Part shown: positions 1 to 52,634 of the stretch, piece by piece
Position numbering within the stretch: the stretch's first letter is position 1
Layout: each line of letters starts with the position of its first letter
DNA from: Leucothrix arctica
Lineage (GTDB): Bacteria; Pseudomonadota; Gammaproteobacteria; Thiotrichales; Thiotrichaceae
Direction: 5' to 3'
Assembly (NCBI RefSeq): GCF_003172895.1
Contig: NZ_QGKL01000027.1
Coordinates: forward strand, 1 to 52,634
DNA: 52,634 nucleotides
The notes under the pieces: generated by a model
What the model was told of the DNA's origin: nothing
Databases searched by the model: none
The model's input: the letters and a program-made list of their open reading frames with translations, nothing else
Position numbers and translations under genes: made by a program

Positions 1-100
1 CCTGGTAAGCAGGAAGCGCGATTGAAGCCAAAATACCGATGATTGCGACTACGATCATTAATTCAATTAGTGTAAAACCTTTCTGGAGTTGCTTTCTCAT
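1..100 (-). CDS. pilA: Type IV pilin, major-pilin type (5' end only)
   Basis: Only the first 33 codons lie in the window; the rest is off the left edge. The product starts [20 protein letters not shown], the type III (prepilin) signal: a short basic leader, Gly before Phe+1, Glu+5, then a hydrophobic helix. PilD-type peptidase would cut after the Gly and methylate the Phe. The helix runs straight on from the leader, as in pilins that build the fibre core. A ribosome site AGAGAG sits about 8 bases before the ATG. A sigma-54 promoter lies upstream (163-180), which fits PilS/PilR-controlled pilA. Minor pilins share this N-terminus, so the major-pilin call rests mainly on the promoter. Confidence 0.85.
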
Positions 101-162
101 TTTTATATCTCTCTTATTATTAAGTTTATTATGTAGTTGTTATTAACTATCTGATTAATACA

Positions 163-180
163 TTGCAGAAGCCATGCCAA
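163..180 (-). promoter_or_regulatory. Sigma-54 (RpoN) promoter of the pilin gene
   Basis: On the minus strand the sequence is TTGGCATGGCTTCTGCAA. It has GG and GC exactly 10 bases apart, matching the -24/-12 consensus TGGCAC-N5-TTGCA closely. It lies about 65 bases before the pilin ATG. Sigma-54 dependence of pilA is well established in Pseudomonas and relatives. Confidence 0.75.
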
Positions 181-279
181 GTTTTCATGGGTTCTCATTA
201 AGTCATTGAAAATTAAAATAATTAAATTGTTTTTATTATATTATATACATTTCAAACAACTACTTTGGCCTGCTCAATC

Positions 280-308
280 GTCACTTATGGTCACCTTTAA
301 TGTCACTT
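280..308 (-). promoter_or_regulatory. Three heptamer repeats A(A/G)GTGAC, possible activator site
   Basis: Reading the minus strand, AAGTGAC, AGGTGAC and AAGTGAC occur at 302-308, 290-296 and 280-286, all in the same orientation and 10-12 bases apart. They lie about 100-130 bases upstream of the sigma-54 promoter, where enhancer-binding proteins such as PilR bind. This is inference: the repeats do not exactly match the published PilR TGTC motif. Confidence 0.35.
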
Positions 309-346
309 AGAGACAGGTTACTGACGTTTTTAATGCCCAGACACAA

Positions 347-380
347 AAAACCGCCTGAGCTAAAAGCATCAAGCGGTTTT
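347..380 (-). terminator. Rho-independent terminator after rluB
   Basis: AAAACCGC pairs with GCGGTTTT around a loop of about 18 bases. On the minus strand the stem is followed directly by a T run (GCGGTTTTTTG). It sits about 110 bases past the rluB stop. Confidence 0.7.
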
Positions 381-487
381 ATTTTGCACAATATAAGGTT
401 TAGATAAGCTGAATGGTGATAGACGGTTTATCTTCAATCTTTATATTGTTCTTTTAAGCAATTCACACAAAACTATAGTGTGTACCT

Positions 488-1294
488 CTAGCCACCCTTG
501 CGGCCACCCTGAATTTTTCGAGGCTTCTTGCCACCTTTTGGCGGACTAGGCTCTTCAAATTCAAGATTGACACTCTTATATATAGCACGCATCGCTTTTG
601 GCTCTAGTGTTTCAGAGTAACCATTACGTAAGTAACGCGGCATACTCACAGTACCGTAACGTACACGTGTCAAACGGCTAACTTTACAGCCAACACTTTC
701 CCATAGACGACGTACTTCACGGTTACGACCTTCATGCAAAATTACGTGGAACCACTGATTGATTCCTTCACCACCGCCATAGATGATTTGTTCAAACTTA
801 GCCAAGCCATCTTCCAACATAACGCCTGCTTTAAGCGCCGTTAGCATCTCTTCAGTCACATTACCCATCACACGCACAGCATATTCACGTTCTATTTTAT
901 AAGAAGGGTGCATTAAGCGGTTTGCTAGTTCACCGTCCGTTGTAAACAACAGCAAGCCTTCAGTATTAATGTCCAAACGACCTACCTGAATCCAGCGGCC
1001 ACTACTCGGATCAGGTAAGTTCTTAAAAACGGTCGGACGACCTTCAGGATCATTACGCGTGCAAATTTCGCCTACTTTTTTATGGTAAGTAAGCACTTGT
1101 GGTTTGGCCACTAGACGCTGGCTAATTCGTAAACGTTGCCCTCGTAGACTAACTTGGTCAGTCTCCTCGATAGCTTGACCAGGAGTAGCCTTCATACCAT
1201 TAACCAAAATAACGCCTTCTTCAACCCAGCGTTCTATTTCTCGACGCGAGCCGTAACCTGCGCGGGACAGCATTTTTTGAATTCGTTCAGCCAT
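488..1294 (-). CDS. rluB: 23S rRNA pseudouridine synthase RluB (U2605-type)
   Basis: Converts one uridine of 23S rRNA to pseudouridine. The 268-residue product starts MAERIQKMLSRAGYGSRREI, almost the E. coli RluB start, forming an N-terminal S4 RNA-binding domain (about residues 1-60). The catalytic motif GRLDINTEGLLL follows, with the nucleophile Asp at about 108, then the RsuA/RluB-family motif NREVRRLWESVG. The C-terminus is a short basic Lys/Arg/Gly tail. I chose the ATG at 1294 because GGAAG lies 6 bases upstream and it matches the family start. In-frame ATGs at 1324 and 1339 would add 10-15 residues. Close paralogues RluE/RluF differ, so RluB is likely but not certain. Confidence 0.9.
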   Translation of the reverse strand: MAERIQKMLSRAGYGSRREIERWVEEGVILVNGMKATPGQAIEETDQVSLRGQRLRISQRLVAKPQVLTYHKKVGEICTRNDPEGRPTVFKNLPDPSSGRWIQVGRLDINTEGLLLFTTDGELANRLMHPSYKIEREYAVRVMGNVTEEMLTALKAGVMLEDGLAKFEQIIYGGGEGINQWFHVILHEGRNREVRRLWESVGCKVSRLTRVRYGTVSMPRYLRNGYSETLEPKAMRAIYKSVNLEFEEPSPPKGGKKPRKIQGGRKGG

Positions 1295-1475
1295 GGGGGT
1301 CTTCCATAAAAAAGTATTCGACATTATCTCACAGTGCACGCACCCATATAAGGGCTTATATCGCCAGTTTGTTTTATCTTTGACTTCTTAATAGGGTGTC
1401 ATTGCATAGTGATTAGGTGTTTGCTAGTTTCTGTACTATCTCGTTTTTTAAACCTACGTCACAAGGTGTTTGATT

Positions 1476-2438
1476 ATGCCCGCTATTCTAAAAGAACCTT
1501 TGCCAGATGAAACTAAAGTAAACGAAGCCCCAACAGAGCTTGATGACACCTCTGCCGCTGACTTGTTAGTAGGCTTAACAGATGCAAAGCTTGTCATGGA
1601 TGGCTCTGTCAGCATGGCTGGGAAAGACCTGTTAAAAATCACCTATGCCAACGGCCAGTATCCTTACTCGGAAAAAATGAAACTCGTCGAGTACGAAAGA
1701 GAGAAGCTTCTATTACAAATTGAACTACTAAAAGTACAAAAGTGGGCAAAAGAAGAAGGCAAAAAGATTGTGATGATCTTTGAGGGAAGAGATGCGGCGG
1801 GTAAAGGAGGTACAATAAAACGCTTTACTGAGCACTTAAACCCTCGTATTGCACGCGTTATTGCTTTAGAAAAACCCAGTGAGCGAGAGTTAGGTCAGTG
1901 GTACTTTCAACGTTATGTACGTCATTTGCCGGCAGCTGGTGAGATTCTTATGTATGACCGCTCTTGGTATAACCGAGCAGGTGTTGAGAAAGTCATGGGC
2001 TTTTGTTCAGATCGAGATCACTTAGAGTTTATGCGTCAAGCACCCGTATTCGAGCGTATGTTAGTAAACTCTGACACGATATTATTCAAATTTTGGTTCT
2101 CGGTCACTCGCCAGGAACAACTCAGACGTTTCCGGGCTAGGAAAAGTGATCCGTTAAAACAGTGGAAGCTAAGCCCTATTGATGTGGCTTCACTAGACCG
2201 TTGGGATGAATATACGGATGCCCGTCGTTCCATGTTTTTTAATACGGATACAGCCGATGCGCCTTGGACGGTCGTCAAATCAGATGATAAAAAACGAGCC
2301 CGAATTAGTTGTATGCGCTACTTCTTAAACGAGCTCGATTATCCTGACAAGGATACTTCAGTTGTCTATAAGCCCGATGAGTTAATCGTTGGCTCAGTGT
2401 CAAAGCTTTATAAAAAGGAGCAGTTGGCGCAAGGTTAA
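1476..2438 (+). CDS. ppk2: Polyphosphate kinase 2 (PPK2 family)
   Basis: Transfers phosphate between polyphosphate and a nucleotide, typically ADP or GDP for this subclass. The 320-residue protein has the Walker A variant FEGRDAAGKGGTIKRF (about residues 108-123), an arginine-rich lid region, and the diagnostic YDRSWYNRAGVEKVMGF block. GRDAAGKGG is the class I form; AMP-using class II/III enzymes often differ in this loop, so NDP specificity is inferred. The first 65 residues are acidic and not conserved in the core fold. AAGGTG precedes the ATG at 1476; an in-frame TTG at 1470 is less likely. It stands alone, divergent from rluB, and ends at a hairpin that also holds the next gene's ribosome site. 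Confidence 0.92.
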   Translation: MPAILKEPLPDETKVNEAPTELDDTSAADLLVGLTDAKLVMDGSVSMAGKDLLKITYANGQYPYSEKMKLVEYEREKLLLQIELLKVQKWAKEEGKKIVMIFEGRDAAGKGGTIKRFTEHLNPRIARVIALEKPSERELGQWYFQRYVRHLPAAGEILMYDRSWYNRAGVEKVMGFCSDRDHLEFMRQAPVFERMLVNSDTILFKFWFSVTRQEQLRRFRARKSDPLKQWKLSPIDVASLDRWDEYTDARRSMFFNTDTADAPWTVVKSDDKKRARISCMRYFLNELDYPDKDTSVVYKPDELIVGSVSKLYKKEQLAQG

Positions 2439-2467
2439 TTTATTAATCAAGCTCAGAATACACTATG

Positions 2468-2494
2468 ATGCCTCCTTACTAAGGGGGCATTTTT
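2468..2494 (+). terminator. Terminator hairpin containing the next gene's ribosome binding site
   Basis: ATGCCTCCTT (2468-2477) pairs with AAGGGGGCAT (2481-2490) over 10 bp with one G-U pair and a 3-base loop, followed by TTTTT. It is a good intrinsic terminator for ppk2. Yet the AAGGGGG arm is the only Shine-Dalgarno candidate for the ATG at 2495. Confidence 0.7.
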
Positions 2495-4279
2495 ATGTTT
2501 ACAGCGCGTGATGAAATTGAACATGGCAATCGAAATGATTGGGATAACTTAAGACGCATACTAACGTACCTCAAAGCCTATCGAGGCAGAGCAATCTTTG
2601 CACTACTGTGTTTAATTGCCGCGAAGTGGGCAAATATTGGCGTGCCGTTAGTATTACGAGACATTATAGATAGCTTTGACTCATCGACACAAATACTCGT
2701 CTTGCCTGTTAGTTTGCTATTAGCTTACGGTGCTTTAAAGCTCGCAAACTCTTTATTTAGTGAACTACGTGACACCGTATTTGCACGAGTTCGTTATCAC
2801 GCAATGCGTCAACTCTCAAACCAAGTACTAGAACACCTACATAACTTGTCGTTACGTTTTCATCTAGAGCGTAAAACGGGGGCGATTAGTCGTGACCTTG
2901 AGCGTGGAACCCGCTCCGTCAGTACCATGATGAACTTTTTGGTGTTTAGTTTCATCCCAATTTTTGTCGAGTTCACCTTAGTAGCCGTTATTTTATTGGC
3001 TAATTACGATGTCATATTCACGCTAATCACCTTCGGCACCATTCTAATTTACGTCGCATTCACGGTTGCCATCAGCAACTGGCGTATATCGTATCGTCAC
3101 GATATGAACCGCTTAGACTCAGAAGCGAACAGTCATGCTTTTGATAGCCTAATCAACTATGAAACCGTGAAGTACTTTAATAATGAGTCACTTGAGCTAA
3201 CACGATATGACAAAACGTTGTCCGAGTGGGAAGCTGTTGCGGTTAAAAGTCAGTCTTCAATGTCACTCCTCAACTTTGGTCAAAATGCCATTATTGGGAT
3301 TGGTGTCACCGTTGTTATGTTCTTTGCGGCCAGTCAAGTTGTTGATAAGCAGATGAGTATTGGTGACTTAGTAATGGTCAATGCTTTTATGTTGCAGCTA
3401 TTTATCCCGCTAGGTGCGCTTGGTATTATTTATCGTCAGTTTAAATATACGCTGGCAGATATGGATCTTGTCTTTAAACTATTAACGAAAGAGCCAGAAA
3501 TCCAAAATATCGACCAAGCGAAAGAACTTGAAGTGGGTAAGGCGTCTATTAGTTTTGAAGATGTCCATTTTGCTTACCAAGCTGACCGCGAGATATTAAA
3601 AGGTGTGAGCTTTACGGTGCCAGCAGGGCAGACCGTTGCAGTGGTAGGTCATAGCGGGGCAGGTAAGTCGACGTTAGCGCGTTTGCTATTCCGTTTTTAT
3701 GACGTGAGCGCAGGAAAAATAACGGTTGATGATCAAAATATTCATGATGTGACACAAGATAGCTTACGAAAGGCGATCGGTATTGTGCCGCAAGATACCG
3801 TCCTGTTTAACGACACCATCCGCTATAACATTCAATACGGAAACCTTGATGCTTCTGAGACAGAAGTTAAAGAAGCTGCGGCTTTGGCACAGATCGAGAC
3901 TTTCATCGAAAGTTTGCCAGATGGTTGGGATACCAAAGTAGGGGAGCGAGGCTTGAAGTTGTCCGGTGGCGAAAAACAGCGTGTCGCAATTGCTCGTGCT
4001 ATTTTGAAACGGCCAGATATATTGGTCTTTGACGAAGCAACCTCGTCGCTTGATAGTTCAACGGAACAAGCGATTCAGCAGACCTTAAAGCAAGTGTCGA
4101 CCACAACAACAACGATGGTTGTTGCTCACCGCTTATCAACGATAATAGATGCAGATCAGATATTAGTAATGGATGGTGGGAAAATCATAGAGCGTGGCTC
4201 GCACTCCGAGCTAATGCAAAAGAAGGGCGAGTACCGACGCATGTGGGACTTACAGCAAGAAGCAGCAGAGGAAAGTTAG
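2495..4279 (+). CDS. Atm1/ABCB7-type ABC exporter (fused permease-ATPase)
   Basis: A 594-residue half-transporter expected to act as a homodimer in the inner membrane. Residues about 30-320 form the type I exporter membrane domain with six helices. The ATPase domain has Walker A GHSGAGKST (about 386-394), signature LSGGEKQRVAIARA (about 488), Walker B ILVFDEATSSLD (about 508-519) and the H-loop AHRLSTI. The motif NYETVKYFNNE in the membrane domain is typical of Atm1/HMT1 proteins, which export glutathione conjugates or persulfides and help metal and Fe-S homeostasis. The substrate here is inferred from family only. It follows ppk2 by 56 bases and its stop overlaps that of the convergent gene by 3 bases. 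Confidence 0.88.
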   Translation: MFTARDEIEHGNRNDWDNLRRILTYLKAYRGRAIFALLCLIAAKWANIGVPLVLRDIIDSFDSSTQILVLPVSLLLAYGALKLANSLFSELRDTVFARVRYHAMRQLSNQVLEHLHNLSLRFHLERKTGAISRDLERGTRSVSTMMNFLVFSFIPIFVEFTLVAVILLANYDVIFTLITFGTILIYVAFTVAISNWRISYRHDMNRLDSEANSHAFDSLINYETVKYFNNESLELTRYDKTLSEWEAVAVKSQSSMSLLNFGQNAIIGIGVTVVMFFAASQVVDKQMSIGDLVMVNAFMLQLFIPLGALGIIYRQFKYTLADMDLVFKLLTKEPEIQNIDQAKELEVGKASISFEDVHFAYQADREILKGVSFTVPAGQTVAVVGHSGAGKSTLARLLFRFYDVSAGKITVDDQNIHDVTQDSLRKAIGIVPQDTVLFNDTIRYNIQYGNLDASETEVKEAAALAQIETFIESLPDGWDTKVGERGLKLSGGEKQRVAIARAILKRPDILVFDEATSSLDSSTEQAIQQTLKQVSTTTTTMVVAHRLSTIIDADQILVMDGGKIIERGSHSELMQKKGEYRRMWDLQQEAAEES

Positions 4280-5493
4280 TCTTTCAACTCTGCTTGTTTA
4301 CGTGACGTGAAAAATGAAACGAGTGTCGTATCACTTCCCGCAGCATCTTGATAATAACGAGTCTCGGTGCTGCGGCTCTCGTCTTCATTATCCGCGTTTA
4401 AATTAACTTGGTTTAAGCTGCTTAACGCCTGCTGTGCTTCAGATACTTTACGGCTTAACGCTTCAAATGTTTGCTGAGTGGTATCAAGCGTGTCTGCGAG
4501 TTGATTAATAGACTTCACATCAAGCTGCTTTAAGTTGCTCTCTGTTGTTTCTTTTATATAGCGACTCTGTTCTTCGTAGCGACGAAGTGATTCAACATGC
4601 AAGCGACTTTCGCTGACATTAGCGTTCAGTTCTTGTCGAGCCATATCCGCATTTTGGAAGGCTGCATCATATTGGGTGTAAAGGTCGTTTTCGTTCGCAT
4701 CGATATTCTCAAGGTACAGTTTGTAAGCGTCATTTGCTTTGTTTTTGTGACCTTGGAGTTGTTCTAGAAGGCTAGCTGACTCTTTAAGTGTTTTGTTAAG
4801 ACTATTACGAACATCTTCAGCAAGCGTGTTGTTTGCGTCTAAATTGTCTAGTTGGATGTTGTGCTGAGCAGTGATGTGCTGTGCTAGCTGATAAGAATGT
4901 GCATCTTGTTGTTGTACACGCTTAATGCCAACATCTAGATTATTAAGACCTTCTCGAAGTTCTTGTTCTACTTTAATTACCGTATTTTCGGTTTCACCCA
5001 ATCTTCTGTCCCAGATGTCTTGAGTCTGCTCAATACGTCTTTCTAATATATAGCCTTTGTGGCGAAGATTAGTTTCAGCTTCTTCAGCACTCTCTGCAAG
5101 CTCCTGAATTTTTTCTGAGCTAGTCCAAGCGCCATGCTGTTTACTCATTAGAGAGTTACTTTGATGAACTAGCTTTTCAACCAGTTTTTCAGCACGTTCT
5201 TCACTTGTTTTGATTGCTCGAAGTGACTTATCAATGTGCTTTTGGTCTTTAACAATAGTCTTCTTAAGGACGGTAACAAACTCGCGGTCCTTCTTCATCG
5301 ACTTGCGGCCTAACAGCATTGCCCAGAGTGACGTGACTAACGCAGCACCTGAAATAGCCGCGATAAAAATACTAAGCCAAGGGTTTTCAGAAACAATATT
5401 ATCAGCCGCTAAAGAGTGACTACTAAAGGAGAAGAGAATAATAAAACTTGAGAGTTTTACCAGTGTCATTATGTGATTAGGTCGATAGTTCAC
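4276..5493 (-). CDS. Membrane-anchored coiled-coil protein of unknown function
   Basis: Not recognised as a named family. The 405-residue product begins with a likely signal peptide (hydrophobic to SLAADN), then a transmembrane segment WLSIFIAAISGAALVTSLWAML (about residues 39-60). The rest (about 70-390) is Glu/Gln/Lys/Leu-rich with heptad-like spacing, suggesting a long helical coiled coil. If the signal peptide is cut, one anchor remains, and the KKD-rich stretch after it suggests a cytoplasmic coiled coil. If uncut, there are two membrane passes. The start is GTG at 5493 with GAGAG 8 bases upstream; ATG at 5469 is the alternative. A 20-bp palindrome lies 60 bases upstream. Resemblance to chemoreceptor or RmuC-like coils is only compositional. 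Confidence 0.65.
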   Translation of the reverse strand: MNYRPNHIMTLVKLSSFIILFSFSSHSLAADNIVSENPWLSIFIAAISGAALVTSLWAMLLGRKSMKKDREFVTVLKKTIVKDQKHIDKSLRAIKTSEERAEKLVEKLVHQSNSLMSKQHGAWTSSEKIQELAESAEEAETNLRHKGYILERRIEQTQDIWDRRLGETENTVIKVEQELREGLNNLDVGIKRVQQQDAHSYQLAQHITAQHNIQLDNLDANNTLAEDVRNSLNKTLKESASLLEQLQGHKNKANDAYKLYLENIDANENDLYTQYDAAFQNADMARQELNANVSESRLHVESLRRYEEQSRYIKETTESNLKQLDVKSINQLADTLDTTQQTFEALSRKVSEAQQALSSLNQVNLNADNEDESRSTETRYYQDAAGSDTTLVSFFTSRKQAELKD

Positions 5494-5553
5494 GCTATTT
5501 ACTCTCGCTACAGCAGTCGCTGTTTACTGTTTTAATTCTAATTAGTGTTTGAA

Positions 5554-5573
5554 CGAATGTTCGTGAATATTCG
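5554..5573. promoter_or_regulatory. 20-bp near-perfect palindrome, possible operator
   Basis: CGAATGTTCGTGAATATTCG reads nearly the same on both strands (CGAAT.TTC..GAA.ATTCG). It lies in the leader or promoter of the coiled-coil gene. The size and symmetry suit a TetR-like or similar dimeric repressor, but no such regulator is adjacent. Confidence 0.4.
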
Positions 5574-5652
5574 CAATCTTAAGTATAGCATTGAAAATAC
5601 CTTTTGCACTTATAGCGTATTTGCTACCAGAATTACTTAGGGTGCGGAGTAG

Positions 5653-5683
5653 AAGGTACGGTTTATAGTATTAACCGCACCTT
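5653..5683 (-). terminator. Hairpin downstream of mltA
   Basis: AAGGTACGGTT pairs with AACCGCACCTT; as minus-strand RNA this is an 11-bp stem with one G-U pair and a 9-base loop. It begins 32 bases after the mltA stop. There is no clear T run, so termination is only suggested. Confidence 0.45.
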
Positions 5684-5715
5684 TATGACGTAAGTTTGTA
5701 CGAAATAATTATCGT

Positions 5716-6894
5716 TTAGCGATCGTTTTTGCTGAGCTTGGTATTTTCACGTTTAACTAAGACATAAGCGCGGTGGTTACCCGTCATGTGGTTGGCTGTT
5801 AAACGAGCAGATTCACCTTGGCCAGTATAAATATCGATACGTGCAGGCCCCGTGATGTCACTGCCTCTATCTTTAGGAAGAAGCAGTTTCCACTCGGTAC
5901 CGAGTGTTTGGCCTTTGCTATTGATAATAGGAACCTCTGCCAATACAACAGATCCGAACGGTGTGTAGTTAGTATCTACAGCAATAGAATGACCTGTTAC
6001 CAAAGGTATACCAGACGCAGTACGAAGCTCCCCGTGAGTCTTTTTGAAGTAAATATAGCGTGGGTTTTGATTCAAGACATGTTCAAGTTGGCTTGGATTA
6101 GAGTAAAGCCAGTTTTGTATCGCTTCTCTTCCAAGGTTCCCTTTTAGATAGCCTTTTTTTGCCATGTATTGACTGATTTTACCAAATCGCTTTTCGTTGG
6201 AACCATCAAAAGTTAAAGAGACACGGTGACCGTTTTGGTACTGTAATATTCCTGAGCCTTGAACTTGCATGTAAAAGTAACCTACAGGGTCATTAGTCCA
6301 TGCTATTTCAAAACCTTTATTAGCTAAGGCGCCTTTATTAATGGCTCGTCGATTCAATAAACGTAACTTGCCCGACATAGGCGAGCGGTAAATAGGGTAG
6401 CTAAACTCAGTGCTCTTCTTATGACTAGCCTTAATAATCGGTGTGTAATAGCCCGTAAATTTACTGACTGATTGATTATTGTTAGCTAACGGTACTAAGT
6501 TAAATTCATACTGCAATGCATCAGGCGCAATTGCACCGTCCCAGAGTAAAAGGCTATGAAGTGTGTTTGTGAGCACTCGGTTTGGAAGGTTTAAGCCTTT
6601 CTTTGCGACGACATCATTTGGTTTTTTAGTTTTTAGGTATCGAACCGCTTGGTGTAAACCTGTCCGTAAATCTTTTGTGATCGAGAGACTTTTTTCAGGT
6701 ATCCGTATAGTTGAGTACTCATCATCCATATCAGGCATTGAGTAGTCATTAGCGTCGAAAGGGGAATGCGAGTAGCGGTCTAGTGAAGCAATTAGTTGCT
6801 CATTTAAGATATTGGGTTTTGCATTGATAGCGGCTGTAGTAACTAAGCTAGCCATCAGAACAAAAACTACCTTAACAGCGTTTTGTCGTTTCAT
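5716..6894 (-). CDS. mltA: Membrane-bound-type lytic murein transglycosylase A
   Basis: Cleaves the MurNAc-GlcNAc bond of peptidoglycan, leaving 1,6-anhydro-MurNAc. The 392-residue protein has an N-terminal signal (to about AINA), the MltA-domain motif FTGYYTPIIKAS (GYYTP at 148-152), GYFYMQVQGSG, and a C-terminal 3D domain with D342-R-G...G...D354-I-Y. The 3D aspartate is the family's catalytic residue. E. coli MltA is an outer-membrane lipoprotein; here no lipobox Cys is present near the signal end, so this form may be periplasmic or held by an uncut signal helix. It is a single gene with its own downstream hairpin. Confidence 0.92.
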   Translation of the reverse strand: MKRQNAVKVVFVLMASLVTTAAINAKPNILNEQLIASLDRYSHSPFDANDYSMPDMDDEYSTIRIPEKSLSITKDLRTGLHQAVRYLKTKKPNDVVAKKGLNLPNRVLTNTLHSLLLWDGAIAPDALQYEFNLVPLANNNQSVSKFTGYYTPIIKASHKKSTEFSYPIYRSPMSGKLRLLNRRAINKGALANKGFEIAWTNDPVGYFYMQVQGSGILQYQNGHRVSLTFDGSNEKRFGKISQYMAKKGYLKGNLGREAIQNWLYSNPSQLEHVLNQNPRYIYFKKTHGELRTASGIPLVTGHSIAVDTNYTPFGSVVLAEVPIINSKGQTLGTEWKLLLPKDRGSDITGPARIDIYTGQGESARLTANHMTGNHRAYVLVKRENTKLSKNDR

Positions 6895-7003
6895 AAGGCA
6901 CTCATTTTATTGTTATTATTTTGGGGTATGAGTACGATTATGCCAGTTCAAGGTTTGATGACAAGCCATGAGCGGTAGTTTCAGATGAAGCGTTATTTCT
7001 CTT

Positions 7004-7792
7004 TTAGCTTAGTCCCAAGAAGCTATTTACCTGTTCGCTAAATGTTTCTGCTGATTCGATATGCGGCAAATGCCCTGCATCTTCAATGGTGATAATTGAG
7101 GCTTGTGGAAATAATAATGTTATCTTTTCCTGATCTTCAACAGGATCCAAGTAAGGAGACTGTCCACCCTTAATAAATAGTGTTGGCTTATCAAACGTGA
7201 CACCAGCGGTAGCGTTAAAATTGGCAACATTAAGATAAGTACGTGTGATTTCAGATAAGTCACAACGCCACTTGTAGCCACCAGATCCATCGCTTTTGAG
7301 GTTTTTAAGTAAAAATGCACGCTCTACAGATGACTCAATACTGTCAATCAACATGTCGTTTGCTGTTTTTCTCGATTTAATTTCGTGAACAGGTAACGAT
7401 AGTAGTGCATTAAAAATAGGCAAGTGCCATAATGGATACGACTTCGGCGCGATATCTACAATAATAAGTTTGTTTAGCCGTTCAGAATGATTGAGAGCAA
7501 GGTTCATAGCGACCTTTCCTCCCATAGAATGACCAAGTAAATCAAATGATGAAATGCCAAGGTCCTCAGCGAGTGACAAAACGTCCTCTGCCATGTCTTT
7601 ATAACGCATACCTGACAAATGGGGTGAGTGACCATGGTTACGCAAATCAGGTGTAATCACGTTGAAATGTGATGACAGATTCTGTGCTTGGCCTCGCCAA
7701 TTATCCATTGACCCGAGTAAGCCGTGAAGCATAAACAGAGCAGGATTGTTTGTGTCACCGAATTGTTTGTAATTGAGTTGCGTATTTGTCAT
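7004..7792 (-). CDS. ybfF: Alpha/beta hydrolase, YbfF-like esterase
   Basis: The 262-residue protein has the oxyanion stretch LFMLHGLLGSMDNW, the nucleophile elbow LLGHSMGGKVA (Ser about 97), and the C-terminal histidine in AGHLPHIES. The PDLRNHGHSP block is characteristic of the YbfF/ABHD11 group. YbfF hydrolyses short acyl esters and acyl-CoA in vitro; the natural substrate is unknown. It is a single gene, divergent from mreB. Confidence 0.85.
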   Translation of the reverse strand: MTNTQLNYKQFGDTNNPALFMLHGLLGSMDNWRGQAQNLSSHFNVITPDLRNHGHSPHLSGMRYKDMAEDVLSLAEDLGISSFDLLGHSMGGKVAMNLALNHSERLNKLIIVDIAPKSYPLWHLPIFNALLSLPVHEIKSRKTANDMLIDSIESSVERAFLLKNLKSDGSGGYKWRCDLSEITRTYLNVANFNATAGVTFDKPTLFIKGGQSPYLDPVEDQEKITLLFPQASIITIEDAGHLPHIESAETFSEQVNSFLGLS

Positions 7793-8011
7793 GAATTTAG
7801 GCGGGATATGGTTAGCTAGGTGGGGGTATATTGAAAGTGTCGTAATTTAGTTCCAATTATTAATTAACGATCAGTAAATATCCAGTTATAATTCTTTAGA
7901 TAACTTATTAATATAATAAGGTCAAACGGTTGCTCAAATATGCTGTCATTGCTACATTAGAGCGGGGTTTTTAAAGCCCTGTCAGCCAACCAGTTTAGCC
8001 ACGATAACTAG

Positions 8012-9088
<1,077 letters not shown>

Positions 9089-9131
9089 ATACGAAAGTGG
9101 TCTGATCAGGCCGCTCTAAAAAAAAGACTTC

Positions 9132-9166
9132 GGGAGACTTCCCATCGACGATTTCAGTGAAAATCG
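9132..9166 (+). promoter_or_regulatory. Probable mreC translation-initiation region with ATC start
   Basis: GGGAG (9132-9136) lies 7 bases before ATC at 9144. In the mreC frame no ATG, GTG or TTG occurs between the stop at 9117 and ATG 9207. A 6-bp hairpin, CGATTT-CAGTGA-AAATCG (9149-9166), follows within the first codons. A CTG at 9180 with GAGAG upstream is a second candidate. Confidence 0.5.
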
Positions 9167-9206
9167 GCTAGAGAGTTCGCTGCTAATTAAATTTTTAATA
9201 GCAGCG

Positions 9207-10025
9207 ATGCTATCAGTCACAATGGTACTTATGGACTATCGTGATTCGAGCTTGTCTCCGATTCGTACCTCGCTAAATATTGTATTGCATCCACTCCAGC
9301 TTGCCGTCGATGCGCCATTTCAGGCGTCAAGAGAGATGAGAGAGTTTTTTGTCAATCACGCGACGATGAAAAGCGAGAACGCTAAGCTTCAAGAGCTTGT
9401 GAATATTTATGCAGCGCGTGATCAGAAATACCATTCTATCGCTCAAGAAAATATCCGCTTCCGTAAAGAACTCAATGCGACTCAGTCGGTAAAAGAACGC
9501 TTCATGTTGGCTGAAATTTTATCAGTCTCTCGTGACCCTTACCGTCAGACAGTGCGTATTGATAAAGGCTCAAAGGATGGCTTGTATCGTGGCCAAGTGC
9601 TTTTAGCTGGAAACAGTATTTACGGTCAAGTGTTCCGAGTTGAGCCTAACTCTGCCGTGATTCTTCAGCTAACAGATACCAAGCACGCTATTCCGGTTAG
9701 AAACAACCGAACAGGTTTGGGTGCCATTGCTGTCGGCTCTGGACGTACTAACGAGCTTGAGATAAAAAATGTTGAAGCGAATGTCGATATCCGTACTGGC
9801 GATACCTTCTTCAGCTCTGGATTAGGCCAATTATTCCCAGCTGATTTTCCTGTTGCGATGGTTGCTTCAGTGGCTTACAACCCAGGTGATTCATTCATGC
9901 GTGTAAAGGCGCGAACGCTTGTGGACTTTAGTAAGAGCCGAGAAGTTATTTTGATTTGGCGTTCAAACCACATTAGCGTATTGCGAGCTTCTGATGCAGA
10001 AGCCGAAGCAGCGGAGAAGCCGTAA
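9207..10025 (+). CDS. mreC: Rod-shape protein MreC (true start probably upstream)
   Basis: Bitopic inner-membrane protein that links MreB to periplasmic cell-wall enzymes. Coordinates give the first conventional ATG, but that start cuts the transmembrane helix in half. The frame upstream reads DDFSENRLESSLLIKFLIAA directly into the ATG, giving a full helix that aligns with the usual MreC start (F-S-x-x-x-L). The protein therefore likely begins at the ATC at 9144 (293 residues) or CTG at 9180. Downstream come a coiled coil (about residues 45-90) and the beta-barrel core with ISVSRDPYRQTVRIDKGSKDG. It ends two bases before mreD, consistent with coupling. Confidence 0.9.
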   Translation: MLSVTMVLMDYRDSSLSPIRTSLNIVLHPLQLAVDAPFQASREMREFFVNHATMKSENAKLQELVNIYAARDQKYHSIAQENIRFRKELNATQSVKERFMLAEILSVSRDPYRQTVRIDKGSKDGLYRGQVLLAGNSIYGQVFRVEPNSAVILQLTDTKHAIPVRNNRTGLGAIAVGSGRTNELEIKNVEANVDIRTGDTFFSSGLGQLFPADFPVAMVASVAYNPGDSFMRVKARTLVDFSKSREVILIWRSNHISVLRASDAEAEAAEKP

Positions 10026-10027
10026 GA

Positions 10028-10522
10028 ATGGAACCTTATGTAATGCGTTTTCGTGGCGCAGTCTTGGTATCAATGCTGTTTGCATTTGCGCTGACATTAC
10101 TCCCATTACCTGACGGACTGCTGACTTGGCGTCCACAGTGGGTTGCATTAACACTAGTACATTGGGTGTTATTGCAGCCAAGAAAATCAAGCATAGCCAT
10201 GGCATGGTGTGCCGGGCTGTTGTTGGATGCTCAGTATGGTTCGAGCCTTGGTCAACATGCCTTAGGTCTAAGTGTCGTGGTCTTTATTACGATGCGTATG
10301 CGCTTACGTATTAACGTGTTTACATTGAGTCACCAGCTAACCGTTTTATTGGTAGCGCTGGGTGTATACCATCTTATTAACCTTTGGGTACTAGGCTTCA
10401 CCGGCAACTCGCCGACAGCCTGGATGTACTGGTTGTCTTTGGCTGGTAGTTTGATTATTTGGCCAGTGTATCACTGGCTGTTATCTCGACTGTTTATGGC
10501 AGCCAATCGTTTCGACGATTAG
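10028..10522 (+). CDS. mreD: Rod-shape protein MreD
   Basis: Integral membrane partner of MreC. The 164-residue protein has about five hydrophobic helices and the family motifs WRPQWVALTLVHWVLLQP near residues 34-51 and GLLLDAQYGSSLGQHAL near 63-79. Length is normal. The mreC stop is two bases before the ATG, so translation is probably coupled. It ends 9 bases from the stop of the convergent phosphodiesterase gene, with no terminator visible between them. Confidence 0.93.
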   Translation: MEPYVMRFRGAVLVSMLFAFALTLLPLPDGLLTWRPQWVALTLVHWVLLQPRKSSIAMAWCAGLLLDAQYGSSLGQHALGLSVVVFITMRMRLRINVFTLSHQLTVLLVALGVYHLINLWVLGFTGNSPTAWMYWLSLAGSLIIWPVYHWLLSRLFMAANRFDD

Positions 10523-10531
10523 GCTGTGGCG

Positions 10532-11266
10532 CTAGGGGGTGAGTCGAGGATCACTGAGTAGTAATGGTAAGTGATCAGTCTCAATATGCTGTACGCCATT
10601 GTTATAGTGCGCAAATGCTAAGTCAGCATTCTCAACGCCATAGACCATCCACTGCCATTCGCCTTGCCAAGGTGCTGTATCCAGCGCTAGCTTCTTTTGA
10701 TCAATAATTAAAAAATCAGGCTTTACGCGGTTTGCGTAATTAAGTGAGCGCTGGTTGTAATAGTTAAGTACCCAGCCTACGTTTAACGGGCTGTATTCTT
10801 TCACTAGCTCCAATACGTGTAGGTCAAAAGAAATAATTGTGCACTGGCCTTTGTATTGATTGAGTAGCGGCAATAGACTGCTCAATACTTCTTGATGTCC
10901 CCACTTAGTCAAACTTTGCTTTTTCACTTCGATATAGGCGTGACTGTTTGGAAACTGATTGAGTAAAGGTAAGAAGTCTTCAAGGCGACTAATAGGTGTT
11001 GGCTTGTGAGACTCTGCAAGGCGCTTTGGCTCATGCACGCTTACGGTGCTTAAGTCTTGAAAGGAGTTTTCAAAAACAGCTTTATTAGTGTCAGAAGTCC
11101 GCTTAGTTTTCACGTCATGAATGATAGCTATAACCCCATCAGCTGTCATTTGTACATCAAACTCTACTGCAGTACATCCAAGCTCAAAAGCAGAGCTAAG
11201 TCCTGCGAGTGAGTTTTCTGGGAACGAAAAATTATTCCCTCTGTGAGCAATGATTATTGGCTTCAT
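10532..11266 (-). CDS. Glycerophosphodiester phosphodiesterase
   Basis: Hydrolyses glycerophosphodiesters to glycerol-3-phosphate and an alcohol. The 244-residue, leaderless protein has the GDPD catalytic set: IIAHRGNNFSFPENSLAG (His-Arg and Glu), EFDVQMTADGVIAIIHD (Glu, Asp and His), and a later Glu-Lys in AYIEVKKQ. No signal peptide, so cytoplasmic like UgpQ. I chose the ATG at 11266 because GGAGA lies 5 bases upstream; an ATG four codons earlier has no ribosome site. It is divergent from serA. Confidence 0.9.
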   Translation of the reverse strand: MKPIIIAHRGNNFSFPENSLAGLSSAFELGCTAVEFDVQMTADGVIAIIHDVKTKRTSDTNKAVFENSFQDLSTVSVHEPKRLAESHKPTPISRLEDFLPLLNQFPNSHAYIEVKKQSLTKWGHQEVLSSLLPLLNQYKGQCTIISFDLHVLELVKEYSPLNVGWVLNYYNQRSLNYANRVKPDFLIIDQKKLALDTAPWQGEWQWMVYGVENADLAFAHYNNGVQHIETDHLPLLLSDPRLTP

Positions 11267-11509
11267 GATGTTCTCCATAGATTTAATTCAATCATACGGG
11301 ATTTACTGTAGAGGTTTCCAGAGCAAGCGGATATCAAGACTATTAATTGGTCAATAAAGCATAGAATTGAACAGTAATTTGAGTCCATATTAAGTGTTGA
11401 AACGCAAGTTATGAGGCCGCCTTTTTATAAAAATTCTATGTTAATATGATCGCCCATTTCACGGATCAACATAGCATTCAGCTATAGACTAACCCAAGAG
11501 ACAATCAAG

Positions 11510-12742
11510 ATGAGCAACTCCACCTCTCTGGAAAAAAGTAAGATTAAAATTTTGCTGTTGGAAGGCGTGCATCAGTCCGCAGTCGACACGCTAAATTCTA
11601 ATGGCTACACCAATATTGAATACCATAAGGGCTCATTGCCAGAAGAGGAATTACTTGAGAGCATTAAAGACGCTCATTTTGTAGGTCTACGCTCGCGTAC
11701 GATGCTGACTGAAAAAGTGCTTGAGTCAGCGGATAAGTTGGTTGCTGTAGGTTGTTTCTGTATTGGTACTAACCAAGTGGACCTTGAAGCTGCAACGCAT
11801 CAAGGTGTTGCAGTGTTTAACGCACCCTATTCAAATACTCGCTCGGTTGCTGAGTTGGTTCTTGCCGAAGCCATTATGTTGCTTCGTGGTATCCCTGAGA
11901 AAAATGCTAAAGCACATCGCGGTGAGTGGCAGAAATCTGCAAAAAACTCCTACGAAATCCGTGGCAAAAAGCTGGGTATCATCGGTTACGGTAGTATTGG
12001 TACGCAGTTGAGTGTCTTGGCTGAAGGCTTAGGAATGGAAGTTTACTTCCATGATGTCATCAATAAGTTGGCGCTAGGTAATGCTCAGCAGTCGGCTGAC
12101 TTGAAAGAGCTATTGAATACCTGCGATATTATTACATTGCACGTGCCAGAAGTACCTTCAACTAAAGATATGATCGGCGCTGCTGAGTTTGCAGAAATGA
12201 AAGACGGTGCAATCTTGATTAACGCAGCACGCGGTACGGTTGTTGTGATTGATGACCTTTGCGATGCAATGCGCTCGGGTAAGCTCCATGGAGCAGCAAT
12301 TGATGTATTTCCTGTAGAACCGCGTAGTAATGCTGAGGAATTTATCTCGCCATTACGTGAGTTCGACAACGTGATCTTGACGCCTCACGTGGGTGGTTCG
12401 ACGGTTGAAGCTCAAAAAAACATAGGTTATGAAGTTGCTGAAAAGCTCGTGAAGTACAGTGATAATGGATCTTCTATTACTTCTGTCAATTTCCCGGAAG
12501 TGGCTCTGCCTGCGCATTCTAGTGTGCACCGTTTACTTCATGTTCACCGTAATGTACCAGGTATTCTTTCAGCGATTAATAGTGTGTTCTCTGAGAATGA
12601 TATTAATATTTCGGGTCAGTACTTACAGACTAATGACAAAGTGGGTTATGTAGTGATTGATGTGAATGCTGATTGTTCAAAGGTTGCACTGCAGAAGTTA
12701 TTAGAGATTCAAGGCACTATTCGTTGTCGTCGTTTGTTCTAA
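11510..12742 (+). CDS. serA: D-3-phosphoglycerate dehydrogenase
   Basis: First step of serine synthesis: 3-phosphoglycerate to 3-phosphohydroxypyruvate with NAD. The 410 residues match the E. coli SerA architecture: substrate domain with GLRSRTMLT, Rossmann motif GYGSIGTQLS (about 162-171), catalytic Arg and Glu regions, and His in TPHVGGST (about 292-299). The C-terminal ACT domain (about 340-410; RNVPGILSAINSVFSE) binds serine for feedback inhibition. Single gene, closed by a strong terminator. A non-coding leader of about 230 bases separates it from the divergent phosphodiesterase gene. Confidence 0.96.
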   Translation: MSNSTSLEKSKIKILLLEGVHQSAVDTLNSNGYTNIEYHKGSLPEEELLESIKDAHFVGLRSRTMLTEKVLESADKLVAVGCFCIGTNQVDLEAATHQGVAVFNAPYSNTRSVAELVLAEAIMLLRGIPEKNAKAHRGEWQKSAKNSYEIRGKKLGIIGYGSIGTQLSVLAEGLGMEVYFHDVINKLALGNAQQSADLKELLNTCDIITLHVPEVPSTKDMIGAAEFAEMKDGAILINAARGTVVVIDDLCDAMRSGKLHGAAIDVFPVEPRSNAEEFISPLREFDNVILTPHVGGSTVEAQKNIGYEVAEKLVKYSDNGSSITSVNFPEVALPAHSSVHRLLHVHRNVPGILSAINSVFSENDINISGQYLQTNDKVGYVVIDVNADCSKVALQKLLEIQGTIRCRRLF

Positions 12743-12764
12743 TAGACTAAAGACATCGCACATG

Positions 12765-12799
12765 AAAAAGGGGTACAACGATAGTTGTACCCCTTTTTT
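12765..12799. terminator. Bidirectional terminator between serA and dld
   Basis: AAAAAGGGGTACAAC pairs perfectly with GTTGTACCCCTTTTT around GATA, with T runs on both strands. It serves the two convergent genes. Confidence 0.92.
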
Positions 12800-12821
12800 T
12801 ATACCAGCTATAAAGCGCTGC

Positions 12822-14528
12822 TTACTTCTCTTGTTCGGCCCAACGTTTAAGTTTGCTTGTTTTACCAATACCCGGATTAAAGGTATTTGTTGGGTCACAT
12901 GTCTTATAGAACGCTTTCAAATCCGTTTTAGCTGCATACTCATGACCGACGTTATGCTCAGCAGGGTACTCAGCACCACGTTCATCAAACATGGTTAATA
13001 TCTGATCTTTTACTGCTTTTGCATCTGTGCCTTTCTTCATAATGTAGTTTTGGTGCATAACATGACAAAAGAAGTGACCGTAATAGAATTTATTAGCAAT
13101 TTTGTCTTCAATATCTGTTGGTAGTTCTTGGAACCATTCCTTTTCATTGCGTCGTAAGGCCACATCAATAGTCATGATTGCGCCGTTATCTTTGCTATTA
13201 AGTGTGTGGTAACGACCAATCGCACCACCGATTGCAAAGCGGTGTAAAATGGCTTTATCCGCTTCGTCTTGCGTACATGCAAAGAAGTCGCCTTCTGACT
13301 CTTTGAAGGTTTCTTTTAAGTATGTCTCCGTTTCCTCTATACCGTCATTATTGGTTTCAATAAGGAAGTGTAAGCGGTACTTACTCCGGTAGTCTTCCAT
13401 TCGCTTTGGCATGTGGTTTGGCCAAAGGTAACTAGCAAACTGCATCATGTGGTCAGAGAGCTTAGTCGGCAAGAAAGAGAAATGGCCAGAGATTCTATCC
13501 ACCACGCGCTTCATTGCAAATAGCTTTGGAATGTATTTTGAGCCTAACTTATTAATGACGACAAACGTGTCTTTGCCGTATTTTTTACTCACGTCATAAC
13601 AAGCATCGTCATAGTACTCACCAGAGACTGGCAGATTTTTAAAGGTAGATAACATATCACGACGAATTTTAGTCATGACGTCGGGGTCATTTGTACCAAC
13701 ATAGAACAGTTTTTCTCTGGCCGCTTTTTCATAGGTATCTATACGCACAGCAAACACCGCAAGCTTACCTGCACAACCTGCCGCTTCATGTAAGCGACGT
13801 CCATCATTGTTATAACGAGAAGGTGTATCAGAGTCTATTTCACGAACACGCTCATGGTATTCGTTATCAGAGGCTAATTTCTGTCCGTACTTAATATCAG
13901 TCTCAGAATAGTTTTGTTCCTGTAGGTTAGTCAGGATCTCTTCTGGTGTATCACCAAGGTGAACACCGAGGTTATTAACCAATGATAATTCACCATCGTT
14001 GTCGACTTGAGCGAATAGCGATAGCTCAGTATAGGCAGGGCCACGCTGCACCAGTGCACCACCTGAGTTATTACAAATCCCACCAACAATGGAAGCACCA
14101 ATACATGATGAGCCAATGACTGAGTGTGGTTCGCGACCGTGAACCCCTAGCGTATCTTCAAGGCCAAACAGTGTGCTGCCGGCTAAACCAATAATTTGCT
14201 TAGCATTATCAATCAGTTGAATCTGGTCAATTCGCATAGTACTGATTATAACAATAGGGCGATCATAATTATTGCCATCAGGCGTAGAGCCACCCGTCAG
14301 TCCAGTATTCGCAGCTTGCATAATGATTGCCACGTCAGCCTTGTTGCATGCTTTCAGTAGTTGCCATATTTCAAGTAAAGAATTTGGTCGTACCACCGCC
14401 ATTGCATCGCCAGAACCAAGACGAAAGCCCGTACTGTACGGACGTGTTTTAGCACTATCGGTCAGCGTGTATGCATTACCGACGATTGCTTTAAGTTCAG
14501 TGATGAGTTCGTTGTGGATATCAGACAT
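12822..14528 (-). CDS. dld: Quinone-dependent D-lactate dehydrogenase Dld
   Basis: FAD enzyme that oxidises D-lactate to pyruvate and passes electrons to the quinone pool at the inner face of the membrane. The 568-residue product closely parallels E. coli Dld (571): the FAD-binding PCMH block IIMQAANTGLTGGSTPDGNNYDR and GREPHSVIGSSCIGASIVGG are nearly the same, and the C-terminal Dld-specific domain with the HNVGHEYAAK stretch is present. The start is the ATG at 14528, chosen by family length; ATG 14540 and an upstream ATG at 14618 lack clear ribosome sites. Divergent from a second large flavoprotein, so both may serve lactate or 2-hydroxyacid respiration. Confidence 0.95.
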   Translation of the reverse strand: MSDIHNELITELKAIVGNAYTLTDSAKTRPYSTGFRLGSGDAMAVVRPNSLLEIWQLLKACNKADVAIIMQAANTGLTGGSTPDGNNYDRPIVIISTMRIDQIQLIDNAKQIIGLAGSTLFGLEDTLGVHGREPHSVIGSSCIGASIVGGICNNSGGALVQRGPAYTELSLFAQVDNDGELSLVNNLGVHLGDTPEEILTNLQEQNYSETDIKYGQKLASDNEYHERVREIDSDTPSRYNNDGRRLHEAAGCAGKLAVFAVRIDTYEKAAREKLFYVGTNDPDVMTKIRRDMLSTFKNLPVSGEYYDDACYDVSKKYGKDTFVVINKLGSKYIPKLFAMKRVVDRISGHFSFLPTKLSDHMMQFASYLWPNHMPKRMEDYRSKYRLHFLIETNNDGIEETETYLKETFKESEGDFFACTQDEADKAILHRFAIGGAIGRYHTLNSKDNGAIMTIDVALRRNEKEWFQELPTDIEDKIANKFYYGHFFCHVMHQNYIMKKGTDAKAVKDQILTMFDERGAEYPAEHNVGHEYAAKTDLKAFYKTCDPTNTFNPGIGKTSKLKRWAEQEK

Positions 14529-14840
14529 GGCAAGGTCCATAGAGTGGCAAATAAACCAGTGAAAGACTAGTTTAGTGTTATCAGGAATTCGACATTCTAA
14601 CGGAAAATGTCGATGCACTCTAATGTCATAGCGTTAATGTGTGTAAAGGTTATAGGATACTAGACCTACAGTTGTGTTTTGTATTTGCTTGCAGGTGATT
14701 GCTTGTCTATGAGTGTTATTTTTGAGTTTTTATTAGGTATGACAGTCGCCTATAGTTTCCATAGGGCTTTAATGGATTCTATATAAAGCACCATAAAATC
14801 AGGTTACACTATTCCCCCCACGAATTAACAACACAAAGTC
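14529..14840. other. Divergent control region between dld and the FAD/Fe-S dehydrogenase
   Basis: No gene seen. It contains an inverted repeat CGACATT-N9-AATGTCG (14590-14612) close to dld, and a weaker CCTAT...ATAGG (14749-14765) nearer the plus-strand gene. Either could be an operator; no lactate regulator gene is adjacent. Confidence 0.4.
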
Positions 14841-17800
14841 ATGAGTATTGATAATCCATATCGCGAAATTCCATATAACTACACGTCATTTTCAGACCGA
14901 GAAATCGTTCTACGTTTGCTAGGTTCCCGTGCATGGGAGCTGGTTGAGACGCTACGAAAAACGCGAGAGACGGGTATATCCTCTCATATGTTATTGGAGA
15001 TTTTGGGTGATATGTGGGTCGTCACGCGTAACCCTTATATCCAAGATGACCTTATTGAAAATCAGAAGCGCCGTCAGTCACTGATCGATACGATGAACCA
15101 ACGTTTGGATAATATCCATGCGCGTGTTGATGGTAATAAGGAAGCTGCAGAGTTGGTTAAAATTTGCCGTAGCTCTGTTGTGACATTCGATACATGGTTT
15201 TCTGACTATCATGACTTACGCAAAAAAGCGTTGGCCGCGTTCAAAGGTTTAACGCGCAAAGACAATATTCAATTTGATGGTTTGGCGCGAGTGTCTCATG
15301 TTACCGATGCGACTGACTGGCGTGTTGAATTGCCATTTGTGGTACTGACACCTGATACCGAAGAGGAAATCGCCCAGTTGGTACAAGAGAGTATCAAGTT
15401 AGGTTTAACGGTTATTCCTCGTGGTGGCGGAACAGGTTATACCGGTGGAGCAGTGCCATTAGATGCGATGAGTGCGGTTATTAATACTGAGAAACTGGAA
15501 AGCCTCAGTGAAATTACGTTGCGCGAGGGTGTGTCTGAAAGTGGTCTGCCAATCTCGGTAATCCGTGCAGGTGCAGGTGTTGTGACACGTCGTGTTTCTG
15601 ATGCAGCTGGTGAAAATGGTTTAGTCTTTGCTGTTGATCCGACGTCACAAGATGCATCGACTATCGGTGGAAACGTCGCAATGAATGCTGGTGGAAAGAA
15701 AGCCGTGATGTGGGGAACAGCATTAGATAATTTAGTGTCTTGGAAGATGGTAACGCCTGACTCTGAGTGGCTTGAGGTTGAACGCCTTAACCACAATATG
15801 GGGAAAATTCACGATCAAGAAACAGTGCAGTTTAAAGTAACTCGTTATGGTCATGACGGAAAAACCCAAAAGGGCGAGCCAGAAATTTTGACTTACAAAG
15901 GTCGCTTCTTTCGTAAAGAGGGTCTGGGTAAAGATGTAACCGATAAATTTCTAGGTGGATTACCTGGAATTCAAAAAGAAGGTTGTGATGGTTTAATTAC
16001 ATCAGCCGAGCTAGTGCTTCACCGTATGCCTGAGCATATTCGTACTGTGTGTATGGAGTTTTACGGGACTGACTTACATGAAGCCGTTCCAGCGATTGTT
16101 GAAGTAAAAGATTATCTTGATAGTAATCATGCGGTGCTGCTTTCTGGTCTTGAGCATTTGGATGATCGTTATGTTCGAGCTGTAAAATATACACCTAAAG
16201 CAGCACGTGGCACCTTACCAAAAATGGTCTTGATCGCAGATATAGTCAGTGATGATGAAGCAGCGGTTTCTGAAGCGGCTTCAATGGTCATCAAGCTTGC
16301 GAATGCCCGTAATGCAGAAGGTTTCACCGCAGTCAGTCCTGAAGCGCGTCGTCGTTTCTGGTTAGATCGCTCACGCACTGCTGCAATCGCTGCGCATACG
16401 AATGCCTTTAAAATTAACGAAGACGTCGTTATTCCATTGCACAACTTAGCTAAGTATAGCGAAGGTATCGAGTGCATTAACGTCGTTCAGTCAATGAAGA
16501 ATAAGCTGCGCTTGATTGACGAAGTACTTGAGAACTTGGCGGGTGACAGTCCAGAGCTAAACAACCAAGCTAATTACGAAAGTAGTGAAGAAAGTGCTCA
16601 GTTCTTAGTGGCAAAAAAAGAGCGTGCATCTGAACACCTTAAGCAAAAGCGTGAGTACTGGCAGAGTCTGCTGGATAATCTTTACAAGCCTTCGATTGAG
16701 TTTGAGCACCTTTACGATGATTCAGCAAAAGCAGCACAGCGCCCGAGTGATCGTGTAATTGATTTGCTACTGCGTAAAGACTTAATTGTTTCGTATAAGA
16801 AAGAACTAAAGAAGCCAATTAACGAAATCTTCGCCGGTAATGAGCTTGCACCTATGCGTGACAAGTTGAAGGCCATCCATAAGGAAGTGCTTTCAAGTCG
16901 CCTGTTTATTGCATTGCACATGCATGCTGGTGATGGAAATGTTCACAGCAACATTCCAGTAAATTCAAATGATTACGACATGATGAAGGAAGCTGAGCAT
17001 ATTGTTGATCAAGTCATGGCGTTAGCGCTTGGTTTGGATGGGGTTATTTCTGGTGAGCATGGTATTGGTCTAACGAAGATGCAGTACCTCGATGAGTCTA
17101 TCAGTACTGCATTTGCAGACTATAAAGCGTTAGTTGACCCGAACGGTCACTTTAACCGTGGCAAGCTTATGCCGGGCTCTGGTTTGGATAATGCTTATAC
17201 GCCATCACTCCAGTTGGTTGGTCGCGAAGCATTATTGTTTGAAGATAATCAGCTAGGTGAGTTGAATAACGATATTAAAGACTGCCTACGTTGTGGCAAG
17301 TGTAAGCCTGTTTGTACCACGCATATTCCGCGTGCAAATTTACTGTATTCACCACGTAACAAAATTTTAGCGACGGGTCTGATGATTGAAGCGTTCCTTT
17401 ATGAGGAACAAACCCATCGTGGTATTTCATTGCGCCATTGGGATGAAATGAATGATGTTGCTGATCATTGTACGGTTTGTCATAAGTGCCTAAACCCATG
17501 TCCTGTGAATATCGACTTTGGTGATGTGACGGTCAGAATGCGTAACATTCTGAAGGAACGTAACCAGAAGCGTACTAGCATTGTCACTAAAGCGTCGATG
17601 GCGTTCTTGAATATCAAAGATCCAACCACTATCAAGATTATGCGGGGTGGAATGATTCAAGCGGGCTTCAAAGCGCAGCGTGCAGGTCATAGTTTGTTCA
17701 AGAAGATGGGTTTGTTAGGTGATGACAAGGTGCCTGCTGCAACGACGGGTAAACCTGCCATTCAAGAGCAAGTCATTCAGTTTGTGAAGCGTCCATTACC

Positions 17801-18686
17801 GATGGGCGTACCCATGCGCACCACACGTGCAACGTTGGGCCTTGAAGATAGCAACATGGTGCCGATTATTCGTGACCCGAGTAAGCCACAGGGTGACTCG
17901 GTATTCTACTTCCCTGGTTGTGGTTCAGAGCGTTTGTTCTCACAGATTGGTATGGCGACTATTTCAATGCTATACGATGTCGGTGCGACGACGGTGCTGC
18001 CACCGGGTTACTTATGCTGTGGTTACCCGCAGACGTCTAGCGGTGATATCGATAAAGGTAATGAGATCTCTACGGAGAACCGTGTTCTGTTCCATCGTTT
18101 AGCTCAAGCACTGACTTACTTAGATATCAAGACTGTTATCGTATCTTGTGGAACGTGTATGGATCAGTTGCTTAAGTATCAGTTTGAGAAGATCTTCCCG
18201 GGGTGTCGTTTGTTAGATATTCACGAGTATCTAATGGAAAAGGGTATGAAGATGGAAGGAGTGAAGGGTGTGCAGTACCTTTATCACGACCCATGCCACA
18301 CACCTATTAAGAACTACAACCCTGTTGATGTTACATCGACTTTAGTTGGTCAGAAGGTCGAGCTAACTGACCGTTGTTGTGGAGAGGCGGGTACCTTTGC
18401 GGTGAGTCGTCCGGATATCGCTAGCCAGCTTCGTTTCCGTAAAGAAGAGACACTGAAGCAGGGTGTAAAGAAATTTACAGGTGAAGAGACTGCTAAGAAC
18501 GGTAACGTGAAGATTTTGACAAACTGTCCAGCTTGCCAGCAAGGTCTGTCGCGCTATGCTGATACAACAGGTATGGATACGGATTACATCGTTGTTGAAA
18601 TGTGTAAGAACATGAAAGGCGAGAAGTGGTCAGAGGAGTTTGTTGAGAAAGTAACGAAGGGCGGTATTGAGAAGGTGCTGCTGTAA
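14841..18686 (+). CDS. Large FAD/Fe-S oxidoreductase with DUF3683 domain (D-2-hydroxyacid dehydrogenase-like)
   Basis: A 1281-residue multidomain enzyme. Residues 1-135 match the DUF3683 N-terminus ([19 protein letters not shown]). Next are an FAD-binding PCMH domain with [16 protein letters not shown] (about 193-208) and [20 protein letters not shown], then the FAD-oxidase C domain with [17 protein letters not shown]. Two 4Fe-4S clusters follow: [11 protein letters not shown] (about 815-825) and [12 protein letters not shown] (about 877-888). Two CCG-type cysteine-rich domains close it: FPGCG...CCGYP and HDPCH...RCCGEAGTF. This is a single-chain version of GlcD plus GlcF or LldE-like modules. 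D-lactate is a fair guess given divergent dld, but the substrate is not proven. No membrane helix is evident. Confidence 0.88.
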
Positions 18687-18874
18687 ATTAAACGTAATAG
18701 TTACTAAGTAATTTAAAGCCTCGTTGGACGTTAGTCTGCGGGTTTTTTTTATGGTTTCAATTTTTCTAGCGAGCAGGGTGAAGTAGCTCGATTTGATCTG
18801 ACAATTACCCACTTTGCACAGGTGTCTGTTAGATTAGATTTGAGCTCTATTATTTTCACTCCAAATCGTTTTAC

Positions 18875-19573
18875 CTAAACTTTAATTGTTATAGGCGTTG
18901 AATAACCAATCGTCTTAGACGTTTTCAGGCCTACCCTGACCAGTGATTCTGCCAATGCAACCGCACAACGCACACCATCTAAAACCGGTACACCATAGTC
19001 GCTAGACAGAGTATCAGCTAGATCTGCCATACCAGCACAACCCAGCACAATCGCTTCAGCACGATCTATAGAAATAGCCTGATCAATCTCCACTCTGATG
19101 CGTTGCTGCGCACTAGATGCGGGATTCTCCAACTCCAACACGGCCACATTGGATGAGCGAACTTTGACGCATCGCGACGCTAAACCATAACGTTGTAAGT
19201 TATGCTCTAAAGCAGGAACTGATCGCTCTAGCGTGGTGATGACACTAAACTTGTTCGCCACCAATGTCGCCATATGATAAGCCGCTTCACCAATCCCAAT
19301 CACAGGCTTATCGGTGATACAACGTGCTGCATCTAAGCCCGTGTCATCAAAACAAGCAATCACAAAAGCATCAGACTCAGGGTGCGCTTCAATGAGTTTC
19401 AACATCGGAACAAGGCTCAAGGCCTCATCATAATAACCTTCAATACTCGCTGGTGAATCATCTGGGTTAGTCGCAAATATTATTGTATCTGGGCTTGCTA
19501 CCGCTTTAGCCACGGATTCAATTTTTTGTGTCATCGACACAGTTGAGTTTGGATTTATTACTGTTATTTTCAT
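18875..19573 (-). CDS. Asp/Glu/hydantoin racemase family protein
   Basis: The 232-residue protein starts MKITVINPNSTVSMT, typical of hydantoin/allantoin racemases. It carries the two-cysteine acid-base pair of the family: Cys74 in ACFDDTGLDAAR and Cys179 in VLGCAGMADL. The enzyme likely inverts a chiral centre on a hydantoin, allantoin or related nitrogen compound, or on an amino acid. It is the last gene of an operon behind a branched-chain-type ABC importer (36 bases after the upstream ATPase gene), so it may process the imported molecule. No hydantoinase, carbamoylase or allantoinase is in the window, so the substrate stays open. Confidence 0.85.
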   Translation of the reverse strand: MKITVINPNSTVSMTQKIESVAKAVASPDTIIFATNPDDSPASIEGYYDEALSLVPMLKLIEAHPESDAFVIACFDDTGLDAARCITDKPVIGIGEAAYHMATLVANKFSVITTLERSVPALEHNLQRYGLASRCVKVRSSNVAVLELENPASSAQQRIRVEIDQAISIDRAEAIVLGCAGMADLADTLSSDYGVPVLDGVRCAVALAESLVRVGLKTSKTIGYSTPITIKV

Positions 19574-19608
19574 AGTTAATGCGCCTTACATTCAATCACT
19601 TAAACAGC

Positions 19609-20328
19609 TTATACGCCGCCAAGATAAGCCTCTTTAATCCGATCATCTGTCATCAATTCTTTAGAATTACCCGTCAACGCAACGGAGCCGGTAGACATCG
19701 CATAGGCTCTATTAGAGATACTCAATGCCATTCGTGAATTTTGCTCTACCAGCAATACAGACACCTGTTCATCACGATTAATCGCCACAATAGAACGAGC
19801 GATATCTTGGACCAACTTCGGTGCGATACCCAGCGATGGTTCGTCCAACAACAACAGCTTTGGTTTTGCCATCAAAGCCCTGCCAATGACCATCATTTGC
19901 TGCTCACCGCCACTTAATGTCCCTGCGGATTGTTTAAAACGTTCTCGCAAGCGTGGGAAGCGTTCCAATACACTATCTAACGTCATTTTGATGCCCGCTT
20001 TATCGTGTCGAGTAAATGCCCCCATCAACAAATTATCTTTCACACTCATGTGTGGAAAAACGCGCCGACCTTCTGGCACCATTGCGATACCTTGCTTAAC
20101 GATATCCGCCGCAATGCGACCATCTATGCGTTCGCCCATGAAGTGTACTGAGCCAGACTTGATCGCGGATAACCCCGTAATTGCACGTAAAATAGAGCTT
20201 TTACCAGCGCCATTAGCGCCAATCAACGCCACTGTCTCACCTTGAGCCACCGAGATAGACACACCTTTCAGTGCATAAACGTGGTCGTAATAAAGCTCAA
20301 CATTGTCGAATGTTAGTATGTTTTCCAT
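19609..20328 (-). CDS. livF: Branched-chain-type ABC importer ATPase, LivF-like
   Basis: A 239-residue ATPase of the LivF group. Visible motifs: Walker A GANGAGKSS (about 36-44), the LivF-type MVPEGRRVFPHMSV, signature LSGGEQQMMVIGRAL, Walker B LLLLDEPSLGIAPKL, and the C-terminal EAYLGG ending. It pairs with the LivG-like ATPase just upstream (5-base gap). The symbol marks the family only; the cargo is unknown. Confidence 0.88.
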   Translation of the reverse strand: MENILTFDNVELYYDHVYALKGVSISVAQGETVALIGANGAGKSSILRAITGLSAIKSGSVHFMGERIDGRIAADIVKQGIAMVPEGRRVFPHMSVKDNLLMGAFTRHDKAGIKMTLDSVLERFPRLRERFKQSAGTLSGGEQQMMVIGRALMAKPKLLLLDEPSLGIAPKLVQDIARSIVAINRDEQVSVLLVEQNSRMALSISNRAYAMSTGSVALTGNSKELMTDDRIKEAYLGGV

Positions 20329-20333
20329 TAGCT

Positions 20334-21116
20334 TTATATTCCTATGGCGTCGTCTTCGCTACCTAAGTAGGCCTCGATGACTTTGTCGTTTGACCGTATT
20401 TCGGCAGGTGTCCCTTCCGCTATTTTTTCACCAAAGTTAATCACCACAATGCGATCGGAAATTTTCATCACCGCTGGCATGTCATGCTCAACCAGCATTA
20501 CAGTGACGCCACGCTCGCGCTGAACACTACGAACCAAGTCAACCATTTGCATGGTTTCATCGTGATTCATTCCAGCGAATGGCTCATCCAGTAGCAGAAT
20601 CTCAGGATCAGTCGCCAAGCCAATTGCTATCCCTAAGGCTCTTAAGTTTCCCTGTGGTAGGTTCGAGGCCAGTTCATCGGCAATACCCTGCATATCCAAA
20701 AACTGAATAATTTCATCCGCTGACTTAGCAAATGTCGCCTCGTCGCGCCTAGCTTGCGCACTCCCCCAAAAGTAGCCCGCCATACTCGCTTTAGACCTTA
20801 GGTGATGGGCGATGATGATATTTTCCCGCGTAGTCATTGAACGGAAAATAGTGGTTTCCTGAAAGGTACGGACGATTCCTTTTCTAGCTACAACATGCGG
20901 CGATAAATCAGAGACTTTCTCACCCTTAAAACGTACCTCGCCTGCACTCGTGCTCAGAAATGAGGAAATCAATTTGAACAGGGTCGATTTACCAGCGCCG
21001 TTAGGCCCAATAACTGACAGTATTTCTCCCTGCTTCACATCAAAACTAATATTGTTTACGGCAACTAAACCACCGAAACGCCGAGTCAGTTTGTCTACTT
21101 CTAAAATGGCAGTCAT
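20334..21116 (-). CDS. livG: Branched-chain-type ABC importer ATPase, LivG-like
   Basis: A 260-residue ATPase of the LivG group, which is longer than LivF. Walker A GPNGAGKST (about 37-45), VRTFQETTIFRSMTTREN typical of LivG, Walker B ILLLDEPFAGMNHDE and H-loop VEHDM. The signature region reads LPQGNLRALGIAIGLA: the usual LSxGxQR is replaced by LPQGNLR, close to the LPYGxQR form seen in LivG proteins. Its ATG overlaps the permease stop by 4 bases, so translation is coupled. Confidence 0.88.
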   Translation of the reverse strand: MTAILEVDKLTRRFGGLVAVNNISFDVKQGEILSVIGPNGAGKSTLFKLISSFLSTSAGEVRFKGEKVSDLSPHVVARKGIVRTFQETTIFRSMTTRENIIIAHHLRSKASMAGYFWGSAQARRDEATFAKSADEIIQFLDMQGIADELASNLPQGNLRALGIAIGLATDPEILLLDEPFAGMNHDETMQMVDLVRSVQRERGVTVMLVEHDMPAVMKISDRIVVINFGEKIAEGTPAEIRSNDKVIEAYLGSEDDAIGI

Positions 21117-22090
21117 TTTTTCTTCGCTCCTCGGTTAAATAGCTTGAGGCTCAACAAGCCGTTCGGCAGCCAGACCATTAGCAAAATAAGCATTGATGAA
21201 TAGATCAGTAGTTGATACTTACCTAACGTAAACAACAGATCCCAGCCAAAGTACAACACCAAAGTACCCAGCATCGGCCCCAGTACAAAGCCTAAGCCGC
21301 CAAGGAAGCAATTGAGCATGAAGTTAACAGAGTCTACGACTTGGAAGCTTGAGGGGTACACAGACTGTGAAATACTGACAAAACTTGCACCAGCAATGCC
21401 GCCCATAAACGATGAAATCGAATAGGCCAAGACGCGTAAATAAGCGGTGTTCACACCAATCGACGCAGATAACTCTTCATTTTGTTGCAGTGATCGGCAC
21501 AGGTGGCCGAGTCGAGAATTAACGATGCGATACAAAGCGGCATAGCACAGCACCATCATAATGACTGAGGCGATGTAGAAGGCGAGCTTAGGGTTTTCTA
21601 AGGTTCCGAAGTCAGGAATGATGGTTATCCCAAAGAAGCTAAGCTCTGTCGGCATAGGAATATTCACAATACCCTTAGCGCCATTGGTAATCGGTAACGC
21701 CAAGGCCGTGAGCCGCGCGACCTCGGTTAACACCAGTGTGACCATGGCAAAGTAAACACCACGTAACCTTAAGATCGGCAAACCAATCACGATACTAATC
21801 AGTGCGCAGATCAGTCCTGCGAGTGGTAATGTTAGCCAAAAATTCATCCCTAACTTAGTTACTAAAATGGCAGAAGCATACCCTCCAATCAGGGTATAAG
21901 CCCCCTGGCCGATATTGATACGACCAATGTAAAACGTCAGCCACACTCCCGCAGAGGCAATAGACAGTAAGGCTACCGAGGTGAGCGTGTAGTAAAAGTC
22001 CCAACGCCCAGAGACATGGATTAACCAAGGCACTAACACTAATACAACCAGTAAAAGTACAATAACTAATAGAGGCTTTTTAATATTCAT
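21113..22090 (-). CDS. livM: Branched-chain-type ABC importer permease, LivM-like
   Basis: A 325-residue inner-membrane permease with about nine hydrophobic helices. The family motifs GRINIGQGAYTLIGGYASAIL (near residue 60) and the cytoplasmic-loop EAA-like stretch NSRLGHLCRSLQQNEELSASIGVN are present. I place the start at ATG 22090, just after the LivH-like gene's stop at 22096; a TTG five codons upstream would overlap that stop. It pairs with the LivH-like permease to form the pore. Confidence 0.88.
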   Translation of the reverse strand: MNIKKPLLVIVLLLVVLVLVPWLIHVSGRWDFYYTLTSVALLSIASAGVWLTFYIGRINIGQGAYTLIGGYASAILVTKLGMNFWLTLPLAGLICALISIVIGLPILRLRGVYFAMVTLVLTEVARLTALALPITNGAKGIVNIPMPTELSFFGITIIPDFGTLENPKLAFYIASVIMMVLCYAALYRIVNSRLGHLCRSLQQNEELSASIGVNTAYLRVLAYSISSFMGGIAGASFVSISQSVYPSSFQVVDSVNFMLNCFLGGLGFVLGPMLGTLVLYFGWDLLFTLGKYQLLIYSSMLILLMVWLPNGLLSLKLFNRGAKKK

Positions 22091-22095
22091 ATTCT

Positions 22096-22965
22096 TCAAC
22101 CCCAAGGCTTACCCATTAATCCATGAGGACGAATGGCTAAGAAAATTATTAAGCTGACAAAGATCATCAGATAAGTGATATCACCGTAAGCGGCAAAGAC
22201 TAAAAGCCCAACAGACTCCATCATTCCGAGAATAAAACCACCCGCTATGGCACCTGAGATAATCCCTGCACCACCAATCATGATCATCATGAATGCTTTA
22301 ATGGATGCTGGACCACCCATGCCAAGGTTGATTCCAGTAATACTCACTAGCAAACCACCGACGATACCCGCCAGCATCGCGCCAAGTGCAAAACCAATCA
22401 TTGAATAATATTTAACATCAACCCCCATTAGCTCAGCCGCTACTCTGTCCTGAGCTAAAGCACGCATGGCTCGGCCAGTTTTGGAGTACTGCATGTACAT
22501 AATGAAAATACAGATGGCTGCAATGGCCAATACGCCAATCAGAATACGGTCATAGGGCATGATGATTCGGTAGTCCCAATTGAGAACACCATCGATAATT
22601 TTTGGGATTCCGCGTTGTTTTTCGCCAAACAACAAGAGGATTACAGCATCGAGAAAAAACGCGATGCCTGCGGCAAGTAGCATGGTGCTTTCTTCCCGTG
22701 TGGAGCGGGCTATCACTGGCCGGAAAAGGTACTTTTCTATTAAGGCTCCCATCACACCTAATACGATGCCTGAAAGAATAAGCCCTACGATAAAAGGTAA
22801 ACCAAGCTGGGCAACGACTGTGTAAGTAACGAATCCACCAAATACGTACATTTGGCCATGTGCAAAGTTAAGCACATTCATTAGAGAAAATATCAGGGTC
22901 AAACCTAATGCAATCAGCGCGTACTGTGCGCCTAGGTAAAGACCGTTAGCTAAAACTTGCTCCAT
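22096..22965 (-). CDS. livH: Branched-chain-type ABC importer permease, LivH-like
   Basis: A 289-residue permease with about eight helices. It opens ANGLYLGAQYALIALGLTLIF and contains MNVLNFAHGQMYVFGGF, the hallmark of LivH proteins, plus the coupling loop KTGRAMRALAQDRVAAELMGVD. It follows the binding-protein gene after about 80 bases holding a small hairpin. Downstream genes overlap or nearly abut, so one operon is likely. Confidence 0.88.
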   Translation of the reverse strand: MEQVLANGLYLGAQYALIALGLTLIFSLMNVLNFAHGQMYVFGGFVTYTVVAQLGLPFIVGLILSGIVLGVMGALIEKYLFRPVIARSTREESTMLLAAGIAFFLDAVILLLFGEKQRGIPKIIDGVLNWDYRIIMPYDRILIGVLAIAAICIFIMYMQYSKTGRAMRALAQDRVAAELMGVDVKYYSMIGFALGAMLAGIVGGLLVSITGINLGMGGPASIKAFMMIMIGGAGIISGAIAGGFILGMMESVGLLVFAAYGDITYLMIFVSLIIFLAIRPHGLMGKPWG

Positions 22966-22996
22966 GAACCACCCCGCAGACTTTCAAAATTGATAA

Positions 22997-23018
22997 CCGC
23001 CCTTCAAAGGAAGAGCGG
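22997..23018 (-). terminator. Intra-operon hairpin after the binding-protein gene
   Basis: CCGC-C-CTTC AAAG GAAG-A-GCGG forms a stem with one internal mismatch between the binding-protein stop and the LivH-like start. There is no T run. Such hairpins often stabilise the upstream message or cause partial termination, giving more binding protein than permease; that role is inferred. Confidence 0.45.
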
Positions 23019-23044
23019 CTAAATTAAACGCTATGCCGTCACTA

Positions 23045-24232
23045 TTAATCTACTTCAGCAACAAACAGGGTTTCAAACGCGCCGTCTTTATAAACATTTA
23101 CAACCAATGGAACCGCTACTTGACGCTTCTGGCCAAACGAAGACATACCAACATATTTCAGCACTGCATCACCTTTCATGTAAGGGTTTGGTGCTTCAAA
23201 TGTATCCATTATTTTCTTAAACGCAGCAGCATCTGTGATTCCAGCAGGGTCAGCTTTTAGCGTTTCTAGAATGTACTCAAGTGCGTACACCTTTGTGTTT
23301 GACTCATCGTTGTACTCACCAAACATCTTGGTGTAACGCTCAACGAATTCACGCATCATGTCTGTTGCGATTTCTGGTGTTGAAGCACCACCGACTGAGA
23401 TGAAGCCATTCGCAAGATCACCAGCACCTTCTTTCAGTACTAGTGCGTCTTGAGCCGTTTCAGTTGAGATCAGACCTGTGTAGCCAAGCTCACGTGCTGA
23501 ACGAATCAACTGTGGCGCATTCGCAGGTGATACCCCTGATAGCACAAGTAGGTCTGGCTTAGAACGAACGACTGGCAATAACACAGGCGTAAAGTCTGTT
23601 GTGTCTACTTGGTAAGTAACGCTGTCTGAGACAACTTCTAGGCCAAGTGCTTTAGCTGCTGCCACACCACCTGTACGCTGACTAAGTGGGTCAGATTCGT
23701 TAGCCGCAACAAAAGCGACTTTCTTAACGCCTTTCTCATCTTTCATGTACTTGTAAATAGCTGGACCAGATTGGTAGTTAGCTACCATACCCAATACTGC
23801 ATTTGACGCTGGTGCTTCATAAAGAGACTTTGGGAAAGCATAAGGGAAATACATAATGCCGTTTTGCTCAGCAACCGGTCTAACCGCTGCCGCGCCATCA
23901 TCTACGTTTGGTCCAACCACATAGTGAATACCTTCCTGTGCCATTTTCTCCATACCAGCAATGGCACGCTTTGGATCTTTCTGATCATCAAACGCTACGA
24001 TTTCGATGTCATAGGTTTTATCGCCTATTTTGTAACCACCAGTCTCGTTGATCCACGCTGCACGCGTTTCCATTGAGCGCTGGTTTGATATACCCCAAGC
24101 TGCTGCTGGTCCACTGGTAACACCGACAAAACCAATCTTCAGTGTTTCATTGGCAGCTAATGCAACACCACTAAACAATCCTACCGATAAAATACCTGCT
24201 ATTGCAGTCTTCAGAAACAAACGCTTGTTCAT
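23045..24232 (-). CDS. Periplasmic substrate-binding protein of the branched-chain-type importer
   Basis: The 395-residue protein has a signal peptide cut near GVALA-ANE, then KIGFVGVTSGPAAAWGISNQ, the start of a type I periplasmic-binding fold (Peripla_BP_6, LivJ/UrtA/AmiC group). GIHYVVGPNVDDGAAAVRPVAEQNGI is the family's inter-domain region. It delivers a small amide, urea-like or amino-acid-like ligand to the permeases; the ligand cannot be read from sequence. It is the first gene of the operon, with a good ribosome site (GAGG about 10 bases before the ATG). Two palindromes at 24326-24358 lie in its upstream region. Confidence 0.9.
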   Translation of the reverse strand: MNKRLFLKTAIAGILSVGLFSGVALAANETLKIGFVGVTSGPAAAWGISNQRSMETRAAWINETGGYKIGDKTYDIEIVAFDDQKDPKRAIAGMEKMAQEGIHYVVGPNVDDGAAAVRPVAEQNGIMYFPYAFPKSLYEAPASNAVLGMVANYQSGPAIYKYMKDEKGVKKVAFVAANESDPLSQRTGGVAAAKALGLEVVSDSVTYQVDTTDFTPVLLPVVRSKPDLLVLSGVSPANAPQLIRSARELGYTGLISTETAQDALVLKEGAGDLANGFISVGGASTPEIATDMMREFVERYTKMFGEYNDESNTKVYALEYILETLKADPAGITDAAAFKKIMDTFEAPNPYMKGDAVLKYVGMSSFGQKRQVAVPLVVNVYKDGAFETLFVAEVD

Positions 24233-24325
24233 ACTTTTTTCCTCAGGATTTTTTGAAAAATTTCTGCTCCACCATCTCGTCGAGGCTTATTGCAGTCCTT
24301 TTCATTAATGTCTAACAATTAAAAG

Positions 24326-24337
24326 ATTGTCAACAAT
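24326..24337. promoter_or_regulatory. Operator-like palindrome, site 1 (ABC operon side)
   Basis: ATTGTCAACAAT, a 12-bp palindrome apart from the central pair, about 95 bases before the binding-protein ATG. It is paired with site 2, exactly 21 bp away. Confidence 0.7.
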
Positions 24338-24346
24338 TTATATATA

Positions 24347-24358
24347 ATTGTTAACAAA
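24347..24358. promoter_or_regulatory. Operator-like palindrome, site 2 (ABC operon side)
   Basis: ATTGTTAACAAA, differing from the perfect palindrome ATTGTTAACAAT only at the last base. Offset 21 bp from site 1, about two helical turns. Confidence 0.7.
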
Positions 24359-24631
24359 TGATTTTAATTGCGGTTAACTGTAATGGCTTATGATAAACCT
24401 GACACCTAGAATCTAAATAACCTGATTGGAAAAAATGCACCAAAATGAGCACCTTTTATTAATAAAGATCAACGCTCTAAGCACTGCTTATATTAGAGTT
24501 AAATACTTTAATAACCCGTACTAGAAAAGGTATTTAATGTTATTATTGATTGTCAATTTTCACCTCAGCACAAACTCTACAGAGCCTTATTAACTGTAGC
24601 TTTTAGAAATATTGTTAGTTTTAAAACTAAT

Positions 24632-24643
24632 ATTGTTAACAAT
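24632..24643. promoter_or_regulatory. Operator-like palindrome, site 3 (regulator side)
   Basis: ATTGTTAACAAT, a perfect 12-bp palindrome, about 125 bases before the regulator ATG. Symmetry and TTGT/ACAA arms fit FCD-subfamily GntR operators. Confidence 0.7.
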
Positions 24644-24652
24644 GAAATTCTG

Positions 24653-24664
24653 ATCGTTAACAAT
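24653..24664. promoter_or_regulatory. Operator-like palindrome, site 4 (regulator side)
   Basis: ATCGTTAACAAT, one mismatch from perfect. It lies exactly 21 bp from site 3, the same spacing as sites 1 and 2. Confidence 0.7.
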
Positions 24665-24767
24665 ATGTAGAGTACATGGTTAAAAACGGTGATAGGTAGT
24701 TGATTGAATTTTAACCATGCTCTATCTGCGTGCAAAAGCGCACCAAAACAAGGAGTTGTATTTATCC

Positions 24768-25466
24768 ATGAAACAAAGCTCAACCGACCAAATTGATCAC
24801 GAACTTCTTGAAGACTGGATAGTGGAACAAGTGTTCGATGCCATCATCGAAAGACAACTTCCACCAGGTCATAAACTCTCTGAAGCCGCTTTAGGGAAAG
24901 CACTTGGCGTTGGGAGAATGCACATTCGGCGTAGTTTGCTGCTTCTTGCAAGTCGAGGTGTGGTTGATTTATATGCAAATCGTGGCGCATTTGTCTCTAA
25001 GCCTTCTGTAGAAGAAGCACAAGAAGTATTCGAAGCGAGAATAGAGGTTGAGCCTAATATCACTCGTTTGGCCGTCACTCGTGCCTCAAAAAAAGATATT
25101 GCCACATTACGACAACACCTTAACGACGAGCATCAAGCGCACATTGATGGCGATCGTCGCGCAGCTATACGCCTGTCTGGGCAGTTTCATTTAACATTGG
25201 CGGAGATCGCGGGAAACGAAATTCTGACTAAATTGGTTCGAGAGTTAATAACACGAACCTCATTGATTATCGGGATTTATGGCTCGGCTGGCGTTTCCAA
25301 TTGTCATTCTGATGACCATGAAAAGCTGTTAACTGCTTTCAATGACAAAGATGGTGAGCGAGCAGCGCAGCTTATGGTGAAACACCTTCATTCAATCCAG
25401 CAACACCTTAGCTTCCAAACAGGTGAGAATGAGGGTGTAGACCTTCTAAGCGTTTTCTCTAAGTAA
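24768..25466 (+). CDS. GntR-family transcriptional regulator, FCD (FadR-like) subfamily
   Basis: The 232-residue protein has an N-terminal winged helix (about residues 15-80: VFDAIIERQLPPGHKLSEAALGKALGVGRMHIRRSL...RGAFVSKPS) and an all-helical FCD ligand domain (about 85-225; FEARIEVEPNITRLAV, FHLTLAEIAGN, DDHEKLLTAF with the metal or ligand His residues). The start is the ATG at 24768, with AAGGAG 12 bases upstream; an in-frame ATG at 24717 has no ribosome site. It is divergent from the ABC/racemase operon and most likely represses it and itself through the four palindromes, with the transported compound or a derivative as inducer. Confidence 0.9.
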   Translation: MKQSSTDQIDHELLEDWIVEQVFDAIIERQLPPGHKLSEAALGKALGVGRMHIRRSLLLLASRGVVDLYANRGAFVSKPSVEEAQEVFEARIEVEPNITRLAVTRASKKDIATLRQHLNDEHQAHIDGDRRAAIRLSGQFHLTLAEIAGNEILTKLVRELITRTSLIIGIYGSAGVSNCHSDDHEKLLTAFNDKDGERAAQLMVKHLHSIQQHLSFQTGENEGVDLLSVFSK

Positions 25467-25801
25467 CTGAAACCGAAAAAGCCAGCTTAATCACTGATTT
25501 TTCAATGATATATCTTATTCTAAAATAAAATAACGCCTTTTAAAGACTTGTTCTGATAAATCTTTATCCAAGAACTTAAACACATTACTCGAGATATCTT
25601 CTTGCTTGTGAATGCGTTCCAAGTACTTTTTCATCAGTGCGCCATGCTGAGGGTCATAATGACTGCACTTAACCAATGTCACCGTTTCGACGAGTTTCTG
25701 GTAACGAGAAAATGTATATCGCGATATAACTATGACCTTACAAGCTCAAGTCACATTACTGAAGTGTCAGATGAGATCGGAACTAATACATGTAAGAGTG
25801 C
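25467..25801. other. Intergenic stretch with a probable gene relic
   Basis: Between the gntR-type gene and the L,D-transpeptidase gene. Most of it is the start-less minus-strand frame at 25515-25745; the rest shows no gene. Confidence 0.5.
25515..25745 (-). pseudogene. Start-less reading frame, probable 3' relic of an unknown gene
   Basis: A 76-codon open frame reads like real protein (for example CSHYDPQHGALMKKYLERIH and a C-terminus FKRRYFILE). It opens straight after a TGA at 25746-25748, and its only ATG is about 43 codons in. This suggests the C-terminal remnant of a lost gene. I do not recognise the family. A short gene starting at an internal GTG or ATG cannot be excluded. Confidence 0.4.
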
Positions 25802-26377
25802 TTATTCTTTAAAGATATATACCAAGGTGTTTGTTAACACTTGGGAGTAAAGCTCAACAATATCACTGTTACCCATACGTATGCAGCCATGTGATGCAGG
25901 CGTGCCTAAGCGTCCTTCCTCATCTGTGCCATGTATATAGATATAGCGACTATAGCTGTCTACATCGCTACCTTTATTGCGATTTTCTTCCAACCCGCTA
26001 AGCCACATAATACGTGTAGTGATATTGTCATCAGTGCTTTGCTCATTAGCTCCAAGCAGTATTTCAACGATATTGCCTGTCTCTTGACGACCTTTGAAAG
26101 TACTTCCTATCTTTGAGTTGTCGCCAAATTTCTCACGGATAAAGTGAGCACCTAATGGGGTTTTACCGCTACCATTTTGACTGCCAGTGCCATTAGAGGC
26201 GCTGGAAATAGGGTAGCTGTTACAGTTGTTGTTTTGAATATCTAGGGAGTAAAGCAGTTGCTGTTTGATATTAACCAAAAGCAGGAATGACTGAGTGTAG
26301 TTTGGGTAGTCAGTCAGCAACCTATCTAACAACTCTTGGTTGTCGAGTTGATTGGAAAAGATAGGTTGCTGTGACAT
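25802..26377 (-). CDS. L,D-transpeptidase family protein (YkuD fold)
   Basis: The 191-residue protein carries the YkuD catalytic block near its C-terminus: YIYIHGTDEEGRLGTPASHGCIRMGNSD, with the nucleophile Cys in SHGCIRM and the partner His. The N-terminal half contains the family pattern LLLVNIKQQLLYSLD and KTPLGAHFI. These enzymes make 3-3 crosslinks or attach lipoproteins to peptidoglycan. Oddly, no signal peptide is seen (start MSQQPIFSNQLDNQ), although the substrate is periplasmic. The start is ATG 26377; a GTG two codons upstream is possible. It follows purF by 16 bases, so it may share that transcript. Confidence 0.85.
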   Translation of the reverse strand: MSQQPIFSNQLDNQELLDRLLTDYPNYTQSFLLLVNIKQQLLYSLDIQNNNCNSYPISSASNGTGSQNGSGKTPLGAHFIREKFGDNSKIGSTFKGRQETGNIVEILLGANEQSTDDNITTRIMWLSGLEENRNKGSDVDSYSRYIYIHGTDEEGRLGTPASHGCIRMGNSDIVELYSQVLTNTLVYIFKE

Positions 26378-26393
26378 AAGCACTTGCTAGCTG

Positions 26394-27887
26394 TTAAAGG
26401 TCAACAGCGCTACGCTTAACTTTCTTTTGCTTTGAAGCATCAGCACGGCGTATTTGAAGTGCCTCAAAGTAAGCGTTGTCTTCACCCGTAATATACTTAC
26501 CAGTAAATACAGAGTTATCAAACTCGGTAAGCTTATCATTACCTTCTGTAACAGAATCTTCCAAGTCCTTAAGGTCTTGGTAAATCAGTTTATCAACGCC
26601 AAGTTCGTCTGCAATTTCACTAATAGTACGGTCATGAGCGACTAACTCAGACGCTGCTGGCATATCAATACCATAAATATTAGGGTAACGAACCGGTGGT
26701 GATGCAGAAGCGAAGTAAACATTTTTAGCGCCAGAATCGCGAACCATTTGTACGATCTCTTTCGAGGTCGTACCACGGACAATCGAGTCATCAACTAACA
26801 TTACATTTTTGCCTTTGAACTCAAGATCGATAGGGTTGAGTTTTTGGCGAACAGACTTCTTGCGCTCTTTCTGCCCAGGCATGATAAAGGTACGACCAAT
26901 GTAACGGTTTTTGATAAAACCTTCACGGTAGCTCACACCCAATGTCATTGCCATCTCTAGTGCCGATGTACGGCTAGTATCTGGAATAGGGATGATCACG
27001 TCGATGTCATGATCTTTCCATTCGTTTTGTACTTTTTCAGCAAGTTTGTGACCCATACGCATACGTGCTTTATGTACGAATACGTTGTCCATTACCGAGT
27101 CAGGACGTGCAAAGTAAACATACTCAAATAAGCAGGTAACATACTTAGGATCAGTCGCGCATTGCTTTGCGTGAACTTTACCGTCGGCAGTGATGTAAAT
27201 AGCTTCGCCTGGTTCAATGTCACGCTCAATCGTATAGCCTTGAGTAACAAGTGCCGTACTTTCAGAGGCGATCATGTAGTCGGTGCCTTGCTCAGTCTTT
27301 CGGCTACCATAAATTAATGGGCGAATACCGTTAGGGTCACGGAAGCCAACAATACCGTCACGTGTGATCATAGCAACCACACTGTAAGCACCAGTACAGC
27401 GCTTATGAACGCCTGCTACTGCTTCGAAGATATCATCAGGCGTTACTCTGTATGAGTTTAGGCGGTGAAGCTCCTGAGCAAATACATTCAACAGAACTTC
27501 AGAGTCAGACTCTGTATTGATATGGCGTCTGTCCGCATCAAATAGTTCTTGTTTTAAGTCTGTGCTGTTCGTTAGGTTGCCGTTGTGGGCAAGAGATATA
27601 CCATAAGGTGAGTTTACATAGAAAGGCTGAGCTTCTGCTTGGGACGAGCTTCCCGCAGTCGGGTAGCGAACGTGACCAATACCCATGTTACCTTTCAGTT
27701 TTCGCATGTGTGAACTGGTTCGGAATGCATCCTTTACCAGACCATTTTTGCGACGAAGTGATAGATGTCGACCATCACTTGTTACGATGCCTGCAGCATC
27801 CTGTCCGCGATGTTGCAAGACGGTTAGCCCGTCATACAGTTCCTGACTTACTGCATTGTGACTAACAATGCCAATGATTCCGCACAT
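26394..27887 (-). CDS. purF: Amidophosphoribosyltransferase
   Basis: Commits PRPP to purine synthesis: glutamine and PRPP give phosphoribosylamine. The 497-residue protein begins MCGIIGIVSHN, with Cys2 as the N-terminal nucleophile after Met removal; no propeptide, so the E. coli type. Glutaminase markers include HRGQDAAGI, GHVRYPTAG and HNGNLTN. The PRPP site is VMLVDDSIVRGTTSKEIV (about residues 363-380). It follows cvpA after 29 bases, as in E. coli and Pseudomonas. Confidence 0.97.
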   Translation of the reverse strand: MCGIIGIVSHNAVSQELYDGLTVLQHRGQDAAGIVTSDGRHLSLRRKNGLVKDAFRTSSHMRKLKGNMGIGHVRYPTAGSSSQAEAQPFYVNSPYGISLAHNGNLTNSTDLKQELFDADRRHINTESDSEVLLNVFAQELHRLNSYRVTPDDIFEAVAGVHKRCTGAYSVVAMITRDGIVGFRDPNGIRPLIYGSRKTEQGTDYMIASESTALVTQGYTIERDIEPGEAIYITADGKVHAKQCATDPKYVTCLFEYVYFARPDSVMDNVFVHKARMRMGHKLAEKVQNEWKDHDIDVIIPIPDTSRTSALEMAMTLGVSYREGFIKNRYIGRTFIMPGQKERKKSVRQKLNPIDLEFKGKNVMLVDDSIVRGTTSKEIVQMVRDSGAKNVYFASASPPVRYPNIYGIDMPAASELVAHDRTISEIADELGVDKLIYQDLKDLEDSVTEGNDKLTEFDNSVFTGKYITGEDNAYFEALQIRRADASKQKKVKRSAVDL

Positions 27888-27916
27888 TCAGGTTATACCT
27901 ATTTAGCTGAAAAGGG

Positions 27917-28450
27917 TTAGTTTGTAACTACAGGAACAACAGGGTTTGAAATACCTGCTTCTTCCAATAATGAAGACATCTGTTGTGGTGCATTTTCTTG
28001 AATCCAAGTTGCAGCTGATGCAAACTTAGGAACAAGAATAGAGCTTTGCCACATTGGTTGTTCTGTGTATTTAGTTAGACTGGTAAACATAACTGCCATT
28101 GCTACGATCAGTCCACTCAAAGCAAGTCCAAACAACACACCTAGCAGACGATCGACCGTTCCTAAGCCGATAATCTTCACGGCTTTGCTAATTAGGTAGT
28201 TAAGTAGAGTACCTACGAAGAGAACAACTAAGAAGATGATGAGGCCAGCTATGATTCTTTGAAAGACTTCGCTTGATAGTGTAAACGGAAGCTCTGTCAT
28301 CAATTCATCATGATAGAAAAATGCGATGCCTGCAGCAGCAATCCATGTACCAAGGAAGAGTGCCATCCAAACAAAACCACGACCTAATCCGACGAGTGCG
28401 GTGATAACGATAAAAATGACGATACCGATATCAATAAAATTTATATCCAC
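27917..28450 (-). CDS. cvpA: CvpA family membrane protein
   Basis: A 177-residue inner-membrane protein with four hydrophobic helices; its first helix IDIGIVIFIVITALVGLGRGF and later VDRLLGVLFGLALSGLIV match CvpA. Required for colicin V export and envelope stress resistance in E. coli; the biochemical role is unclear. The start is GTG at 28450 with AAGGTGA just upstream. Upstream of purF in the conserved order. Confidence 0.92.
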   Translation of the reverse strand: MDINFIDIGIVIFIVITALVGLGRGFVWMALFLGTWIAAAGIAFFYHDELMTELPFTLSSEVFQRIIAGLIIFLVVLFVGTLLNYLISKAVKIIGLGTVDRLLGVLFGLALSGLIVAMAVMFTSLTKYTEQPMWQSSILVPKFASAATWIQENAPQQMSSLLEEAGISNPVVPVVTN

Positions 28451-28484
28451 TTATCTCACCTTGAATATTTAGTTTCTTGAAAAG

Positions 28485-28514
28485 TAAAAAAGCGAGCATG
28501 TCCTCATGCTCGCT
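28485..28514 (-). terminator. Terminator between the SPOR-protein gene and cvpA
   Basis: AGCGAGCATG pairs perfectly with CATGCTCGCT around a 4-base loop, followed on the minus strand by TTTTTT. It lies within an otherwise conserved cluster, so cvpA-purF probably has its own promoter or lives on read-through. Confidence 0.85.
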
Positions 28515-28532
28515 CTCTTATAGTAATGTTAC

Positions 28533-29561
28533 TTAGCGGCGAACAATCGCGCTTCGGTTAACATCTGCATTTTGCTTGTAGCGACGCTTCATTGCTAGGT
28601 GCACTTTTGATGCTTCAGCTTTGTTTGCGTACTGGCCAATTCTTACACGGTATAACAGCTTGCCATTTTGCGTCACTTTAGTTGAGTAAGCAGAATAGCC
28701 TTCTTTTCTCATCACACTAACTAAGCTTTGAGCACGACTAGCGCTCGATGTAGCTAGTAGCTGAATCGCATAACCTGAGCCACTTGATGCTGCTGCAGGT
28801 GCTGCTTTATTAACGACTGGCGCTGGAGCGGCTACTGATGTAGTTACTGGAGCAGGTTTGCTACTAGTCGAGCTAGTTGATGCTTTTCTACTACTAACAA
28901 CTTTGTCTGTACGTGCTGATCTAGGTGGTGCTGACTTTCGCTCGTCAATTAAACGTGCTTGGCCGCCAGATGCACGAGCTTCAGAACTTGCAATAACTGA
29001 TCCTTTCGTGGTGTTCGAAGGTCTGCTAGTACCTGTACTTGTTGATGCTTTAGGTGCACTTGTAGTTGTCGCTTTTACAGCACTTTGAGCGTTAACAGCA
29101 GCACTAGAGTTGCCGTTATTCACCAAGTCTACGTCAGACAGGTCACGGAAGTCAGTAGACGCTGTGTTTGGTGGGCGAACATTAAAGTCTAATGCTTTTT
29201 CACCTGCGTTAGTCACTGCGCTTACTGCACCAGCAACGCCTGCACCAACTGCTGTAGCAGAAGCTGCAATTGTACCGGTTGCGCTATCTAGAATGCTGCC
29301 AGTAGCCTTTACAGTGTTCTCAGCGCCTGCGCTAGCAATAACTGAACCGTCAACGTTTACACTGCTTGTGTTGTCCATGCTTAGCTGTGGAAGCTTAGTT
29401 GTCCCATCTGCTTGAGCAGTGTTTTCTGAGCCGGGAAGGGGCATATCAACGATATCTTGACGCTGATCTGCTTTGTCCTTTAGCAGAAATGCTAGCAGGC
29501 CTGCAGCCAGTAGCGCCAAAAGTACCGCACCTATTCCACGTTTAACCGTTGTCTTATTCAT
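28533..29561 (-). CDS. SPOR-domain cell-division protein, DedD-like
   Basis: The 342-residue bitopic protein has a short cytoplasmic start, a helix GIGAVLLALLAAGLLAFLL (about 9-27), and a long low-complexity Ala/Ser/Thr/Val region (about 50-260). A C-terminal SPOR domain (about 265-340; YAIQLLATSSASRAQSL and YRVRIGQYANKAEA) binds denuded glycans at the septum. Position between folC and cvpA is that of dedD in E. coli, but the middle region is much longer and repetitive, so the linker is not conserved. Confidence 0.9.
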   Translation of the reverse strand: MNKTTVKRGIGAVLLALLAAGLLAFLLKDKADQRQDIVDMPLPGSENTAQADGTTKLPQLSMDNTSSVNVDGSVIASAGAENTVKATGSILDSATGTIAASATAVGAGVAGAVSAVTNAGEKALDFNVRPPNTASTDFRDLSDVDLVNNGNSSAAVNAQSAVKATTTSAPKASTSTGTSRPSNTTKGSVIASSEARASGGQARLIDERKSAPPRSARTDKVVSSRKASTSSTSSKPAPVTTSVAAPAPVVNKAAPAAASSGSGYAIQLLATSSASRAQSLVSVMRKEGYSAYSTKVTQNGKLLYRVRIGQYANKAEASKVHLAMKRRYKQNADVNRSAIVRR

Positions 29562-29729
29562 ACCTTAGCTTCCTTTTTAAGCCGAATACTGCAAATTTCA
29601 CACCCCGAAGTCATTTTCAGGTCGTTTATTTACTAGCTTTATAGTGAGATTATTAATATTGTGACAAGTCTGATGATTGTGCGTCAAGATTATCATGTAA
29701 TGTATTGAAAATTATGAGTTCACTTGGCG

Positions 29730-31004
29730 TTATTCACTGGCATTTAGGCCTTGTATAAAGGCGGATACTACCAGAAAAGAGCCAAAGGCGACTACCCTAT
29801 CTTCAGAATTCATAGTCTTTTGTAATGTTTTTATGACATTCACAGTGTCTTTATGGCATTCAATAGGAGCACTTATGCCAACTGCTTGTAATTTATCACT
29901 TAATATCTGAGAACCTTGGACGCGAGGCCCTTCGAGTGTGATTAAATGCCAAACATCAAAGTATTCTTTTAAAGGGCTTATAATGCCCTCTAAGTCCTTA
30001 TCGACAAGCGCTGAGAAAATAGCTACTGTCTGTCCCTTGACCGGGTTGTTCTTTAGGTAACTTGCTAAAGCCTGTGCTGACTGTGGGTTATGTGCAACAT
30101 CCGCTAGTAACTCAGGATTTTCACCAAGCTTTTGCAATCTACCAGTGACTTGAGCGTCTAGTAGGCCATTCTTAATCTGCAAATTGCTGACTGGAAGTAC
30201 TGGGTTCAAGTCTAATATTGCAGTAATCACCGATGCTGCATTATTTAGCTGAAAATCGCCGCGTAACTTAGGTAGAGGGAATCTGTAAGCATTGCGATGA
30301 GTATCAACATATTTCCATGTTTGACCGTCTTTGGATTTTCTCCAGCTAAAGTCTTTCCCTTGCTGAAGAAGCTTAGCGCCAATACGTATTGCTTCTGAAC
30401 CCATGCTCTCAGTTGGATTTGTATCGCCACAAACTACCGTTTTTCCTTCACGCATGATGCCCGCTTTTTCGACACCAATTTTCTCTCGGTCGTTACCTAG
30501 CCAAGCGACATGATCAATATCAATTGTTGTAATAATTGAGATATCAGCATCCCAAAGGTTGACCGCATCTAGTCGGCCACCTAATCCAACTTCAAAGATT
30601 GTGACGTCAACATTATGTTTGCGAAACAGGTATGCGCCAGCGAGCGTACCGAACTCAAAGTAGGTGAGACTAATCTCACCTCGAGCTTTGTCGATAGCCG
30701 TAAACGCTTCACAAATTTCTTCGTCAGTTGCCTGAGCGCCGTTAATGCAAATACGTTCGTTGTATTTTATAAGGTGAGGTGAAGTGTAACAGCCTGTGCT
30801 ATAGCCCGCTTGACGGTAAATACTGTCAAGCATGGCAACACTTGAACCTTTGCCATTAGTCCCAGCAACGCTAACCACTGGCATGTCCAAAGTATCAAGT
30901 TGCATCTGTTCAGCAACAGCTTGCACTCGGTCAAGTCCTAAATCGATACTTGAAAAGTGCAGCTGTTCTTGCCACTCAAGCCACTCAGTAAGGGTGCGAC
31001 TCAT
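29730..31004 (-). CDS. folC: Bifunctional dihydrofolate/folylpolyglutamate synthase
   Basis: Adds glutamate to dihydropteroate and to tetrahydrofolates. The 424-residue Mur-ligase-type protein has the P-loop VSVAGTNGKGSSVAMLDSI (about 44-62), TSPHLIKYNERICING, the omega-loop TYFEFGTLAGAYLF and VGLGGRLDAVN. Length and order match E. coli FolC. It follows accD after 21 bases in the conserved accD-folC-dedD-cvpA-purF run. Confidence 0.95.
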   Translation of the reverse strand: MSRTLTEWLEWQEQLHFSSIDLGLDRVQAVAEQMQLDTLDMPVVSVAGTNGKGSSVAMLDSIYRQAGYSTGCYTSPHLIKYNERICINGAQATDEEICEAFTAIDKARGEISLTYFEFGTLAGAYLFRKHNVDVTIFEVGLGGRLDAVNLWDADISIITTIDIDHVAWLGNDREKIGVEKAGIMREGKTVVCGDTNPTESMGSEAIRIGAKLLQQGKDFSWRKSKDGQTWKYVDTHRNAYRFPLPKLRGDFQLNNAASVITAILDLNPVLPVSNLQIKNGLLDAQVTGRLQKLGENPELLADVAHNPQSAQALASYLKNNPVKGQTVAIFSALVDKDLEGIISPLKEYFDVWHLITLEGPRVQGSQILSDKLQAVGISAPIECHKDTVNVIKTLQKTMNSEDRVVAFGSFLVVSAFIQGLNASE

Positions 31005-31025
31005 ATAGATTGCCTATCGTAGTGA

Positions 31026-32057
31026 CTATTTTGTCGTGTTTTGAATAGGAAGATTGTTAGCAGCAGGGATTTCACCCTCAATGATCGCATCAAGTGATGA
31101 CGCTTCCTTCTCTATTAACTCTTCCGGGACTTCTCCAGCGACTGGTTCTTTAAGAACAACAGGCTCTGCTTCAGTTACTTGGCTAATGCCTTCTGGTCGA
31201 GCGCGATGCTGGAACATTGATAGTAGGTCAGATATTTCAGTTCGTAGTTCGTTACGGTGAATGATACGGTCAATCGCACCTTTCTCTAGTAAGAACTCAC
31301 TTCTTTGGAAACCTTCAGGTAGCGTTTCACGGACTGTCTGCTCGATAACACGAGGACCAGCAAAACCGATCAGTGCTTTAGGCTCAGCAATTTGTACATC
31401 ACCTAACATCGCAAAACTAGCCGATACTCCACCCATCGTCGGGTCAGTTAATACTGAAATATAAGGAATACCTTGTTCAGCTAAGCGTGTTAGTGCAGCA
31501 CTTGTTTTCGCCATTTGCATTAATGAAAAAAGCGCTTCTTGCATTCGAGCACCGCCACTGGCAGTGAATATGATGAAAGGAATCTTTTCGCGCAAACTCA
31601 CATTAACACCTTGTACGAAGCGCTCTCCAACAACTGACCCCATGGATCCACCCATGAACTCAAAATCGAAAGCAGCAACAACAACAGGTACACCAAACAC
31701 GGTACCTTTGTTAACGAGTAGTGCATCTTTTTCGCCCGTTTGCTTTTGTGCGGCAGCAAGACGGTCTTTATACTTCTTAGAGTCTTTAAACTTTAAGATA
31801 TCAATTGGGCCAATGTTGTTGGCAATTTCTTCGCGACCTTCTGGGTCTAAGAAAATATCAAGACGACGACGCGCATTGATACGCATATGATGGTTGCACT
31901 TTGGGCAGACCTCATTATTGCGTTCTAAATCTTGACGATACAATACCGTATTGCAAGAAGGGCACTGGTGCCACAAACCTTCAGGAATGTCCTTCTTTTT
32001 AATGTTCGTCGCTTCAGTACGAATGCGCGAAGGAATTAATTTTTCAAACCAGCTCAT
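31026..32057 (-). CDS. accD: Acetyl-CoA carboxylase carboxyltransferase, beta subunit
   Basis: Transfers carboxyl from biotin to acetyl-CoA to make malonyl-CoA. The 343 residues start [15 protein letters not shown]; the zinc ribbon uses Cys32, Cys35, Cys51 and Cys54. The crotonase-like core has [23 protein letters not shown] and [16 protein letters not shown]. The acidic/proline C-terminal tail (about residues 290-343) extends past the usual end. Its ATG overlaps a TGA that ends the trpA relic (ATGA), a trace of former trpA-accD coupling. Confidence 0.96.
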
Positions 32058-32273
32058 ACAATTTTATCCATAGCATGGCGCATGTTCGCCAGCAATTTAC
32101 TTGTTTTAGTAATGATGTGAACACCATCGATACCGAAGATGTTTGAGTTAATAGCCCTAGCAGTCACCGCCTGCTTCAACAATACGTGCGATAAAGTGCT
32201 CATGTATTGTTGGTCAAAGCAGGAATATCGCATCTACCCCTACTTTTTTCAAGGGCGTTGGCAAATCTTCTGG
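32054..32273 (-). pseudogene. trpA: Decayed trpA (tryptophan synthase alpha) 3' remnant
   Basis: Conceptual translation gives two TrpA-like pieces in different reading frames. Piece one (32273 to 32157) reads LKKVGVDAIFLL-stop-PTIHEH then FIARIVEAG, matching the TrpA stretch G(I/L)DPIFLLAPTSTEERI.RI; the alanine before PT is now a stop (TGA), and a further TAG ends the piece. Piece two ends [15 protein letters not shown]-stop, like the TrpA C-terminal FLAEIRQAMD helix, and its TGA overlaps the accD ATG. The beta-alpha repeats between them, and all of trpB, are missing. Conserved order elsewhere is trpF-trpB-trpA-accD, so this is the scar of a trpBA deletion. Confidence 0.75.
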
Positions 32274-32284
32274 TTTTCTGGTTT

Positions 32285-32304
32285 GAGATAAGAGCCCTTA
32301 TCTC
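32285..32304 (-). terminator. Hairpin downstream of trpF
   Basis: GAGATAAG and CTTATCTC pair over 8 bp around a 4-base loop, 29 bases past the trpF stop and just before the trpA relic. No T run follows, so termination is uncertain; it may only protect the trpF message end. Confidence 0.4.
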
Positions 32305-32332
32305 ATGACAGTCGACCGTGTTTAGCCGAGTT

Positions 32333-32953
32333 CTAGGCTTGAATACGATTTACTTCTTTCATTAATGCGTTGATTTTTACTTTGCTTTTGATGCCAGAAG
32401 ACGACTCAACACCGCTACTTAAGTCAACGGCATAGACAGATGTTTGCATGATTGCTTCAGCTACATTATCGGGAGTAAGGCCACCCGCCAAAATAATTGG
32501 CTTGGCGTAACCTTTTGGTAAAAGTGTCCAGTCAAACGTTTCACCAGTACCGCCCGCTTTTCCAAGCGCATGACTATCTATCAAAATACCCAGTGCATCG
32601 TGGTACTGGTCAGCGTACTCAGTGAAGTTTTTAAGACCGTTAATGCCAACTGCTTTTATATAAGGCTTGTTGAATGAACGACAAAACTCAGCCGACTCTG
32701 CGCCATGAAATTGTAGTAGGTCTAGTTTTACCTTATTTAGTGTGTCATTCACTTGCTCGGCATCAGCGTTCATAAAAAGCGCGACGCTAGTAACAAAAGG
32801 AGGCAGAGCATTACAAATTTTAGCTGCTTGTTCTGGTGTGACGTAACGACTACTTTTTGCATAAAAAACAAGGCCAATGGCATCTGCACCAGCGGCTGCT
32901 ACATTATGTGCATCTTCTATCGATGTAATGCCGCAAATTTTTACTCGTGTCAT
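32333..32953 (-). CDS. trpF: Phosphoribosylanthranilate isomerase
   Basis: Amadori rearrangement of phosphoribosylanthranilate in tryptophan synthesis. The 206-residue TIM barrel starts MTRVKICGITSIEDA with the catalytic Cys7, contains LIDSHALGKAGGTGETFDW with the catalytic Asp, and ends with the phosphate loops ILAGGLTPDNVAEAI and VDLSSGVESSSGIK. All key residues look intact, so it is probably active despite loss of trpBA next door. The ATG has GAGAG directly upstream. It follows the P450 gene by 65 bases on the same strand. Confidence 0.95.
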   Translation of the reverse strand: MTRVKICGITSIEDAHNVAAAGADAIGLVFYAKSSRYVTPEQAAKICNALPPFVTSVALFMNADAEQVNDTLNKVKLDLLQFHGAESAEFCRSFNKPYIKAVGINGLKNFTEYADQYHDALGILIDSHALGKAGGTGETFDWTLLPKGYAKPIILAGGLTPDNVAEAIMQTSVYAVDLSSGVESSSGIKSKVKINALMKEVNRIQA

Positions 32954-33018
32954 CTCTCACACCCAAAATTCTAAGCAATCAGGCTAACACAACACCAATA
33001 GAGTGTCAGCAGTGTTAT

Positions 33019-34386
33019 TTAACGTATTTCTAAGGTCATCGGTAGGTTGCCTTTCGGACGGAGCGTCAAGCGACACTCATGCTTAACAAGCGTGCCTTCG
33101 GGTAGTGTTAACCTAAAGTGTTGAGCGAGAATAGCGATGGATAACACTGACTCAACAAGGCCAAAGTTTTTCCCGGGGCAAACGCGCGGTCCCGCACTAA
33201 AAGGAATGTAGGCAAACTTGTTAGGTTTTCTTTCAGCACCTGCTAAAAAGCGCTCTGGAATAAAACTATCAGGATCGTCCCAGTGGTTTTTATGTCGGTG
33301 TAATAGCCACGGCACAACTAACATCAAAGAGCCTTTAGGGATATGTTTTTTCCTAATAGTATCGTCTTCGGAAGCCTGTCTAGATATAATCGGTACAGGT
33401 GGGTAGAGCCTAACGGCCTCATCAAAAATAGCACGTGTGTAGGGTAGTTTGGCGACATCACTAAATTCTGGTGTTCTATCACCGAGTACTTCATCTAACT
33501 CAGCGTGCAATTTCTGCTCGACTTCTGGTGACTGTGAAATTAAGTACCAAGCCCAAGCGAGTGAGTTGGCGGTTGTTTCGTGGCCAGCCATAAACAACAC
33601 AATGACCTCATTTCTTATTTGCTCACGCGTCAGCGCGTTTTCTTCTAGCTGTGTATTGGCAGACAGTAGGTGAGCAATGAGTGTTTCTTGATTTTCTTTT
33701 TTAGCGGTGAGGTCGATGATTTCATCAACAACGGCATGAATGCGTTTTGCAGCCCTTAACGCTTTAAAGCTTTTAATACTAAACTTATCCAGCCAAGATG
33801 GAATATTAGTAAAGCTACTTAAAGGCGTCTGTTTAATAGAAGCTTGGTACTCAGCAAAGGCGGTTACTACCTCGCCCGACTTTTCTCTACCTAAAGTTTC
33901 ACCAAATAGTGTGCGAGAGATAATTTCAGCAGTCAGTTGGCCCATTTCTGGCAGCACGTTAATTGTGCTTTTATCGCCTTGCTTCTTCCACTCTTCAACC
34001 GTCTCCATAATGGTTGAAACCATTATCTTGCTATAGTTTTGGACGAACTTAGTGTGGAATAGGGGCATTTGTAGCTGTCGATGAGAAGCCCACGTTTCAC
34101 CATGACTAATAAACAAGCCATCACCTAATAATGGTTCTAGCGCTTGCTCCATTTGCGGACTTTTGCGCTCATAAATTTTATGCTTTGTTACAAACACTTC
34201 TTTAACGATTCTTGGATCGTTTGCAATGAAGACGTGCTGCTTTAAAATCTTTTGCGACATGAACTCAAACTTGAATGAGTCCTCCGACCAGATTGACAGT
34301 AGGTCACTGCGTGCCTGTAGTATCGACTGTATCGCTGATTGTTTTTCTGTGTGGCGCTTCGGGTACGGCGGTGTGAAATGCTTCAT
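33019..34386 (-). CDS. Cytochrome P450
   Basis: A 455-residue heme monooxygenase. The I-helix AGHETTANSLAW carries the oxygen-activating Thr; EAVRLYPPV is the ExxR helix; the heme-binding loop is FSAGPRVCPGKNFG with the axial Cys403. There is no N-terminal membrane anchor, so it is soluble. The overall look is of a CYP102/CYP4-like fatty-acid-type P450, but substrate is not readable and no redox partner gene is nearby. Its ATG follows the upstream DUF2156 stop with no gap (TAG-ATG), so the two are surely co-translated and likely act on one pathway. Confidence 0.93.
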   Translation of the reverse strand: MKHFTPPYPKRHTEKQSAIQSILQARSDLLSIWSEDSFKFEFMSQKILKQHVFIANDPRIVKEVFVTKHKIYERKSPQMEQALEPLLGDGLFISHGETWASHRQLQMPLFHTKFVQNYSKIMVSTIMETVEEWKKQGDKSTINVLPEMGQLTAEIISRTLFGETLGREKSGEVVTAFAEYQASIKQTPLSSFTNIPSWLDKFSIKSFKALRAAKRIHAVVDEIIDLTAKKENQETLIAHLLSANTQLEENALTREQIRNEVIVLFMAGHETTANSLAWAWYLISQSPEVEQKLHAELDEVLGDRTPEFSDVAKLPYTRAIFDEAVRLYPPVPIISRQASEDDTIRKKHIPKGSLMLVVPWLLHRHKNHWDDPDSFIPERFLAGAERKPNKFAYIPFSAGPRVCPGKNFGLVESVLSIAILAQHFRLTLPEGTLVKHECRLTLRPKGNLPMTLEIR

Positions 34387-35466
34387 CTATGAGCCTTTTA
34401 TTAACGTTATGCTTTTACGGGCAATATGGCTGAAGATTTTTAATGTATCCATATTAAATTCTAGTGCACCAAGCGCTTTAAGGAGGATTAGCACTTCCCA
34501 CAAATTATTTCCCTTGGTTGCTGCTATGTAAGCTTGCTCGGTTTTACCTGCAAACTTTTGTTTGTGGCTTGCGTTACCTTGAAAAGGGTAGATCTCGTTA
34601 AGGTGTGTATACGTGTATTTGAGTATTTTTTGTGTCTTTTGATTCTTATTGTGCCCAGGACTAGATTGAATGAGGAAGAGGGGAGACATACCCAGTGAAA
34701 TAAACTCGCGACCTTCTTGTTCAAACACTTTCAATGCTTCTAGTAACAAGTAAGCACCGGTACCGTTGGGTGCTTCCGGAAGGATGCGGTCTACATTATG
34801 GTAGTAACCAATTACTTTTTCGTCACGGTAGACAGGGTCAAACACAGCCATTGCAATCATCTTGCCATCTAAATAAGCCCAGAAATTTCTGACATCAGGC
34901 TCTGCTTCGTACGAGAAAGGGCGGGATAAAATACCATATTCACGCGTGCCTTTATCATCTAACCACGCTTCACTAATGCCTTTAACAATCGTTTTATCGT
35001 CAAAGTCTGCAACTGATTGCTCTTCAATGAGAACGCCTTCACGCTGACATTTGTTACGCCACTGCCTAAGTTTGGCGCGTGCTTTCCCGGCTAGCTCGAA
35101 GTCGTTACAGGTCAGTTCGGTTTCAATACCAAAGCCGTTTACTTGAATACCGAGCGCTGTCAACGCGTCACCACACTCTGTATCGATGTGGACAAAGATA
35201 GCGCGGTCAGTTTCTTTTAAAAAGGCAGCTAATATTTGCTGGTAATTGGCAGGGTCGCAAACAGGATTGCCAATGACAATACGGTGACCTCTTATGCTCC
35301 AAATAAAGTGCTTAAAAGGAAGGTAGGCAATATAGCCAACACCGTCTAGAACGAAGTGCTCAAGTTCTGCTTGAAGGGTAGAGTAGCTCATGCTGCTGCT
35401 ACCATAGCGTCTCAGGTAACTGCGTAGAACGGCTTCATTAGTGATGGTAGTGTTTTTATTGTTCAT
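34387..35466 (-). CDS. DUF2156 / phosphatidylglycerol lysyltransferase C-terminal-like acyltransferase
   Basis: The 359-residue protein resembles the soluble aminoacyl-transferase part of MprF (two GNAT-like folds), without the flippase helices. Recognisable stretches: RRYGSSSMSYSTLQ, IVIGNPVCDP (about 74-83), KARAKLRQWRNKCQREGV, and YYHNVDRILPEAPNGTGAYLLLEALKVFEQEG with SLGMSPL. These match DUF2156 proteins. In MprF the domain moves an aminoacyl group from tRNA to a lipid; whether this stand-alone form uses tRNA or acyl-CoA is unknown. It is fused translationally to the P450 gene downstream and sits downstream of algR after two inverted repeats. Confidence 0.75.
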   Translation of the reverse strand: MNNKNTTITNEAVLRSYLRRYGSSSMSYSTLQAELEHFVLDGVGYIAYLPFKHFIWSIRGHRIVIGNPVCDPANYQQILAAFLKETDRAIFVHIDTECGDALTALGIQVNGFGIETELTCNDFELAGKARAKLRQWRNKCQREGVLIEEQSVADFDDKTIVKGISEAWLDDKGTREYGILSRPFSYEAEPDVRNFWAYLDGKMIAMAVFDPVYRDEKVIGYYHNVDRILPEAPNGTGAYLLLEALKVFEQEGREFISLGMSPLFLIQSSPGHNKNQKTQKILKYTYTHLNEIYPFQGNASHKQKFAGKTEQAYIAATKGNNLWEVLILLKALGALEFNMDTLKIFSHIARKSITLIKGS

Positions 35467-35500
35467 TTTAGGCCACTTTTATGACAGCCCACATACTAAT

Positions 35501-35553
35501 ATGGCCAACTCACGAATACCATAAAAAATATATTGGTATTTGTGGTTGGCCAT
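35501..35553. repeat. Long imperfect inverted repeat
   Basis: ATGGCCAACTCACGAATACCA (first 20 bases at 35501-35520) faces TGGTATTTGTGGTTGGCCAT (35534-35553); the arms match over about 20 bp with one extra base and one mismatch, around a short A/T-rich centre. There is no T run beyond it. It may block read-through from algR, carry the promoter of the DUF2156-P450 pair, or be the relic of a small mobile palindromic repeat. Confidence 0.55.
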
Positions 35554-35555
35554 TG

Positions 35556-35583
35556 CAATGTGAACTTCAGGTCACATTATTGC
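35556..35583 (-). terminator. Inverted repeat just after algR
   Basis: AATGTGA and TCACATT (within 35557-35577) form a 7-bp stem around an 8-base loop, starting about a dozen bases past the algR stop. No T run follows. A possible terminator or processing site. Confidence 0.4.
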
Positions 35584-35589
35584 TGTCTC

Positions 35590-36333
35590 TTAGCGTTCGC
35601 GAACGAAACGACGAATCTCAGCAACATGACGACGGCTAACTTCTAGCTCATCTTCAATTTTATCGATTGTAACTTTAACGCGACCGATTGGTGACTTAGA
35701 TAAACCACTGATGCGGCTCTTAGCTACTAATGCGTTACGGTGAATTCGAATAAAGCGCTCTGATAGGTCACTTTCAAGTGACTTTAGCGACTCTTCGATA
35801 ATTACTTCACCTTCTTTGTGACGAACTGTCACGTACTTTTGGTCGGCTTGGAAGTAGTACACGTCTTCAATTGGAATTAATTCCAAGTTACCGCGGCGGC
35901 GAGCACAAATATGCTTGCGGTTAGCGATAGCGCTGTCAGTTTTGTCCAGCATTTCTGAACGTTGTGCGCGGTTTAACGAACGAGCTTGCTCAAGACTTTT
36001 TAATAGTTGTTCTTGTCTTATAGGCTTCATTAGATACCCTGTTGCTTTGGTTGAAAAGGCTTCAAGCGCGTATTCTCCGTACGCAGTCGTGAAGATAACG
36101 GCGGGTGGATTTGGCATGCTAGCTAAGTGCTTAGCGACCTCCAGACCATCCATAACAGGCATCGTAATGTCTAGTAGGATTAAATCTGGCTGATGACGTT
36201 CCACCATCATCAATGCTTCTGCCCCGTTTTCGGCTTCAGCACATATGTTGTAGTCTGACTTCTCTTTAAGCAGACTTTGTATTCTCTTTCGGGCTAGTTC
36301 TTCGTCATCAACGACGAGTATATTCATTGTCAT
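35590..36333 (-). CDS. algR: LytTR-family response regulator, AlgR-like
   Basis: A 247-residue regulator. The receiver domain (about 1-120) has acidic Asp9-Asp10, phospho-acceptor Asp55 in LILLDITMP, and Lys in YLMKPI. The LytTR DNA-binding domain (about 145-245) includes YYFQADQKYVTVRHKEG, SLKSLE and FIRIHRNALVAKSRISG. AlgR controls alginate, twitching and virulence genes in Pseudomonas; here a link with the pilin gene is plausible but unproven. AAGGAG 8 bases before the ATG overlaps the sensor gene's end, giving coupled translation. Confidence 0.9.
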   Translation of the reverse strand: MTMNILVVDDEELARKRIQSLLKEKSDYNICAEAENGAEALMMVERHQPDLILLDITMPVMDGLEVAKHLASMPNPPAVIFTTAYGEYALEAFSTKATGYLMKPIRQEQLLKSLEQARSLNRAQRSEMLDKTDSAIANRKHICARRRGNLELIPIEDVYYFQADQKYVTVRHKEGEVIIEESLKSLESDLSERFIRIHRNALVAKSRISGLSKSPIGRVKVTIDKIEDELEVSRRHVAEIRRFVRER

Positions 36334-36338
36334 TATTA

Positions 36339-37391
36339 TTACTCCTTCGGGATCGAGAATGAGACGCGATATTGGTGGCGCGATCGTTTAATTTGTAAGT
36401 TGGCTTTATTGCCGTACGCCAATTTCAAGCGGTTTTTCAAGTTTTCCTGAGCGATATGATTTCCTTTTTGGTGTGAATTCGTACCTTCAGGAGGGACGGG
36501 GTTAGTGATCACAATATCGAGTTTGTCGCCAGCATCATAAAGGCTAATACCTAATGTACCGCCTTCCTCGCGGGGTTGTATCCCGTGATAAATTGCGTTT
36601 TCTGCCAGTGGTTGTAGCAGTAAGGGCGGGATCATCATTTCAAATGGCAATGTATTTCGATCCATATCCCAAACTATGTTCAAACGTCGTTTGCCTAGTC
36701 TCAGGCCTTCCATTCTTAAGTAGCGCAAGGTGACGTCCAGCTCCTCACGTAAAGGAATTCGGTTTCGCTTATCTAGTGTGGTACGGAAAATATCCGCCAA
36801 ATCTAGAATCGCTTCTTCAGCTTGATCAGCATCTTGATGTACCAACATGGCAATACTGTTCAAGCTGTTAAACAAAAAGTGGGGTCTCATCCGTGACTGC
36901 AGTGCATCGTACTTAGCACCAGAGTCCGCTTTAACATGTTCATCCCGTTCATTTTGGATGTAAAAGTAACGTAAAGTTAGTAAAGTAATAACAATACTAA
37001 TAAAAAGATTACGTAGGATGAATGGAGTGTCCCAATAAAATATTTCACCCACTTTTTGATAGCTGTCAGCCATGATTGTCAGAACTGAAGCGCAAATCGT
37101 AAAAAATGCAACGAAGCTTGCGGTTACTAAAGCAACACGCATTACATCCTTAGTGGAAGAAAAGCGGTTATATAGGCAGAGGCTCATAGTTGAGCTAATC
37201 ACGACCCATTGAACAAATAATGAGGTAAGTGCTAGTTTCAATAATGATGCTTGGTAAGTCTCGGCGGCTGCGGCAAGTGCCAGAACCATTGCCAATACCT
37301 CAGCAGCAATAGCAACACTTAAAATAGATTTAAATGAACAGAGATTGGGTAAAAAACCTAATCGCTTTGTATTGGATTCCGTAGCTGACAT
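36339..37391 (-). CDS. algZ: LytS/AlgZ-type sensor histidine kinase
   Basis: The 350-residue sensor has four to five membrane helices in residues 20-145, then a His_kinase domain (PF06580 type) with the phospho-acceptor His171 in RMRPHFLFNSLNSIA. The N-box is LQPLAENAIYHGIQP. The G-box reads GNHIAQENLKNRL, not the usual GTGIGLKN, as in AlgZ/FimS proteins, whose autokinase activity has been hard to show. Stop and algR start are 5 bases apart. Divergent from argH, the same arrangement as in Pseudomonas. Confidence 0.9.
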   Translation of the reverse strand: MSATESNTKRLGFLPNLCSFKSILSVAIAAEVLAMVLALAAAAETYQASLLKLALTSLFVQWVVISSTMSLCLYNRFSSTKDVMRVALVTASFVAFFTICASVLTIMADSYQKVGEIFYWDTPFILRNLFISIVITLLTLRYFYIQNERDEHVKADSGAKYDALQSRMRPHFLFNSLNSIAMLVHQDADQAEEAILDLADIFRTTLDKRNRIPLREELDVTLRYLRMEGLRLGKRRLNIVWDMDRNTLPFEMMIPPLLLQPLAENAIYHGIQPREEGGTLGISLYDAGDKLDIVITNPVPPEGTNSHQKGNHIAQENLKNRLKLAYGNKANLQIKRSRHQYRVSFSIPKE

Positions 37392-37410
37392 TATTATTAT
37401 TTCTTTGTCG

Positions 37411-37427
37411 GGTGCGTCTATCGCACC
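37411..37427 (-). promoter_or_regulatory. Small hairpin in the algZ leader
   Basis: GGTGCG and CGCACC pair around a 5-base loop about 20 bases before the algZ ATG. It could affect translation start; nothing more can be said. Confidence 0.35.
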
Positions 37428-37649
37428 AGAGTCCGGAAAATTACCTCATTAGTTTGTTATTATTATATTTTACTAAACCGGTATCATTTCGGTTGTTAGG
37501 TCATCGCCTAATTATGTGCGTCTGTCTGGTTGCTGGTACAATTATCGTTGTTTTATTATCGTCCATCGCCATTTACTCAACGCTTATCTATTGTTCCACA
37601 CTATGATAAGCTCTTCAATCAAATTTTACTTGCTGGAAGCTTAACGAAT

Positions 37650-39068
37650 ATGTCAAAAAACACTGTAGAAACAAACACTAAAGCATTTGAAAATAAACTA
37701 TGGGGTGGTCGTTTTGCAGAGGATACTGATGCCTTTGTTGAGGCTTTTACTGCCTCGATAACCTTTGATCAGCGTCTAGCAAACCAAGATATACAAGGTT
37801 CTGTTGCTCATGCCGAGATGCTACATAAAGTAGGCATTTTGACGGCGCAAGAACTGACCGACATCAAAGAAGGTTTAGAGTCGATTCGTGTTGATGCGGA
37901 AGCTGGAAATATTGAATGGTCTATCGCGCTAGAAGATGTCCACATGAACATCGAAGCGCGCCTGACAGACCGCATAGGTATTGCCGGTAAGAAGCTTCAC
38001 ACAGGTCGTTCGAGAAATGATCAAATCGCTACAGACATTCGTTTGTGGTTACGTGAACAGATCGATTTTATCGGTACAGAAATCACTCGTTTGCAGCAAG
38101 GTTTGGTGTCTGTTGCTGAGCGTGAAGCACATACGATTTTACCAGGATTTACGCACCTTCAAGTTGCGCAGCCAATTACCTTTGGTCATCACATGATGGC
38201 ATGGTACGAAATGCTTGAGCGTGATTTTGATCGTTTGCAAGATTGCCGCAAACGTATGAATGTAATGCCGTTAGGTTCTGCTGCACTCGCAGGTACCAGT
38301 TATCCGATAGATCGTGAGTTCACTGCTAAGTTGTTGGATTTTGATCGTCCATCAAATAATTCACTAGACGGTGTTAGTGATCGTGATTTCGCGATTGAAT
38401 TCACTGCTGCTGCTAGCGTTATCATGATGCACCTATCTCGTTTCTCAGAAGAGTTAGTGCTTTGGACGTCTGCACAGTTTGATTTCATCAACTTGCCAGA
38501 TCGCTTCTGTACTGGCTCTTCAATCATGCCTCAGAAGAAGAACCCAGACGTACCAGAGCTCGTTCGTGGTAAAACTGGCCGTGTTTACGGTAGTTTGATT
38601 AGTTTGATGACGCTGATGAAGAGTCAGCCGCTTGCTTACAACAAAGATAACCAAGAAGACAAAGAACCGTTGTTTGATACGGTTGATACGCTGATCGGTT
38701 GCTTGCGCGCATTCGCTGACATGATGCCTCACGTTGAGACTAAGCCTGAAAGCATGCGTCGTGCTGCAATGCAGGGCTTCGCTACAGCGACTGATCTTGC
38801 TGACTACTTAGTGGTTAAAGGTATGCCTTTCCGTGATGCTCATGAAGTCGTTGGTAAGGCGGTAGCATTTGGTGTTGAGTCTAAGCAAGATTTAAGTGAA
38901 ATGACGCTAGCAGAGCTACAACAGTTCTCAGATGTTATTACTGATGATGTATTTGATGTGTTGACGCTTGAAGGTTCGGTCGCTGCACGTAATCACATTG
39001 GTGGTACTGCGCCTGAGCAGGTTTTGGCTCAGGCTGAGATTGCTAAGAGTGCTTTAGCAGCTCGTTAA
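37650..39068 (+). CDS. argH: Argininosuccinate lyase
   Basis: Last step of arginine synthesis: argininosuccinate to arginine and fumarate. The 472-residue product has [12 protein letters not shown] near the start, the [13 protein letters not shown] loop (about 115-127), and the fumarase/aspartase signature [16 protein letters not shown] (about 289-304) with the catalytic Ser. The ATG at 37650 has GGAAG 10 bases upstream; an open frame extends 40 codons further but without family resemblance. Followed by a strong terminator shared with the convergent Gld-type operon. Confidence 0.96.
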
Positions 39069-39111
39069 TCTAGGTGAGTAAGTTGCTATTGCAGCGCTAA
39101 CTTAGGAAATA

Positions 39112-39148
39112 AAAGGCCTCGTACGGTTGTTAACTGTACGAGGCCTTT
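39112..39148. terminator. Bidirectional terminator between argH and the Gld-type operon
   Basis: AAAGGCCTCGTAC-G-GTT and AAC-T-GTACGAGGCCTTT form a stem of about 16 bp with one internal mismatch; A and T flanks are suitable for both strands. Confidence 0.88.
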
Positions 39149-39210
39149 GTGTATCTACTAATTTTGTTTTGGAGAGGTTTAGTGCTGCTATGGCTTAGTA
39201 ACTCTGTTGC

Positions 39211-40578
39211 TTAACGTCGCTTCCTAATCCACCAGCGTATGCTGCCAATCAAAATCAACAACAACGGTAATCCAATCAAGAACACCACCGACAATATGTT
39301 CAAACTATTACCCGGCATTTTCAGTTCAGTATCTGGTGCTCTAGATTGTTCGATAGAGAGTAGTTGGTCACTATTGCTCAACCAATCAAACAGTTTGTTA
39401 GTGAGCGTTAAGTTGCCACCATTAGCCGCACCAATAAACTGATTAAGCATAAAGTCACTGTCGCCCATCACTACAATGCGTTGTGCTTTATCCGCAAGTT
39501 GTCGGGTCATGCTCATCGCCAAACTCATAGGGCCGGGTAGGTCGCCTGTTGTGAAGTCACGGGTGACTTCGCCACTAAGCTCGCCAACCTCTAGCCATGT
39601 TTGATCTTCAGTTGTCAGTAGTGGCGCGTATGTCCAATCTGTTTGTACGTTGAGGTCTTGCTCTATCGCAGTTGCAAAAGGCAGTAGCACAGGTGTTGTC
39701 ATGTCCTTGAGTAAAGGATGGCTAAATTTGATCACAGGCATTACTGCTGGGTGTTTAATGCCAAGCATCTCCTGAAGCTTAGGGTTATTACCCAAAAGTG
39801 TTCCTTCAGGGATATTTAACCCAAGCTGCTGCTTGATGCTATCCAAACCCGCAAGCGTGCGAGGCTCAGTTAGCCACAGTAGATTTCCACCCGTCTTAAT
39901 GTAATCACTGATAACTTTGGCTTCAGTGTCTAAGTAAGACTGTAGCGGCGCCGCGATCACCACAAAACTAGAGTCTTTTGGTAATGACTGGGTCGTTAGT
40001 ATATTGTGCGGCTGCAAACGAAAACCACGATCAGCAAGTCGCTCACGTAGCTTACTTAAGCCACTACCACTCTCGTCGAATGCATCGCGCTCTTGGTGGC
40101 CTTCTAGCATGATCACGCGCGGCACGTTATTGCGTAGCATCCGCTGCAACGTGTTGGCGATGGTATTTTCATCAACCGAACTGAGCTTTTTGCTGTCTTC
40201 ACCCAGCTGAATAATAACTCTACCTTCCGAGACTACTTTATCTTGCTTAGCGCGGTCAGGATTTAAGTTAGGGTCAATAATCTCTAGCGTCGTGTCAGGC
40301 TTAAACTGCTTATATTTATTAACCAGTTTTTTCATGCCCGCGTGAAGGTTTACCTTTTCATCCGAAAGGTAGGCGACAAAGTTGATTGGCTTATCAATGG
40401 ATTTAAGTAGCGACTGTGTCTGAGCTGTTAGCGTGTTACGTTGCCCAAAAGTGACATCAGTGATTTTTACCTGACGCGTGCTAAACCACGCAACAAGTCC
40501 TGCGAGACCTAACACTAGGCAATAAAATACGATCTGATTTAGATGATGGCCAAAGGCTGAAGGGCGCTTAATGCTCAT
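39211..40578 (-). CDS. GldG-like ABC-transporter auxiliary protein
   Basis: The 455-residue protein has a transmembrane helix near the start (about 14-33), a large extracytoplasmic domain, and a C-terminal helix (about 428-447) ending in a basic tail. Core motifs of the GldG / ABC-type uncharacterised family (PF09822) are seen: LLKSIDKPINFVAYLSDE, PRVIMLEGHQERD, and YIKTGGNLLWLTEP with GDSDFMLN. It is the third gene of a GldA-GldF-GldG-like cassette, starting 1 base after the permease stop. In Bacteroidetes GldAFG is tied to gliding; in Gammaproteobacteria the role is unknown. Confidence 0.85.
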   Translation of the reverse strand: MSIKRPSAFGHHLNQIVFYCLVLGLAGLVAWFSTRQVKITDVTFGQRNTLTAQTQSLLKSIDKPINFVAYLSDEKVNLHAGMKKLVNKYKQFKPDTTLEIIDPNLNPDRAKQDKVVSEGRVIIQLGEDSKKLSSVDENTIANTLQRMLRNNVPRVIMLEGHQERDAFDESGSGLSKLRERLADRGFRLQPHNILTTQSLPKDSSFVVIAAPLQSYLDTEAKVISDYIKTGGNLLWLTEPRTLAGLDSIKQQLGLNIPEGTLLGNNPKLQEMLGIKHPAVMPVIKFSHPLLKDMTTPVLLPFATAIEQDLNVQTDWTYAPLLTTEDQTWLEVGELSGEVTRDFTTGDLPGPMSLAMSMTRQLADKAQRIVVMGDSDFMLNQFIGAANGGNLTLTNKLFDWLSNSDQLLSIEQSRAPDTELKMPGNSLNILSVVFLIGLPLLLILIGSIRWWIRKRR

Positions 40579-40579
40579 A

Positions 40580-41329
40580 TTATCCTAGCCTCTCGTTATC
40601 TAGCTTACGGACTGTTAGGGCTAAAAAGACGACGATAAACAGTAGGTAGTAAACAATGTCACGGCTATCGATAATGCCATTCAAAAAGCCTTGGTAATGG
40701 CCGAAGTGAGACAAGTAAACCAATAGTGGGCTTGGGTCTTCAGTGCGTATGCCTGCGAAGTAAAGCAGTGCGAGTACTAATAAAAACGCAAATCCTAGTA
40801 GTGCAGCCATCATGGTGTTTTTAGTCAGTGAGGATAAAAATAGACCTGCTGCAGCAAACGAGCTGAGCAATAAAAACAATCCTAAAATCGCACTGATCAA
40901 TTGGCCAATATCTAATGAAGTACCGAGAAGCAGCGATAAGGGCATCAAGCTAATCATTCCAACCAAGCAGAGAACTAGTAGCTCAAGTGCCAGAAACTTA
41001 CCTAATACAATCTGCATAGCTGAAAGCGGTGTTGCTCGAAGTAGCACCAGTGTTTGGTTTTGTCGTTCTTCAGCAAAGCTACGCATGGTCAGTAGCGGCA
41101 TAATGGCTAGCATCATGATACCTGCGAACACGAAGAGCTGAGTCAGTACTAAGTCCGTCACACCGTAGGGCGCGTTACTGGCGATAATTTGTGGTTGTAT
41201 GGTCGTGATGTAGTTTTCAGTTTGTATTAAAAATAGATACGCCAAAATGAGCTGTACAACAGCCAGCAATACCCACGCTAATGGCGTACGAAATAAGCGT
41301 TGAAATTCAGAGAAGCCAATATTAAGCAT
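40580..41329 (-). CDS. ABC-2-type permease, GldF-like
   Basis: The 249-residue protein has six hydrophobic helices and the ABC-2 features MLNIGFSEFQRLFRTPLAW at the start and LTMRSFAEERQNQTLVLLRATPL (about 81-103), a cytoplasmic loop seen in GldF and NosY-like permeases. I chose ATG 41329 because GGAG lies 7 bases upstream; it overlaps the ATPase gene end by 8 bases. It acts with the ATPase and the GldG-like protein; the cargo is unknown. Confidence 0.87.
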   Translation of the reverse strand: MLNIGFSEFQRLFRTPLAWVLLAVVQLILAYLFLIQTENYITTIQPQIIASNAPYGVTDLVLTQLFVFAGIMMLAIMPLLTMRSFAEERQNQTLVLLRATPLSAMQIVLGKFLALELLVLCLVGMISLMPLSLLLGTSLDIGQLISAILGLFLLLSSFAAAGLFLSSLTKNTMMAALLGFAFLLVLALLYFAGIRTEDPSPLLVYLSHFGHYQGFLNGIIDSRDIVYYLLFIVVFLALTVRKLDNERLG

Positions 41330-42068
41330 GTTTGGTCTCCGCTTTGGCTGCCAGTTCTTTATTAAAGAAGTCTTCAAGTGATTGGTCGCGTTGTCTCAGG
41401 GAGTCTAGGCTTTCATTTAGCACGGTCTTGCCTTTATTGATGATTTGTACGCGCTCACATACGGCATCTACCTCTTGCAGTATATGTGTTGAGAGAATAA
41501 TGCCGTGGCTTTTGCCAAGCTCTCTCACCAAGTTACGAATCTGCTCAAGCTGTAAAGGATCCAGTCCAACCGTTGGCTCATCTAATATAATCAAAGGAGG
41601 GCGGTGCAATATCGCCTGTGCGATGCCTGTTCGCTGCTGATAGCCTTTTGACAGATTGCCAATGAGTCGCTTTTGTAACTCACCCAGTTGGCAGTCATCA
41701 ATCGCAGACTCAACGGATGTTTTAAGTTGTTTGGCTTTCAGTCCATGTAACCTGCCGCAATAGTTTAAATATTCACGGATAGTCATGTCTTTATAGAGTG
41801 GGGGTGTCTCAGGTAGGTAGCCAATGTGACGACGCGCTTCAGTGGGGCGCTCTTTAAGATCAATACCATTAATGATGATGGTGCCAGCATGAGGTGCGAG
41901 CGTTCCAGATAGCATTTGTAAAATCGTCGACTTACCTGCGCCATTAGGGCCAAGTAGTCCGAGGACTTCACCTGCTTTGAGTTCAAGGTTAACGTTATCC
42001 ACTGCAACATGGTTGCCGTAAAAACGCTGTAAGTCGCTGGCTTCGATCAGCAAGTTAGCTGCCTGCAT
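41322..42068 (-). CDS. ABC transporter ATPase, GldA-like
   Basis: A 248-residue ATPase: Walker A LGPNGAGKST (about 39-48), HIGYLPETPPLYKDMTIREYL typical of the GldA/CcmA group, signature LSKGYQQRTGIAQAI, Walker B PLIILDEPTVGLDP and switch His in LSTHIL. First gene of the three-gene export-type cassette. Confidence 0.9.
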   Translation of the reverse strand: MQAANLLIEASDLQRFYGNHVAVDNVNLELKAGEVLGLLGPNGAGKSTILQMLSGTLAPHAGTIIINGIDLKERPTEARRHIGYLPETPPLYKDMTIREYLNYCGRLHGLKAKQLKTSVESAIDDCQLGELQKRLIGNLSKGYQQRTGIAQAILHRPPLIILDEPTVGLDPLQLEQIRNLVRELGKSHGIILSTHILQEVDAVCERVQIINKGKTVLNESLDSLRQRDQSLEDFFNKELAAKAETKHA

Positions 42069-42163
42069 GCCTTTTCCCTATAGTATTAGAGTTATTATGA
42101 AAGGTGGGTGTGTATTGTTTCCCCAAACAATTGCGCGTTGCTAGTGTAAGGGATTTTTAGGCA

Positions 42164-42191
42164 TAAAAAAACCCGACACTAAGGTCGGGTT
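42164..42191 (-). terminator. Terminator of the rpmB-rpmG operon
   Basis: AACCCGAC and GTCGGGTT pair around a 6-base loop, with a run of seven T on the minus strand directly after. Confidence 0.9.
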
Positions 42192-42219
42192 CTTTTGAAG
42201 CATGTTTCGAAAAACAAAC

Positions 42220-42375
42220 TTACTTAATTTTAGCTTCTTTGAACATAACGTGCTTACGAACTTTTGGATCGAACTTCATCATTTCCAATTTTTCAGTCAT
42301 CGTACGTTTGTTCTTAGTAGTAGTGTAGTAGAAACCTGTACCAGCACTAGAAACTAGTTTGATCTTATCGCGCAT
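42220..42375 (-). CDS. rpmG: 50S ribosomal protein L33
   Basis: The 51-residue product begins [20 protein letters not shown] and ends [10 protein letters not shown], the standard L33 length and sequence. No paired CxxC zinc ribbon is present, so it is the zinc-free form. It lies 24 bases after rpmB and is closed by a strong terminator. Confidence 0.97.
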
Positions 42376-42399
42376 GTTAACTCCTATCGGCTGGGCCGG

Positions 42400-42636
42400 T
42401 TATACTTTTTCGCCACGCTTACGCATGTCTGCTAATACTACATCAATACCAACTTTATCGATGATACGAATACCTTTAGCTGTAAGACGAAGCTTAACCC
42501 AACGGTTTTCACTTTCAACCCAAAAGCGGTGGCTTTGTAGGTTAGGAAGGAAACGACGACGTGTATGGTTCTTCGCGTGAGATACGTTGTTACCCGCTAC
42601 TGGGCGCTTACCTGTTACCTGGCATACTTTTGCCAT
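42400..42636 (-). CDS. rpmB: 50S ribosomal protein L28
   Basis: The 78-residue product [20 protein letters not shown] to RKRGEKV matches gamma-proteobacterial L28 end to end. It has only one cysteine, so it is the zinc-free form. First gene of the rpmB-rpmG pair. Confidence 0.98.
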
Positions 42637-42758
42637 GACTATTCTCCGAATCAGGAAATCTTATTTAGCTGATGCCCCGAATTCCAAGAGAATTTCAGAC
42701 CATCGAAAAGCCGAGCATAATAGCCAATTACGGGCTGCACGGCAAGGATATTTTCTGT

Positions 42759-44267
42759 CTATCTTAAGAAGTGCTGATAAACTGGGTTTTGTGTCTCTTC
42801 TGAGTACTCATAACCAAGCTTTTCAAGCATTTCATTAAACGCTACACGGTCTGTTTCAGGGACTTGCATACCAATAAGTACGCGCCCAAAGTCAGATCCA
42901 TGGTTTCTATAGTGGAATAAACTAATGTTCCAACCATTCATATTATTTAAAAAGTGGAGCAATGCGCCCGGTCTTTCTGGAAAACGAAAGCGGAAAAGTA
43001 CTTCATCGCTCAAGTCAGGCGCGTGACCACCACCCATAAAGCGCATGTGTACTTTAGCTAACTCATTATCAGTTAGATCCAGTACGGATGTGCCGCTGTC
43101 AGTGAGTTGCTGAAGCAACTCATCTTTTTCAGTGTCACCAGCAACTTTAGCACCCACAAAAACCTGTGCTTTGTGCTGATCAGAATAACGGTAGTTAAAC
43201 TCTGTAATCGCACGGTTACCTACCGTTTCGCAGAATTTACGGAAACTACCCGGCTGCTCAGGAATAGTGATGGCAAATAACGCTTCACGTCGCTCACCAA
43301 GCTCTGCACGCTCAGCCACGTGGCGTAGGCGATCAAAGTTAATGTTAGCGCCACTACTGATCGCAACGAACTTCTGACTTTTACAGCCAGTACGTTCTAT
43401 ATATTTCTTCATGCCCGCAACACCGAGCGCACCCGCAGGTTCTAAAAGGGTACGAGTGTCTTCAAAGACGTCTTTAATCGCAGCACAGGTTTCATCCGTA
43501 CTCACTGTGATCATTTCATCAACAACGTCTTTTGCAATTTCAAAGGTGTTTTCGCCCGCAATCTTTACCGCTGCACCGTCTGCAAAAGTACCGATTTGAT
43601 CGAGCATGACACGTTTGCCGGCTTTCAACGCCGTAGTCATGCTGGGTGCTTCTTCGTGCTCAACACCGATAATCTTAGTTTCAGGGCTTAGGTACTTAAT
43701 CCACGACCCGATACCTGCCATAAGACCACCACCACCAACGCAGATAAAAATGGCGTCGAGTTTGTCTGGGTGTTGACGCGTAATTTCCATACCGATGGTG
43801 CCTTGCCCCGCGATCACATCTAAGTCATCAAAAGGGTGAACAAAGGTTAAACCATCACGCTCAATCAGCTCCATTGCGTGAGCATAAGCCTCGTCAAAGG
43901 TGTTACCCACTAGCACCGCGTTACCACCAAAAGCACGTACATTATTCACTTTAATGTCAGGTGTAATGGTTGGCATAACGATCGTTGTTTTTATGCCTAG
44001 GTGCCTACCTGCGTAAGCCACGCCTTGTGCATGGTTTCCTGCTGAAGCAGTAATGACACCACGTGCTTTGGCCTCATCTGACAAGTTTTGCATGCAGTTA
44101 AATGCACCACGTAGCTTGAAAGAGAACACAGGTTGTAAGTCTTCTCGCTTTAAATAAATAGTATTTTCAAAACGACGAGACAATGAGTTAGCTAATTCGA
44201 GTGGCGTTTCACGTGCAACATCATAGACGCGCGCTTTGAGGATTCTTTCTATAAGGTCATTTTTCAT
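42759..44267 (-). CDS. ilvA: Threonine ammonia-lyase, biosynthetic
   Basis: Deaminates threonine to 2-oxobutyrate for isoleucine synthesis. The 502-residue protein has the PLP lysine in SFKLRGAFNCM (about 49-59), TASAGNHAQGVAYA, and the glycine-rich phosphate loop CVGGGGLMAGIGSW. Two C-terminal ACT-like domains follow (about 325-400 and 415-500; FRFPERPGALLHFLNNM), so it is the isoleucine-inhibited form rather than the short catabolic TdcB type. It stands alone, convergent with nothing and divergent from rpiA. Confidence 0.95.
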   Translation of the reverse strand: MKNDLIERILKARVYDVARETPLELANSLSRRFENTIYLKREDLQPVFSFKLRGAFNCMQNLSDEAKARGVITASAGNHAQGVAYAGRHLGIKTTIVMPTITPDIKVNNVRAFGGNAVLVGNTFDEAYAHAMELIERDGLTFVHPFDDLDVIAGQGTIGMEITRQHPDKLDAIFICVGGGGLMAGIGSWIKYLSPETKIIGVEHEEAPSMTTALKAGKRVMLDQIGTFADGAAVKIAGENTFEIAKDVVDEMITVSTDETCAAIKDVFEDTRTLLEPAGALGVAGMKKYIERTGCKSQKFVAISSGANINFDRLRHVAERAELGERREALFAITIPEQPGSFRKFCETVGNRAITEFNYRYSDQHKAQVFVGAKVAGDTEKDELLQQLTDSGTSVLDLTDNELAKVHMRFMGGGHAPDLSDEVLFRFRFPERPGALLHFLNNMNGWNISLFHYRNHGSDFGRVLIGMQVPETDRVAFNEMLEKLGYEYSEETQNPVYQHFLR

Positions 44268-44369
44268 CGTTTGGTCGCTTTAAAGCTATATTTGGCAAGG
44301 TTTAAGAGTGCCATAGACTATCATCATTCGGTATGATGTCGATATTTGAATTTAGAAGCGGTTAGAGCT

Positions 44370-45032
44370 ATGACACAAGATGAAATGAAGCGCGCAGCAG
44401 CGGCAGAAGCACTTAAATATGTCGAAGACAACTCAATAATTGGTGTGGGTACAGGCTCAACGGCGAATCACTTTATTGATTTATTAGCAGAAAGCCGTAT
44501 TCCTTTAAAAGGCACGGTTGCTAGCTCTGTTAAAACGGCAGAGCGTTTAAAGTCTCACGGTATTAAGGTGATGGAGCTTAACCAAACTGGCCCACTAGAT
44601 TTATATGTTGATGGTGCTGACGAGTCAGATGCTCAGTTAAACCTGATTAAAGGCGGTGGTGGCGCGTTAACACGTGAGAAGATTGTTGCAGCAGCGAGTG
44701 ATGTATTTGTGTGTATCGCTGATGAGAGCAAGCTTGTAGAAGTTATGGGTGAGTTCCCATTGCCTGTTGAAGTGATTCCGATGGCACAAAGTTATGTGGC
44801 ACGCGAAATGATCAAGTTGGGCGGAACACCTGACCTTCGTCACGGTTATACAACGGATAACGGTAATATCATCTTAGATGTGTCAGGTTTAAAAATTACT
44901 AACCCTGTTGAGCTAGAGTCAAAAATCAATCAAATCACAGGTGTTGTGACAGTGGGTTTATTTGCTGCACGACCTGCTGATGTCTTGATCTTAGGTACAC
45001 CTGGTGGCGCGAAGGTTGTTAAAGCGTCTTAA
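44370..45032 (+). CDS. rpiA: Ribose-5-phosphate isomerase A
   Basis: Interconverts ribose-5-P and ribulose-5-P. The 220-residue product has [15 protein letters not shown] (about 27-41), the catalytic DGADESD (about 86-92) and [14 protein letters not shown] (about 96-109). I use ATG 44370, which gives the usual length and starts [11 protein letters not shown]; a TTG eight codons upstream is unlikely. Divergence from ilvA next to rpiA is also common in Gammaproteobacteria. Confidence 0.95.
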
Positions 45033-45084
45033 GCTTTTCAATACTTTAGACAGACACCACTGAATACTAAATACAGAGTAAAAA

Positions 45085-45990
45085 ATGCTAGTTGATAAGA
45101 TAAAAAACAGAGAAAGCGGCATCGTCCTTTACGGTATCGTTCCTCCTAAAGCAGGGTCACCTGCCGAGAAAGTTGCTGAAATATCTGCTCGTCAAATTGA
45201 GCGTCTACAAGGTTTAGATATTGATGGACTGATTCTCTATGACATTCAAGATGAAGCGTCTAGAACCTCAGAAGGTCGTCCATTTCCGTTTATGGAAACC
45301 TTAGACTCGTTTGAGTACAGCCGTGAGTATTTATCGGCTCTCAATGTGCCAAAGGTTATTTATCGCTCGGTCGGTAAGTACAGTGAGGCTGAGTTAACGA
45401 ACTTTGTGACTAGTTTAGACCCACAGCAAGAGTTGACGGTATTTGTTGGTGCGTCATCAAAAGATCAAGCAGTAACGATGTCTGTGTCAGATGCTTATGA
45501 CTTACGACGCGCTAAAAATAGCGATGTACTGTTGGGTGGTGTGACCATTCCTGAGCGTCATGAGTCAAAGAGTGATGAACACCTACGTGTGTTTAATAAG
45601 ATGAAACAGGGGTGCTCGTTTTTTGTTTCACAGGGTGTTTATGATGTGAATGCATCTAAAAACTTGCTGTCTGATTACTATTATTATGGTCAGGAACACA
45701 ACATTCCATTAGTGCCGATCTTGTTTACATTGACGCCTTGTGGCTCTCAAAAAACACTTCAGTTTATGAAATGGTTGGGCATTAGCATTCCTCGTTGGTT
45801 GGAAAATGAACTGCTGAATTGCCATGATATTTTGCAGCAGTCAGTTGATGTGTCTGAGCAGAATTGGTTAGAGCTTAAAGCGTTTGCTGATGAGAAAAAT
45901 ATTCCAATCGGCTGCAATATTGAAAGTGTTGCAGTACGTAAGGAAGAGGTTGAAGCGTCTATTGAATTGCTAAACCGCATTCAAAAATAA
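45085..45990 (+). CDS. Methylenetetrahydrofolate reductase-like protein
   Basis: The 301-residue protein has the TIM-barrel look of MTHFR-family proteins: VPPKAGSPAEKVAEISARQIERLQGLDIDGLILYD near the start, LGGVTIPERH in the middle, and GCSFFVSQGVYDV late, which matches the MetF strand with QxxF/Y. It is divergent: the MetF motifs for FAD and folate are not clear to me, so it may not be the methionine-pathway enzyme. It follows rpiA by 52 bases and ends at a strong terminator. Confidence 0.65.
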   Translation: MLVDKIKNRESGIVLYGIVPPKAGSPAEKVAEISARQIERLQGLDIDGLILYDIQDEASRTSEGRPFPFMETLDSFEYSREYLSALNVPKVIYRSVGKYSEAELTNFVTSLDPQQELTVFVGASSKDQAVTMSVSDAYDLRRAKNSDVLLGGVTIPERHESKSDEHLRVFNKMKQGCSFFVSQGVYDVNASKNLLSDYYYYGQEHNIPLVPILFTLTPCGSQKTLQFMKWLGISIPRWLENELLNCHDILQQSVDVSEQNWLELKAFADEKNIPIGCNIESVAVRKEEVEASIELLNRIQK

Positions 45991-46012
45991 GCTGTCGTTT
46001 AAGTGATATAGA

Positions 46013-46046
46013 GGAGTACTTGGCTAAGCTGAGTGCTCCTTTTTTT
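46013..46046 (+). terminator. Terminator after the MTHFR-like gene
   Basis: GGAGTACT and AGTGCTCC pair over 8 bp with one G-U pair; GCT/AGC inside the loop may extend it. It is followed by TTTTTTT. Confidence 0.88.
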
Positions 46047-46168
46047 ATGCAAAAAATTATAGAGATCATTAATACGTAAAGGCACTTAATATCACTTCAT
46101 GCCCTATACTAAGTGACTTAAATTATTAAACTTTTTAATGCTGTTGTCACTTTAGAGAGGAACTCACT

Positions 46169-46774
46169 ATGAATCTTGATCAATACAAAAATTTACTTGC
46201 GACTGATGTGTCAGATGCTCAAGGCGAAGGCTTTGCGATGGATATTGCCATTAAGTCATTATTAACGCCTGCACCTCGCATGATGGGCATTGCCTTTACG
46301 GTTAAATGTGAAAATCGTAGTAATACGTATTTGCATGATGCGATTTATAGTGCGCCAAAAGGCTCGATAATTGTTGCAGAAACAGATGGTGCTGATTATG
46401 CCGTTGCGGGTGGTAACGTGTGTGCAGTGGCGCAACAGAATGGTATTGCTGGGTTTGTGATTGATGGTGTGATTCGTGACCTTGGTGAGATTCGTAATTT
46501 AAACTTCCCTGTTTATGCGCTTGGTGCGTTTCCAAAGCCGGGTGGTAAGAGTGATGACGGTCAGTCTCAAGTGGAAATTACTTGTGGTGGCGTGACGGTT
46601 AATACTGGGGATTTGATAGTAGCGGACGAGGAGGGTGTTGTTGTGGTTCCTCAGGCTGATATTGAAACGGTTATGCAGAAAGCGTTGAGTAAGTTGGCGG
46701 AGGCGGATGCGCAGTCATTGGCTGAGTGGCGTGAAGGGCATGAGGCTAAAATTAAGGAAATACTAGGGAAGTGA
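46169..46774 (+). CDS. RraA family protein (aldolase-type fold)
   Basis: The 201-residue protein has the RraA/HMG-aldolase family patterns: ATDVSDAQGEGFAMD near the start, GNVCAVAQQNGIAGFVIDGVIRDLGEIR in the middle (glycine loop plus the D-G-x-x-R-D metal/substrate block), and GDLIVADEEGVVVVP. The DG...RD block is the HMG/CHA aldolase active-site signature, while true RNase E inhibitors lack the metal site; so an aldolase or decarboxylase of a 2-oxo acid is more likely. GAGAGGA precedes the ATG. Its stop overlaps the next gene's GTG. Confidence 0.82.
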   Translation: MNLDQYKNLLATDVSDAQGEGFAMDIAIKSLLTPAPRMMGIAFTVKCENRSNTYLHDAIYSAPKGSIIVAETDGADYAVAGGNVCAVAQQNGIAGFVIDGVIRDLGEIRNLNFPVYALGAFPKPGGKSDDGQSQVEITCGGVTVNTGDLIVADEEGVVVVPQADIETVMQKALSKLAEADAQSLAEWREGHEAKIKEILGK

Positions 46775-47196
46775 TAACTTTAAAAGGCCAATGCCTCTGT
46801 GGCGGCATAAAATACGAAGTAGATAAACTAGAGTCTAAAATGGGTAACTGCCATTGCATCATGTGCCGTAAGTTTCATGGTGCAGCTTTCTCAAGTTATG
46901 GCGGAGCAAAATCCGAAGACTTCCGCTGGATAGAAGGTAAAGAATTACTCACCCAGTTCGTTGCTGAGAACGGCACAACTCGCCAGTTTTGCAAAACCTG
47001 TGGCTCTAGTTTGACGTTTGCTGAGCCAAACGATACGGGTGAAGTAGTAGAGTTTGCATTAGGGACTTTGGACTCTGAAATCACCGAACGCCCAGACGTA
47101 CATATTTATACCGACTTTAAAGCGAATTGGTTTGAAGTTGAGGATGGTTTGCCCTGTTATTCAGAAGGTAGAGATAGTGAGCGCATTCAGAAATAA
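46771..47196 (+). CDS. GFA / CENP-V family zinc protein
   Basis: The 141-residue protein has the full GFA zinc pattern: CLCGGIKYEV, GNCHCIMCRKFHG and FCKTCGSSLTF, giving seven cysteines for two zinc sites. The family includes glutathione-dependent formaldehyde-activating enzyme, but most members are uncharacterised. The start is GTG at 46771, overlapping the upstream TGA (GTGA), so translation is coupled to the RraA-like gene. Confidence 0.88.
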   Translation: MITLKGQCLCGGIKYEVDKLESKMGNCHCIMCRKFHGAAFSSYGGAKSEDFRWIEGKELLTQFVAENGTTRQFCKTCGSSLTFAEPNDTGEVVEFALGTLDSEITERPDVHIYTDFKANWFEVEDGLPCYSEGRDSERIQK

Positions 47197-47208
47197 ATTG
47201 TTTTTAGA

Positions 47209-47241
47209 GCGTCATCTCAGGCATGTAATCTGAAATGACGC
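47209..47241. terminator. Inverted repeat between convergent genes
   Basis: GCGTCATCTCAG and CTGAAATGACGC pair over 12 positions with one mismatch around a 9-base loop. It lies between the GFA and thiolase genes. Flanking T content is modest, so bidirectional termination is likely but not sure. Confidence 0.6.
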
Positions 47242-47276
47242 CTTAGCGTTTGAGATGTTATAACGTGCTGTACGAA

Positions 47277-48464
47277 CTACCGCTCAACCGCCATCGCAAT
47301 TCCCATACCCCCACCAATGCACAGCGTCGCCAATCCCTTCTTAGCATCACGACGTTTCATTTCATGCAGTAGAGAAACCAAAATACGAGCGCCTGAAGCG
47401 CCAATAGGGTGACCCAACGCAATTGCTCCGCCATTCACATTGATCTTGTCGATATCCCAGCCCATTGACTCATTCACAGAAAGCGCTTGAGCGGCAAACG
47501 CTTCATTTGCTTCAATCAAGTCTAAATCAGCAACTGACCATCCCGCTTTTTTCAAACACTTTTGGCTAGCAGTAGTCGGCCCAGTGCCCATCACTTTTGC
47601 AGATACACCTGTGGAAGCACATGACACGATACGAGCTAATGGCTCAAGTCCTAGTGCGTCAGCTTGACCGCGAGTCATCACCACGACAGCTGCTGCGCCA
47701 TCATTTAAAGTAGACGCATTACCCGCTGTCACTGTGCCGTTTTTGTCAAATGCCGGACGTAGTTTTGACAAGCTTTCTGCCGTCACTCCTGCACGAGGGC
47801 CTTCGTCTTTATCAAACACGACTGGGTCACCACGACGTTGAGGGATCTCAATAGGCACAATCTCATCTGCAAACACGCCACTGGCTAAAGCCGCTTCTGC
47901 TTTCTGTTGAGACTTTGCTGCAAACTCGTCTTGTTGCTCACGGGTCAGCGTGTACTCATTAACGATATTTTCTGCGGTAATACCCATGTGGTAATCATTC
48001 GTTGCACACCAAAGGCCGTCATTAACCATCGAGTCTTTAAGCGACCAATCCATCATTTTCTTACCATCACGCGAGTTCGGTAGATAGTGAGGTGAGGCGC
48101 TCATGTTCTCTTGACCGCCAGCAATGACAACACTTGCGTCACCACACGTAATCGCTTGATAAGCCAGTTGTACCGACTTCAAACCGCTGCCGCACACTTT
48201 ATTAATAGTCATTGCTGGAACTGACTCAGGTAGTCCAGCTTCAATGCTCGCTTGCCTTGCAGGGTTTTGTCCCAAGCCAGTCGTGAGCACGTTGCCCATA
48301 ATCACTTCATCAACACTGTCTGGTGCAATGCCTGTCTTTTTTACTAAGTCAGCCATAACATTTGCACCCAGCGTCGTAGCAGGTACTTTTGCTAAACTGC
48401 CACCAAAATTACCGACAGGTGTTCTTGCAGCGGCAACAATTACTACATCATCTTTTGTGCTCAT
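47277..48464 (-). CDS. atoB: Acetyl-CoA acetyltransferase (thiolase)
   Basis: Condenses or cleaves acetoacetyl-CoA. The 395 residues carry the acyl-enzyme Cys in [16 protein letters not shown] (about 88-103), [17 protein letters not shown] with the catalytic His (about 343-359), and the second Cys in [14 protein letters not shown] at the C-terminus. Length and motifs fit AtoB/PhaA. It follows the CoA-transferase subunits, so in this operon acetoacetate is activated and then split to two acetyl-CoA. GTAGG before the ATG is a fair ribosome site. Confidence 0.95.
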
Positions 48465-48492
48465 TTTCCTACCTACTCTAATTTTTTATGTC

Positions 48493-48521
48493 GCATCAGT
48501 CAGTTATAAACTGGCTGATGC
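48493..48521. terminator. Hairpin between the CoA-transferase B and thiolase genes
   Basis: GCATCAGTCAGTT and AACTGGCTGATGC pair around ATA over 13 bp (one G-U as plus-strand RNA, one mismatch as minus). No T run on the gene strand. It may tune thiolase expression or protect the upstream message. Confidence 0.5.
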
Positions 48522-48540
48522 ATTTTACAACACGCTTATC

Positions 48541-49197
48541 TTAAAATGTCATCTCAGGTACATGGTCTGGTATGACGAGTTCGCCTTCGGTCAGTGTTTG
48601 AATCTCTTCAACGCTGACGCCTGGCGCACGTTCACGCAAGACAAACTTGCCACCTTCAATGTCCATTAGCGCAAGATCGGTCAGGACACGTTTGATGCAG
48701 CCTTTACCGGTTAGTGGCAAGGTGCACTCTGACAGCAGTTTAGATTGGCCATGTTTAGACGCGTGCATCATCGTTACGATGATGTTGTCAGCGCCTGCAA
48801 CTAAGTCCATTGCGCCGCCCATGCCTTTGATAAGCTTGCCCGGAATCATATAAGACGCAATATTGCCTTGGCAATCCACCTCAAATGCCCCCAGTACCGT
48901 GAGGTCAACGTGACCACCACGAATCATTGCAAAAGACTCTGCTGATGAGAATAGGGAAGCGCCATCGACCATGGTAACGGTTTGTTTTCCTGCATTGATT
49001 AGGTCTGCGTCAACCTCTTCATCCAGTGGGAATTGACCCATGCCGAGTAGGCCGTTTTCTGATTGCAGCATGACCTGCATGCCGTTGGGAATATAGTTAG
49101 CTGCTAAGGTCGGAATGCCAATACCTAAGTTGACGTAAAAACCATCTTGAAATTCTTGAGCGACGCGTTGAGCGAGTTGTTCACGAGTTAAAGCCAT
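48541..49197 (-). CDS. scoB: 3-oxoacid CoA-transferase, subunit B
   Basis: The 218-residue subunit has YVNLGIGIPTLAANYIPNGM and the catalytic Glu in SENGLLGMG (about 46-54), then GGHVDLTVLGAFEVD. With subunit A it moves CoA from succinyl-CoA (or acetyl-CoA) to acetoacetate. AAGGAG 9 bases before the ATG overlaps the subunit A stop. Confidence 0.94.
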   Translation of the reverse strand: MALTREQLAQRVAQEFQDGFYVNLGIGIPTLAANYIPNGMQVMLQSENGLLGMGQFPLDEEVDADLINAGKQTVTMVDGASLFSSAESFAMIRGGHVDLTVLGAFEVDCQGNIASYMIPGKLIKGMGGAMDLVAGADNIIVTMMHASKHGQSKLLSECTLPLTGKGCIKRVLTDLALMDIEGGKFVLRERAPGVSVEEIQTLTEGELVIPDHVPEMTF

Positions 49198-49209
49198 GTC
49201 AAATTCTCC

Positions 49210-49911
49210 TTAAGCGCTGCGCACAGTGCGTTGTTCGATGTCTTTTGCAAACGTGCCTAAAATGACGCGGTTAACATAAATACCCGGTAAGTGAATCTCG
49301 TCTGGGTCAAGCTCGCCAACTTCGACAATCTCTTCGACCTCTACGACTGAAATTTTGCCAGCGGTAATTGCCATTGGGTTAAAGTTGCGAGCCGTTTTGC
49401 GGAACATCAAGTTACCGAAGCGGTCAGCTTTCCATGCTTTAGCAATGGCAAAGTCACCTTTTAGTGCTTCTTCGAGAATGTAGTGACGACCGTCAAATAC
49501 GCGTGTTTCTTTGCCTTCACCAACGGGTGTGCCGTAACCGGTAGCCGTGTAGAAAGCAGGGATGCCCGCACCGCCAGCGCGCATTTTTTCAGCGAGTGTG
49601 CCTTGTGGTGTTAGTTCGACTTCTAATTCGCCGCTCATCATTTGCGCTTCGAACAGCGCATTTTCACCGACATAAGAGGCGATCATTTTTTTGATCTGTT
49701 TGTCTTCTAGTAACAAGCCTAAGCCTTTACCGTCAACGCCAGCGTTGTTAGAGGCGATGGTTAAGCCTTTTGTGCCTTTGCGTTTAATTTCTTTGATGAG
49801 ATTTTCAGGGATTCCACAGAGGCCAAAACCTCCAGCGATCACTGTCATGTTATCTTCAAGGCCGTCCAGCGCCTCTTCGTAACTGCTAACTACCTTGTCA
49901 AATCCAGCCAC
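49210..49911 (-). CDS. scoA: 3-oxoacid CoA-transferase, subunit A
   Basis: The 233-residue subunit starts (as GTG) with [20 protein letters not shown], the usual family start, and has the CoA-binding motif [13 protein letters not shown] (about 27-39). GTG at 49911 has a near-perfect AGGAGG 6 bases upstream; the frame stays open further but without resemblance. It forms the AB pair of a SCOT-type transferase and is the first gene of the operon, divergent from a LysR regulator. Confidence 0.93.
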
Positions 49912-49987
49912 CGTAATCCTCCTGCCTATTTCGTCATAAGATTTGTTTAGGTTGCAAGAAATCGTTATATTAATCAATTTGTATTTT

Positions 49988-49999
49988 TCAATGTATTGA
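49988..49999. promoter_or_regulatory. LysR-type binding motif candidate
   Basis: TCAAT-GT-ATTGA is a T...A inverted repeat between the lysR-type and scoA genes, where autoregulating LysR proteins bind. A wider ATCAAT...ATTGAT pair (49972-50000) surrounds it. Confidence 0.45.
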
Positions 50000-50015
50000 T
50001 AACTTTAAACTATTA

Positions 50016-50909
50016 ATGACTATCCCAATAAATCAAGTAATCGCGTTTAGCGCAGTCGCACGCACGGGCAGTTTTGCTGAAGCTGCAATTCAATTACACC
50101 TGTCGCAACCGTCGCTGAGCATTTCCATTAAAAACCTTGAAGAAGCGTTGGGTGGTAAGCTTTTCTCTCGCACGACGCGTTCGGTGTCGCTGACACCTGA
50201 GGGGAAAGCATTTTATCCTGTCGCACGGAGGCTGCTGTCAGATTGGGAGCAGTCAATGCAGGATGTGCGTAATCACTTCGCGCTGCGTCGAGGGAAGTTG
50301 GATATTGCTGCGATGCCAACTTATGCAACAAATCGATTACCTAAGTTACTTGCTGAGTTTCATAAGGCATATCCTGATATTCATGTGACTGTCCATGATG
50401 TGATTGCTGAAAGTGTGGTGGAAATGGTGCGGGAAGGGCGTTGTGAATTAGGCGTGACGTTTGCTCCAGATGACGCGCTGGATCTTGATTTTAAGTCGTT
50501 ATTTAAAGATCGGTTCGTTGCAATTTTGCCAGCGGGTCATGAACTGCTAGAGAAAACAGAACTGAAGTGGTCTGAAGTGCTTCGTTATCCGCACATTAGT
50601 TTGCAGCGACCTGCGGGAACGCGTTTATTGATTGATAAGGCGTTAGCGGAGAAAGGGTTGTCGATGACTCCGTCGTTTGAGTCGCATCAGTTGGTGAGTA
50701 TTGGGCGTATGGTGAGCGAAGGGCTTGGCTTGAGTGTGGTGCCTAGTACTAGTCGCTTGCAAATGGAGGAGATGGGGGTTGAGTGTCGGGAAGTTTCATC
50801 GCCAGTGATTACTTATGAACTGGGGATTGTCACTAGGCGGCAGCAGACGTTGTCGGTGGCTGGGCAGGCTATGCAGGCTTGTATTTTAGATAGCCTGAGC
50901 CACCTCTAG
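50016..50909 (+). CDS. LysR-family transcriptional regulator
   Basis: The 297-residue protein has the LysR winged helix (about 1-60: AFSAVARTGSFAEAAIQLHLSQPSLSISIKNLEE and LFSRTTRSVSLTPEG) and a substrate-binding domain with RGKLDIAAMPTYATNRLPKLLAEFHKAYPDI and VREGRCELGVTF. It is divergent from scoAB-atoB, so it likely controls acetoacetate use; the inducer is unknown. No ribosome site is evident before the ATG, so the message may be leaderless or weakly translated. Confidence 0.92.
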   Translation: MTIPINQVIAFSAVARTGSFAEAAIQLHLSQPSLSISIKNLEEALGGKLFSRTTRSVSLTPEGKAFYPVARRLLSDWEQSMQDVRNHFALRRGKLDIAAMPTYATNRLPKLLAEFHKAYPDIHVTVHDVIAESVVEMVREGRCELGVTFAPDDALDLDFKSLFKDRFVAILPAGHELLEKTELKWSEVLRYPHISLQRPAGTRLLIDKALAEKGLSMTPSFESHQLVSIGRMVSEGLGLSVVPSTSRLQMEEMGVECREVSSPVITYELGIVTRRQQTLSVAGQAMQACILDSLSHL

Positions 50910-51012
50910 TTTATTTTGTAGTCTAAATGTTCGTGTTGTAACTTAAGTAAGAGTAGTGAAGAGATTCAGGTGGTACGAGGTGTGTGTGATGGAGTTATTC
51001 TGACGCACAAAA

Positions 51013-51034
51013 AAGACCGACAAAAGTCGGTCTT
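51013..51034 (-). terminator. Terminator after secreted protein copy 1
   Basis: AAGACCGAC and GTCGGTCTT pair perfectly around a 4-base loop, followed on the minus strand by TTTTT. It ends a 75-base 3' UTR conserved in all three copies. Confidence 0.92.
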
Positions 51035-51038
51035 AAAA

Positions 51039-51048
51039 GGGAGGAGTG
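51039..51048 (-). ncRNA. Conserved CU-rich 3'UTR element, copy 1 (possible sRNA seed)
   Basis: The minus-strand RNA reads CACUCCUCCC, unpaired by eye and just 5' of the terminator. It is complementary to Shine-Dalgarno sequences and is identical in the three copies. A 3'UTR-derived small RNA is a hypothesis. Confidence 0.35.
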
Positions 51049-51086
51049 TAGAATGAAATAAACTGCGGTCTTACAAGGTGCTGCTA

Positions 51087-51449
51087 TTAATCGTTATCGC
51101 TATGACGATCTTCGTTGTAGCTCACATCAACATTTACTAGACCAACAAAACCTAATTGACCGTTTGCGCCCATGCGCTCTTGAACAGTTACATAAGATCC
51201 GTTTTGTAGTTTTGCTGAGTCAACATCTGCATCAATTGCAAAGATATCTAACTCATTGAATAGTTGGCTTGGTGAAGCAGACTGTAGTTGAGACAATTTG
51301 TTTGTACCCAACTGGTAAGCTGCTGCACGGCTAGACGCTGTTTCAGTCGTTAGCGTGTCTTTTGTGTGCTGCTCGAAGTCATATGCCTGTGCTGCTGATG
51401 CGCCGATTAAAAGAACTGATGCTGCTACTAGTGAAGTTAACGTTTTCAT
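51087..51449 (-). CDS. Small secreted protein, DUF3316-like, copy 1
   Basis: The 120-residue protein has a signal peptide ending ASAAQA-YDFEQ, so the mature form is about 97 residues in the periplasm or outside. The rest is a single small domain: a helix-rich start (ASSRAAAYQLGTNKLSQLQS), then two beta-like stretches (SYVTVQERMGANGQLGFVGL and VNVDVSYNEDR), which resembles DUF3316 proteins. It ends in an acidic tail SDND. It is the most diverged of three tandem copies. No function is known to me. AGGA lies about 10 bases before the ATG. Confidence 0.8.
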   Translation of the reverse strand: MKTLTSLVAASVLLIGASAAQAYDFEQHTKDTLTTETASSRAAAYQLGTNKLSQLQSASPSQLFNELDIFAIDADVDSAKLQNGSYVTVQERMGANGQLGFVGLVNVDVSYNEDRHSDND

Positions 51450-51488
51450 AGTTTTTTTTCCTATCGAAGGTTTCGTTTAAGTGGGTCT

Positions 51489-51534
51489 ACTATGCCACGG
51501 TGATGCTGACAGGAAACTTTCAGGAAAATGACAT
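51489..51534 (-). promoter_or_regulatory. Promoter with three 11-bp-phased direct repeats, copy 1
   Basis: On the minus strand ATGTCAT (528-534), CTGAAAG (517-523) and CTGTCAG (506-512 of 51 kb) repeat exactly every 11 bp, then 11 bp on comes CATAGT (51489-51494), a -10-like hexamer. This is the layout of PhoB and other OmpR-family activator sites that replace the -35. Confidence 0.55.
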
Positions 51535-51615
51535 TGCTGCCATTTAAGACTTTTTTTGTCATTAAATTGAAATGGTTATTCAGCTTTATAAAAAACATTT
51601 CTCGCAAACAAAAAA

Positions 51616-51635
51616 AGACCGGTAAAAGCCGGTCT
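51616..51635 (-). terminator. Terminator after secreted protein copy 2
   Basis: AGACCGGT and GCCGGTCT pair (one G-U) around a 4-base loop; the minus strand continues with TTTTTTT. Confidence 0.9.
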
Positions 51636-51640
51636 AAATA

Positions 51641-51650
51641 GGGAGGAGTG
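51641..51650 (-). ncRNA. Conserved CU-rich 3'UTR element, copy 2
   Basis: CACUCCUCCC as RNA, the same ten bases as in copies 1 and 3. In this copy the bases before it (CAGTTTAT...ATAAACTG, 51654-51672) form an extra 8-bp hairpin. Confidence 0.35.
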
Positions 51651-51691
51651 TGCAGTTTATGCAATAAACTGCGGTCTTTCAGGTATTGCTA

Positions 51692-52054
51692 TTAATCGTT
51701 GTCGCTATCGCGGTCTTCGTTATAGCTAACATCAACATTAACTAAACCAACATAACCAAGTTTGCCATTTGCTGCTGTACGCTCTTGAACCGTCACATAA
51801 GCACCATCTTTAATACGAGTTGAACTCTTGTCAGCATCCAAAGAGAAGATGTCTAATTCATTGAATAGTTGACGTGGAGAAGCAGACTGTAGCTGTGTCA
51901 ATTTGTTAAGACCTAACTGGTAAGCGTCAGCACGACTAGACGCCGTTTCAGTTGTTAGCGTGTCTTTTGTTTGCTGCTCAAAGTCATATGCTTGAGCTGC
52001 TGACGCGCCGATTAAAAGAACGGATGCTGCTACTAGTGAAGTTAACGTTTTCAT
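51692..52054 (-). CDS. Small secreted protein, DUF3316-like, copy 2
   Basis: A 120-residue paralogue with the same signal peptide and layout as copy 1, about four-fifths identical, and closer to copy 3 (QSASPRQLFNELDIFSLDAD is shared by 2 and 3). I use the ATG at 52054, which keeps the shared MKTLTSLVAASVLLIGASAA start; an upstream frame to 52150 is not conserved. Repeat unit length from copy 1 to 2 is 605 bp. Confidence 0.8.
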   Translation of the reverse strand: MKTLTSLVAASVLLIGASAAQAYDFEQQTKDTLTTETASSRADAYQLGLNKLTQLQSASPRQLFNELDIFSLDADKSSTRIKDGAYVTVQERTAANGKLGYVGLVNVDVSYNEDRDSDND

Positions 52055-52094
52055 AATATGTTTTCCTGTTGAAGGTTCTCGTTTAAGTGGGTTA

Positions 52095-52141
52095 ACTATG
52101 ACATTGTGATGCTGACACAAACCTTTCAGAGAAAATGACAT
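52095..52141 (-). promoter_or_regulatory. Promoter with phased direct repeats, copy 2
   Basis: ATGTCAT, CTGAAAG and GTGTCAG lie at 52135-52141, 52123-52129 and 52112-52118, spaced 12 and 11 bp. CATAGT (52095-52100) is again at the same distance. The block is better conserved than the DNA around it. Confidence 0.55.
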
Positions 52142-52200
52142 TACTGCCATTTACTGACTTTATTTGTTATTAAATTAAATCGGTTATTTACAGACAAAAA

Positions 52201-52222
52201 AAGACCGACAAAAGCCGGTCTT
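52201..52222 (-). terminator. Terminator after secreted protein copy 3
   Basis: AAGACCG(A) and (C)CGGTCTT pair around a short loop; a T run follows on the minus strand. Confidence 0.9.
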
Positions 52223-52226
52223 AAAA

Positions 52227-52236
52227 GGGAGGAGTG
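52227..52236 (-). ncRNA. Conserved CU-rich 3'UTR element, copy 3
   Basis: CACUCCUCCC as RNA, identical to copies 1 and 2, just upstream of the terminator. Confidence 0.35.
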
Positions 52237-52274
52237 CAGAATGAAATAAACTGCGGTCTTACAGGGTGATGCTA

Positions 52275-52634
52275 TTAATCGTTATCGCTCTGACGCTCTT
52301 CAAGGTAACTCACGTCAACATTTACTAGACCAACATAACCAGCTTGTCCGTTTGGTGCTGTACGTTCTTGGACAGTAATGTATGCGCCATCGTTTAGGCG
52401 AGTCGTGCTTTCATCGGCATCCAAAGAAAAGATATCTAGTTCATTGAACAGTTGACGGGGTGAAGCAGACTGTAGTTGTGTCAATTTATTCAGACCCAGC
52501 TGGTAAGCTTCAGAACGGCTTGAAGCAGTTTCTGTCATGACGGTGTCTTTTTCATTTTGCTCGAAGTCATATGCTTGAGCTGCTGACGCGCCGATTAAAA
52601 GAACGGATGCTGCTACTAGTGAAGTTAACGTTTT
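52275..52634 (-). CDS. Small secreted protein, DUF3316-like, copy 3 (start codon just outside)
   Basis: The window's last base is the first base of codon 2, so only the ATG is missing. The signal peptide region (about 80 bases) is identical at DNA level to copy 2, while the middle and end differ (FEQNEKDTVMTETASSRSEA and SYLEERQSDND). This pattern suggests recent duplication or gene conversion at the 5' end. Unit length from copy 2 to 3 is 583 bp. Further copies may lie to the right. Confidence 0.8.
   Translation of the reverse strand, partial: KTLTSLVAASVLLIGASAAQAYDFEQNEKDTVMTETASSRSEAYQLGLNKLTQLQSASPRQLFNELDIFSLDADESTTRLNDGAYITVQERTAPNGQAGYVGLVNVDVSYLEERQSDND

Follow-up and report, generated by a model that had tools for sequence, protein, structure and literature searches.

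The output of Escherichia coli pcnB is reportedly limited by its AUU start codon, as the title of a 2002 paper by Binns and Masters has it, and Gvozdjak and Samanta are said to have described, in an arXiv paper, genes that prefer non-AUG starts; these could include mreC, though studies of annotated starts tend to miss AUU, AUC and AUA. A passage in PMC9410913 describes infC and pcnB as the only two genes of E. coli with an AUU start. The gene for IF3, infC, resembles mreC as described below in that an AUU, AUC or AUA start stands behind a good Shine-Dalgarno (SD) match and is conserved across the class. However, the product of infC autoregulates its gene (same passage of PMC9410913), whereas MreC is no initiation factor, and any effect of IF3 on mreC would be in trans. 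The pcnB gene shares with mreC an AUU start in a gene that does not encode a regulator, but we find a clear ATT in only three enteric-like genomes of 30, and the trait is far wider in mreC. Finally, Belinky et al. (PMC5622118, in part) report weak start codons accompanied by stronger SDs, as we see in mreC; in the same part of that paper, AUU-type starts are excluded as too few, whereas mreC has them in many families. A search of the open-licence literature pairing mreC with start-codon terms, with some matches judged by title, found no report of a non-AUG start for this gene.

Here, AUH denotes AUU, AUC or AUA at the codon aligned with the ATG of E. coli mreC (ATG AAG CCA ATT TTT, M-K-P-I-F), which served as the alignment reference, and an SD is a match of at least four bases at a spacing of 4 to 11. 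The E. coli gene shares a homologous first codon and tail with the mreC studied here, but it starts with AUG and lacks an SD so defined. We propose that mreC of Leucothrix arctica starts at an AUC with an SD, that such starts are widespread in the Gammaproteobacteria and probably represent an old trait, and that they most likely hold MreC low relative to MreB, a reading to which we give a probability of about 0.78.

The mreC locus of Leucothrix arctica and its genus

The window, meaning the whole stretch of 52,634 nucleotides that was analysed, contains the following features.

8024 to 9088, + strand: mreB, an open reading frame with a standard ATG start and its stop at 9086-9088 (Pfam PF06723, 484 bits)
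9117 to 9119, + strand: TAA in the mreC frame, upstream of the gene, by direct reading; eight codons separate it from the ATC
9132 to 9136, + strand: SD match GGGAG, ending seven bases 5' of ATC 9144
9144 to 9146, + strand: proposed mreC initiation codon ATC, present in 7/7 members of the genus, at the onset of constraint and aligned with the E. coli mreC ATG
9144 to 10025, + strand: mreC, 293 amino acids from the ATC, coordinates including the stop (Pfam PF04085, 117.2 bits)
9180 to 9182, + strand: CTG, codon 13, a rejected alternative start; no SD in front by eye, and the onset of constraint lies 12 codons earlier
9207 to 9209, + strand: ATG, codon 22, the first standard start codon, inside the membrane helix; rejected as the main start
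10028 to 10522, + strand: mreD, with a standard ATG start (Pfam PF04093, 67 bits)

The identity of MreC is given by the barrel core (PF04085, 117.2 bits against a cut-off of 28) and by the position of the gene between mreB (PF06723) and mreD (PF04093). An earlier sequence-only reading of this DNA had noted that the mreC frame holds no standard start codon between the stop at 9117 and ATG 9207 and that GGGAG stands seven bases before ATC 9144; direct reading agrees on both counts, with no ATG, GTG or TTG among codons 9120-9206. When read from the ATC, the predicted protein has, by sequence, a cytoplasmic tail and one membrane helix. Both are cut when it is read from ATG 9207, which reduces the helix to nine residues (MLSVTMVLM) before an Asp. 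The same reading had left the start as either ATC or CTG. Of these, the ATC stands, being present throughout the genus and placed where constraint begins, and the CTG falls, as constraint begins 12 codons upstream of it.

The first codon of mreC is ATC in all seven genus genomes compared, at an MreC identity of only 71-74%, and the best matches in the six other members begin at residue 1 of the ATC-start MreC query. The sequence CATCGACGA is identical in 7/7 members, and sequence farther upstream varies. The seven share the N-terminal pattern I-D-[DE]-[FL]-x-[EQ]-N-R-L-E; the F-S-x-x-x-L lead-in described earlier as conserved varies within the genus. Nor did a hairpin proposed over the first codons gain comparative support: among the seven genus sequences we found neither a conserved hairpin (consensus energy -0.47 kcal/mol, covariation term 0) nor compensating pairs with both sides changed. 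One member (L005) has a GTG in frame three codons 5' of the ATC. Since ATC and ATG differ by a single base, the plain alternative was a sequencing error, with a G in truth at 9146. This explanation is refuted by ATC in 7/7 independent assemblies, with ATG at that position in 0/7 species, and we give it practically no weight.

The aligned codon across the Gammaproteobacteria

The own family comprised 63 genomes, 58 of them with an MreC match, and 55 N-termini were read (G023, G024 and G081 were left out). The aligned first codon is ATT in 30, ATC in 12, ATG in 12 and not assigned in one, giving AUH in 42/55. Genus by genus, ATC is found in 7/7 of g1; ATT in 14 and ATC in one of the 15 of g2; ATT in seven and ATC in three of the 10 of g5; ATT in seven and ATC in one of the eight of g6; ATT in the single locus of g4; one ATT and one ATG in g7; and ATG in 6/6 of g8 and in g3. 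The ATG-start genes of g8 and g3 (e.g., L013, L016 and L018) have an SD match in two of 11 assigned loci.

For the class, 377 genomes were sampled, 347 of them with an MreC match; because the sample consists of the best-scoring rows, it leans to MreC most like that of the window, and the fractions below are not class-wide frequencies. A first batch of 105 loci from other families was read, of which one (L134) was dropped for internal stops. Among the remaining 104, the aligned codon is ATC in 33, ATT in 22 and ATA in 14, so that AUH is found in 69/104 loci and 53/82 families. The next 30 loci left four not assigned (L182, L192, L195 and L198), and a further 40 left 19 (L229, L244-L246, L250 and L255-L268); 16 of the loci (L192, L198 and L255-L268) come from other classes of the phylum, have an N-terminus that cannot be aligned and stand outside the counts. 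With 47 more loci included, those outside the own family come to 81 AUH, 43 ATG, 3 GTG, 2 TTG and 22 others (n = 151), and AUH starts occur in 58 of the 103 other families sampled. An AUC start that had been taken for a local rarity is thus one case of an AUH start widespread in the class.

Over all assigned class loci, AUH is found in 123/207, ATG in 56, and GTG, TTG or no assignment in 28; many lineages have lost the trait or do not show it. Another codon stands at the aligned place in 23/207 rows; this includes at least two loci that resemble AUH one codon upstream (L087 and L153) and one with an ATG nearby (L021), all of which were kept as other. The groups with ATG-start genes include enteric-like and beta-like ones. 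Two mreC frames carry in-frame TGA codons, two in G114:C1:600402-601223 and one in G364:C13:4322-5149; broken genes, assembly errors and another code are candidate readings of these.

Most AUH loci encode the tail I-K-x-[LI]-F-x-x-G-P-S, which is shared across the class. The stretch from the in-frame stop to the AUH is free of standard codons in 101/123 AUH loci (60/69 in the first batch), and an in-frame standard codon lies further upstream in 22/123, including L005 of the genus and, elsewhere in the own family, g4, g7 and 5/8 loci of g6. These 22 loci would allow translation to enter mreC from upstream, either at another standard start or by a frameshift from mreB. However, in the window the in-frame stop at 9117 intervenes. 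The stop lies four codons or fewer from the AUH in 26 AUH loci and two or fewer in 11; examples are TAG ACT GCC ATT, with two codons separating stop and ATT (L028 and L030), and TAG GAG NNN GTY ATT, with three (L009, L011 and L035). Upstream entry is refuted for loci whose stop adjoins the start and, given also that the codons upstream of the AUH lack a coding pattern, we regard it as extremely improbable as a general explanation.

Substitution rates by codon position were taken from 193 within-family pairs of AUH loci. In codons -12 to -5 the rates are about 0.62-0.67 at all three positions. The last four codons before the AUH, which hold the SD and spacer, have lower rates (0.28-0.40). Codons 2-6 (0.15, 0.11 and 0.37 at the three positions) and 7-12 (0.12, 0.03 and 0.40) have a coding pattern; codon 1 was preselected as AUH, so its own conservation in this table is circular. 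Because the coding pattern begins immediately after codon 1, we place the start of coding at the AUH codon itself. This bears equally on the notion that translation truly begins farther downstream, at a standard codon (ATG 9207 in the window), and yields a protein with a shortened helix. Gene finders limited to ATG, GTG and TTG would pick such codons, and the numbering of the Pseudomonas aeruginosa PAO1 protein, described below, seems to have arisen in this way. However, codons 1-21 are under protein-level constraint and encode the class-wide tail, and ATG 9207 leaves only nine helix residues; the comparison within the genus and the constraint upstream led us to reject it, and we consider a downstream start highly improbable.

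Three loci of family f134 (L174, L177 and L178) read TAG GAG CCG GTC ATC AAA CCG ATA TTC, and the MreC they encode is nearly identical to that in PDB chains 6zlv and 6zm0. At 164 residues, the latter has the length expected of MreC(97-258), a P. aeruginosa construct given in part of PMC8137920, with two further residues from a tag. With L174 numbered from its ATC, the third residue of 6zm0 falls on residue 113, which makes an offset of 16; codon 17 of L174 is a GTG within the helix. From this offset and this GTG we infer that the PAO1 MreC record appears to begin at the helix GTG, without the first 16 residues. P. aeruginosa structures and constructs accordingly use a numbering that appears 16 residues late (L174:1084-1180, PDB 6zm0). 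More generally, an AUH start can hide the front end of MreC from gene finders, and MreC records that start at the next ATG, GTG or TTG miss the cytoplasmic tail and part of the membrane helix.

SD matches, control genes and start-codon strength

An SD precedes the AUH in 56 of the 69 first-batch loci outside the own family and in 39/42 inside it, compared with 159/993 and 114/549, respectively, for internal Ile codons of the same genes (16-21%); over all loci the figure is 106/123. AUA stands at the start in 14 of those 69 outside-family loci, where 7.6 would be expected from Ile usage (simulated p 0.013). This excess, about twice expectation, is modest evidence, and it fits a start codon that is not read by tRNA-Ile. 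AUA, the rarest Ile codon of these genes, occurs at the mreC start with a good SD in several families; the 14 loci outside the own family include L145, L091, L096, L103 and L089. Taken together, the comparisons confirm AUC 9144 as the predicted start of mreC, in place of AUG, and they show the position of such starts, their conservation and their SD.

The infC control behaved as expected of a gene with this trait, with an AUH codon and SD in 30/30 genomes, of which 19 lack a standard codon ahead of the domain. In L. arctica itself, infC (L224, G000:C3:23704-23907, + strand) has an ATC start, in the context TAG CAT ATC, behind TAAGGAG. One genome has two neighbouring matches to the IF3 N-terminal domain on one strand (G028:C30:74831-75034 and 75349-75525), perhaps two tandem infC-like genes. 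The mreB start is ATG in 49/51 readable own-family loci, and an ATG lies near residue 1 in 23/25 other loci. In the 30 control genomes, mreD has an ATG (25) or GTG (4) within 12 codons before its domain in 29/30. An AUH plus SD anywhere before the domain occurs by chance in 11/30 mreD stretches, and the combination therefore carries weight only where position and conservation also agree. Of these 30 genomes, 29 had their mreC read: 21 start with AUH and five with ATG, and three are not assigned. We also considered pcnB for use as a further positive control across the class; it was rejected, the ATT with GAGGTG being clear, by eye, only in the three enteric-like genomes (L307, L311 and L316).

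The SD is found in 17/56 ATG-start mreC loci versus 106/123 AUH loci (Fisher p 2e-13, the loci not being independent). Ten beta-like loci had their ATG placed by eye; when these are excluded, the ATG rows with an SD number 15/46. On an MreC tree of 179 rows, with at least 12 changes, we found no significant association of SD and start-codon changes: six independent supported pairs gave 3.3 changing the same way and 1.5 the opposite way (median sign-test p 0.69). Compensation between start codon and SD is therefore strong by counts but fails phylogenetic correction; we rejected it as a proven effect, and given how few events on the tree are independent it is only suggestive. As a lead, weak initiation may be kept by either route, AUH with an SD or AUG without one.

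These same counts could be read otherwise, namely that the AUH start is simply tolerated: a strong SD would offset the weak codon, drift would maintain it, and MreC output would be ordinary. The excess of SDs at AUH loci and the genome-wide tendency of weak starts to accompany stronger SDs (PMC5622118, in part) are what one would then expect. AUG, however, is one point change away, yet is found at the aligned codon in 0/42 AUH loci of the own-family AUH genera. AUG is normally favoured; among 61,358 reconstructed AUG starts, one became AUU (same part of PMC5622118). Moreover, AUG genes of the E. coli type lack a good SD, as if initiation strength were being kept down. On balance, we think a merely tolerated start unlikely, and prefer the view that AUH limits the output of mreC.

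MreC supply and cell shape

How might such a start operate? Translation of mreC would begin at AUC 9144 with initiator fMet-tRNA, positioned by the SD seven bases upstream. Initiation by fMet-tRNA at AUH would be weaker than at AUG and would yield less MreC relative to MreB, which is encoded in the same operon with an AUG start. Across the Gammaproteobacteria, AUU, AUC and AUA starts are probably an old trait of mreC, and AUG would have replaced AUH in some lineages, such as that of E. coli.

The arrangement most likely serves to keep MreC in low supply, because an excess would disturb the PBP2-RodA elongation machinery and so favour, under selection, a low output. When MreC is overexpressed, E. 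coli cells become shorter and wider, an effect that MreD partly counteracts (as described in part of PMC7793260), and this phenotype supplies a reason for limiting MreC. When more IF3 is present in a reconstituted system, initiation at AUU with a CAU anticodon declines (PMC10158994, in part), and the AUH start of mreC may likewise be sensitive to IF3. The earlier suggestion that MreC output is limited, or senses initiation fidelity, fits the published data on infC, pcnB and MreC overexpression. A more speculative and rather doubtful extension is that mreC and infC form an AUH pair across much of the Gammaproteobacteria, such that free IF3, or the fidelity of initiation, sets the supply of MreC and hence cell elongation and width.

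The conserved AUH start suggests a brake built into MreC synthesis. If a core gene of cell shape starts in this way in many families, it would be a far wider case than those described, and one that lies beyond translation factors and RNA metabolism. The switches from AUH to AUG in mreC form a natural set for the study of start-codon evolution, and the AUH start itself provides a connection from translation initiation to cell shape that can be tested.
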